In this document: positions 1 to 43,080 of the stretch, in pieces | How the letters are laid out: each line of letters begins with the position of its first letter | Numbering within the stretch: position 1 is the stretch's first letter | NCBI GenBank assembly: GCA_018055415.1 | Contig: JAGPHP010000005.1 | Location: forward strand, 1-43,080 | From: Breznakibacter sp. | Lineage (GTDB): Bacteria; Bacteroidota; Bacteroidia; Bacteroidales; Marinilabiliaceae | DNA length: 43,080 bases | Reading direction: 5' to 3' | Program-made: the position numbers and the translations under genes | The notes under the pieces: generated by a model | The model's database searches: none | The model's input: only the letters and a program-made list of their open reading frames with translations | What the model was told of the DNA's origin: nothing

Positions 1-336
1 GTTATAAACGACGACAGATTAATAATTTACAAAGAGGATCAAGGGTATCGATTTGCAAACACACCGATGCCTCACTACAATGACCATTCAAAACAAGCAC
101 CTCTCAATGCCATATTTCTACTTTCACAATCCAAAGAGAACTATTGCAACAAAATTACTGGCGCCCAAGCATTGAGTAAAGTAATGGCAAACTTCATACA
201 GCAACTATTTGACAAAGAGCTTGTTGAAAAACACTTAGAAAAAACAATGGATCTTGTTATGCAAGTTCCTATTTACGAACTTGGATTTAAACCAGATGAC
301 GACATTGTTGCTTTAATAAGATCTCTAAAACTCTAA
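1..336 (+). CDS. HPr kinase/PEP carboxykinase-like protein, 3' end (5' truncated)
   Basis: The reading frame is open from base 1, so this is the last 111 residues of a longer gene; the first in-frame ATG at 67 is internal. The visible part includes a DDRLIIYKED segment, a short loop leading to PLNAIFLLSQSKEN, then a helical tail. This pattern resembles the C-terminus of HprK-like kinases found beside PqqD-type proteins, S26-like peptidases and ABC exporters in peptide-maturation loci. The P-loop that would prove kinase identity lies outside the window, so the family call is inference. The stop is 2 bases before the next ATG, indicating translational coupling with the signal-peptidase-like gene. 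Confidence 0.5.
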   Translation, partial: VINDDRLIIYKEDQGYRFANTPMPHYNDHSKQAPLNAIFLLSQSKENYCNKITGAQALSKVMANFIQQLFDKELVEKHLEKTMDLVMQVPIYELGFKPDDDIVALIRSLKL

Positions 337-338
337 TC

Positions 339-794
339 ATGTCTGAGAGATCTATGCTAAAAGTCACCTCAGAGCTGCTTAAAGATGACAATATCTTAAA
401 GATAAAAGCAACGGGTAGTAGTATGCTGCCACTGTTTAAAGAAAATGATCAGTTTATTATTCAAAAATGTGCCCACTCAAAAATCTCAATAGGCGACATC
501 GTCATTTTTGAGAGAGAGAATATACTCACAGCTCATCGTATCACACAAATCACAAAAGAGCATATAATAACTTGGGGCGATTTCAACCTAATGCCAGATG
601 CGCCAATTATAACGGACCAAATAGTGGCAAAGGCAATTTCTGTTGAACGAAACGGAAAGGTTTTAAGACTAACAAAGATAAAATATCGTACTTGGAGCTT
701 TTTGATGACACACAACGCACAGTTCAACCACAAACTCATTAATCTAATTATTCGATTCTATTTTAAATGCTCACGGTTGATTCAAAGAAAATAG
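339..794 (+). CDS. S24/S26-type signal-peptidase-like protein
   Basis: This 151-residue protein has the signal peptidase I core. The box with catalytic Ser is TGSSMLP (Ser at about residue 28). GDIVIF follows at 52-57, HRI at 66-68, and GDFNLMPD at 80-87. The His in place of the general-base Lys is typical of the SipW/archaeal/ER-type branch of S26 peptidases. No N-terminal membrane segment is visible, unlike classical SPase I, so the protein may be soluble or peripherally attached. It sits between an HprK-like gene and an ABC exporter, which suggests it trims or helps mature an exported peptide rather than acting as the general leader peptidase. The fold is clear; the substrate is unknown. 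Confidence 0.7.
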   Translation: MSERSMLKVTSELLKDDNILKIKATGSSMLPLFKENDQFIIQKCAHSKISIGDIVIFERENILTAHRITQITKEHIITWGDFNLMPDAPIITDQIVAKAISVERNGKVLRLTKIKYRTWSFLMTHNAQFNHKLINLIIRFYFKCSRLIQRK

Positions 795-855
795 CTATTT
801 CGCATTGCATTCCACAATTTTTATTGCATATTTGATAAAACCTTTTTAGGCAAGC

Positions 856-2661
856 ATGCAACAATTAAACATCAAACAACGCTGGCACGAAATCAAACGC
901 GCGCTTCTCTTAGTTATTGAGAGCTCACCTCGCTGGACACTATACAATGCCATTTTGATTACCATCAAAGGGGTAATGCCGCTCATTTTTATCTATCTCA
1001 TAAAGCTCTTTGTTGACACTTCTGCTTTACTTATATCCAACAAAAACAGAAGTGAAGATCTAAAACCACTGATCATCTATCTTTGCTTAGCGGGTATCGT
1101 ATTTATGATCAATTCGTTAGCGGGATCTCTTGGAAAATACATTAAAGAACGACACTCTTTTTACGTTCAGGATAATATCAAGAAAAAGATACACAACAAG
1201 ACCATAAAGATGAATTTCTCAAACTTTGAGAATTTTCACTTCCAAGACATTCATCACAGAGCAATCAGCGAATCATCTTACAGACCAAGTCGCATTTTTA
1301 ACGAATTAGTTTCCCTATTTCAAAGTGGAATCACACTTCTTTTGGTGGCCATTATTTTAGTCACTCTCCATTGGAGTATCTCGTTAATTGTAGCACTTCT
1401 GTCTGTTCCAATCATTGTCATTCGACTCAAGAGTTCGAGACGCATGTATCTTTTAAGAAGAAACCAAACGGCCGATGAACGTAAAGTAGGATACTACGAC
1501 ACGCTTCTAACCGACAAAACATTTGCTAAAGAGGTGCGACTTTTTAATTTATCCAACCTCTTTGAAGATCGCTACAGACAAACCACGAACAACCTGAGAG
1601 AGAAACAATTAAACACCATCTGGATATCGGCTAAAAGCGAGACCATTATTCAGCTGATCTCAGCAGTAGCTCTTTTTGGAATTTATGGACTTATTCTCTT
1701 TTTTACTTACGAAGGTCGTATTACTCAAGGAGGAATGGTTCTCTATTTTTTAGTTTTACAAAGAGGTTATAGCGTATTACAAGATTTTTTATCAAAAATT
1801 GCCAATCTTTATGACGACACACTCTATTTAAAAGATCTGTTTGAGTTTTTTGATTACGAAGTGATTATTGAACAAGATAAAAGAGAACTTGAGTTTCCCT
1901 CTCCAATTAAAGAAGGAATTACATTTAAAAATGTTAGTTTTAAATACCCACACAGCTCTCGAAACGTCTTTAAAAACTTCAATTTAACCATAAAATCAGG
2001 TGAGACATTGGCAATTGTTGGAGCTAACGGAGCAGGGAAAACAACCTTAATAAAGTTATTATGTGGCCTTTATACTCCCACGAGTGGCAAAATATTAATA
2101 GATAATACAAACATCAGTGAGATAAAAAAAGAGAGTATTTCAAAAAATGTGAGTGCCATATTTCAAGATTTCACCCTTTATAATGTCTCAGCCAGAGAGA
2201 ATATTTGGTTTGGGGATGTGACGAAAAACGGTGATATTAAAGAGATTAGAGAGTCGGCAAAAGTGGCTGGTGTAGATACACTTTTAACAAATCTACCGAA
2301 AGGGTACGAGAACAAACTAGGATATCTATTTGAAGGAAGCGAGATGCTAAGTCAGGGCGAATGGCAGAGAATCGCATTGGCGCGCTCGATCTACCACAAC
2401 TCCGAACTAATCATTTTAGATGAGCCAACGAGCTCGCTAGATGCTTATACAGAGGCAAATCTCATACACCACTTCAAAAGCATTACCACCAATAGAACTG
2501 CCATAGTTATTAGTCACCGACTAACTACCATTCAGATTGCCGATAGAATTTTAATGATAGGAGAAAATGGAAAGTGCGAACTTGGTACCCATGAAGAACT
2601 ATTTGCACTAAAAGGAGAGTACTACTCCATGGTAAAAACACTTGAAAATCCACTAAATTAA
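856..2661 (+). CDS. ABC transporter, fused permease and ATP-binding domains (exporter)
   Basis: The 601-residue half-transporter has a type IV exporter layout: about six membrane segments in residues 25-320, then a nucleotide-binding domain. In that domain Walker A GANGAGKT is at about 389-396, the Q-loop at Q437, the signature LSQGE at 498-502, Walker B LIILDE at 518-523, and the H-loop His at 554. No N-terminal C39 peptidase domain is present, so leader cleavage would need a separate enzyme, possibly the neighbouring S26-like protein. The gene follows the HprK-like and peptidase-like genes on the same strand after a 61-bp gap. Export of a small modified peptide is the likely role by context; lipid or drug export is an alternative. 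Confidence 0.85.
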
Positions 2662-3122
2662 TAGTCGCGTTTCATTGCCTTATCGATATCGCGTTTGGCA
2701 TCTTTCTCTTTAAGCGACTGACGTTTATCGTATGTCTTTTTGCCTCGTGCAAGGCCAATCTCTATTTTAGCCCACCCTTTTTGATTGATAAAAACACGTA
2801 AAGGCACAATGGTATAGCCTGTATCTTTAATTTTACGTTCCCATTTTGCCAGCTCCTTCTTTTTTAGTAAAAGTTTTCTGTCGCGTTGAGGCTGATGATT
2901 ATTATAGGTTCCGTAGAAATATTCGGAAATATTTAACCCTTTAAGCCAAAGCTCATTACGAAGATAAAAACAAAAAGAATCGACCAAACTGGCTCGCCCT
3001 TGGCGTAGTGATTTAATCTCAGTTCCAGTTAACTGCATACCAGCAACAAGCTTATCCTCAATTTCATAATCGAAGGTTGCACGTTTATTACGGATTTGAA
3101 TTCTATCTGCAGCTATCAACAT
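2658..3122 (-). CDS. smpB: SsrA-binding protein SmpB
   Basis: SmpB binds tmRNA and delivers it to stalled ribosomes for trans-translation. The 154-residue length is standard. The N-terminal segment [20 protein letters not shown], the motif [14 protein letters not shown] and the C-terminal [20 protein letters not shown] are characteristic of the family, followed by a lysine/arginine-rich tail. The stop overlaps the end of the convergent ABC transporter by 4 bases. The gap to the upstream Yip1-like gene is 3 bases, so the two are probably co-transcribed. Confidence 0.96.
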
Positions 3123-3125
3123 AAA

Positions 3126-3704
3126 TTAAACTCGACTAATAATGGTAAGTATATAGTAAAACAATGGCGGCAAAGTTAACAGCAAAAGCGACAAAAGCAT
3201 TGTATAATGACTCTTTTTTTGCCCCATTTTTTGACACTCGATATTAGCTTTAACCGAAAATATAGGCAAAAGCATGATCGAGAAGGCATATATAGGTAAC
3301 AAATAATAGTTCAACAATGCTATTCCACCAAACAAAGTAGGAAGAAGAGTGGTGAAACCAACTAAATGCAAGTAAGCATCTCCTTTATCTTCCTTTAAAA
3401 AAGCAGCTAATTGCGTATCTTTCAAATTAATAACGATATAAAACGTTACAAATATGGCTATAAAATAGAAAGCCCCCCCTTTTAATCCTTCAATAATAGA
3501 GAATGGAGAGTTTGACGCTCCTTTTACAATAAAGAGCACGATTGCAAGTACGCCCATCAACGGTAGTAAGTAATTACTCAAGAACACATCCTGATTAACT
3601 CCCTCACTTTCAGCCTCTTTCCACGCCAACGTTGGATTAATAAGTAATAGCACCAAACGTTTAATTAAATCTTTATATATCGATACAAACCCTTTCTCCT
3701 CCAT
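3126..3704 (-). CDS. Yip1-like multi-pass membrane protein
   Basis: The protein is 192 residues from the ATG at 3704 (MEEKGFVSIYKDLIKRL). The frame is open to 3860, but that extension would run into the divergent miaA coding region and reads like low-complexity translation, so the internal ATG is preferred. The sequence starts with an amphipathic helix and a NPTLAWKEAESEG segment typical of Yip1-family proteins, followed by about five hydrophobic membrane segments. Function is unknown in bacteria. It lies 3 bases upstream of smpB on the same strand and diverges from miaA. Confidence 0.7.
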   Translation of the reverse strand: MEEKGFVSIYKDLIKRLVLLLINPTLAWKEAESEGVNQDVFLSNYLLPLMGVLAIVLFIVKGASNSPFSIIEGLKGGAFYFIAIFVTFYIVINLKDTQLAAFLKEDKGDAYLHLVGFTTLLPTLFGGIALLNYYLLPIYAFSIMLLPIFSVKANIECQKMGQKKSHYTMLLSLLLLTLPPLFYYILTIISRV

Positions 3705-3710
3705 AATACC

Positions 3711-3718
3711 TATTTTTG
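3711..3718 (+). promoter_or_regulatory. Bacteroidota -7 promoter box, candidate for miaA
   Basis: TATTTTTG matches the Bacteroidota -7 consensus TAnnTTTG exactly and lies about 65 bases upstream of the miaA start. No clear TTTG -33 element is seen at the expected spacing, so the call is tentative. Confidence 0.35.
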
Positions 3719-3783
3719 TGTAAAAATAGAAAAAAGTGCGGTTACAGAAAGCGTATTCCTCACTCTTATTATAATAAAGTAAG

Positions 3784-4731
3784 ATGAACGAACTTAAAAA
3801 TGGTGTTGATTTGATTGTAATATTGGGGCCAACGGCATCGGGTAAAACAAAGTTAGCCACCGAGTTAGCCTATATTTTAGATGGTGAAATCATTAGTGCC
3901 GACTCGCGACAAGTTTATAAAGGTATGGATTTAGGCACTGGTAAAGATTTACAAGAGTACACCCTGCGTGGTACAACCATACCTTATCACCTCATCGACA
4001 TTCGAGAAGCTGGCGAGAAATATAATGTTTACGAGTTTCAAACCGACTTCTACAAGGCTTTTCAAGCAATCAAAGGGCGAGGCAAAATAGCTATTCTTTG
4101 CGGCGGAACAGGCATGTACATCGAGGCAGTTTTACGTCAATACAAACTCATCACCGTCCCATCAAACCCACCGCTACGCGAAAGCTTATCGAATAAAACG
4201 CTTCCTGAACTCACCGATATTTTAAAACAGTACAAAACGCTCCATAACACCACAGAAACAGATACAATCAAAAGAGCCATAAGAGCCATTGAAATAGCCG
4301 ATTACTACAGCAAAAACGATGAAATCATAGTTGATCTACCTCCAATAAATCCTATTATCTTTGGAGTAAACATTGATAGAGATATCCGCCGCGAGAAAAC
4401 AACCAAAAGACTCAAAGAGCGACTCGACAAAGGGATGATTGAAGAGGTTAAGCAACTTCTAAAACACGTTTCGGCAGATGATCTGATCTATTATGGACTC
4501 GAGTACAAATATCTCACCCAGCATGCAATAGGACAACTCTCCTATGATGAGATGTTTGAACAACTCAACATTGCCATTCATCAATTTGCAAAACGACAAA
4601 TGACTTGGTTTAGAAAAATGGAACGCGAAGGAACCCAAATAAACTGGATTGACGCGCAACTAGCTATGGAAAAGAAAATTGAACTAATTGCTGCAAAAAT
4701 TGGTTTACCTCTTCAGAGTAAAAATGAATAA
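3784..4731 (+). CDS. miaA: tRNA dimethylallyltransferase MiaA
   Basis: MiaA transfers a dimethylallyl group to A37 of tRNAs reading UNN codons. The 315-residue protein carries the P-loop GPTASGKT at 15-22, the family signature ISADSRQVYKGMDLGTGK at about 36-53, and GGTGMYIEA in the middle. The C-terminal region ends in the tRNA-contacting segment QFAKRQMTWFRK. It begins a three-gene cluster with a flavin reductase and rlmN. MiaA and RlmN are both RNA modification enzymes acting on tRNA or rRNA, which makes a shared operon sensible. Confidence 0.96.
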   Translation: MNELKNGVDLIVILGPTASGKTKLATELAYILDGEIISADSRQVYKGMDLGTGKDLQEYTLRGTTIPYHLIDIREAGEKYNVYEFQTDFYKAFQAIKGRGKIAILCGGTGMYIEAVLRQYKLITVPSNPPLRESLSNKTLPELTDILKQYKTLHNTTETDTIKRAIRAIEIADYYSKNDEIIVDLPPINPIIFGVNIDRDIRREKTTKRLKERLDKGMIEEVKQLLKHVSADDLIYYGLEYKYLTQHAIGQLSYDEMFEQLNIAIHQFAKRQMTWFRKMEREGTQINWIDAQLAMEKKIELIAAKIGLPLQSKNE

Positions 4732-4737
4732 TTGTTT

Positions 4738-5397
4738 ATGGATAAAAAATTAGAGCTCTTTAGCGCCAAGATAACCCACAAAAACGAAATACAAACTAAC
4801 TTCTTTGCAATAGACATTGAATACGCGCTACCCTACAAAGCGGGACAAGTTGTGGCAATTACCAATTCAAAAGAGTTAGAGCCACGCCTCTACTCAATTG
4901 CGGGAAGCTTTGCCGATAATACCATTCGCATTGTTTTTGATGTGCATCAGGATGGCAAATTAACGCCCATGTTATCACACTTATCAGAAGGAGAAAATCT
5001 ACAAATTTCAAAGCCCTTTGGCCGATTTATTGGAACCGACGAACCAGCTTGGTGGATTGCCACTGGCACTGGGATTGCACCATTTATCGCAATGAGTCAG
5101 CAACTTGCCTATCACAACAAACAACTCATTCATGGTGCGCGCACCATCGATGGCTTTTTATTCAAAGAGCTTTTTGAAAAGTGGTTAGGTGATAGATATA
5201 TTAAATGCTGCACCACCGAAGTTGCAGAAAATGTATATTTTGGTCGCCTAACAAATTGGCTAAAAGAGCAAAAAGAGCTGCCACTCGATATTAAATACTA
5301 CCTTTGCGGAAATCCTGAGATGGTGGTTGAGGTAAGAGATATTCTAGTATCTAAAGGTATATCTTTCAACAATATAATCTCTGAAATATATTTTTAA
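4738..5397 (+). CDS. Ferredoxin-NADP reductase-like FAD/NAD(P)-binding protein
   Basis: The 219-residue protein has the two-domain FNR fold. An N-terminal flavin-binding barrel carries RLYS at 50-53, and an NAD(P)-binding Rossmann domain carries GTGIAPF at 110-116 and the CGNPEM motif at 190-195. The C-terminus ends in EIYF, an aromatic terminus like that which stacks on the flavin in plant-type FNRs. An in-frame TTG at 4732 would add two residues; ATG at 4738 is preferred. It lies 6 bases after miaA and 2 bases before rlmN, and might supply electrons to the neighbouring radical-SAM enzyme; that partnership is inference. Confidence 0.82.
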   Translation: MDKKLELFSAKITHKNEIQTNFFAIDIEYALPYKAGQVVAITNSKELEPRLYSIAGSFADNTIRIVFDVHQDGKLTPMLSHLSEGENLQISKPFGRFIGTDEPAWWIATGTGIAPFIAMSQQLAYHNKQLIHGARTIDGFLFKELFEKWLGDRYIKCCTTEVAENVYFGRLTNWLKEQKELPLDIKYYLCGNPEMVVEVRDILVSKGISFNNIISEIYF

Positions 5398-5399
5398 AT

Positions 5400-6440
5400 A
5401 TGAGTAAAGAAGCACTATTTGGCAAAACCCTTGAGGAGATTAACATCATTGTTAAATCGGTAAACCTCCCTTCATTTGCAGGAAAACAGATAACCGATTG
5501 GCTCTACCAAAAAAGGGTCACCTCTATAGAAGCGATGACCAATTTGCCAAAGAAGGGACGAGAAGCGTTGGCCGATAAGTATGAAGTAGGATTAATTGCC
5601 CCTGTAAAAGTAGACGAATCAGTTGATGGCACAAAAAAATATCTCTTTAACACCGGTAATAATCAATTTATAGAAGCAGCCTATATACCTGAAATCGATA
5701 GAAAAACGCTTTGCGTTTCGTCGCAATCGGGCTGTAAAATGGGGTGCCTCTTCTGTATGACCGGAAAACAAGGATTTCAATCAAACTTAACAGCCAATGA
5801 GATTCTAAATCAAATGGTTAGCATCCCTGAAGGCGAACTTGTTTCAAACCTTGTTTACATGGGCATGGGTGAACCAATGGATAACATCGAAGAGGTACTT
5901 AAAAGCTTAACCATACTAACAGCTCCGTGGGGTTTTGCCTGGAGTCCGCGCCGTATCAACGTTTCCACAATAGGTGTAGTACCTGCCATGCGACGATTTA
6001 TTACCGAAAGCGAAGCCCATTTAGCCATCAGTTTACACTCCCCTTTTAACGAAGAGCGTAAACGATTGATGCCTATTGAGAGCGTTTACCCAATTAGCGA
6101 TGTAGTTGAAGCACTAAAAGAGTACGATTTTGGCAACCAGCGCCGTATTTCGTTTGAATATATCATGTTTAAAGATGTGAATGATAGCGATGATCATATA
6201 AAAGGGCTTTTGAGACTTCTTAATGGTGTAAAATGCCGAATTAACTTAATCCATTTTCACCCCATCCCCGACTCGCCTCTACGCGGAAGTGATTTCAAAC
6301 GCTTAGAGTATTTTAGAGATAAACTAACCGAAAAAGGGATTATGACAACCATTCGTCGATCAAGAGGTGAAGATATCTTTGCAGCCTGCGGTATGTTATC
6401 GACCAAAGAACTCGTGAAAAAAAATGAGCGCGATTTTTAA
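5400..6440 (+). CDS. rlmN: Dual-specificity 23S rRNA/tRNA adenine-C2 methyltransferase RlmN
   Basis: RlmN is a radical-SAM enzyme that methylates C2 of A2503 in 23S rRNA and A37 of some tRNAs. The 346-residue protein has the cluster motif CKMGCLFC (Cys 112, 116, 119), GMGEPMDN in the SAM-binding region, and a C-terminal Cys at about 330 (FAACGML). The latter corresponds to the second catalytic cysteine that resolves the covalent RNA intermediate. It is the last gene of the miaA cluster. Confidence 0.96.
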   Translation: MSKEALFGKTLEEINIIVKSVNLPSFAGKQITDWLYQKRVTSIEAMTNLPKKGREALADKYEVGLIAPVKVDESVDGTKKYLFNTGNNQFIEAAYIPEIDRKTLCVSSQSGCKMGCLFCMTGKQGFQSNLTANEILNQMVSIPEGELVSNLVYMGMGEPMDNIEEVLKSLTILTAPWGFAWSPRRINVSTIGVVPAMRRFITESEAHLAISLHSPFNEERKRLMPIESVYPISDVVEALKEYDFGNQRRISFEYIMFKDVNDSDDHIKGLLRLLNGVKCRINLIHFHPIPDSPLRGSDFKRLEYFRDKLTEKGIMTTIRRSRGEDIFAACGMLSTKELVKKNERDF

Positions 6441-6505
6441 AATAGGGGTTGACTTTTAACGTTCCTATATCATACTAATTACATAACCATATAAAATTAA
6501 AAGTT

Positions 6506-6823
6506 ATGTTTAAAATGTTTGTAGGAGGAGCACTTGGTCAAGACGCTCAAATTAAAGTAATTAACGGCCAGAGCTTGATAAGTTTTGATGTTGCCGTTAA
6601 ACGTGACAGCAAAAATGCAGCGGGCGAGAAGGTAGAAAAAACAGAGTGGATACAAGCCAATTTGTGGAAAAAAGAGGGCGAAAGCACCAAAGTTGCCGAG
6701 TATCTCAAAAAAGGGAAAATGGTGATAGTAGAGGGTACTCCCTCGATTGAACAGTATAAAAATAAAGAGGGCGAAACAAAAACAAGCTACCAACTTAGAG
6801 TTAAAGAGCTCACATTGATGTAG
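6506..6823 (+). CDS. ssb: Short single-stranded DNA-binding protein (OB fold)
   Basis: This 105-residue OB-fold protein has the conserved SSB pattern: an N-terminal beta strand with GQDAQIKVING, then EWIQANLWKKEG, and the KGKMVIVEGTPSIEQYKNKEG strand-loop. It is much shorter than canonical SSB (150-180 residues). It completely lacks the flexible linker and acidic DDxxF tip that recruits repair and replication partners. It may therefore be a secondary SSB, with the main ssb elsewhere. It is followed by a strong terminator and stands alone. Confidence 0.85.
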   Translation: MFKMFVGGALGQDAQIKVINGQSLISFDVAVKRDSKNAAGEKVEKTEWIQANLWKKEGESTKVAEYLKKGKMVIVEGTPSIEQYKNKEGETKTSYQLRVKELTLM

Positions 6824-6830
6824 ATACAAA

Positions 6831-6867
6831 AGATCTCCTCATCTTAAAATGAGGAGATCTTTTATTT
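6831..6867. terminator. Bidirectional terminator between ssb and clcA
   Basis: A perfect 12-bp stem (6831-6842 paired with 6849-6860) encloses a 6-base loop. It is followed by TTTATTT on the plus strand and preceded by an A-rich stretch that makes a T-run on the minus strand. It sits directly between the convergent ends of the short SSB and the chloride transporter and can serve both. Confidence 0.9.
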
Positions 6868-8647
6868 ACTCTTCCGAGAAATCAATTAACACCTCTCTAT
6901 AAGCGGTTAATATTTTCGATTTTGAGACAAACCCTATATATTTCCGTCCATTAAGCACCGGTAAATTCCACGCGCCAGTCTCTTCAAATTTCTTCATCAC
7001 AAAATCCATCGAGTCCGAAACATCAATAAATGCAGGAGGTATGGTAGCTAATTGCGAAACAAGAGTCGTTCCATAAACCTCACCATCAAACATGATACTT
7101 CTAACATCATCGAGCAGAACTATACCCTCAAGCTCTTCATCTTTATTTACCACTGGAAAAATATTTCGTTTTGCCGTAGCAATAATCTTTACCAACTCTC
7201 CGAGCGTCGCATTAGGTAATATGGGGTGAAAATCTGTTTCGATAACTTTATTGAGCTTCATTAAAGTGAGTACAGCTCTATCCTTATGATGTGTAATAAG
7301 CTGCCCACGAAGCGCTAAACGTTTTGTATAAATAGAGTGTGGTTCGAAATATTTTATCGTAAGATATGACACCAGCGAGGTAATCATTAATGGGATAAAG
7401 AGACCATAACCATACGTAATCTCCGCTATTAAAAAGATGGCTGTCAAGGGCGCATGCATAACTCCAGATAAAATCCCAGCCATTCCAACTAATGAAAAAT
7501 TAGTAAGCGAAAGCGTTGCAAAACCAAATACATTAACAGCAAATGCGACAAAATAGCCAGTAACACCCCCCAAAAAAAGACTCGGAGCAAAAGTTCCCCC
7601 TACTCCACCACTTCCAGTTGTGGTAGCTGTTGCCACCACTTTAAATAACATTAAGCAAAACAGAAACGCCATGAAGACATAACTATTCTGACGATAATCG
7701 TAAAACAGAGAGTTCTCTAGCACACCACTACTCATACCGTCTAAAAGCTGTATAATAGTGGTATAACCTTCTCCATAAAGCGGTGGAAATAAGAAAATTA
7801 GCACACTCAACACCACGCCACCCGAGATCCATTTAACCCAAGTATTTTGCATCAATACAAAGCGTCTCTCAACAAACATAAGCATCTTTGTAAAATAGAG
7901 CGAAACAAGTCCACATACAACCCCTAAAAGCAGAAAGTAAGGAATATTATTTAATTCAAACGGCTCGGTAAGTGTGAAAGAGAATTCAACACCTTCGCCC
8001 AAAAAAAAGTAAGCCACAGAGGCTGATGTTACAGCAGAAATAAGCAAAGGAATGATAGAAGCCATTGTTAAATCGAGCAGCAAAATCTCAAGAGTAAAGA
8101 CAAGACCCGCTATGGGCGCTTTAAACACGCCACCAATTGCGCCAGCCGCACCGCATCCAATTAAAAGCGTAACGGTTTTATAGTTCATCTTAAACAAACG
8201 TCCAATATTTGAACCTATAGATGCCCCAGTTAGCACAATCGGCGACTCGGCTCCTACCGAACCACCAAAACCAATTGTTATTGAGCTGGCAAACAGTGAC
8301 GTAATCATATTATGAGCTCTCAACAAACCACTCTTTTGAGCAATTGAATAGAGAATTTTAGTTACTCCATGTCCAATATCATCGCGCACAACATACTTCA
8401 CAAATAGGATTGTAAGCAAAATACCAACCATAGGAAATACCAGAAACAGATAATTAGGACTCGACTCTTGGTTTAGCAAATGTGTTAGATAATGCTGAAC
8501 CCAATGAATAAGGTTTTTAAGTATTACTGCCGCCAAACCACTAGCCAAACCGACAATAAGACTTAAAATCAGAAGAAAATTTCGTGGCGAAATATTACGC
8601 GATCGCCACATTAAAAACTTATTTAATAAAAGAGTTGCATGCTCCAT
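6866..8647 (-). CDS. clcA: CLC-family chloride channel/antiporter with C-terminal CBS domains
   Basis: The 593-residue membrane protein has about ten hydrophobic segments and the CLC signatures. GAESP at 132-136 supplies a glutamate (E134) at the gating position that in ClcA makes the protein a Cl-/H+ exchanger rather than a passive channel. GGVGGTFAPSLFLGG at about 345-360 is the anion-selectivity motif. Residues about 445-590 form a tandem CBS pair (LPVL and FPVV cores) for nucleotide-dependent regulation. Its stop lies at the foot of the shared terminator with ssb. Confidence 0.92.
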   Translation of the reverse strand: MEHATLLLNKFLMWRSRNISPRNFLLILSLIVGLASGLAAVILKNLIHWVQHYLTHLLNQESSPNYLFLVFPMVGILLTILFVKYVVRDDIGHGVTKILYSIAQKSGLLRAHNMITSLFASSITIGFGGSVGAESPIVLTGASIGSNIGRLFKMNYKTVTLLIGCGAAGAIGGVFKAPIAGLVFTLEILLLDLTMASIIPLLISAVTSASVAYFFLGEGVEFSFTLTEPFELNNIPYFLLLGVVCGLVSLYFTKMLMFVERRFVLMQNTWVKWISGGVVLSVLIFLFPPLYGEGYTTIIQLLDGMSSGVLENSLFYDYRQNSYVFMAFLFCLMLFKVVATATTTGSGGVGGTFAPSLFLGGVTGYFVAFAVNVFGFATLSLTNFSLVGMAGILSGVMHAPLTAIFLIAEITYGYGLFIPLMITSLVSYLTIKYFEPHSIYTKRLALRGQLITHHKDRAVLTLMKLNKVIETDFHPILPNATLGELVKIIATAKRNIFPVVNKDEELEGIVLLDDVRSIMFDGEVYGTTLVSQLATIPPAFIDVSDSMDFVMKKFEETGAWNLPVLNGRKYIGFVSKSKILTAYREVLIDFSEE

Positions 8648-8694
8648 CTAATTCAATACTTTGAGAAAATTACTTATACTCATGCAAGTTAATA

Positions 8695-9744
8695 CTATTT
8701 TTCATTAGCCTTAGCCAAAAGAGTCTGGTTTTCGAACAATAAAGCATAATTTAAGAAGCTACTCACAAATCTATTATGAAAAAGAGGCAAATGAGCAACA
8801 TTTTTCGCAAACTTATTGGAATATCCCGATAAGAAACCAGCGGTGAACCACCAATAACTTTCAATCTCGTTCACAGGTACAATAATCGTTTCAAAATGCG
8901 AGTTTAATCCTAATTTCAACAAAGAGCTTTGCAAAATCATCTTCTCAAATAACGAGGAACTATTTAAATAACAATCATTTACATCAGACTTAAGTTTTTC
9001 AATAAGTTGGAGATTAAAGTTATTGGGGAATTTTGACACCAAACGGGCTAAATGATATAAAATAACTGCTGTGCGTGGATATTGTGGCGCCACCACTGAA
9101 GGGTGCGTAAAATAATAACCACTCTCAATAACCCCTTCTAAAAACGCAACAGAGTCTCTATCGTGCACATTAATAGCGACTTGCGATTCAAAAACTAACA
9201 ACAAAAAATTTGAAATAACGCAACAATCCAATTCAATAGGCATTTGCTCACCCAACCACGTTGAATAGCAACTAAGATTCTCAAACTGAGGTAAAGATGT
9301 CTTTACTTTTAGTCGAACACCATTAGCATGTTTAGGCAAGATATTGTTTAATTCTGTCACATCCTGATATTCATAACCACCAGACAACAAAACCATTGCC
9401 GTAGTATCAATATCATCTGGAAGTCTAAAGAACTTAAATTTATTCAATATTTTTCCATTAGGGAAATGAGAGTTTGGATGATTCGTGCGCCAGAAATTGT
9501 AACTTAATCTTCCAGTAATATTTTTGTAAAGCGGATATCTATGTTTAACAATTTTTGAAATATAATCAACATCTATCTGCTCATTAGGCGTTAAAAATGG
9601 CTTCAAATCTTTTAGAATGTAAACAACCGACGCAGGAACAAAAATATTATCATCTTTACGCTCAAAAAAGAGCCACTCATGACAACGATTGGTATGAGAT
9701 GTTCCAATATTAGCAAGCGTCACAAGATGCTTCAAGGTTGACAT
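8695..9744 (-). CDS. Putative alpha-toroid (terpene-cyclase/prenyltransferase-like) protein
   Basis: The protein is 349 residues from the ATG at 9744; an alternative ATG at 9804 adds 20 residues. No close assignment was possible. Residues 109-117 read LPDDIDTTAM, resembling the DxDD(T)A acid motif of class II terpene cyclases (squalene-hopene and copalyl diphosphate cyclases), but with Thr where the last Asp usually sits. A second motif, MPIELDCCVISNFLLL, is like the repeated helical segments of alpha/alpha toroids. It is half the length of a squalene-hopene cyclase and has no signal peptide. It is a single gene divergent from the TonB receptor. The fold is inference; function is unknown. Confidence 0.5.
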   Translation of the reverse strand: MSTLKHLVTLANIGTSHTNRCHEWLFFERKDDNIFVPASVVYILKDLKPFLTPNEQIDVDYISKIVKHRYPLYKNITGRLSYNFWRTNHPNSHFPNGKILNKFKFFRLPDDIDTTAMVLLSGGYEYQDVTELNNILPKHANGVRLKVKTSLPQFENLSCYSTWLGEQMPIELDCCVISNFLLLVFESQVAINVHDRDSVAFLEGVIESGYYFTHPSVVAPQYPRTAVILYHLARLVSKFPNNFNLQLIEKLKSDVNDCYLNSSSLFEKMILQSSLLKLGLNSHFETIIVPVNEIESYWWFTAGFLSGYSNKFAKNVAHLPLFHNRFVSSFLNYALLFENQTLLAKANEK

Positions 9745-9909
9745 AAACTGTAATATTAAATATTGTGATATTAATGAAAAATAAACCTTTACTAAATTAG
9801 TCAATTCTCAAAAAAAATTCAACATTTGTTAAAAAATATCAATAAACAGAAAAACAACAAACATTACACAAAATAGATGTTAATTAGATAAACGTAAAAA
9901 AAAGAGAAA

Positions 9910-12312
9910 ATGAAAAAATATAACATCATACTAATTTTATTTATCCTAACACTCTCAACTTCCGTTTTAGCGCAAACAGGAAGTATAAAGGGGGTTGTTA
10001 AAAATAAGTTTTCTAACGAACCCATTCCATTTGCAACTGTAGTTATTGAAGGCACTCAGCTGGGGTCTTTAACTCTCGACGACGGAACATTTGAAATAAA
10101 AAACATCAATCCTGGATTCGTTAAAATTGCTGTTACCTCTGTTGAATTTAATCCCTATTTATCTGAAGAGATACGAGTTTCAAATGCCACACACACCAAT
10201 CTTTCCATTGATCTAGAGGAGAGCACAACAACCCTAAACGAAGTTACAGTTACCGTGAATAAATTCACGCGCAAAACAGAAACGCCACTCTCTTTACATC
10301 GCATTAACATAGAAGATATTGAAAAGAGTGCTGGTGCAAACCGCGATATTAGCAAAGTAATTCAATCGCTTCCAGGCGTTGGAGGGACAGTATCATTTCG
10401 TAATGATCTGATTGTAAGAGGTGGTGGCCCTAGCGAAAATCGCTTCTACCTTGAGGGTATAGAGATCCCAAATATAAATCACTTTAGTACCCAAGGGGCC
10501 TCTGGAGGACCAGTAGGAATTCTGAATGTTGATTTTATTAAAAGCGCCGACTATTACTCTAGTGCCTTCCCGTCGGGAAGAGGCAATGCATTAAGTTCAG
10601 TGTTTGACTTTAAGCTCATAGAAGGCAATAAAGATAAGCCATCGGTTAGAGCATCTGTTGGAGCCTCCGAAATATCGCTTTCACTCAACACCCCAGTTAC
10701 AGAAAACAGCTCACTTCTTTTCTCTGTAAGACGCTCCTATTTACAATTTTTATTTAGTCAAATAGGCCTTCCATTTTTGCCAACATTTAACGATGCAACA
10801 ACACGCTACAAAGTAAAACTAAACAAAAAAAACGAGCTGTCATTTTTATTTATTGGCGCTTACGATCAATTCAAACTCAATTTCGATGCTGAACAGACCG
10901 AAGAGAATAGATACATTTTAGGATATCTGCCAGTTAATAATCAATGGTCTTACACAGTGGGTGCAACTCACAAATACTTTATGAATAATAGTGTACTCAC
11001 CACCGTTATTAGTCGCAATCACCTTAATAACTCCATCTATAAATATGCTAATAACGATGATTCAAATCCACAAAACCTTATCACAGATTTTGAATCTAAT
11101 GAGTCAGAAAACAAACTACGTTCAGAAATATCGACTGCTTTAAATGGGTACAACCTCAATTTTGGTATCTCTACCGAGTTAGATCAATACGACACAGACT
11201 CATATAATAACTTATATACCAATGGAATACCAACTGAAATATCAACCACCTCTTTGCTTAACATCATTAGATATGGAGCCTTTGGATCTATTTCAAAATC
11301 GGTCATTGACGAACGGCTTACATTAACTCTGGGGGTTAGAGCCGATGGTGCAAATTATTCATCTCAAACACGCAACATCATCGATCAAATAAGCCCTAGA
11401 TTATCAGGAAGTTACCAACTTCTTGACCCATTATCTCTTAATTTTAATGTTGGCCGCTATTATCAACTGCCCTCATACACCATGTTAGGATATAAAAATG
11501 CTAATAACGAACTTGCCAACAAGAGTAACCAAATTGGCTATATAGGTGTTAATCACTACGTTATTGGGTTTGAGATAAATCCAAACAAGAACTCAAAGTT
11601 TACTTTCGAAACCTTTTTTAAAGATTATTCAGACTACCCATTCTCGGTTGAAGATCAAGTATCAATGGCTAGCAAAGGGGGAGATTTTGGCGTATTTGGA
11701 GATGAAGAGGTTACACCGACTTCCGCTGGAGAGGCAAAAGGTTTTGAAATCCTTTATCGCTTAAAAACAGAAAACAAACTAAATATCTCAGCCGCCTACA
11801 CCTACGTTAGAAGCTCATTTACAAATAGTAACAAACAACTTATTCCCTCTTCGTGGGATAGTCGAAATTTGTTTACCACCACTATTGGTAAATCTTTAAA
11901 AAACAACTGGGATATAGGAATCAAGTGGCGTTACGTAGGAGGTTTACCTTACACTCCATGGGATATTGAAACATCGTCGTATGTTCAAGCATGGAATGTA
12001 AACAATAGAGGAGAGCTCGACTATTCACAATTCAACTCACTTCGTTTAGCATCGTTTCACCAACTCGATTTCAGAATTGATAAATCGTTCTACTACAAGA
12101 ACTTCATGATTGGATTATATCTCGACATACAAAATTTATACAACCGTCAGGCCGATCAACCAACTAACTTAGTTCAAGTGTTAGATTCTAATGGGGCAGC
12201 AATCATTAAAAACCCAACAGCCCCCATTGAAGAGCAACAGTATGAGCTAAAAGAGCTAAAAAATAGTGCCGGAACGGTTTTGCCAACCATTGGAGTCATT
12301 GTTGAGTTTTAG
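9910..12312 (+). CDS. TonB-dependent outer-membrane receptor with carboxypeptidase-regulatory-like domain
   Basis: The 800-residue outer-membrane receptor starts with a signal peptide ending ...TSVLAQTG. Residues about 24-105 form a CarboxypepD_reg-like beta-sandwich (GSIKGVVKNKFSNEPIPFAT). Then come a plug domain with DISKVIQSLPGVGG and LIVRGGGPSENRFYLEGIEI, and a beta-barrel that ends in GVIVEF, with a terminal Phe for BAM recognition. No SusD-like partner is adjacent, so a starch-utilisation-type pair is not supported; the substrate (siderophore, cobalamin or other) is not evident. It diverges from the toroid-like gene and converges on anmK with a 1-base gap. Confidence 0.9.
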   Translation: MKKYNIILILFILTLSTSVLAQTGSIKGVVKNKFSNEPIPFATVVIEGTQLGSLTLDDGTFEIKNINPGFVKIAVTSVEFNPYLSEEIRVSNATHTNLSIDLEESTTTLNEVTVTVNKFTRKTETPLSLHRINIEDIEKSAGANRDISKVIQSLPGVGGTVSFRNDLIVRGGGPSENRFYLEGIEIPNINHFSTQGASGGPVGILNVDFIKSADYYSSAFPSGRGNALSSVFDFKLIEGNKDKPSVRASVGASEISLSLNTPVTENSSLLFSVRRSYLQFLFSQIGLPFLPTFNDATTRYKVKLNKKNELSFLFIGAYDQFKLNFDAEQTEENRYILGYLPVNNQWSYTVGATHKYFMNNSVLTTVISRNHLNNSIYKYANNDDSNPQNLITDFESNESENKLRSEISTALNGYNLNFGISTELDQYDTDSYNNLYTNGIPTEISTTSLLNIIRYGAFGSISKSVIDERLTLTLGVRADGANYSSQTRNIIDQISPRLSGSYQLLDPLSLNFNVGRYYQLPSYTMLGYKNANNELANKSNQIGYIGVNHYVIGFEINPNKNSKFTFETFFKDYSDYPFSVEDQVSMASKGGDFGVFGDEEVTPTSAGEAKGFEILYRLKTENKLNISAAYTYVRSSFTNSNKQLIPSSWDSRNLFTTTIGKSLKNNWDIGIKWRYVGGLPYTPWDIETSSYVQAWNVNNRGELDYSQFNSLRLASFHQLDFRIDKSFYYKNFMIGLYLDIQNLYNRQADQPTNLVQVLDSNGAAIIKNPTAPIEEQQYELKELKNSAGTVLPTIGVIVEF

Positions 12313-12313
12313 G

Positions 12314-13387
12314 TTAAACCCAATGCACAACGCCTCCAATGGAATCTCGTTGTGCACCCGTTACTGAGGCCAAACAATTTGAGCGTTTTAGGAGTCGCAG
12401 ATACCCCAAAAAGCCAAAGACTATGGCTTCTTTAAAATCAATAATCTCTGATGCAGGGACAACAATATTGCAACCTGCTTTAGAAGCAATTAACTCCATC
12501 AAGAAGCTGTTACGCACACCGCCACCAGTGAACAATGCTTGAGAAAAGGCTCCTTGATTGAGTTCGTGGGCGATTTGAATTGCAAAATGTTCGTAACAGG
12601 TTCTAATAACATTGGCTGTTGATAATTGAAATTGCTTCAACAACGGCTCAAAAACAGTATAAACCCACTCTTGCCCCAACGACTTTGGCGATTTTTTTTG
12701 ATAGTACTCTAAACAATTTAATGCTTCAAGTAATTTGTCATCAACCGCTCCCGACCTTCCTATTAAACCCTCATTATCAAACTCAAGTCCTAGTGGTGCA
12801 ACAAGTTTATTAACAACAAAATTTACGGGACAAATATCATACGCCTGACGTTGCATTACTGGCTCTTTAGAATAAAAAGAGAGATTAGCGAAACCGCCCA
12901 AATTCACACAGACATCATACTCATTAAAGAGTTCCATATCTCCTATAGGCACAAGTGGAGCCCCCTGCCCCCCAAGCGCAATGTCATAAGTTCTAAAATC
13001 CGAAACAGTAGTTATGCCGGAATTCGCTGCTATCGTAGCACCATCACCAATTTGAAACGAGATATTATTTTGAGGCTCATGAAACGTGGTATGACCATGC
13101 GAAGCAATAAAATCGATATCTAAAGTGCTACTTTCCAAAAACAGACGAACCTCCTCGCCTATAAATTTACCATACTCACGGTGAAGTTTGATAAAGTCAT
13201 AACTACTCAAATTCACGGCATTACGCAATCGCTCGCGCCAAGCCAGCGAATACTCCACTCCGTGACATCTCTCCAAATGAAACCCATATCCACCATTACT
13301 TTTCTCATAAAAAGCACATAATGCTAAATCGAGCCCATCCAATGATGTTCCAGACATGACGCCGACACCTCGCAAACAGTTTTGCAT
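12314..13387 (-). CDS. anmK: Anhydro-N-acetylmuramic acid kinase AnmK
   Basis: AnmK opens and phosphorylates 1,6-anhydro-MurNAc to MurNAc-6-P during recycling of cell-wall fragments. The 357-residue protein has the nucleotide-binding start GVGVMSGTSLDGLDLAL at 7-23. ASHGHTTFHEPQ, SDFRTYDIALGGQGAPLVP (active-site Asp region) and TGGGVRN near the C-terminus follow, all typical of the family. Its length is normal. The presence of two GH25 lysozymes in the same window supports an active murein turnover pathway. Confidence 0.95.
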   Translation of the reverse strand: MQNCLRGVGVMSGTSLDGLDLALCAFYEKSNGGYGFHLERCHGVEYSLAWRERLRNAVNLSSYDFIKLHREYGKFIGEEVRLFLESSTLDIDFIASHGHTTFHEPQNNISFQIGDGATIAANSGITTVSDFRTYDIALGGQGAPLVPIGDMELFNEYDVCVNLGGFANLSFYSKEPVMQRQAYDICPVNFVVNKLVAPLGLEFDNEGLIGRSGAVDDKLLEALNCLEYYQKKSPKSLGQEWVYTVFEPLLKQFQLSTANVIRTCYEHFAIQIAHELNQGAFSQALFTGGGVRNSFLMELIASKAGCNIVVPASEIIDFKEAIVFGFLGYLRLLKRSNCLASVTGAQRDSIGGVVHWV

Positions 13388-13550
13388 ATACTTACGATTA
13401 AAAATTCATAAACAGATCAAATCTAACCATTAAAGATTAAAAACCAGAACGAATCAACCTTTTCAAATAAATGAGTTTTTCAAAGCCTTTCGTCCGTCAA
13501 AATTAACACCAAAAGAGATGTTAAAAAATATTAAGTAACTGTTTTTTTTC

Positions 13551-13558
13551 TATATTTG
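13551..13558 (+). promoter_or_regulatory. Bacteroidota -7 promoter box for the 13596 gene
   Basis: TATATTTG is an exact TAnnTTTG match following a T-run, 38 bases before the start codon. The upstream -33 element is not obvious. Confidence 0.4.
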
Positions 13559-13595
13559 AAATCCTAGTATTGATTATTGGACAAAACAGAGCATT

Positions 13596-14294
13596 ATGAA
13601 ACAGATATTTTTTGGCTTATTGCTTTTAGTGAGCGTTATTGCAAATGGACAATCTTTAGATGGATATTATGAACGTGCGGACAATAATGGTCAAATAATC
13701 GAACGTTTAATTATTACTCAAGACTACTTTGAGCAATACATTTTTGAAGGGGATGTTTTAAAAATTGGAACGGGTAACTTTAAGCTCAATTCCGACTCAA
13801 TCACATTCACATACGAAAAGAAAAAACCATTTAAAGTCTATCGCTTAAACTATACTTTTTCGGATCAAAAAAGCAATAAATTTGTCATAAACTGTAAGCT
13901 GGATACCACCAATTACTCTACGCCAATTGATCTCTATCGTGTAATAATGTACGACAAAACAACGAATGAGATAGACGCAACCAATGGATTTACCTCAACC
14001 AATGCCGACACCGTTGACGTAACACAAATGGCAATTGTAGTAGATCAATACTACAAACGCTTTAACCTAAGCTCAGGACACAACAAGCATGACATCCTCA
14101 TAGAGTTGGACAACACAAAGACAAGCTATCTCTATTTTGAAAATAAGAGTTTTAGAATTTCAGAGAGTACAGAAGCGGGTTTCTCACTTGAATTGCCCTC
14201 AAAAGAGCAACACAACTTTATCAAGAATGATAAAAATGAAAAAGAGTTTCGAGAATATTTAAATATGAAAAATCAGATAGAGACCGAATTATAG
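13596..14294 (+). CDS. Secreted protein of unknown function
   Basis: This 232-residue protein begins with a clear signal peptide (MKQIFFGLLLLVSVIANGQS) and no lipobox Cys. The mature part is beta-rich. An N-terminal stretch reads SLDGYYERADNNGQIIERLI, then alternating FEQYIFEGDVLKIGTGNFKL, which resembles the lipocalin-like or META-type beta barrels of small periplasmic proteins. No catalytic motif was seen. It is preceded by its own promoter-like box and followed 38 bases later by a small zinc-ribbon gene. Not recognised; no function is proposed. Confidence 0.7.
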   Translation: MKQIFFGLLLLVSVIANGQSLDGYYERADNNGQIIERLIITQDYFEQYIFEGDVLKIGTGNFKLNSDSITFTYEKKKPFKVYRLNYTFSDQKSNKFVINCKLDTTNYSTPIDLYRVIMYDKTTNEIDATNGFTSTNADTVDVTQMAIVVDQYYKRFNLSSGHNKHDILIELDNTKTSYLYFENKSFRISESTEAGFSLELPSKEQHNFIKNDKNEKEFREYLNMKNQIETEL

Positions 14295-14332
14295 AAAGCT
14301 CCTCCTTTGTTAAATCATCTAGCCACTACATC

Positions 14333-14599
14333 ATGAAAAAAAACAACAAATTTTGTCAAAGTTGCGGTATGCCAATAAAAAAAGACCCCCAACATGGAGG
14401 GGCGAACTCTGACGGCACAAAAAATAGCGATTATTGCAGCTATTGCTATCAAAACGGCGAGTTTACATACCACGGAACAGTTGACGATTTTCAAGATTTC
14501 TGTAAAGAGAAGATGATTGAAGGAGGACATTCTCGCTTTATGGCTTGGCTTTTTACGAGGGGGATGAGACGCCTAGAAAGATGGAAAGCAAAAGGATAG
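14333..14599 (+). CDS. Small zinc-ribbon protein
   Basis: The 88-residue protein has two CxxC pairs (FCQSCGMP and YCSYCYQ) separated by a glycine-rich segment with HGGANSDGT, matching the putative zinc-ribbon domain family found in many anaerobes and Bacteroidota. The C-terminal half is helical, with DDFQDFCKEKM, and basic at its end. The role is unknown; such proteins are often next to redox or stress genes. It lies 36 bases upstream of the hemerythrin gene. Confidence 0.8.
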   Translation: MKKNNKFCQSCGMPIKKDPQHGGANSDGTKNSDYCSYCYQNGEFTYHGTVDDFQDFCKEKMIEGGHSRFMAWLFTRGMRRLERWKAKG

Positions 14600-14635
14600 A
14601 AGGTAAATATTAAGAGATAAAAAAGAGCTGGAGAG

Positions 14636-15022
14636 ATGAGAAAAATTGAGTGGAAGAGTAGTTACGAGATAGGGCACAAACTAATTGACACACAGCATCA
14701 GGCACTTGTTGAGCTGATAAACAAGCTGTTAATGGAAGAGAAAGGGAGTAGTAAAAGTTCTGATCTGCTTGTAGATTTTATGAAATATGCGCAAGAACAC
14801 TTCGCACAAGAAGAGCAAGTAATGAAAGAACTCCATTTCCCAGAGTTAGAGCTTCATAAAACACAACATCTTGGCTACATTTTGAAAGGGATGGAGTTTG
14901 CCAACAAATCAATAAGAAATCACTCCGAACTGCACACAGAAACACTAACATACCTAAAAGAGTGGTTATTAAACCATATTCTTTTAGAAGACAAAAAAAT
15001 AGCAACTTATTTAAAAAAATAG
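14636..15022 (+). CDS. Bacteriohemerythrin
   Basis: The 128-residue single-domain hemerythrin binds O2 at a di-iron site. All seven expected ligands can be placed: H21, H55, E59, H74, H78, H114 and D119, in the motifs DTQHQ, HFAQEE, HKTQH and HILLEDKK. Length is standard and there is no sensor or signalling domain, so it is likely an O2 buffer or carrier, or a protection protein. A terminator follows directly. Confidence 0.94.
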   Translation: MRKIEWKSSYEIGHKLIDTQHQALVELINKLLMEEKGSSKSSDLLVDFMKYAQEHFAQEEQVMKELHFPELELHKTQHLGYILKGMEFANKSIRNHSELHTETLTYLKEWLLNHILLEDKKIATYLKK

Positions 15023-15043
15023 CCTTGAAACTTACAACACTAC

Positions 15044-15079
15044 AATCCCCTTTTCAAATCTATTGAGAGGGGATTTTCA
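15044..15079 (+). terminator. Terminator after the hemerythrin gene
   Basis: A hairpin has left arm AATCCCCTTTTCAA and right arm TTGAGAGGGGATT, with one unpaired base in the stem and a short AT-rich loop. It is followed by TTTCATTT. It ends the zinc-ribbon/hemerythrin unit. Confidence 0.75.
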
Positions 15080-15114
15080 TTTGTAAAATATCTCCCATCG
15101 CATTTAATAATTGC

Positions 15115-15122
15115 TAATTTTG
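15115..15122 (+). promoter_or_regulatory. Bacteroidota -7 promoter box for the methyltransferase gene
   Basis: TAATTTTG is an exact TAnnTTTG match, 20 bases before the start codon at 15143 and just after the hemerythrin terminator. The -33 element is unclear. Confidence 0.4.
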
Positions 15123-15142
15123 CACAACACAAAAAAAACCAG

Positions 15143-15931
15143 ATGAATTTCTATAAGTTTTTTCAATATATAAAATACAGAGCCACTGCCCGCCACTGGA
15201 AGGGGTACGAGATTCAACCCCCATTTGCCTTTGATTTTGTTAGAAGAGTGTTACGAGAAGATAGTGAATACTACTGTTTCGAGTCTATTGAGGATTACCG
15301 CATGAAGCTCATAGACGACAACCGAACCATCTTAGTAAACGATCTAGGCGCGGGATCAAAAGTCTTTAAAGAGAAACATCGAAAAGTGGGAGCGATTGCC
15401 CTTAATTGTACTACTCCAGAATGGAAAGCTAAAACGATTTTCCGAATCATTCAAGAGACAAAACCGAAAACGCTCATTGAACTTGGCACATCACTCGGCA
15501 TCGGAACCATCTACCTTGGGTGCTCAAATCGAAACGCAAAGCTCTATACATTAGAAGGTTGCCCATCTTTGGCGGCCATAGCACAGGAGGGTATAGATAA
15601 ATTTGCCCTCAAAAATACTCAAATAAAAATTGGGGCATTTAACGAAACTCTCCCTAAAATTTTAGATTTGGAGGAGCATATAGACTTCGTTTATCTTGAT
15701 GGCGACCACACCAAAGAGTCAACTTTACGCTATTTTAACCTTCTGCTACCTAAACTAAATAGCAATTCGGTGGTTATAATGGACGACATCTATTGGTCGG
15801 AAGAGATGACCCAAGCTTGGAAAATAATAACCAAGATGGAGGAGGTAAGAGTATCCTTTGACATTTTCCACATGGGAATACTATTTTTCAGAGATGGATG
15901 TCTGAAACAACACTACAAAGTGTGGATATAG
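15143..15931 (+). CDS. Class I SAM-dependent methyltransferase
   Basis: The 262-residue protein has a Rossmann-type SAM-binding core. Motif I is KTLIELGTSLGIGTIYLG at about 111-128, an acidic residue follows the second strand (LYTLEG), FVYLDGDHTKEST is motif IV at about 178-190, and VVIMDDIYWSEE follows. The DGDHT motif with a nearby aspartate pair is typical of the Methyltransferase_24/catechol-O-methyltransferase-like group. The N-terminal 90 residues are less conserved and may bind the substrate, which is unknown. The gene has its own promoter-like box and precedes the cobalamin adenosyltransferase by 47 bases. Confidence 0.85.
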   Translation: MNFYKFFQYIKYRATARHWKGYEIQPPFAFDFVRRVLREDSEYYCFESIEDYRMKLIDDNRTILVNDLGAGSKVFKEKHRKVGAIALNCTTPEWKAKTIFRIIQETKPKTLIELGTSLGIGTIYLGCSNRNAKLYTLEGCPSLAAIAQEGIDKFALKNTQIKIGAFNETLPKILDLEEHIDFVYLDGDHTKESTLRYFNLLLPKLNSNSVVIMDDIYWSEEMTQAWKIITKMEEVRVSFDIFHMGILFFRDGCLKQHYKVWI

Positions 15932-15978
15932 CTCAATTTACTATCTGATTTTTAATATTGAAAGAGACGAAATAACAA

Positions 15979-16533
15979 ATGAAAAAAAGCTTAGTATATA
16001 CAAAAACAGGCGATTCAGGCACTACAAGCCTAATAGGAGGCACTCGAGTTGCGAAAAACGATGCCAAACTTGAGGCCTACGGAACCGTTGACGAACTTAA
16101 TACTCATCTTGGGATGATTAGATCGTTTGAAATTGATGAGAGATGCAACCAGTTTTTGATTAAAATTCAAAACCATCTTTTTACCATTGGCGCCTACTTA
16201 GCAACCGATGTTGAAAAATCAGACCTACGCAACAGACTTGACACAAGTGCAGAGAGCATTGAGGCGCTCGAATTAGAGATGGACATACTTGAGAGCACGC
16301 TACCTCCACTAACGCAATTTTTGCTTCCTGGAGGCGACCCTACCGTTTCGGCATGCCATATTGCGCGAACCGTATGTCGCAGAGCTGAGCGCTGTGCCAT
16401 TACCGTTTCGTTAAATGATGAGAGAGACAATTACGTTGTCAAGTACCTAAATAGGCTATCAGATTACCTCTTTGTATTATCTCGATATCAAGCAGATAGA
16501 AAAGGGATTAAGGAGATTCCATGGCAGAAGTGA
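15979..16533 (+). CDS. pduO: PduO-type ATP:cob(I)alamin adenosyltransferase
   Basis: This enzyme transfers adenosine from ATP to cob(I)alamin, making coenzyme B12 for enzymes such as methylmalonyl-CoA mutase. The 184-residue length fits the single-domain PduO/MMAB type. The N-terminal ATP-binding signature reads YTKTGDSGTTSLIGGTRVAK, followed by AYGTVDELN. The helix with CRRAER near residue 135 holds the catalytic Arg and Glu. In propionate-forming Bacteroidota this would support the succinate-propionate pathway; that metabolic link is inference. Confidence 0.94.
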   Translation: MKKSLVYTKTGDSGTTSLIGGTRVAKNDAKLEAYGTVDELNTHLGMIRSFEIDERCNQFLIKIQNHLFTIGAYLATDVEKSDLRNRLDTSAESIEALELEMDILESTLPPLTQFLLPGGDPTVSACHIARTVCRRAERCAITVSLNDERDNYVVKYLNRLSDYLFVLSRYQADRKGIKEIPWQK

Positions 16534-16650
16534 CAAAGTAAAACAAAATGCAAAAAAAAGTACAAATTAAAGTTCGACTTTCATTATTTTATTTAAATTC
16601 GCAACAATAATGAAAATCGAAGTATTACAACATTATAAAACCTATAAATT

Positions 16651-16872
16651 ATGTACTGGACACTTGAATTAGCGTCACGACTAGAAGATGCACCATGGCC
16701 AGCATCAAAAGATGAGTTGATTGATTATGCCATTCGCTCGGGAGCTCCAATGGAGGTTATTGAAAACCTTCAAGAGATAGAAGACGAAGGTGATATTTAT
16801 GAAAGCATTGAAGATATCTGGCCTGACTATCCGAGCAAAGACGATTTCTTTTTTAACGAAGATGAATATTAA
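16651..16872 (+). CDS. DUF2795-family small acidic protein
   Basis: The 73-residue protein matches DUF2795: LASRLEDAPWPASKDELIDYAI, then GAPMEVIENLQEI and a terminal acidic segment with EDIWPDYPSKDDFFF. It is strongly acidic, with many Asp and Glu residues. No catalytic motif is present and the function is unknown. An unusually long 117-base leader separates it from the preceding gene, and a strong terminator follows, so it is probably a single-gene transcript. Small acidic DUF2795 proteins are widespread and often highly expressed in Bacteroidota (from memory). Confidence 0.88.
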   Translation: MYWTLELASRLEDAPWPASKDELIDYAIRSGAPMEVIENLQEIEDEGDIYESIEDIWPDYPSKDDFFFNEDEY

Positions 16873-16892
16873 TTCTCCGTCGGAAATAAAAC

Positions 16893-16928
16893 AAAAAAGG
16901 GACATTCATTCGAGTGTCCCTTTTTTTT
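16893..16928 (+). terminator. Terminator after the DUF2795 gene
   Basis: A 9-bp stem with one G-T pair (16899-16907 paired with 16912-16920) and an ATTC loop is flanked by six A on the left and eight T on the right. It is suited to bidirectional use against the convergent OstA-like gene at 16945. Confidence 0.9.
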
Positions 16929-16944
16929 AGTTATATTTTCTAAA

Positions 16945-18543
16945 TTACTCGACAGTGTCTGTAGAAAAAGAGTCATCTAGTTGGAAATTATTAATATCTT
17001 CCCCTTTCACACGTTCAGGTAACTTGTTCTTTATATAGATATCTTCTTTGGATTTTGGACGAAACTCATCAAGCCAATAAAACCCTGTAAGTTGATAATC
17101 AGCAGGCTTTAAAACTATTGGTGGATTAAGCGTTCCCGTTGGGTTTGTTCGCATGATGATTCGTTCAATAGTCTGATTGCCCAAATAGATCGTCATTGCA
17201 CTACAAACAGCTTTATTAATACCAATTAAAGCCTCCTTATCTTTAGGATAATAGATGCTCTGTCCATTTCCATCCACATCAATCTTATAGAGCTTATTGT
17301 TGCGAATATAGCCTGTCATGAGTTGACCCGAGATCTGATTATACTTGACACTATCTTCTCTACTAATAGCAAAAGCTAAATTCTCCATTTGAATACGATC
17401 AAACTTACCATTTTTAGCATACAAGCGGATCTTTTCGGCAGTTAATTGATTACCCATTGCCCACACAACAGGATCGTGATAGAGCGTATTAACTGAGTCG
17501 ACACTAGTATAGACCATTGAGTCACAACGCCCCTGCATATCTTTCCTAAAGAACTTCACATTATGAAATGCATGAATTGTATTGGTACTATCAATTAAGT
17601 TTGAGTTCAGAGTGAGCGTATCAGCATGCATGAAAAGCGTATCACCTTTTTGAATCTGGTGAAGTTCGGCATTCTTGGTAGCTAACCCACACTTTGTCAA
17701 TTCATTGTAAAAACCGTAATTGCCCCTAATAATAAATGTATTAGAGGTATCGGCAATAGCCATATTTGAAAATACCTCACCGTAACCACTTAAGCGATTA
17801 TAATAAATGGTATCTCCAGAGAGGTTGCTCGTTTTGCCAAAGATGGTACTATTTTTAAGCAATCGAGCATAATTCTTCTTGGAATCGTAATAACCAAATT
17901 CTGAGTAAATACGGTTTTCATCCGACAAAATATTGGTTGGTCCAACAATGCTAATAACCTCTGTCGTGGTGTGATATTTAAGGGTATCAGAGAGAAGCGT
18001 ATATTTTGGCGCTTTAACCGATACACTATCTTTAAATTGCACTTCGTTGGTAGCCGTGTAGTAGTAGCCCCAATTACTCTTTAAGGTATCTACCTTGTTA
18101 ACAATAGTGCCGCCATTGTAATAATACCCAACACCTTTAAACCTATCGAAATCAAGGAACTGAGTCGTTAAAACAACCTCTTTGTTTACCATCTTCACGT
18201 TATCTCTCACTTTCGCAAGACCGATATTTCCGTCGTAGTTGAGGTTATCGCCATAAAGATGAAGAGTGTCGTTTTGAATTATGTGAATATTATGTTTTGC
18301 CACTACAACGTTGGAGTCGCGGTACATATAAGCTTCATCGCAATACATAATCACATTTTCGTGCGAAAACTTAACATGTCCAAGTAATACTTGCACACCT
18401 TCACCAAAATTTTGCTTATCAAAATTGAGGCTATCCGCATTCAAAATTTTGATTTTCCCCTGCACTTTACCTGTTTGCGCATAAGAAGTATTGACACAAA
18501 CAGCAAAAATCGCAAAAGTAATAACTAAGAAAAGACGACCCAT
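16945..18543 (-). CDS. OstA/LptA-like LPS-transport protein
   Basis: This 532-residue protein, taken from the ATG at 18543, begins with a signal peptide (MGRLFLVITFAIFAVCVNTS...AQ). An ATG at 18579 would overlap the upstream gene by 16 bases and place the signal peptide internally, so it is disfavoured. The mature part has repeats of the OstA type, for example LNYDGNIGLAKVRDNVKMV and FLDFDRFKGVGYYYNGG. These form beta-jelly-roll units that in LptA/LptD hold LPS lipids. Bacteroidota carry large OstA-like proteins in place of a compact LptA. It is the last gene of the parvulin operon and is likely involved in the periplasmic LPS bridge. Confidence 0.82.
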   Translation of the reverse strand: MGRLFLVITFAIFAVCVNTSYAQTGKVQGKIKILNADSLNFDKQNFGEGVQVLLGHVKFSHENVIMYCDEAYMYRDSNVVVAKHNIHIIQNDTLHLYGDNLNYDGNIGLAKVRDNVKMVNKEVVLTTQFLDFDRFKGVGYYYNGGTIVNKVDTLKSNWGYYYTATNEVQFKDSVSVKAPKYTLLSDTLKYHTTTEVISIVGPTNILSDENRIYSEFGYYDSKKNYARLLKNSTIFGKTSNLSGDTIYYNRLSGYGEVFSNMAIADTSNTFIIRGNYGFYNELTKCGLATKNAELHQIQKGDTLFMHADTLTLNSNLIDSTNTIHAFHNVKFFRKDMQGRCDSMVYTSVDSVNTLYHDPVVWAMGNQLTAEKIRLYAKNGKFDRIQMENLAFAISREDSVKYNQISGQLMTGYIRNNKLYKIDVDGNGQSIYYPKDKEALIGINKAVCSAMTIYLGNQTIERIIMRTNPTGTLNPPIVLKPADYQLTGFYWLDEFRPKSKEDIYIKNKLPERVKGEDINNFQLDDSFSTDTVE

Positions 18544-18563
18544 TCTTTCAAAGATAGATTTAA

Positions 18564-19913
18564 CTACTTGGTAACCCATCCGTTATATTCCCAATCGCAA
18601 TTAGACCAATTTTGATTAATACGTATATAAGTCTCTGCTTGTCTGTCATTAATCCATTTGTTCACAGCATCTCGCTTCTTCTTAGCAATAAGCATATTTT
18701 GAATCACCTGATAGTCGTCTGTTAAATTAGCGCGGTGAGGAGCCAATTTTTTATCGAGTTTAACAATTTTGTAAACATCCTTGCCCTTATCATTTACCAT
18801 TTTAAAAGGTTTTGAAACCTGTTGTTCCTGCAAACCTTGAATGGCTTTATTAATCTCCGTTGCAATAGATGAGATTTCAAAGCGAGACGATTGATCGGCA
18901 TAATTAACCATACTACCACCGTTCATTCTTGAGTCTTTATCGTCAGAATAAGATTGAGCTGCAACCTCAAACGTATATTTAGACTGAGCAATACCTTTGG
19001 CAATTGTATCAAGCTTTGTATAAGCCTCTTGCATAGACTTTTGATTTACCTGAGGCTTCATTAAAATATGTCGCACATGAATACGATCATCCTTTTTTTC
19101 GATAAGTTGAATTATATGAAAACCATACTCTGTCTCAACAACTTTGGAGACTTTACCCACCTCTTGCATGTTAAAAGCAACATTTGCAAACTCCGGAACT
19201 AACTGTCCCTTGGTCATCCAACCCAAATCGCCACCATTTGCAGCCGAACCGGGATCTTCAGAATAGAGCACTGCCAATGTTGCAAAATCACGACCTTCAT
19301 TAACCTGTGTCTGAAAATCACGCAGTTGAGCTTTCACTCTGTCGATCTCTTTTTGATCTACAGCAGGTTGAACCACAATCTGTTTTATCTCATATTTTGT
19401 TGCAATCATTGGCAAACTATCGGTAGGAATATTCTTATAAAAATAACGCACCTCAGATGGTGTAGCAGCAATATCTTTGGTTATTTCACTATTCATCTTT
19501 TGAGCAAACATCTGTTCGCGTATGGCTACTTTTTGATCATTTTTGATTTGCATCATGGATTTCCCAAAATACTCTTCAACCTTCTCTTTTGAGCCAATTT
19601 GATTGACAAAATAGTTAACTCGACTCTCAGCCTCGTTATTAACTTGCACCTCATTTACCGTAATACTATCAAGCACTGCCTGATTAACCATGAGTTTAGC
19701 AACCAAACTTTGTTCGAGCAAATGACATTTTAGATCTCCGCTATAATTAACCCCTTCCATCAGCATTTGCTGATATTGACGCTCAATTTCCGATCTTAAA
19801 ATGGCATTATCACCCACAATGGCAATAACCTCATCAATAACATTGGTTTGCGCCTGCACTCCCAGAGAGAGGCTAAAAAAGATTAAAAAACAGAAATTGC
19901 GTACTAAATTCAT
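18564..19913 (-). CDS. surA: SurA-like periplasmic peptidyl-prolyl isomerase/chaperone
   Basis: The 449-residue protein has a signal peptide (ending ...LGVQAQ) and a SurA N-terminal chaperone region (about 24-165) with the typical start NVIDEVIAIVGDNAILRSEI. Two parvulin (PpiC) domains follow, at about 174-272 and 278-387. The first is well conserved (YSEDPGSAANGGDLGWM, YGFHIIQL). The second is more divergent (YSDDKDSRMNGGSM). The function is delivery and folding of outer-membrane beta-barrels. It is followed after 20 bases by the OstA-like gene and preceded by two further parvulin-type genes. Confidence 0.9.
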   Translation of the reverse strand: MNLVRNFCFLIFFSLSLGVQAQTNVIDEVIAIVGDNAILRSEIERQYQQMLMEGVNYSGDLKCHLLEQSLVAKLMVNQAVLDSITVNEVQVNNEAESRVNYFVNQIGSKEKVEEYFGKSMMQIKNDQKVAIREQMFAQKMNSEITKDIAATPSEVRYFYKNIPTDSLPMIATKYEIKQIVVQPAVDQKEIDRVKAQLRDFQTQVNEGRDFATLAVLYSEDPGSAANGGDLGWMTKGQLVPEFANVAFNMQEVGKVSKVVETEYGFHIIQLIEKKDDRIHVRHILMKPQVNQKSMQEAYTKLDTIAKGIAQSKYTFEVAAQSYSDDKDSRMNGGSMVNYADQSSRFEISSIATEINKAIQGLQEQQVSKPFKMVNDKGKDVYKIVKLDKKLAPHRANLTDDYQVIQNMLIAKKKRDAVNKWINDRQAETYIRINQNWSNCDWEYNGWVTK

Positions 19914-19946
19914 TTGTTATCTATTAATAAACTCTATTTAACAAAA

Positions 19947-20804
19947 CTACTCAAAAAACTCAACATTTCCACTTCGAACACCGTCGTCGTAAATCTCCGT
20001 TTCCATGTTTTTAATAAACTCTAATCGCTTCTTATTTACCAGCAGAGCGCGAATTTTCTCTTTAACCGATTCGAAAGGAGCAAACTCCCCTACCCAATGG
20101 GCATCGTGAATGGCTATGTAATACTTAAAATCCAGATCAGCCGTTGTATAAAACCCATCTCGTTTTAAAATCTCCTCAATATTTGCAATTCGGGCTGGCA
20201 AAAGATCTGTTACCGAAGTTAAAGTAACCCATTGATCGGCAAAAATAGAGTATTTTCGAGCATTTTGGAAACAATAACCTTCTAAATCCGTTAAATCAGA
20301 CGATCGGAGCGAACGAAATTTTGAATCGACCAAAGCCAAGTTAGGTGCAGATTTGGATAACTTAATAAATAGCCCCTTGATTACTGGTTCCCACAACTTA
20401 TAATTCTCAATTTGAGCGTTATAATAAGATTTCATCTCCTCGTCAGAAATTGTTGAAGAGTATTTTTGCTCAACTAATTTTGTTTGATAGCGATAAATTA
20501 AAAGCGACGTTCTGTACTCATCAAGCAGTTCATCCACATCTTTCTCCTCTGGCGACAAGTTTAACTCAGCACGTTGAAGTAAAAGGTTTGTTTTCACCCA
20601 TCGCTTGATAAAATCGTTGGCAAAAAGCGTACTATCCTCTTTTGATAAATTATCTGGAACAGCCTGAGAAACATTGCCTAGCGTTAATACTCTTGAATCA
20701 ACACGCACCACAACTCTCTCCATTTTATCGTTAGGTGATTTAACACAGCTAAAAATAGCCAGTGCCGATGCAACTAAAACGATATTTTTAAGACTCAATT
20801 TCAT
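19947..20804 (-). CDS. Parvulin-like lipoprotein with degenerate isomerase domain
   Basis: The protein is 285 residues from the ATG at 20804; the frame remains open upstream to 20936 but would overlap the previous gene. The leader MKLSLKNIVLVASALAIFSC ends in a lipobox-like Cys. The next part resembles the SurA-type helical chaperone region (FIKRWVKTNLLLQRAELNLS, then YRTSLLIYRYQTKLVEQKY). The C-terminal part occupies the position of a rotamase domain. It lacks the Y(S)EDPS/GGDLG hallmark seen in the two flanking paralogues, so it may be a catalytically inactive chaperone. Gaps to its neighbours are 25 and 33 bases. Confidence 0.75.
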   Translation of the reverse strand: MKLSLKNIVLVASALAIFSCVKSPNDKMERVVVRVDSRVLTLGNVSQAVPDNLSKEDSTLFANDFIKRWVKTNLLLQRAELNLSPEEKDVDELLDEYRTSLLIYRYQTKLVEQKYSSTISDEEMKSYYNAQIENYKLWEPVIKGLFIKLSKSAPNLALVDSKFRSLRSSDLTDLEGYCFQNARKYSIFADQWVTLTSVTDLLPARIANIEEILKRDGFYTTADLDFKYYIAIHDAHWVGEFAPFESVKEKIRALLVNKKRLEFIKNMETEIYDDGVRSGNVEFFE

Positions 20805-20829
20805 ATTAAGCGATTGCAAATAAGGTGTA

Positions 20830-22746
20830 TTAAAGTGTTCCCACCAATGGTTTATATTTCTCTCGAAGATTCTTGATCCACTCTTGATCAAGATAGTTTT
20901 GATAATCGGAGATAATTTGTCCTTTTGCCTCATCAAAAGTAAGAGCTGCAGGTTGCTTCATCTCACCCACTAAAAGAGAGTAAGGAAATTTAGCACTATC
21001 CTCAGATTTTGCCTCTTTTACCTTAAATTTCTTTTGATCCACAAGCCAATTATCCCCTTTTACGAAGGTTCCATGAAAAAATTGCACTACTTTATCAGTC
21101 GCATTTAATTTACCAATTACCGAATCAAGTGTCTGTTTTGGTGCATCCTTAAACTTTTTCATCTCTGCTAACACCGCTTTATTCTGACAGGCAAACACTC
21201 TACCCTCAAATCTTAAAGAGGAGACATATTTTGATGGATTTTGCGAATAAAAGTTTTTTAATCCTGTAGTATCTGCTGATGCTTTATCCCAAACCTCTTT
21301 CTTTGATATATCAAATATTAAGAGTCCATCGTGATATTCGTTTAGCAAAAAGCGGTACGAATCATATTTGGAAGCTAACAAGCCCTTTTCATAATTCAAA
21401 ATGGAGCTCTTTTGAAACTCATCAAAAGCCTCTTTATAAGGCTGGTAACCATACTGTAAAAGATATTTTTTCTCACCTTGAAGATATTTCTTAAACGCAT
21501 CCACCGTAATCTTCTGATCGGCAAACGTGAAGAGGATATTGCTATTGTTTGTGTTTCCTGCATAAAATGCAGAGTCTGAAACAGATGGTTTAATAACCAT
21601 TTCAGACAATAGATCAAAATTTTGTGTATTTACTTTTAAATTGTACTCCCTTTTTAAATGTTCAACTACAGCATTTTGACCACTATAAGCACGCTCGTCA
21701 TTAGCAATTTTGCTCTCCAATTCAGGCTTTAGCTCTTCGAAAGACTTTACATCCTTTAAATCGAGACGCTTAATAATATGCCATCCAAAAGGTGTTTGAA
21801 TTGGTTGCGAAATATCACCATTTGCCTTTAAAGCAAAGGCTGGATCTGCAAATTCAGGAATCATACGTCCTGTACCAAACCAAGGCATTTCGCCCCCTTT
21901 ACGAGCGCTATTTCCATCTTCAGAATATTGACTTGCCAAATCTTCGAATTTAGCGCCATTTTGAAGTTTAGTATAGATTGAATCGATTGATAGTTTAACC
22001 TGATCAATAACCTCTTGCGAAGAGTTACGCGGGAAAATACGCATAATGTGCGCCACCTTGATTTCGCCTCGTGACTTACGAATACCGTGTACGTAAATTA
22101 AATGATATCCGAACTGTGTTTTAACGATAGGCGAAACCTCACCCACTGCGGTATTATAGGCTGCTTTTTCGAAAGGATAAACCATCATAAATCCAGAAAA
22201 ATATCCCAAGCGACCTGCATTACTGACCGCCGAAGGATCTTCGGAATATTGTGAGGCTAATTGTCCAAAGTCGCCACCCGCTTTAAACTTTTGAAGAATA
22301 TCAGTAATTTTCTGATAAGCTTTCAACGTATCAGCAGGCATAGGGTTTCGTGGAACTAATACTAAAATATGACTTGCGTCCACCTCGTATATTTGGTGAT
22401 TATAAGCCTCTTGTAGCAACTCCTCAGTAACCGCTTTGTCGGTTAAGTAAGGCTTTTGAAGTTCATCTTTATAATAAGCCAGCTCATTTTTAAACGAAGG
22501 CAATGTATCCAACCCCTGCTGTTGCGCCTCGTAAACCTTAAGTTTATAATTTACAAACAGTTGAAGATACTCATCGGGTGATTTTTTATTCTCAGCGACC
22601 TGATTGTTTTTGTTATAAATAAAATTGAATTCACTCTTAGAGAATTTTTCATCTCCAATAGTAAGAATTGTAGAATCGTTTTGAGCCATCACGTTAGATG
22701 TCAAAACAGATAAAGCACAAATAGCTAACAAACAATACAACTTCAT
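20830..22746 (-). CDS. Two-domain parvulin peptidyl-prolyl isomerase (PpiD/SurA-like)
   Basis: The protein is 638 residues from the ATG at 22746, which starts a good signal peptide (MKLYCLLAICALSVLTSNVM, then AQ). After a helical N-terminal domain come two parvulin domains, at about 122-222 (YSEDPSAVSNAGRLGYF, FGYHLIYV) and 229-330 (YSEDGNSARKGGEMPWFG, FGWHIIKR). The long C-terminal third (about 335-638) has no recognised motif and may bind clients. It is the promoter-proximal gene of a four-gene operon ending with the OstA-like protein, which points to outer-membrane biogenesis. Confidence 0.9.
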   Translation of the reverse strand: MKLYCLLAICALSVLTSNVMAQNDSTILTIGDEKFSKSEFNFIYNKNNQVAENKKSPDEYLQLFVNYKLKVYEAQQQGLDTLPSFKNELAYYKDELQKPYLTDKAVTEELLQEAYNHQIYEVDASHILVLVPRNPMPADTLKAYQKITDILQKFKAGGDFGQLASQYSEDPSAVSNAGRLGYFSGFMMVYPFEKAAYNTAVGEVSPIVKTQFGYHLIYVHGIRKSRGEIKVAHIMRIFPRNSSQEVIDQVKLSIDSIYTKLQNGAKFEDLASQYSEDGNSARKGGEMPWFGTGRMIPEFADPAFALKANGDISQPIQTPFGWHIIKRLDLKDVKSFEELKPELESKIANDERAYSGQNAVVEHLKREYNLKVNTQNFDLLSEMVIKPSVSDSAFYAGNTNNSNILFTFADQKITVDAFKKYLQGEKKYLLQYGYQPYKEAFDEFQKSSILNYEKGLLASKYDSYRFLLNEYHDGLLIFDISKKEVWDKASADTTGLKNFYSQNPSKYVSSLRFEGRVFACQNKAVLAEMKKFKDAPKQTLDSVIGKLNATDKVVQFFHGTFVKGDNWLVDQKKFKVKEAKSEDSAKFPYSLLVGEMKQPAALTFDEAKGQIISDYQNYLDQEWIKNLREKYKPLVGTL

Positions 22747-22797
22747 AGTATATTTTTTAAAAACAGATAACAAAAGGCGTAGATCAATTAAGTATAA

Positions 22798-22838
22798 AAA
22801 TCACAAAGCCTAAGAATGAAACTCAGGCTTTGCGATTT
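22798..22838 (-). terminator. Terminator after guaB
   Basis: A 14-bp stem with one mismatch (22798-22811 paired with 22825-22838) is followed by a T-run when read on the minus strand. It separates guaB from the downstream parvulin operon, which therefore needs its own promoter in the remaining ~50 bases. Confidence 0.8.
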
Positions 22839-22847
22839 TATTGTATG

Positions 22848-24317
22848 TTATCGTGAATAGTTAGGAGATTCAGAGGTAATTGTCACATCGTGTGCGTGAC
22901 TCTCTGATATTCCTGCATTTGTAATTCGAGTAAATTGTGCATCGTGCATTTTTTCGATAGTGCTTGCACCGCAATACCCCATTCCTGCGCGAAGACCTCC
23001 AATTAACTGATAGATCACCTCATTTAAAGTTCCTTTGTATGGAACGCGAGCAGAAATACCCTCTGGTACAAGTTTTTTGATATCGTCTTCAACATCTTGG
23101 AAATAACGATCTTTCGAACCTTTTTGCATCGCTTCAATAGAACCCATTCCGCGATAAGATTTGAATTTACGTCCGTTATAGATAATGGTTTCTCCTGGAG
23201 ACTCTTCAACACCTGCGAACAATGAACCAGCCATTACGCTGTTAGCACCTGCAGCCATTGCTTTCACAATATCGCCCGAATAGCGTAAACCACCATCGGC
23301 AATAACAGGAACTCCAGTACCTTTAAGAGCTTTTGAAACTTCGTAAATAGCCGAAAGTTGTGGAACACCTACACCCGCAATAATACGAGTAGTACAGATA
23401 GAACCTGGACCAATACCCACTTTTACCGCATCGGCACCGGCTTTTGCTAAATCAATAGCCGCTTGAGCAGTGGCAATATTACCAACCACAATATCAATAT
23501 GTGGGAAAGCCGCTTTTGCCTTTTTAAGAGTATCGATAACCCCTTTACTATGTCCGTGAGCTGTGTCAATAACAATAGCATCAACATGCGCCTCCACCAA
23601 TGCCGCAATACGCTCAAATGTATCGTGCGTTACGCCAACACCAGCAGCCACACGAAGGCGCCCTTTAGAATCTTTACACGCTAACGGTTTATCTTTAGCT
23701 TTGGTGATATCTTTATAAGTAAGAAGTCCAATAAGTTTATTATCCTTATCGACTACTGGCAACTTTTCAATTTTATAGTGTTGCAAAATAGCTGCTGCAT
23801 GCTCTAAATCAGTTGATTGATTAGTGGTAATAAGGTTCTCTTTTGTCATCACCTCATCAACACTTTTGCTCATGTTTGTCTCAAAACGCAAGTCACGATT
23901 CGTAACAATACCCACTAACACCTTATTTTCATCAACTACAGGAATACCGCCAATTCTGTATTCGGCCATAAGCGATAAGGCATTGCCAACTGTTTTGCCT
24001 TTAGCAATAGTTACGGGTTCGTATATCATACCATTTTCGGCACGCTTAACAATATTAACTTGTTTAGCTTGCTCCTCGATGGTCATATTTTTATGAATAA
24101 CTCCAATACCACCTTCGCGGGCAATAGCCATAGCCAATGTTGCTTCGGTAACAGTATCCATAGCCGCCGAAACGATAGGAGTGTTAAGAATGATGTTACG
24201 AGAGAAGTGTGAAGACAAAGAGACCTCGCGTGGAAGTACTTCAGAATAGGCCGGAATCAGCAACACATCGTCGAAAGTCAATCCGTCTGAAACAATTTTA
24301 TCCGCAATAAAAGACAT
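22848..24317 (-). CDS. guaB: IMP dehydrogenase GuaB
   Basis: GuaB oxidises IMP to XMP with NAD+, the committed step of GMP synthesis. The 489-residue protein has the N-terminal [17 protein letters not shown], a CBS pair inserted at about 95-205, and the catalytic loop [11 protein letters not shown] with nucleophile Cys308. [13 protein letters not shown] and the flap motif with YRGMGS follow. The start MSFIADKI is usual for Bacteroidota. A -7 promoter box lies 33-40 bases upstream and a terminator directly follows, so it is probably monocistronic. Confidence 0.97.
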
Positions 24318-24349
24318 ACGTAAAGCGTTTTGAGTTAAAAAAATTTTGG

Positions 24350-24357
24350 CAAAAATA
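24350..24357 (-). promoter_or_regulatory. Bacteroidota -7 promoter box for guaB
   Basis: Read on the minus strand this is TATTTTTG, an exact TAnnTTTG match, 32 bases before the guaB start. It fits a short leader. Confidence 0.45.
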
Positions 24358-24466
24358 GTGAAATAAAATGAGAGAATGAAATAATAGCGATGGTATAAAT
24401 ATTCTTAGAGCCACTATTAAACGAAGTTTAACATCCGTTAAAAACGAGATTACAAAAGAGCTATTA

Positions 24467-24504
24467 CGCAAAGGTCCGCAAAGAAGGCGCAAAGTTTCGC
24501 AAAG
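24467..24504. repeat. Four phased CGCAAAG direct repeats
   Basis: CGCAAAG occurs at 24467, 24477, 24488 and 24498, giving spacings of 10, 11 and 10 bases. It lies in the 258-base gap between the end of hemG and the start of guaB. Apart from the guaB promoter box this gap shows no gene. Similar CGCAAAG-rich repeats are remembered from intergenic regions of other Bacteroidota; whether they belong to the same family was not checked. Confidence 0.7.
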
Positions 24505-24575
24505 AAATTGAGCAAGGATATCAACGTTACATCTACTTAAGATATTTTTATCCTTGTACAAACTAAAGATTATTG

Positions 24576-25946
24576 TTATTGCGTCAACCGATTTGCCAAT
24601 TTGCGAGCCTGCGCCACCCTATCAGCCATACCAATACCATCTAACATATTGCCAGAGAGATGCAAATGAGGATATTGAGCATGTAGTTCGGCCACAACAG
24701 CAATACGCTTTTCGGTGGAAATGTCGTACTGAGGAATGGCATTTTGATATCTAAAAACTCGAATCAAATCAGGTTTTTTGTCAGAGTGCAGTGTTGCACG
24801 AATCTCCTCTAAAGCCATTTCAATAATCTTCTCATCAGAAAGATTGATGAGTTCGGGCTTTTTCATCCCCCCTAAAAAGAGAGACATTAATGCGCCATTT
24901 TGCGGTGCGCGTCCATTAAAAAGCGAAGATGGAAAGAGGATCCCTAATACTTTGCGTCCCTCTTTGGATGGGGTTAAACCTCCGAAAGCATTGAGCTTTT
25001 TGCCATTCCAAACTTTATAACCGACAACAACTTGCACCACTTTGGCATAAAGCGTAGAGGCGATGGCATCCATTTGCCCCTTATTAATAAATGGCAAAAT
25101 AGAGGGAAGTTGATTGGCCGTAACCGTTGTAATTACCTCATTAGCGGAAAGTTTAACTAACTCACCAGTCGAGGTTGAATAATCACAATTAAAACCCGAA
25201 TCGATAGGATGAATGGTGACATTTAAACAACCCAGACGAATATTTTCATCTCCGATAGCACCGACCAAAGCATCGATTAATTTTTGAAGTCCCCCTACAA
25301 TGGAGAAGACCTTTCGATTTACACGTTTTTCGAGTTCCGATTTTGGGAGTTTTCCTTTTTTGATGCTTCCGATGATGAAACTACCATAATTTTGTTCCAA
25401 CTGATAGAGCTTTGGCAGAGCAAAACGAGTTACAAGTTGAGATGGATTACCTGCATAGATACCTGATATAAAAGGATCAACGGCATAGTCTAAATAGCTC
25501 TTTCCTAAGCGACGAACCACCAAGTCTGCAACCGACTCGTTTGGATTTTGTCCTCGCTTGCGGAATGGCTCAAGCAGTATATTAAATTTATCTTTAAAAG
25601 TAAAAAGAGGTGTAGAGATAGCCGAGAGCAATCCCGAAGGCAAAGCGTTCCATTTTCCATTCTTAAAGATCCAGCGTTGCTCCGCCTCAGCTTTTGGCGT
25701 TTCAACAACAACAGTTTCACTTAAATCGTCAAAAAGTTGAACCAACTCGGGCGTTCCAATAACTCCCGTATTTGGGCCAGATTCAAACAGAAAACCATTC
25801 TCGTTATGCGTCTTTATAACTCCGCCAGCACGCTCGTCTCGCTCAAGCACTAATACCCTTTTGCCAGCTTTTTGCAAATAAAATGCGGTGGTTAAGCCCG
25901 TTAATCCAGCGCCGACAACAATAAAATCATATTTTGTAACTTCCAT
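24576..25946 (-). CDS. hemG: Protoporphyrinogen oxidase (FAD-dependent, HemY type)
   Basis: This enzyme oxidises protoporphyrinogen IX to protoporphyrin IX, the penultimate haem step. The 456-residue flavoprotein starts with the FAD dinucleotide-binding motif FIVVGAGLTGLTTAFYLQKA, then LERDERAGGVIKT. The C-terminus has the second FAD segment GNMLDGIGMADRVAQARKLA. It is the HemY-type (also named HemG in Bacteroidota), normally O2-linked. It lies 6 bases downstream of hemN, so the two are co-transcribed. Confidence 0.93.
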   Translation of the reverse strand: MEVTKYDFIVVGAGLTGLTTAFYLQKAGKRVLVLERDERAGGVIKTHNENGFLFESGPNTGVIGTPELVQLFDDLSETVVVETPKAEAEQRWIFKNGKWNALPSGLLSAISTPLFTFKDKFNILLEPFRKRGQNPNESVADLVVRRLGKSYLDYAVDPFISGIYAGNPSQLVTRFALPKLYQLEQNYGSFIIGSIKKGKLPKSELEKRVNRKVFSIVGGLQKLIDALVGAIGDENIRLGCLNVTIHPIDSGFNCDYSTSTGELVKLSANEVITTVTANQLPSILPFINKGQMDAIASTLYAKVVQVVVGYKVWNGKKLNAFGGLTPSKEGRKVLGILFPSSLFNGRAPQNGALMSLFLGGMKKPELINLSDEKIIEMALEEIRATLHSDKKPDLIRVFRYQNAIPQYDISTEKRIAVVAELHAQYPHLHLSGNMLDGIGMADRVAQARKLANRLTQ

Positions 25947-25952
25947 GATAAC

Positions 25953-27332
25953 TTATACTGGATTTGAGTATTTATTAATTTGTTGCTTATATTCGGGATC
26001 AAAGGCGGCGGCGATGTTACGCATAAATAGAGCGCCCAATTCAGTAACGATCAATATATTATCGGCACGAATAACAAGTCCATCTACTATAAAATCACTA
26101 AGTTTATCCCACGAGAAATTGGTTACGGAATAGAGCGTTTCGATAGATATTTTGTGCTTTTGAGTAAATGCCTCAAAGTCGAGTTTTCCGTTACACATAA
26201 GCTCTTCAATAACCTCTTTTACAATAATTTGACTATCAGAGAGCGCATACCCCTTTTCAACGGCCAACTCTCCTTTTTCGATGACAGATATATACTCATC
26301 GACCTCCTTAATATTTTGCGAAAAACCGCGCCCAAGCTGACTTATTGAAGAGACTCCAAACGCATAAACCTGCCCAGTAGTTCGGCGGGTACAGTACCCC
26401 TGAAAATTACGATGCAACATGCCATTATTAAGCGCCACATTAAGTTCATCAGTAGGAAGCACGTAGTGGTCGAGGCCAATGGCGGCGTACCCTTCAGAGA
26501 GCATCACCTTGCGAGAGGCCAAGAACATCTCCATCTTCTCGTCGGGCGAAGGAAGTCCCTTTTTTTCAAGTATTTGCTGATGTTTCTTCATCCACGGCAC
26601 ATGCGCGTAGGAGAAGGTCACTAAGCGATTGGGACGGATTTTAGCAGCTTTAGCAATTGTTTGTGAAAAAGATTCCACTGTTTGCCCTGGTAGTCCGTAG
26701 ATAAAATCGAGATTAACAGATATCGCAGAGTTTTTTGATTTCAGATAGCTCACGAACTCCTCAACAGGGAGTGACGATGGCTGACGATTAACCCCTTTGA
26801 GGACATCGAGGTTAAAATCCTGAATACCAAGACTAAATCGATTAAATCCAGCCTCAATTAATCCATCAATATATTTAAAATCTAGGTAAGCCGGGTTACA
26901 CTCAATTGCAATTTCGGCCTTTTCGATAAAATCAAATGCATTAAAGAAGATAGCATTTATCTCGGCCAAATAGTTAGCCCCGATGGCATTAGGCGTTCCA
27001 CCTCCAAAATGGATTTGCGATACTTTACGATTTTTATCAATAAAAGGCAATATCTTTTGAATCTCAGTCTTTAAGGCGCTTATATACTCATCGACCTTAG
27101 AGGTTTTTGAGATGGCGCACGCATTACATCCGCAGTAATAGCAAATTTTGGTACAAAACGGGATGTGAATGTAAAAGGCAATATGGTTTGGCTCATTGCT
27201 ATTAGACTGCTCAATGAGCGAGAGATAATCGTGACTTGTAAAATGGTTATAAAAGTGATTCGCAGGCGGATAGCTCGTGTAGCGAGGCACTGGAATGTTG
27301 TATTTTTCAATTAACTTTTGAGAAACCATCAT
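25953..27332 (-). CDS. hemN: Oxygen-independent coproporphyrinogen III oxidase HemN
   Basis: HemN is a radical-SAM enzyme that decarboxylates coproporphyrinogen III to protoporphyrinogen IX without O2. The 459-residue protein has the cluster motif CTKICYYCGC (Cys 60, 64, 67 and 69) preceded by YIHIPF, and HFGGGTPN, both hallmarks of true HemN rather than HemW. The extra CxC cysteine and the start PRYTSYPPANHF support coproporphyrinogen specificity. Two adjacent ATGs are possible at the start. It heads the hemN-hemG pair. Confidence 0.95.
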   Translation of the reverse strand: MMVSQKLIEKYNIPVPRYTSYPPANHFYNHFTSHDYLSLIEQSNSNEPNHIAFYIHIPFCTKICYYCGCNACAISKTSKVDEYISALKTEIQKILPFIDKNRKVSQIHFGGGTPNAIGANYLAEINAIFFNAFDFIEKAEIAIECNPAYLDFKYIDGLIEAGFNRFSLGIQDFNLDVLKGVNRQPSSLPVEEFVSYLKSKNSAISVNLDFIYGLPGQTVESFSQTIAKAAKIRPNRLVTFSYAHVPWMKKHQQILEKKGLPSPDEKMEMFLASRKVMLSEGYAAIGLDHYVLPTDELNVALNNGMLHRNFQGYCTRRTTGQVYAFGVSSISQLGRGFSQNIKEVDEYISVIEKGELAVEKGYALSDSQIIVKEVIEELMCNGKLDFEAFTQKHKISIETLYSVTNFSWDKLSDFIVDGLVIRADNILIVTELGALFMRNIAAAFDPEYKQQINKYSNPV

Positions 27333-27414
27333 ATCTAAAACATTAAAAAAAGCTCAAAATTTGAAGCTCCCAAAATTAACAATTAAGTTGGGAAAAAGAT
27401 CAATAAATAAAACA

Positions 27415-27461
27415 CCTTGGATTAAAATCCAAGGCTACAAGATGCTCCGAGCCTATGGCTC
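27415..27461. repeat. REP-like palindromes downstream of the toxin-antitoxin pair
   Basis: A perfect 9-bp inverted repeat (27415-27423 and 27426-27434, CCTTGGATT/AATCCAAGG) is followed by a 5-bp hairpin GAGCC-TAT-GGCTC at 27449-27461. The combination looks like the dispersed CCTTGG...CCAAGGCTAC repeats remembered from other Bacteroidota genomes. Confidence 0.6.
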
Positions 27462-27524
27462 TTTGAGAATCATTGAGGTTTTATTTGAGCATTTAATGTG
27501 GCTTGCACCCAAAAGAACCACCCC

Positions 27525-27554
27525 GTCCTATCGGACACCCCTCCGGAGGAGGGG
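27525..27554. repeat. GC-rich double hairpin, REP-like
   Basis: GTCC-TATC-GGAC (27525-27536) is followed directly by CCCCTCC-GGA-GGAGGGG (27538-27554). The local GC content is far above the surroundings. The element is preceded by ACCACCCC, a layout typical of dispersed Bacteroidota intergenic repeats. The 27333-27736 gap holds this and the 27415 palindromes; no gene is seen. Confidence 0.65.
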
Positions 27555-27736
27555 ATGACATTCGGAGATGCTTGAAGGCGAAATAAATTATTGAAGAAGA
27601 GGATTTTGAGGTGTCGTTTTTTTTTAGTTTTGAGTGGTTGTGGTACCGACATTTACATTGATATTGATTACTTTTTGAAAGAAATTTGTTCGTCAAATAA
27701 GGGGTTTAGTGTACATCCTTATTGAATTCAAGGGTT

Positions 27737-28036
27737 TTATATAATTTTCAACATTTCTGGATATTGTCGACAATCCCATATTGTATGGATAATGACTGTA
27801 GAAGTATTAAATTCGTAGAAAACGATATAATTTTCCACAACCACTCCTCTTACTAATTCCATATCTGTTTTTAATCCAATAGTTGGATAAATGGATACCA
27901 GTTTTAACTCTTGATTTATTTTATTAAAAAGTTTTTGCGAATACGCTTTACTTTGATTTCTATCTGAGTAGAACTGAAGTATTTCGAAAAGTTTTTTCCT
28001 AGCCTTATTAGACCAAACTATTTTTCGTTTAGCCAT
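27737..28036 (-). CDS. ParE/RelE-family toxin
   Basis: The 99-residue protein has the ParE-like toxin pattern: an N-terminal strand KIVWSNKARKKLFEILQFY, central KLFNKINQELKLVSIYPTIG, then VRGVVVENYIVFYEF and the ending IHTIWDCRQYPEML. The WDxRQ(N)P tail is typical of this branch. Members either inhibit gyrase (ParE) or cleave mRNA (RelE); sequence alone does not decide which. The start overlaps the antitoxin by 19 bases, a normal antitoxin-first layout. The locus sits among repeats, consistent with an acquired module. Confidence 0.88.
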   Translation of the reverse strand: MAKRKIVWSNKARKKLFEILQFYSDRNQSKAYSQKLFNKINQELKLVSIYPTIGLKTDMELVRGVVVENYIVFYEFNTSTVIIHTIWDCRQYPEMLKII

Positions 28037-28254
28037 TTTGCGACCTCGCTATCTAACAAATCATGATCTATAAAATTCAATTTTTCAATCTCCATTTTCG
28101 ATTCAATAATCTCATTACGTTGCTCCGATGAGAGATGAATAACATTAGTACTCGTTTTAGAATCAAGAATCGTCTCAATAGCTTTTAGGTAGGAGATGTC
28201 GTTAATCTCGCTTATTCGATGTATTAAAACTTCCTTTAATTCAATTGTAGTCAT
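28018..28254 (-). CDS. Antitoxin of the ParE-type pair
   Basis: This 78-residue protein, taken from ATG 28254, precedes and overlaps the toxin. The N-terminal MTTIELKEVLIHRISEIND is a short helical region seen in small Bacteroidota antitoxins. The C-terminal DHDLLDSEVAKWLNEK is an amphipathic toxin-binding-type tail. No ribbon-helix-helix or HTH motif is evident. Upstream ATG 28266 or TTG 28269 would add 4-5 residues. The assignment rests on gene order, size and partner. Confidence 0.75.
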   Translation of the reverse strand: MTTIELKEVLIHRISEINDISYLKAIETILDSKTSTNVIHLSSEQRNEIIESKMEIEKLNFIDHDLLDSEVAKWLNEK

Positions 28255-28338
28255 AGTAGAAGGCATCAATATTACAAAAATACAAATATTTTAAAAGCAA
28301 CGATCTCTTTACTAGAAAGAAATAAATCATAAAAAAAA

Positions 28339-28355
28339 GAGAGACTCTTTCTCTC
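28339..28355 (-). terminator. Weak terminator upstream of the antitoxin
   Basis: GAGAGA (28339-28344) pairs with TCTCTC (28350-28355), and on the minus strand this hairpin is followed by eight T. It could end transcripts coming from the GH25/CBM9 pair before the toxin-antitoxin genes. The stem is short. Confidence 0.4.
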
Positions 28356-28495
28356 ATTAGTTACCCGCGCTGCAAGTAGCTTCCTTTTGGCGGTTTAAGG
28401 GTTGCCGCGGTGATTTTCGAGAATAAGGGATTTTGAGAGCATCAGGGTTTTACAAGTGGCGGAGCGGGTGAGGGATAGAAGTGGAAAGCCCGTAA

Positions 28496-28560
28496 AGGTG
28501 GCCGAGAGAAAGGGGCTAGAGACGCACAGCGGTGCGTCTGTACGAAGGGAATGGCCACCT
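28496..28560. repeat. Nested-hairpin repeat module 1
   Basis: Outer arms AGGTGGCC (28496-28503) and GGCCACCT (28553-28560) are perfect complements. Inside lies GGGGCTAGAGAC, an inner hairpin (AGACGCAC at 28520-28527, loop AGCG, GTGCGTCT at 28532-28539) and TCTGTACG. It is GC-rich compared with the genome. An incidental open frame across it has no protein-like features. Confidence 0.75.
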
Positions 28561-28589
28561 GCGGACTTGGAACGGATAGCCCGACGGGT

Positions 28590-28656
28590 AAAAGGGCAAT
28601 ATAGAAGGGGGTTAGAGACATGGCATGCCATTTCTGTACGCAGGGTTTGCCCTTTT
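28590..28656. repeat. Nested-hairpin repeat module 2
   Basis: Outer arms AAAAGGGCAA (28590-28599) and TTGCCCTTTT (28647-28656) are perfect complements. The core GGGGTTAGAGAC...TCTGTACG is shared with module 1. The inner palindrome is different: AGACATGGCA at 28616-28625 against TGCCATTTCT, with one mismatch. Together with module 1 it fills most of the 436-base gap 28255-28690, which has no gene. Confidence 0.75.
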
Positions 28657-28690
28657 GGCCGGCACCCCAAAAAGTGAATATCTCGGGGGA

Positions 28691-29281
28691 TTAAAAGATT
28701 AGTTCGCCGAAAAAGCTAGGCTTATGAAAGGTGGGTTTCTCGAGGCATTGCGTTGATTTCCAACAGGAAAAGGTGCTATTATCGGGATGGCAGCGCCAGA
28801 GGTTATCGGTAACGGGAGCGGTGCGGATGATGCGGTAAATATTGGCGCGATACCCGCCATTGGGAGCTCCTATAAGTGAATAAGGAAGGGTAAAGGAACC
28901 GCTCCATTTTAGCAAATCCACGTCGGTAAAAACATTATTTTCAAATGGATATAATTCGGGGGCTATCATTTCGAGGCTGTTTTCGGTTCCTATGCAGTTG
29001 GGATTTGTGACCCGAGCCAAGAAAAGGGCATTATTAGGATTTATCTGAAATTCAATGTATCGATGGGGCGTTTCTAGGCCTGATGAGATAAATATCTCGA
29101 GAACCTCTTGCTGCCAAAGCGGATCATTATTTTGGGTAAAACGGTTAAATTGAAGATAGGGATTTTGATGACAGACAAAGTTTACCATTAAACCACTGTT
29201 GGACTTAATAATCTCAACATCGGTTAATTGCGACACGGCTTGGCCACCCACGGCATGATAAAAAGGAGTTGAGAGTTTCAT
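28691..29281 (-). CDS. CBM9-like carbohydrate-binding family protein
   Basis: The 196-residue protein matches the CBM9-like fold of proteins that bind sugars or act as accessory domains. The motif WQQEVLEIFIS with YIEFQINPNNALFLARV is diagnostic, followed by WSGSFTLPYSLIGA and NIYRIIRTA...LWRCHPDN in the second sheet. No signal peptide is seen at MKLSTPFYHAVGG, so it may be cytoplasmic, or the true start may differ. The stop of the upstream GH25 gene is 6 bases away, so they form an operon. Ligand unknown. Confidence 0.8.
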   Translation of the reverse strand: MKLSTPFYHAVGGQAVSQLTDVEIIKSNSGLMVNFVCHQNPYLQFNRFTQNNDPLWQQEVLEIFISSGLETPHRYIEFQINPNNALFLARVTNPNCIGTENSLEMIAPELYPFENNVFTDVDLLKWSGSFTLPYSLIGAPNGGYRANIYRIIRTAPVTDNLWRCHPDNSTFSCWKSTQCLEKPTFHKPSFFGELIF

Positions 29282-29287
29282 AATGCG

Positions 29288-30166
29288 TTATTGTACACAA
29301 AGACGACTTAACTCGCGCAACGAACCGCGGAAAACATTGTAGTCCACCTTACCACGAATTCCACTCACTCTACCCTTTTCGCTATGTTGCCAAAAGTACC
29401 ACGACGACTCATTTTCCACTTTTTGGTGAAAATCGTAACGCGCTATCCAAAACTTATAGCCTTTAAACTCTTTAGTGTCGAAGTAGTTATTAAAATAGTC
29501 GTGGGAGGTATAGATAATAGGTTTGACGCCATATTCGGCCTGCAGGGCTTTAGCCATAGCCAGCACGTTGTTGCGGTAAAGCGGAAGCGGATCTTTGCCA
29601 CGCACCTCCACATCGATGACTGGCGGCAGATCGCCCTCTTCGAGATGCACGTTGCGAATGAACCAGCGCGCCTGTTTGAGCGGATCGACCGTGGGGTGAT
29701 AATAGTGATAGGCGCCGCGAAGCAACATTGTCTCTTTTGCCTCGCGCCAATTATAGATATAACGCGTATCGAGATGATCTTTGCCCTCGGTAGCCTTGAT
29801 AAAGACAAACGAAAGCGGCTCAGAACCACGGAGCTCGATCTTCTCAACCTCATCCCAAGCAATTTTTCCGTTGTGATGGCTCACATCAATGCCGTGCACC
29901 TTAAACTTTCGGGGCAACTTTATTTCGGCACTATTAAATTGGAACTTATCGCCCAGTCCCATCCACACCAAACATTGGTCGATGGCGTTAAATGAGGCAT
30001 TGCGCGTAAAAGGGAATGCAAATAGGAGAAATATTAATACTAGCGCCATTAAGGCATAGCCTTTGAACGTAAAAAGCCAGTTTTTCGATTTAGAACCACC
30101 CTTTTTACGTGCACCCGACTTATCCTTAACCGCTTTTATTGGATTTGAAGCTTTGCGCTTTGTCAT
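29288..30166 (-). CDS. Membrane-anchored GH25 lysozyme-like muramidase
   Basis: The 292-residue protein has a Lys/Arg-rich N-terminus, one membrane segment at about 33-53 and a periplasmic GH25 domain (about 88-290) that would cleave MurNAc-GlcNAc bonds. Catalytic residues are visible: D94 in HGIDVSHHNG and the DVE motif with D185/E187 (PPVIDVEVRG). IKATEG, RGAYHYYHP and PIIYTSHDYF also match the family. The C-terminus has WYFWQHS and DYNVFRG. It is paired with a CBM9-like gene and has a paralogue starting at 42385. Confidence 0.92.
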   Translation of the reverse strand: MTKRKASNPIKAVKDKSGARKKGGSKSKNWLFTFKGYALMALVLIFLLFAFPFTRNASFNAIDQCLVWMGLGDKFQFNSAEIKLPRKFKVHGIDVSHHNGKIAWDEVEKIELRGSEPLSFVFIKATEGKDHLDTRYIYNWREAKETMLLRGAYHYYHPTVDPLKQARWFIRNVHLEEGDLPPVIDVEVRGKDPLPLYRNNVLAMAKALQAEYGVKPIIYTSHDYFNNYFDTKEFKGYKFWIARYDFHQKVENESSWYFWQHSEKGRVSGIRGKVDYNVFRGSLRELSRLCVQ

Positions 30167-30184
30167 TCAAAAATTGATTTTCGA

Positions 30185-30217
30185 CAAAAATATGTTTTTT
30201 TAATAAGATCAACCAAA
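30185..30217 (-). promoter_or_regulatory. Bacteroidota promoter for the GH25/CBM9 operon
   Basis: On the minus strand TTTG (complement of 30214-30217) and TATTTTTG (complement of 30185-30192) are separated by 21 bases. This matches both -33 and -7 elements of the Bacteroidota promoter. The start codon is about 19 bases downstream of the -7 box. Confidence 0.6.
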
Positions 30218-30312
30218 TTTCAACAAAAAAGGGTCTATAATATGGCTTGATAAATGAGATAAAACCATTTGCAAACATCAAAAAAGATTAAAACAAAGGA
30301 GCATTTCTTAAT

Positions 30313-30326
30313 ATTAGTTAACTAAT
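30313..30326. repeat. Perfect 14-bp palindrome in the GH25-amylase intergenic region
   Basis: ATTAGTTAACTAAT is a perfect palindrome in the 416-base, very AT-rich gap between the divergent GH25 and amylase genes. It could be an operator; no other structure stands out in the gap apart from the two promoter candidates. Confidence 0.4.
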
Positions 30327-30503
30327 TAATGAAAAACAGATACAAAAACAAGCATAAAAACCAATTATCAAACAAGTCATAAAAAAACAACAAAACATTA
30401 ACAATCAATAATATAAAAGTGCCAATTTAAAATACGACACGACCTAAACAATGGTATCTACATTATACTCAAGAAATGAGCCATTTAATCTTTTTTTACA
30501 TTC

Positions 30504-30511
30504 TATTTTTG
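30504..30511 (+). promoter_or_regulatory. Bacteroidota -7 promoter box for amylase 1
   Basis: TATTTTTG matches TAnnTTTG exactly and lies 71 bases before the start codon. The -33 element is unclear. Confidence 0.4.
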
Positions 30512-30582
30512 TTTCAGAGATTATGGTTATAATCATCATCGCAATCAAACAAAAATTAAATTAAACCATCAATGAAGCTTGT

Positions 30583-33500
30583 ATGAAAAGAGAAAATGTT
30601 ACAAAATGGATTGCTTTATTAACACTGGCCACCACACTATTAATGGCGGTTTCAGCTCAAAATCCCAATAGAAGCAAACCCTTTAGCTGGGATAATGCCA
30701 ACGTCTATTTTATGATTACCGATCGCTTTTACGATGGTAATCCAGCAAACAACCACAGTTACGATAGGGGTTTAGATCCAAGTGGTGCAACTTATGGAAC
30801 CACCAACTCGAGCAGTGGACTTTACCAAAATACAGGTGCTTTTCAAGGGGGAGACCTCTCGGGAGTGACAAAAAAAATAACCGAAGGCTACTTCGACAAG
30901 CTAGGAACCAATGCCATTTGGATAACCGCACCCTACGAACAGATACACGGATGGGTTGGTGGTGGCCCGGCACAAGATTTTCAACATTATGGATATCATG
31001 GCTACTATGCCTTAGATTGGACCGAAATGGATGCCAATATGGGAACCGCTAATGAACTCAAAGCCCTTGTTGACACAGCCCATGCGCACGGAATACGTAT
31101 AGTGATGGATGTGGTTATGAATCACGCGGGTTATCAAACATTTAACGACGTATCGGAATTTGGATTTGGTGCTTACGATGTAGCTGGCGAAACTTGGCGT
31201 CCAGCAGTTGGAGCAGAGTCGCCTTGGGGAGGCTTCCATCAATATTGGAAATATGCTGTTGGAAATGGCTGGGAAAACTGGTGGGGTGCCGAATGGGTGC
31301 GTTCGCCCGATATTAAAGGATACGATACATGCTCACCCGGAGGTGGCCAAGATAACTGTGTGGGCTATTTGCCCGATTTTAAAACTGAGAGCAAATCGGT
31401 TGTTGGACTTCCAAAACTACTAATAGACAAATGGAAACGCGAAGGAACTTACGATGCTAAAGTAGCCCGTATGGACGCTTGGTTTGCTAAAACTGGCAAT
31501 CCTAAAACCATCCGTTTTTGGCTTATTGAGTGGTTAAGCAATTGGGTAAGAACTTACGGTATTGATGGATTTAGAATTGACACTGCAAAACATGTGGATT
31601 TAGATACGTGGAAAGAGCTTTTAGATGAGTGTAGAGTTGCTCTAAATGAGTGGAAAGCAGCGAATCCGACAAAAAAACTAGACGATAATGAGTTTTGGGC
31701 AACAGCCGAAGTGTGGGGACATGGATTTTCAGAATCGGAGTACCACACCGTAGCAACTTTTAACTCAGTAATCAACTTTAATCTCCAAACCGATAGTAAG
31801 CTAGCCTCGCCATCGCAATGGGAGACACTTTTCCAACAATTTGGAGCAGTAAATCCAAACAATGGCTGGAACGGCTTAAGCTACATCTCATCTCATGATA
31901 CAAAACTTTACGACCGCACAAAACTAAAAACAATTGCACCCGCATTTTTGATGCTTCCGGGCGGTATTCAAACATTTTATGGAGATGAGTCGGTTCGTCC
32001 ACTCGGTACCTGCGCCGATGCGGAACAACAAACACGCTCCTTTATGAATTGGAGTGCGCCAGATAATGCAACTTTGGCTTTATGGCAAAAATTTGGAGCC
32101 TTTCGTCGCGACCACTCAGCCGTGGGTGCTGGCGTTCACAAACAACTTGTTGCATCGCCATATACATTCTCGCGAACATACGATAATGCAGCATTACGCA
32201 TTAACGATAAAGTAGTGTGCGTTTACGGTGCCTCGGGAGCTACAACAGTAGATGTTTCGTCGGTTTTTGAAAATGGTGATGTGATTCGCGACTGGCCTAC
32301 AGGTGCAAAAGCTACCGTAACAAACGGAAAAATAACATTTACACCCGACGCCGATGGATATCTGCTTTTAGGATGGGATGTGGCAAAACCTTATGTTGAC
32401 AGACCCGTTGTAACCATCACACCTAATGGAGGTTACTCAAAAGATCCAATATTGGTTACTATAGCAGCTAAAGATTTTAGCGATGCAAATCCAACCATCT
32501 ACTACACCACCGATCCGCTATTATCAACTGCTGATTTATCTAAATGGACAAAATATACAGCTCCCTTTAGCGTCACTACAACAGGAGATGTTAGAGCCGT
32601 AGCAAAGAACTCAAATGGATATCTATCTGATGTTATTACCAAAGGTTTTGCTGTAGGCGAGCTCCCAACCATTACCATCTACGTAAAAAAAGCAACCAAC
32701 TGGACATCTCCATGCAAAATACACTATTTTGATGTGCTGCCAGAGGGCGTTTTAGCCGATAACGTTTGGGCATCTCGTCCAGCCATGAAAGATGATGGTG
32801 GCGACTGGTTTGAATATACTTTCCAAGCGCTATCCGTATCGATGGTTTTTACAGATGCGGGCGCCAATCAATTACCAGGCTCAACAGAGCCAGCCTACAC
32901 ACGTACTAAAACAAGTTGGTTTGATGCCAACACCAAAACTTGGAGCGAAACAGCCCCAGCGGGAGCCCCTAACGGACTTTCGCCAATAATCTCACCCGCA
33001 GGAGGAAACTATCCTACTGGCAGTGTAGCTATTACCATGACTGCTCCACAAGGAGGCGATATACACTACACCATTGATGGATCAACACCAACCGTGAATT
33101 CACCCATATACACCGCCTCTTTTACCCTTTCGGGAAGTGCAGGTGTTACTAAAACAGTGAAAGCCATTACAAATAAAAATGGCGTAACATCAACAGTTTC
33201 GACATCTGATTATACCTTTAATCAGGTAACCACCATAACAATCTTTTATAGAGGCAAAAGCCACATTTATGGTTACACCGCAGAAGGTGCTAAAAACCCG
33301 GCGTGGAATGCATGGCCAGGCTACACAAATACGCCTACTGCAGCGGGTTGGTATCAGCACACATTTGAATGCACTAGTCTAAAAGTGATCTTTAACAACA
33401 ACGCAGCCGCTCAAACAACCAACTTCTTACGTTCGGCAAATAGCTGGTGGGATAATGGCGTGTGGACAGATGTTGCCCCAGCCGATGCGCCAACACTGGG

Positions 33501-34302
33501 AGATGCCAATGCACCAACATTTAACCCTGCAGCAGGAACATTCCCTCTTGGTACGCCAATTTCAGTCTCTTTGATTTTGCCAGCAGGAGCAACAGGCAGC
33601 ATCTTTTACACTGTTGATGGTTCAACCCCATCAGCACAAAGCACCCCTTACACGGCGCCAATCACTTTAAGTAGCACTACAACCATTAAGGCTGTGTTAA
33701 TAGCAAACTCAGGCAACTACTACAGCACTGCAACTTACTCGTTTAGCTCTACGCCAACCATGACGTTGCACTTTTACAAGCCATCCGAATTTGGCGCAGC
33801 CTCACCTCGCATGCACGCTTGGAGCAGTGGATCAAACCCACTTACTGGGGTATGGCCGGGCATGACGATGACCGACGAAGGAAATGGCTGGTGGAAAGCA
33901 ACCGTAAGCGGCGTAACATGTGCCAATGTGATCTTTAACAATGGCGCATCGCTTAAAACAGCCGAAATGATGAATGTGTGCGACAATAGCTATTGGCGTT
34001 GGGATGGAGCTCTTAAAACAGCAACTCAAGATGCCACCTCAATCTTCAAAAAAAGTGCGACCCTTGAGGGCGAAGCACCTTATCCAAATCCATTTAGCTC
34101 AAAATTATCGTTCAAACTGAACATCGAAAATAGCGATGTAACAGTTTCTCTCTACTCGCTAACAGGCGCCGTAGTATATACAAACACACTTTTTATTACT
34201 GATCAACTCATTGAAATAGAGCCCGATGTGCCTGCTGGAATATATATCCTTAAAGCAACATCCGAACAAGGCAGCTATAGATATAAAGTGGTAAAACACT
34301 AA
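30583..34302 (+). CDS. Secreted multimodular GH13 alpha-amylase with T9SS sorting domain
   Basis: The 1239-residue protein starts with a signal peptide (...LMAVSAQ). The GH13 catalytic domain spans about 34-520: region I DVVMNH 176-181, region II GFRIDTAKH with nucleophile D333, acid/base E376 (AEVWGH), region IV SSHD 436-439. The start FSWDNANVYFMITDRFYDG resembles MalS-type amylases. After the beta domain come three pairs of a chitobiase/CHB_HEX_C-like Ig module (about 606-692, 798-880, 976-1056) and a CBM26-like starch-binding module (about 695-792, 884-963, 1059-1141). The end (about 1165-1239: APYPNPFSS, VSLYSLTG, AGIYILKA, YKVVKH) is a type A T9SS sorting domain, so the enzyme is exported to the cell surface. 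A paralogue follows. Confidence 0.95.
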   Translation: MKRENVTKWIALLTLATTLLMAVSAQNPNRSKPFSWDNANVYFMITDRFYDGNPANNHSYDRGLDPSGATYGTTNSSSGLYQNTGAFQGGDLSGVTKKITEGYFDKLGTNAIWITAPYEQIHGWVGGGPAQDFQHYGYHGYYALDWTEMDANMGTANELKALVDTAHAHGIRIVMDVVMNHAGYQTFNDVSEFGFGAYDVAGETWRPAVGAESPWGGFHQYWKYAVGNGWENWWGAEWVRSPDIKGYDTCSPGGGQDNCVGYLPDFKTESKSVVGLPKLLIDKWKREGTYDAKVARMDAWFAKTGNPKTIRFWLIEWLSNWVRTYGIDGFRIDTAKHVDLDTWKELLDECRVALNEWKAANPTKKLDDNEFWATAEVWGHGFSESEYHTVATFNSVINFNLQTDSKLASPSQWETLFQQFGAVNPNNGWNGLSYISSHDTKLYDRTKLKTIAPAFLMLPGGIQTFYGDESVRPLGTCADAEQQTRSFMNWSAPDNATLALWQKFGAFRRDHSAVGAGVHKQLVASPYTFSRTYDNAALRINDKVVCVYGASGATTVDVSSVFENGDVIRDWPTGAKATVTNGKITFTPDADGYLLLGWDVAKPYVDRPVVTITPNGGYSKDPILVTIAAKDFSDANPTIYYTTDPLLSTADLSKWTKYTAPFSVTTTGDVRAVAKNSNGYLSDVITKGFAVGELPTITIYVKKATNWTSPCKIHYFDVLPEGVLADNVWASRPAMKDDGGDWFEYTFQALSVSMVFTDAGANQLPGSTEPAYTRTKTSWFDANTKTWSETAPAGAPNGLSPIISPAGGNYPTGSVAITMTAPQGGDIHYTIDGSTPTVNSPIYTASFTLSGSAGVTKTVKAITNKNGVTSTVSTSDYTFNQVTTITIFYRGKSHIYGYTAEGAKNPAWNAWPGYTNTPTAAGWYQHTFECTSLKVIFNNNAAAQTTNFLRSANSWWDNGVWTDVAPADAPTLGDANAPTFNPAAGTFPLGTPISVSLILPAGATGSIFYTVDGSTPSAQSTPYTAPITLSSTTTIKAVLIANSGNYYSTATYSFSSTPTMTLHFYKPSEFGAASPRMHAWSSGSNPLTGVWPGMTMTDEGNGWWKATVSGVTCANVIFNNGASLKTAEMMNVCDNSYWRWDGALKTATQDATSIFKKSATLEGEAPYPNPFSSKLSFKLNIENSDVTVSLYSLTGAVVYTNTLFITDQLIEIEPDVPAGIYILKATSEQGSYRYKVVKH

Positions 34303-34347
34303 AGATTCATCCATCTATAATCGTGAGTAGTGGCGCGGATATAGAAA

Positions 34348-34380
34348 AACTCCTACCGTTTTTCGGTAGGAGTTCCTTTA
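34348..34380 (+). terminator. Terminator between the two amylase genes
   Basis: A perfect 11-bp stem (34348-34358 paired with 34364-34374) with a TTTTT loop is followed by TCCTTTATT. It lies between the two amylases, so each is at least partly independently transcribed. Confidence 0.85.
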
Positions 34381-34407
34381 TTCACTAAACTCCAAAATCC
34401 ACATAGC

Positions 34408-37400
34408 ATGAAACAGTTAACACTCATTATCACCATTTTAATTGCTGGATTAAGTTCCCTTTTTAGTCAGCAATCTACTCGTAATATCCCTTTTACGTGG
34501 GATAATGCCACCGTTTACTTCATGCTAACCGATCGCTTTTACAACGGCGACACAAGCAACGACGGCGCTTATGGTCGTCAAAAAAACACCAAAAACCACG
34601 AGATGGATTTCCAAGGTGGTGACTTAAAAGGTCTTACAGCAAAGATAAACGAGGGTTATTTTGATAAACTGGGGGTAAATGCCATCTGGATAACCGCCTT
34701 CTACGAGCAGATGCACAAGGGTGTTGGCGAGTTTAACTACTATGGATATCACGGCTATTTTACCAAAGATTGGAGCCAAATGGATAAAGCCATGGGTAGC
34801 GAAGCGGATTTAAGAGAGATGGTGGACGCCGCTCACAATCACGGAATTCGAATCATTTTAGATGTGGTCATGAACCATTCGGGTTACCCGATTGATGGCG
34901 ATGGAGGATATCCATTATCATGGGTACGCAACAATTACGAAGGCTATGGCGATAAAGTGATCTACGAACCGTTAGCAGGATTACCAGATATGCGAACAGA
35001 GGCTACAACCTCCGTAGAACTACCTCAATGGCTGATTGATAAATGGCAATCTGAAGGGGTAAAAGATAAAGAGCTTAACGAACTTAACACCTTTTTCTCA
35101 CGCACCGGTAAAACAAGAAGCGTTCGCAACTACCTCATCAAATGGCTATCCGATTGGGTTCGCGAATTTGGAATCGATGGATTTAGATGCGATACTGCCA
35201 AGCACATTACCGTTGAGGGATGGAAAGACCTTAAAACAGAGTGTGTTGCAGCCCTTAAAGAGTGGAAAGCTAACAACCCAACCAAAAAACTCGACGATTT
35301 AGATTTTTGGATGACGGGCGAGGTGTTTGGCCAATCGGTGTGGGATGGTAAAAACTACTATTTCGATAACGGTTTTGATAACATCATTAACTTCTCATAC
35401 GTGGGAGATGTAAACAACAGCTACGAATCAACATTTTCAAGCTATTCAGATAAAATAAACAAAGTATCAGGATTCAATACCTTAAGCTATATTGCCTCGC
35501 ACGATGTGGCCCCAAGTGGAGCCCGAAGCAATACTTGGCTAGCAGGGACCAAGATGATGTTAACACCCGGAGCTATTCAAATCTATTATGGCGATGAGTC
35601 GAAACGCCCATTCTTTGGCGCACAAACCTACACCGATCAGGGTTACCGCTCATTTATGAATTGGGATGATATTAATTCTAATCAAGATGTAAAAAACAAC
35701 TTGGAGCATTGGCAAAAACTTGGGGTATTTCGCAGAGAGCACTCGGCAGTAGGTGCCGGATTACACACTAAACGAAGCGACTCACCATACACCTTCACTA
35801 GATCGGGCGGAAAAGCGATAAATGGCGATGCTGTAGTGGCGGTGCTTGACATTGCAGGCTCACACACCTCGGTTACCCTTAGCGCTTACGGCTTATGGCC
35901 AGATGGCACCGTAATTAAAGATTACTATTCAAACACCACGGCAACCGTAACTGGCGGAAATTTAACCTTCCAAACAACAGCGGCTTATGTGCTTGCTGGC
36001 AAACCAGGCGAATCGGTTAAACTTACCATTACGCCTGACGCAGGGTGGTATAACCCGTCAACAAGCGTTTCAATGAGCGCCGTATCTTCGTCTGCGGGAG
36101 CAACTACATCAATCTATTACACACTTGATGGCACCACGCCAACCGCCTCATCACCCCTCTACAATTCGCCCATTGCCATAACACAAAGTAAAACCTTAAA
36201 AGCCATTGCAATTGACTCTAAAGGCAACAGTTCGCAAGTTGAAAGCCGCACCTACAATATTGGCATCGAACCCCCTACCCTCACAATTTTGCCAGCCAGT
36301 GGCGTTTTTGAAAATGGAACAGGCATAACAGTAACATTTACTGCAACCGACAAAATAGATGGTGCACCAAAAATATATTACACGGTAGATGGATCAATAC
36401 CAACTGTTTCATCTACAGCATATACGGCTCCATTTCAAATAAGTGGAACAAATCAAATCATCACCGTTAAAGCCATTGCAAAAAACAGTCAAAACGCAGT
36501 GAGCGAAGTTGTTACGGCAACCTACGAATTTAAGGTATTACCGAAGGGTTTAGTTGTCTATTTCAAAAAGCCAGTGAGCTGGGCGGGTGTAAATATCCAC
36601 TATTGGAACTGCACACCGGCTACTGTTTTAGCAACTACTTGGCCTGGGAATCCAATGGAATTAGCCGCAAATGGGTATTACAAGTACACTATTGTTGGCG
36701 CAACCAAAGCCTCTATAGTCTTCAACAACACATCAAACAGCTCAGATAAAACAACCAATCAGGTAGATGTAACAAAAAATCCAGCTTATTACGAAAATGG
36801 CGTTTGGAGCGATACGCCAACAAGCGATGCTGTAGTTACTGTTTCGCCAGATGGTGGCACATTTGCTACATCAACACAGGTAACCCTTTCGGCAACTGGC
36901 ACCGCTACACCATTAACAATAAGATACACACTTGATGGCACACCCCCAACAGCTACAACAGGTAACGTCTATTCAACCCCATTCACCCTTACAAGCAACA
37001 AAACCGTAAAGGCTATTGCCATGGATGCTTTAGGTGGCACGTCGGCGGTTGTATCAAAAACATTTACGGTGGGAATACAACCAACACTTAAAGTACATGT
37101 TAAAGTTACGGGACAAACAGCAGCCCCTTATTTATACGTATGGACACCTGAACACAATGGCGCTTGGCCCGGAAAGCAGATAACAGGCAGTGCCGATGGC
37201 GATGGATTCTTCACCTACACATTTCCCGATGGAGTAACATCATCAAACATGATTATTAATTTGGGTCAAGGGAAAAATCAATCGGCAGATATCATGAATG
37301 TCTCACAAGAGAGCTATTTCATCTGGGATGGTGGCGCAAAAACAACACCGAATATCGCTACATCCTTGTCGAATCAGGTTGAGATCGACGTGCAGAGTGC

Positions 37401-37626
37401 TCCCTACCCCAACCCATTTACAAGCTCTCTATCGATAAAACCAATTGATGAAAGCGAAACAATAATCGTCGGCATCTATTCCATCATGGGAGAACAACTA
37501 TTTGCCGAATCATTTAACCACCCAACCGATGTTATAACAATAACTCCCGAATTATCAAAAGGGGCATACATCATGCGCGTTACAACACAAACAGCTACAA
37601 GCAGTTATAAAATAATTAAAAGATAA
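34408..37626 (+). CDS. Second secreted GH13 alpha-amylase with T9SS sorting domain
   Basis: The 1072-residue paralogue of the upstream enzyme has signal peptide MKQLTLIITILIAGLSSLFS. The catalytic domain covers about 29-460: DVVMNH 152-157, GFRCDTAKH with nucleophile D262, acid/base E305 (TGEVFGQS), ASHD 363-366. It lacks the first enzyme's insert around DTCSPGGGQDNC. The tail has two consecutive CHB_HEX_C-like modules (about 537-617 and 622-709), a CBM26-like module (about 713-803), a third CHB_HEX_C-like module (about 808-887), another CBM26-like module (about 893-975), and a T9SS domain (about 998-1072, APYPNPFTS). Likely starch or glycogen degradation together with amylase 1. Its terminator lies inside nnr. 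Confidence 0.95.
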   Translation: MKQLTLIITILIAGLSSLFSQQSTRNIPFTWDNATVYFMLTDRFYNGDTSNDGAYGRQKNTKNHEMDFQGGDLKGLTAKINEGYFDKLGVNAIWITAFYEQMHKGVGEFNYYGYHGYFTKDWSQMDKAMGSEADLREMVDAAHNHGIRIILDVVMNHSGYPIDGDGGYPLSWVRNNYEGYGDKVIYEPLAGLPDMRTEATTSVELPQWLIDKWQSEGVKDKELNELNTFFSRTGKTRSVRNYLIKWLSDWVREFGIDGFRCDTAKHITVEGWKDLKTECVAALKEWKANNPTKKLDDLDFWMTGEVFGQSVWDGKNYYFDNGFDNIINFSYVGDVNNSYESTFSSYSDKINKVSGFNTLSYIASHDVAPSGARSNTWLAGTKMMLTPGAIQIYYGDESKRPFFGAQTYTDQGYRSFMNWDDINSNQDVKNNLEHWQKLGVFRREHSAVGAGLHTKRSDSPYTFTRSGGKAINGDAVVAVLDIAGSHTSVTLSAYGLWPDGTVIKDYYSNTTATVTGGNLTFQTTAAYVLAGKPGESVKLTITPDAGWYNPSTSVSMSAVSSSAGATTSIYYTLDGTTPTASSPLYNSPIAITQSKTLKAIAIDSKGNSSQVESRTYNIGIEPPTLTILPASGVFENGTGITVTFTATDKIDGAPKIYYTVDGSIPTVSSTAYTAPFQISGTNQIITVKAIAKNSQNAVSEVVTATYEFKVLPKGLVVYFKKPVSWAGVNIHYWNCTPATVLATTWPGNPMELAANGYYKYTIVGATKASIVFNNTSNSSDKTTNQVDVTKNPAYYENGVWSDTPTSDAVVTVSPDGGTFATSTQVTLSATGTATPLTIRYTLDGTPPTATTGNVYSTPFTLTSNKTVKAIAMDALGGTSAVVSKTFTVGIQPTLKVHVKVTGQTAAPYLYVWTPEHNGAWPGKQITGSADGDGFFTYTFPDGVTSSNMIINLGQGKNQSADIMNVSQESYFIWDGGAKTTPNIATSLSNQVEIDVQSAPYPNPFTSSLSIKPIDESETIIVGIYSIMGEQLFAESFNHPTDVITITPELSKGAYIMRVTTQTATSSYKIIKR

Positions 37627-37640
37627 TTATTGGGGATTAA

Positions 37641-39203
37641 TTATCGTAAACCTTGGCTTTGTTTAAACGCAAAGCCGAGGTTTTCAATTACCCCCGAAGC
37701 AGTAACACTCTCGTAACCAATCTTGTCCACCATAATATCTGCAGCCAAACCATGCAGATAACAGGCCCAAATTGACACCTCAATTGGAGTGGTAGGATGA
37801 GAAGCCAATAGACCAGCCACAACACCAGTAAGCACATCCCCCGAGCCAGCCGTAGCAAGTCCCTGATTACCAGAAGAATTAAAATAGAGCAATCCATCTT
37901 GAGTAACCACCACCGAGAAACACCCCTTTACGATCACATTCAGCTGATACCTCATGCAAAACTCTCGAGTCAAGGCTAAGCGAGTCAAATGAGAATCTTT
38001 TGTGGAGACGCCTATTAATCTCTCAAGCTCCTTTAAATGAGGGGTTAAGATTGTTCCTGGGGGTAAAAGATTTAATAGATCGCTGTTTGAAGCCAAAATA
38101 TTTAAACCATCAGCATCAATTACCAATGCTTTTTTTTGCGTATGGCAAGCACGCAATAGTTGTACGAACGCCTTCTCAGTGGCGGCAGAAGTGCCTAATC
38201 CAGGTCCAACCGCAATTGCAGAATAGGGTGAAAGGTCCAAATCAATCTTAGCAATTGCATGCCCACCTTCATCGCAAATAACCATGGCATCGGGTATAGA
38301 AATGGTCATTATTTGTCCCCCACACTGCGGAGTATAAGCCGTAACCAAACCCGCACCCGAAGCAATGGTGGCACGAGTAGTTAAAACTGCAGCACCTATC
38401 TTACCACAACTACCACCCACAACTAGTGCATGGCCGCAACTCCCTTTATGAGCCGTTCGGGCACGCATCTTTAAAGGCGGAAGTTGATCGAAATAACAAA
38501 ACTCCTCCAAACCACCTTTCAGATGCATCAACAATTGATACGTATCTATCTCCAGCCCAATATCTAAAACCACCATTCGCTGAAACGCATTAGCATACTC
38601 AGGGAAGAACAGTGTAAGTTTGGGCGCCTGGAAAGTCAACAGAATTTCGCACTCCACCAAAGCCGTGTTGCGCTCCGAAAAATCATGTGTAAATCGCAAA
38701 CCCGATGGGGCATCGATGGAGACAACCATTTGAGCCGATAAATTATCGCTTGAAAGAGATTTTGTAATCGACTCAATCCAATGTGGAAGTAATCCATTAA
38801 AACCAATTCCAAAAATAGCATCAATAATTACCGATTCACTCTTAACCGATTCAAATACCTTATGCAGTGAGATGTGCTGATCAACCAATAATACTGGCAC
38901 ACCAATAGCTTTGATTCGATTAAAGTTAACCTCGGCAGAGGCCGAAAAGGCCGAACGGTGCTTTATCACAACCACTGAAACATCTGTGCCGGCCATAAAC
39001 AACATTCGCGCAATAGCGAAACCATCTCCCCCATTATCGCCCATACCGGCAAACACCACGTAATGTGAAGCTTTAACCTCCTTATCTAAAAAGGCTACAC
39101 ATTTATGAGCTGCCCGTTCCATAAGGTCTAACGGAGTGATATTCTGCACATGGCAGGTAAGTTTATCCAACTCCTTGATTTGTTTTGCAGAAAAGATTTT
39201 CAT
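37641..39203 (-). CDS. nnr: Bifunctional NAD(P)HX epimerase/dehydratase
   Basis: This metabolite-repair enzyme converts damaged, hydrated NAD(P)HX back to NAD(P)H. The N-terminal epimerase domain (about 1-215) has GMGDNGGDGFAIARML and DAIFGIGFNG. The C-terminal ADP/ATP-dependent dehydratase (about 220-515) has LVVGGSCGKIGAAVL, VGPGLGTS, LTPHLKELERL and GSGDVLTGVVAGLL. ATG at 39203 (MKIFSAKQIKELD) is the normal start; the frame extends to a TTG at 39212. Length (520) is standard for the fusion. It diverges from the peptide transporter across a region with a perfect inverted repeat. Confidence 0.95.
   Translation of the reverse strand: MKIFSAKQIKELDKLTCHVQNITPLDLMERAAHKCVAFLDKEVKASHYVVFAGMGDNGGDGFAIARMLFMAGTDVSVVVIKHRSAFSASAEVNFNRIKAIGVPVLLVDQHISLHKVFESVKSESVIIDAIFGIGFNGLLPHWIESITKSLSSDNLSAQMVVSIDAPSGLRFTHDFSERNTALVECEILLTFQAPKLTLFFPEYANAFQRMVVLDIGLEIDTYQLLMHLKGGLEEFCYFDQLPPLKMRARTAHKGSCGHALVVGGSCGKIGAAVLTTRATIASGAGLVTAYTPQCGGQIMTISIPDAMVICDEGGHAIAKIDLDLSPYSAIAVGPGLGTSAATEKAFVQLLRACHTQKKALVIDADGLNILASNSDLLNLLPPGTILTPHLKELERLIGVSTKDSHLTRLALTREFCMRYQLNVIVKGCFSVVVTQDGLLYFNSSGNQGLATAGSGDVLTGVVAGLLASHPTTPIEVSIWACYLHGLAADIMVDKIGYESVTASGVIENLGFAFKQSQGLR
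37648..37684 (+). terminator. Terminator of amylase 2, lying inside the 3' end of nnr
   Basis: A 14-bp stem with one G-T pair (37648-37661 paired with 37670-37683) and an 8-base loop is followed by TTTT (37681-37684, overlapping the last stem bases). It follows the amylase stop by 21 bases and overlaps the last codons of the convergent nnr gene, whose end encodes GFAFKQSQG. Confidence 0.75.
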
Positions 39204-39221
39204 ACCTTCCAATCAGTTTTA

Positions 39222-39253
39222 GTTAATTTTTTAAATTCGTTTAAAAAATTAAC
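39222..39253. promoter_or_regulatory. Perfect 14-bp inverted repeat between nnr and the peptide transporter
   Basis: Left arm GTTAATTTTTTAAA (39222-39235), loop TTCG (39236-39239), right arm TTTAAAAAATTAAC (39240-39253). It lies 18 bases upstream of the nnr start and 63 bases before the transporter start. It is not followed by a T-run of a terminator, so an operator or a leader hairpin is more likely. Confidence 0.55.
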
Positions 39254-39316
39254 CTACATTTTAAACAAAAAATAAAAAATAAGTATAACAAAAATAATTC
39301 AAAAAAGCAAGTAATA

Positions 39317-41002
39317 ATGGATACAAAGACACAACACCCAAAAGGGTTATGGGTTCTCTTTGGCACTGAGATGTGGGAAAGATTTAACTTTTACGGCATG
39401 AGAGCCATTCTCACCCTGTTTATGGTAAATGCTCTATTGATGAGAGAGGAAGACGCCTCCCTTATTTATGGAGCATTTTTAGGTTTATGCTATTTAACAC
39501 CCATGTTAGGAGGTTTCATTGCCGATCGCTTTTTGGGAAATCGTAATTGCATCATGATTGGTGGATTACTAATGGCCATCGGACAGTTCCTCTTATTTAC
39601 CAGTGCCACAGTTTTCACAACCAACTTACCATTAGCCAGCATGCTTATGTGGGTGGCTCTCGGCATTATCGTTTTTGGAAATGGATTCTTCAAACCAAAC
39701 ATCTCTAGCATGGTTGGTAGTCTCTATCCAAAACAGGAGAAAAACAAACTCGACACAGCCTTTACCATCTTTTATATGGGTATTAACCTAGGAGCATTCT
39801 TAGGACAAACCATCTGCCCATTCTTAGGTGATGTAAAAGATTCAGGAGGTATTAGAGATGTGCATGCTTTTAAATGGGGCTTCTTAGCGGCTTCGGTTGC
39901 GATGATGCTTGGTACTGTTATCTTTTTCTATCTAAAGAACAAATATGTGGTTTCTCCCGATGGTAAGCCACTTGGAGGACTTCCTTCTAGCCATCAAAAC
40001 TCAGACTACGAAGAGGGAGAGTCGCAAAAAGCGGTATTCTCTAAACGTTCAATTGTAATGGCAATTGGAGCATTTGTACTGCTCTTCTTTGCATTTCAAT
40101 ACATTCTTGATGGTACAAACATTGTTAAAACTATCATTTACCCCATCATTTATGCAAGTGGACTCACTTTAGCAGGACTTATTATCTCAGACAGTTCATT
40201 GACAAAAATTGAACGTGAACGAATCATAGTCATCTACATCGTTGCCTTTTTTATCATCTTCTTTTGGGCGGCATTTGAGCAAGCGGGTTCATCTCTTACA
40301 TTTATTGCCGACAACCAAACCGATCGCACATTTCTATTTGGATGGCAGATGCCCGCCTCTATGATACAAGTCTTTAACGGAATCTTCGTCTTTGCATTTG
40401 CTCTTCCTTTTAGCATTATGTGGGATAAATTAAGAGCTAGAGATAAAGAACCTATTTCGCCAGTAAAACAATCAATTGGATTGGCTCTGATTGCACTTAG
40501 CTACTTCATCATTGCTTTTAATGTTAAAGATTTAGGTAATAGCGGACTTTTAGGCATTAAATGGTTAATTCTTCTCTACCTTATTCAAACATTTGCCGAG
40601 CTATGTCTTTCACCAATTGGACTCTCTTTGGTAGGAAAATTATCGCCAAAACGTTTTTCATCGCTCCTTTTTGGTGTATTCTTTTTATCAAATGCTGCTG
40701 GTTACGCCTTAGCAGGGACGTTAGGATCTATTCTGCCGGCAACAGGGGATAAATTTATTAAAGCAGAGAAGCTAGGCATTAATCTACAGGCTGTTTTAGA
40801 CAAGCAGATCACTCTGACACCAGATCAACTCTCATTACTTGAGGCCAATCAAATAAGCGCTTCAAACCCCATGTTTGTTGGCTTTGAGATTCATAATTTA
40901 TATGAATTCTTTATGGTATTTGTGATCTTAACTGGGGTAGCAGCACTCATCCTATTTGCCCTTACTCCTTGGTTAAGGAAAATGATGCATGGAGTAAAAT
41001 AA
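39317..41002 (+). CDS. POT/PTR-family proton-dependent peptide transporter
   Basis: The 561-residue membrane protein takes up di- and tripeptides with protons. It has the POT hallmark at the start, GTEMWERFNFYGMRAILTL (the E-x-x-E-R-F-x-Y-G motif), GGFIADRFLGNR, and the second signature FYMGINLGAFLGQTICPFLG. About 12-14 hydrophobic segments are present. An EQAGSSL segment around residue 320 corresponds to the TM7 conserved region. It fits a protein-fermenting lifestyle. A strong terminator follows. Confidence 0.94.
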   Translation: MDTKTQHPKGLWVLFGTEMWERFNFYGMRAILTLFMVNALLMREEDASLIYGAFLGLCYLTPMLGGFIADRFLGNRNCIMIGGLLMAIGQFLLFTSATVFTTNLPLASMLMWVALGIIVFGNGFFKPNISSMVGSLYPKQEKNKLDTAFTIFYMGINLGAFLGQTICPFLGDVKDSGGIRDVHAFKWGFLAASVAMMLGTVIFFYLKNKYVVSPDGKPLGGLPSSHQNSDYEEGESQKAVFSKRSIVMAIGAFVLLFFAFQYILDGTNIVKTIIYPIIYASGLTLAGLIISDSSLTKIERERIIVIYIVAFFIIFFWAAFEQAGSSLTFIADNQTDRTFLFGWQMPASMIQVFNGIFVFAFALPFSIMWDKLRARDKEPISPVKQSIGLALIALSYFIIAFNVKDLGNSGLLGIKWLILLYLIQTFAELCLSPIGLSLVGKLSPKRFSSLLFGVFFLSNAAGYALAGTLGSILPATGDKFIKAEKLGINLQAVLDKQITLTPDQLSLLEANQISASNPMFVGFEIHNLYEFFMVFVILTGVAALILFALTPWLRKMMHGVK

Positions 41003-41016
41003 GATAAAAAATGGCT

Positions 41017-41063
41017 AACGAGAGGATATGACTACAATAGTAGTTGCATCCTCTCGTTTGTTT
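41017..41063 (+). terminator. Terminator after the peptide transporter
   Basis: A long hairpin has perfect 11-bp outer arms (41017-41027 paired with 41048-41058), a 3-base internal loop and 5-bp inner arms (41031-41035 with 41040-41044). It is followed by TGTTT. Confidence 0.85.
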
Positions 41064-41087
41064 ATATAGATTAAGATAAAAAAATTG

Positions 41088-41095
41088 TAGTTTTG
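41088..41095 (+). promoter_or_regulatory. Bacteroidota -7 promoter box for the DUF4831 gene
   Basis: TAGTTTTG matches TAnnTTTG exactly and lies 98 bases before the start codon. The leader would be about 90 bases; the -33 element is unclear. Confidence 0.35.
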
Positions 41096-41193
41096 CGACT
41101 CATTATTCATCATGATATAAGCCATGAATAACCATTTTTAGATACAATAATTGGTTTGGCCAGTTTCAGAAGATAAGATTAAAACAGGAAAAG

Positions 41194-42282
41194 ATGAAAT
41201 ACAGAAATTTATTACATATTGGGATATTAGCGTTCTCTTTATCGGCCTGCATGATTGGTAAAGTGGCAAATAGCGTAACAACCACCCGCATTTCGCAAGG
41301 TGCTCCCCAACCTCAAAACACTATCCTGTATGCACTACCCAAAACCGTTTTTAATGTTGAGGTAGAGATGGAAAAAACGACTATTAAAGCCGGTCCGTTT
41401 AAAAATTACACCTACAGATATTTAAATATCGACAATGCTCCTCAACAAGACACCACAATATACAAGTTAAAGGCGATCAAAGTAACTAGTCAAGGGGTTG
41501 CAGACAAAACCAAACAATTTGCTATAAATGCAAAAGGCGATGCGGCAGCTCAGTTTATCAATCTATCGGCAGATGGTGTATTAATTGGTATTAATGACAC
41601 ACAAAAGACAGGAACTTCTCAACCACTTGAATACAAACCACTTGAAACACCAAACTTATCATTCGACTCCATTCCTTTGCTTGAGAAACATTTAAAAGCT
41701 ACCTCCGAAGCAATGATGGCCGAAGCTGTGGCAAATCATATCTACAAACTTCGTAAACGCCAACTAAAACTTGCTGGTTATGAATATGAGCACCATCCAA
41801 ACGATGCTGCTACGCTAAAACTAACACTTGATCAACTCAAAAAAGAGGAGATTGAATTTACCCAACTATTTATTGGTAAGCAAACCTCTCAAACCATAAC
41901 AAAAAACTACACCATTACGCCTACAAGAGAGTCCGAAATTGAGGTTGAACTCTTTCGTTTCTCCGACACATACGGACTTCTGAATGCCCAAGAAGCAAAA
42001 GGAGAACCAATCTATTTTAGCTACTCTCCTATTAAAGATAATAGCTTAAAACCAACTACCGATTTTGTGGATGAAAGCACCATTGGAATCTATTATTGCA
42101 ACCCTGCCGAAGTGGAATTAAAACTCCTCGACATTAGCGAAACGCTATTTCAAGGTAGGTTCAAAGTTGCCCAATTAGGGACACTCCGATCTCTTCCAAA
42201 TACTCTTCTGGCTCAACCTTTCACCATTATCAAACTCGATCCAGCCACAGGAAGCTTAGTTGAAATTAGCAAATCGAAATAG
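41194..42282 (+). CDS. DUF4831-family lipoprotein
   Basis: The 362-residue protein has a lipoprotein leader, MKYRNLLHIGILAFSLSAC, with a clean LSAC lipobox (Cys19). The mature part contains the DUF4831-type features: ILYALPKTVFNVEVEMEKT, GPFKNYTYRYLNI, and later AVANHIYKLRKRQLKLAGYEYEHHPND and EFTQLFIGKQTSQ. These proteins are common in Bacteroidota and often abundant, but their function is unknown. It has its own promoter-like box and stands alone between the transporter and a GH25 gene. Confidence 0.85.
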   Translation: MKYRNLLHIGILAFSLSACMIGKVANSVTTTRISQGAPQPQNTILYALPKTVFNVEVEMEKTTIKAGPFKNYTYRYLNIDNAPQQDTTIYKLKAIKVTSQGVADKTKQFAINAKGDAAAQFINLSADGVLIGINDTQKTGTSQPLEYKPLETPNLSFDSIPLLEKHLKATSEAMMAEAVANHIYKLRKRQLKLAGYEYEHHPNDAATLKLTLDQLKKEEIEFTQLFIGKQTSQTITKNYTITPTRESEIEVELFRFSDTYGLLNAQEAKGEPIYFSYSPIKDNSLKPTTDFVDESTIGIYYCNPAEVELKLLDISETLFQGRFKVAQLGTLRSLPNTLLAQPFTIIKLDPATGSLVEISKSK

Positions 42283-42342
42283 TTTCTCTATTTTGATAGA
42301 TTATTTATAAAACTTCACAGCGCAGAAGCCTCCTAAAATGGC

Positions 42343-42350
42343 TATCTTTG
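42343..42350 (+). promoter_or_regulatory. Bacteroidota -7 promoter box for the second GH25 gene
   Basis: TATCTTTG is an exact TAnnTTTG match, 34 bases before the start codon at 42385. The -33 element is unclear. Confidence 0.4.
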
Positions 42351-42384
42351 TAGTATGATAAGTGCAGAATTAGCCAGTTAATTG

Positions 42385-43080
42385 ATGAAAGAGAAGAAGA
42401 GTGTAGCGGCAAATATTGTTGAACAAGTAAAAAAGAGATGGCGATTAGTATTTCGTATTACCATCATCACAATTTGTGCACTCATACTTGGATTTGCCCT
42501 ATTCTTAGCAAATTTTCCGCTGGCATATCGATACACTCTAATTCATCTTAAACGAGTTACCCAATTCATTGATCGCAACACGCCATCGCATCCATTTAAC
42601 ATTGCAGGCAAACAACTCTCGCCCAACGACTTTTCAATTCATGGAATTGATATAAGTCACCACAACAAATTCATTAAATGGCAGAATGTCAAATACATAT
42701 ATGGATTAGAGGATTCTCTCTCATTTGTATTCATTAAGGCCACCGAGGGGGGCGATCACCTCGACTCCCTATTTATTCGAAACTGGGACGAATCCAAACA
42801 AAGTAAACTGATACGCGGAGCTTACCACTATTTCAAGCCAGGGGTAGATGCCAAACTTCAAGCTCAATGGTTTTTAAAAAATGTCACTCTAAAGACAGGC
42901 GATTTACCACCCGTAATAGATGTTGAAGAGTCTCGTTTTGGATGGGGATACTCTCTCGAAAAAGAGGTCTTAACAATGGCGCAAGAGCTTGAAAAACACT
43001 ACCTTGTAAAGCCCATCATCTATACTTCGCACAACTTTTACGAAATCTATTTTTATGGACCAGAGTTCTCCACGTACCCC
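42385..43080 (+). CDS. Second membrane-anchored GH25 lysozyme-like protein (3' truncated by the window)
   Basis: The frame is open from ATG 42385 to the window end (232 residues seen). A basic N-terminus (MKEKK...VKKRWR) is followed by a membrane segment at about 22-43. The GH25 domain has HGIDISHHNK (D89), FVFIKATEGGDHLD, RGAYHYFKP, PPVIDVEES (D179/E181) and PIIYTSHNFYE. The domain pattern is the same as the gene at 29288-30166, so the two are paralogues about 12 kb apart on opposite strands. The C-terminus, including the last catalytic-site segment, is outside the window. Confidence 0.93.
   Translation, partial: MKEKKSVAANIVEQVKKRWRLVFRITIITICALILGFALFLANFPLAYRYTLIHLKRVTQFIDRNTPSHPFNIAGKQLSPNDFSIHGIDISHHNKFIKWQNVKYIYGLEDSLSFVFIKATEGGDHLDSLFIRNWDESKQSKLIRGAYHYFKPGVDAKLQAQWFLKNVTLKTGDLPPVIDVEESRFGWGYSLEKEVLTMAQELEKHYLVKPIIYTSHNFYEIYFYGPEFSTYP

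Follow-up and report, generated by a model that had tools for sequence, protein, structure and literature searches.

A Flavo-1-related intergenic repeat with REP-derived arms in Breznakibacter sp., possibly a DNA element that folds as a single strand

What do the two nested hairpins in the window, a stretch of 43,080 nucleotides from a Breznakibacter sp. genome, belong to? The two modules, at 28496-28560 and 28590-28656, form arms A and B of a single 202-nt element (28466-28667, plus strand) that is built as a three-way junction and closed by GGGTG/CACCC. Our best reading, to which we give an even chance, is a dispersed DNA repeat whose top strand folds when single-stranded and whose arms are REP-derived. 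The first-pass annotation placed the modules, arms and palindromes correctly, all its quoted sequences being found in the window, and recognized the hairpins as such, but took them for free-standing units, which they are not: both lie within the stem formed by 28466-28470 and 28663-28667.

The element is Flavo-1-like in its form B, with a closing stem P1, a P2 core bearing arm A, and a stem P3 bearing arm B, all on the plus strand. Its extent rests on a covariance model match at 28459-28674, on the DNA fold of the exact stretch and on conservation, which across copies begins sharply at P1 and has its 3' limit at about CGCCCAAAT. P1 pairs GGGTG (28466-28470) with CACCC (28663-28667), covaries, is formed in the DNA fold and is followed by CCAAAT in most copies. 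The P2 core joins its 5' half GGGATAGAAGTGGAAAGCCC (28472-28491) to its 3' half GGACTTGGAACGGATAGCCC (28563-28582) across arm A; it contains conserved GNA/GNA internal loops and lies in the region that Rfam in evalue mode aligns to the Flavo-1 core (28472-28585, 26 bits). Arm A (28496-28560), apparent in the sequence and in the DNA fold, has the outer stem AGGTGGCC (28496-28503)/GGCCACCT (28553-28560), common to several copies of the same genome, and a putatively REP-derived palindrome, TAGAGACGCACAGCGGTGCGTCTGTA (28517-28542), found by pattern search. P3 with arm B (28585-28661) covaries and has the outer stem AAAAGGGCAA (28590-28599)/TTGCCCTTTT (28647-28656) and a second such palindrome, TAGAGACATGGCATGCCATTTCTGTA (28613-28638), one mismatch off the strict pattern TAGAGAC-N-GTCTSTA. 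Both modules share the motif GGGG(C/T)TAGAGAC..TCTGTACG. Their inner palindromes, described earlier as complementary, are indeed paired but not fully so: each has a G.G mismatch (TAGAGAC/GTCTGTA), and the second module has one further mismatch.

When the top strand of 28466-28667 is folded as single-stranded DNA, the minimum free energy structure consists of P1, the P2 core, arm A and P3 (-39.1 kcal/mol; z -4.2, better than 200/200 dinucleotide shuffles), which is exactly the junction supported by covariation; the complementary strand forms both arms, but neither P1 nor the core. The RNA fold is likewise better than 200/200 dinucleotide shuffles (z -3.3), and that of 28450-28680 yields the P2 core and the outer stems of the arms, together with a closing stem that differs somewhat. 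As the non-Watson-Crick GNA/GNA loops are conserved on the top strand only, counted in forms A and B, a single-stranded top-strand fold appears more likely than a symmetric cruciform.

Copies of the element are intergenic and numerous. A blastn search with the stretch against its own genome (a 2.65 Mb assembly of 295 contigs, 88% complete) returned 24 matches, and a covariance model built on 15 full own-genome copies with shortened arm interiors returned 36 at E <= 1 and 32 at E <= 0.001. With about 32 intergenic copies and a fold beyond all 200 shuffles, the early description as structured, repeated and non-coding holds. The repeat probably breaks the assembly, making the own-genome copy number a lower bound; several copies are located at contig ends (C163, C167, C123, C33, C152). 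Matches to the model are patchily distributed over 12 of 41 genomes, own included, with 38 copies in one relative; by HemN, the closest relative among named genomes is a Marinilabiliales MAG (64% identity). At gathering thresholds, Rfam gives no match in the window; in evalue mode, the core is Flavo-1 (RF01705, model positions 9-71) at 26.0 bits, below the gathering cut-off of 42, which sister copies in the own genome (46.1 bits) and in relatives (61.5 and 42.2 bits) exceed. The RF01705 model covers the P2 core and arm A only, leaving P1 and arm B outside, and the P2 helix with conserved GNA/GNA loops, a Flavo-1 trait, is present in the window copy. A search with RF01705 matched 42 of 296 Bacteroidota genomes, often with 15 or more copies each; the phages and plasmids searched had no match to the element. 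In Flavobacteriia the element exists in two forms, a short form A (TAGCCCCGAT..AGCGGGAAATAGC) and a P1/P3-bearing form B as in the window, with both present in one genome (G142), and the sequence of the core is conserved across Bacteroidales and Flavobacteriia.

The genome-wide collection of copies that the first-pass annotation had proposed does reveal covariation. Among the 15 own copies, 87.5% of cells are paired and 79 are double changes, where shuffles give 71.2% and 27; in an alignment of 57 copies, fitted to the structure and composed of related rather than independent sequences, the values are 90.5% against 68.7% and 361 against 118. P1 occurs as GGGTG/CACCC, GCGTG/CACGC, GCGTT/AACGC, GTGTT/AACAC and GCGAG/CTCGC, and 11 of the 12 pairs of P3 covary. 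However, the argument first drawn from the modules themselves, that independent sequence with preserved pairing argues for selection on structure, is not supported for the arms, which are swapped as whole cassettes between own-genome copies and so keep their pairing without compensatory mutation. Two pairs of loci (L062/L073 and L048/L057) have 100% identical arms A with arms B of only 58-61% identity, and in a third (L047/L056) arm B is 97% and arm A 32% identical. Cassette exchange thus explains part of the apparent covariation, and since the arms are contiguous and travel whole, their differences alone are no evidence of compensatory change. The halves of P1 and of P2 are far apart, so that their covariation does count as such evidence; it is in these discontinuous stems, overlooked in the first reading, that the genuine covariation sits.

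At a syntenic position between two genes that we take to be yihY and DUF2147 from their reading frames, the element lies at the same place and in the same orientation in nine Flavobacterium species, and is absent or reduced to a remnant in others. At these orthologous positions, arms have been replaced wholesale, one species bearing a ATTGCGAG..CAAT palindrome. A single stem pair is seen there as T-A, A-T, C-G and G-C. In one genome (G342, L260) the remnant AAGCCCTTTATAGC retains only AAGCCC..TAGC, suggesting an internal deletion. A 17-kb Flavobacterium region compared for empty sites turned out to be rearranged. Elsewhere, a shortened copy near position 1500 of L321 (contig C72:4794) has lost arm B and most of P2, its REP-bearing arm A running almost straight into the GGCACGCC end.

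Could the pairing be maintained without any selected function? In the strongest rival scenario, which we nonetheless regard as unlikely, the element is a neutral repeat whose pairing is kept by template switching at quasi-palindromes and by gene conversion of arms. Template switching predicts strict Watson-Crick pairs without wobble intermediates (PMC8794818), as found here, and the wholesale replacement of arms between paralogues and between orthologues is equally in line with this scenario. However, template switching would make perfect pairs, whereas the mismatched GNA/GNA loops of P2 persist phylum-wide, which argues against it as the whole story; the maintenance of the core sequence from Bacteroidales to Flavobacteriia and the distance of up to 200 nt between the P1 halves also speak against a neutral repeat.

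The second rival is a structured non-coding RNA, as which Rfam files Flavo-1, with the covariation reflecting selection on RNA folding. The strong fold and the covariation would fit such an RNA, as would the conservation of GNA/GNA loops on one strand, such loops being common in structured RNAs. However, RNA helices tolerate G.U pairs and do not tolerate A.C, and the pairing of the element makes no such distinction, with 32 G.T against 26 A.C cells overall, 6 against 10 in P1 and the P2 core, and 3 against 9 in P3. For RNase P RNA from 28 genomes of the same clade, the counts are 244 G.U against 15 A.C cells, on pairs picked by a program that favours G.U. In 58 Flavobacteriia copies of form A, all four Watson-Crick pairs occur at each of two stem positions, 116 of 116 cells being Watson-Crick. 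Given the lack of a G.T excess over A.C and the 116 form-A cells without a single wobble, pairing is kept as strict complementarity, a DNA signature, although template switching could also remove wobble. Flavo-1 was listed as a probable RNA by Weinberg et al., 2010 (PMC2864571), and in F. psychrophilum some of its matches coincide with transcribed 5' regions; matches there are, however, indistinctly sense or antisense to transcribed regions, and many fall outside them (PMC9723704).

The surroundings of the copies likewise give little hold to an RNA. Neighboring genes occur in all four orientation classes, and the copies share no upstream promoter-like sequence, nor does a conserved promoter or terminator travel with the element. 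A cis-regulatory RNA or terminator role was rejected because the orientation relative to genes is mixed. Terminator-like hairpins follow about 7 of 29 own copies within some 15 bases (L047, L051, L061, L067, L072, L073, L049); they usually belong to the convergent neighbor gene and may simply reflect insertion sites. The window element itself lies past the end of a CBM9-like gene, 24 bases from its stop codon, and, at a distance of about 200 bases, upstream of a small gene that forms a pair with a ParE toxin gene; on the minus strand at 27737-28269, directly upstream of the element, the ParE-like toxin gene is overlapped by an 83-aa ORF in the antitoxin position, which has no Pfam match. On balance, we consider an RNA improbable.

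Where do the palindromes at the arm tips come from? A strand-wise search of the own assembly for TAGAGAC-N-GTCTSTA gives 26 matches, about half of them inside the element. Outside it, the palindrome mostly reads GTAGAGAC..GTCTCTAC, with GTAG on both strands, and two stand-alone GTAG..CTAC copies at contig C75 (L322) accompany an ORF, the first lying some 75 nt upstream of it and the second within it, in frame. This ORF (L322:1499-2193) matches NCBIfam NF047646 (E 2.6e-17, 63 bits, below the equivalog cut-off of 80), TnpA-REP of PDB 4er8 (E 2.4e-7) and Pfam Y1_Tnp (16.2 bits, below the cut-off of 23), and contains the motifs NHVH, WQ and YIQTNP; judged by its sequence, it is a relative of the REP-associated tyrosine transposases (RAYTs). 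The cognate transposase that the first-pass annotation had suggested looking for thus exists for the inner palindrome. The Y1_Tnp Pfam search missed this RAYT and pointed instead to an unrelated IS200-like gene on contig C212 (L029), flanked by a different repeat family; the repeats after it read CACCGTAGGTGTTGACC.. and AACCCCCAGAT..ATCTGGGGG.

Within the element, the palindrome differs from this form. Of 12 embedded strict matches, 11 read (C/T/A)TAGAGAC..TCTGTA with the G.G mismatch and altered feet, the sole canonical one being in arm A of a copy on contig C163. The two palindromes of the window have 5' feet CTAG and TTAG and the 3' foot GTAC in place of the GTAG foot of REPs. C75 supplies the cognate RAYT with flanking and inserted copies that is expected of REPs; the 26 strict-pattern matches are few for a class that typically exceeds 100 copies. 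In relatives, TAGAGAC occurs in 0 of 26 element copies. Most simply, arm tips of the own lineage would have received canonical REPs, an altered form of which later spread along with the arms. An ordinary REP pair (REPIN) and nothing more is very hard to credit: inner palindromes do match the REPs beside and inside the RAYT gene, and there is precedent for REPs inside other palindromes (PMC3733652), but both modules belong, as arms, to a larger conserved element, copies of which lack these palindromes in its own genome and in relatives and so contradict this reading; moreover, nearly all strict-pattern embedded palindromes lack the canonical GTAG/CTAC feet. Of the alternatives initially named, RNA, cruciform or REP element, the REP part stands with respect to the palindromes, but a plain REP does not, the palindromes being nested in a Flavo-1-like element, and an RNA is disfavored by the G.T/A.C comparison.

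Other palindromes were met in passing. Arm A tips in one Flavobacteriia genome (G096; L120, L134, L142, L151) carry different ones, e.g. GGTCATTTCGACTACGCTCAATGACC, and the capture of palindromes by arms may be general; a comparison of arm tips from three Flavobacteriia genomes (G096, G245, G142) with their own RAYT flanks gave no informative shared k-mers, arm extraction being noisy. In the own genome, contig C52 (L320:1500-1600) has a short tandem cluster of TAGAGAC palindromes, spaced by about 22 bases, outside any Flavo-1-like element. At the RAYT loci of 12 genomes, the only element found was a degenerate Flavo-1-like one that has lost its P2 core (L322:1394-1460; 14 bits, E 0.16), located just upstream of the C75 gene.

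How, then, would a dispersed DNA repeat work? We envisage a Flavo-1 relative some 200 bases long, located between genes, in which a second arm and a closing stem complete a three-way junction, with palindromes at the tips of its long arms presumably derived from GTAG-type REPs that have their RAYT gene in the same genome. When the top strand becomes single-stranded, e.g. during replication, it would fold into the junction, and this folded DNA shape would be what is kept and copied, whole hairpin arms being swapped between copies. An enzyme that processes single-stranded DNA may recognize the fold and disperse the element; the RAYT is tied to the palindrome. Support for the DNA reading comes from the copy number and patchy distribution, from covariation, from the fold of the top strand, from presence and absence at the syntenic Flavobacterium locus, from arm swapping, from the lack of a wobble excess, from the mixed gene orientation and missing promoter, and from the RAYT/REP link of the palindrome. 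Against it stands that strand bias, expected if lagging-strand single-stranded DNA were the substrate, is weak or absent: GC-skew sampling of three chromosomes gave 12/17, 22/34 and 15/27 for one sense. Also against it, no movement of the element was seen, the 29 own copies have no target duplication, and no linked transposase was detected for the Flavo-1-like core.

What does this imply for Flavo-1? It entered the catalogue of small-RNA families in 2010, and Bacteroidota genomes are annotated with many copies of it as an 'sRNA'. Tentatively, and at slightly less than an even chance, we propose that it is no RNA: it would be a DNA element found throughout the phylum, with its single-stranded fold as the defining feature, which takes up and swaps host-specific palindromes, including RAYT REPs, as interchangeable arm tips. 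If its covariation follows DNA rules, Flavo-1 annotations change; if this is true, it also calls for general caution, as strong covariation in a dispersed repeat would be no proof of an RNA. The comparison of G.T with A.C is cheap and applicable to other high-copy Rfam families, and the nesting of RAYT REPs offers a natural system for studying how REPs choose palindromic targets.

Among known systems, the element comes closest to Flavo-1 (RF01705), with which it shares a homologous P2 core and arm A, an irregular helix with 3x3 internal loops, the restriction to Bacteroidota and the many copies per genome; it differs in the added P1 closing stem and arm B, in the 26 bits of the window copy against the cut-off of 42, and in the lack of a G.U excess. 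Since the window copy falls below that cut-off and its palindrome feet are altered, we file it neither as an RF01705 member nor as a REP; it is a Flavo-1-related variant with REP-derived arms. Of the two features that define a MITE, it has a short terminal inverted repeat, P1, but no target-site duplication in 29 copies. A likeness to the ends of IS200/IS605 single-stranded transposons would hold if the top strand is recognized as folded single-stranded DNA without target duplication; unlike these, the element is not linked to a transposase, and the repeat that flanks the IS200-like gene on C212 is a different one. The double-foot GTAG REPs of RAYT subclass 2.4 (group 4) resemble the stand-alone palindromes of this genome, both in their GTAG/CTAC feet and in lying upstream of and in frame inside the RAYT gene, as described for that subclass, whereas the embedded palindromes are mostly (C/T/A)TAG..GTAC with a G.G mismatch, their number is low for REPs and the surrounding element is no REP. 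REPs at the center of other inverted repeats have been described in Anabaena variabilis, Thermomicrobium roseum and Halothiobacillus neapolitanus (PMC3733652); the central position within another inverted repeat is the same here, but the surrounding repeat is a multi-stem element that is conserved in its own right and broadly distributed.
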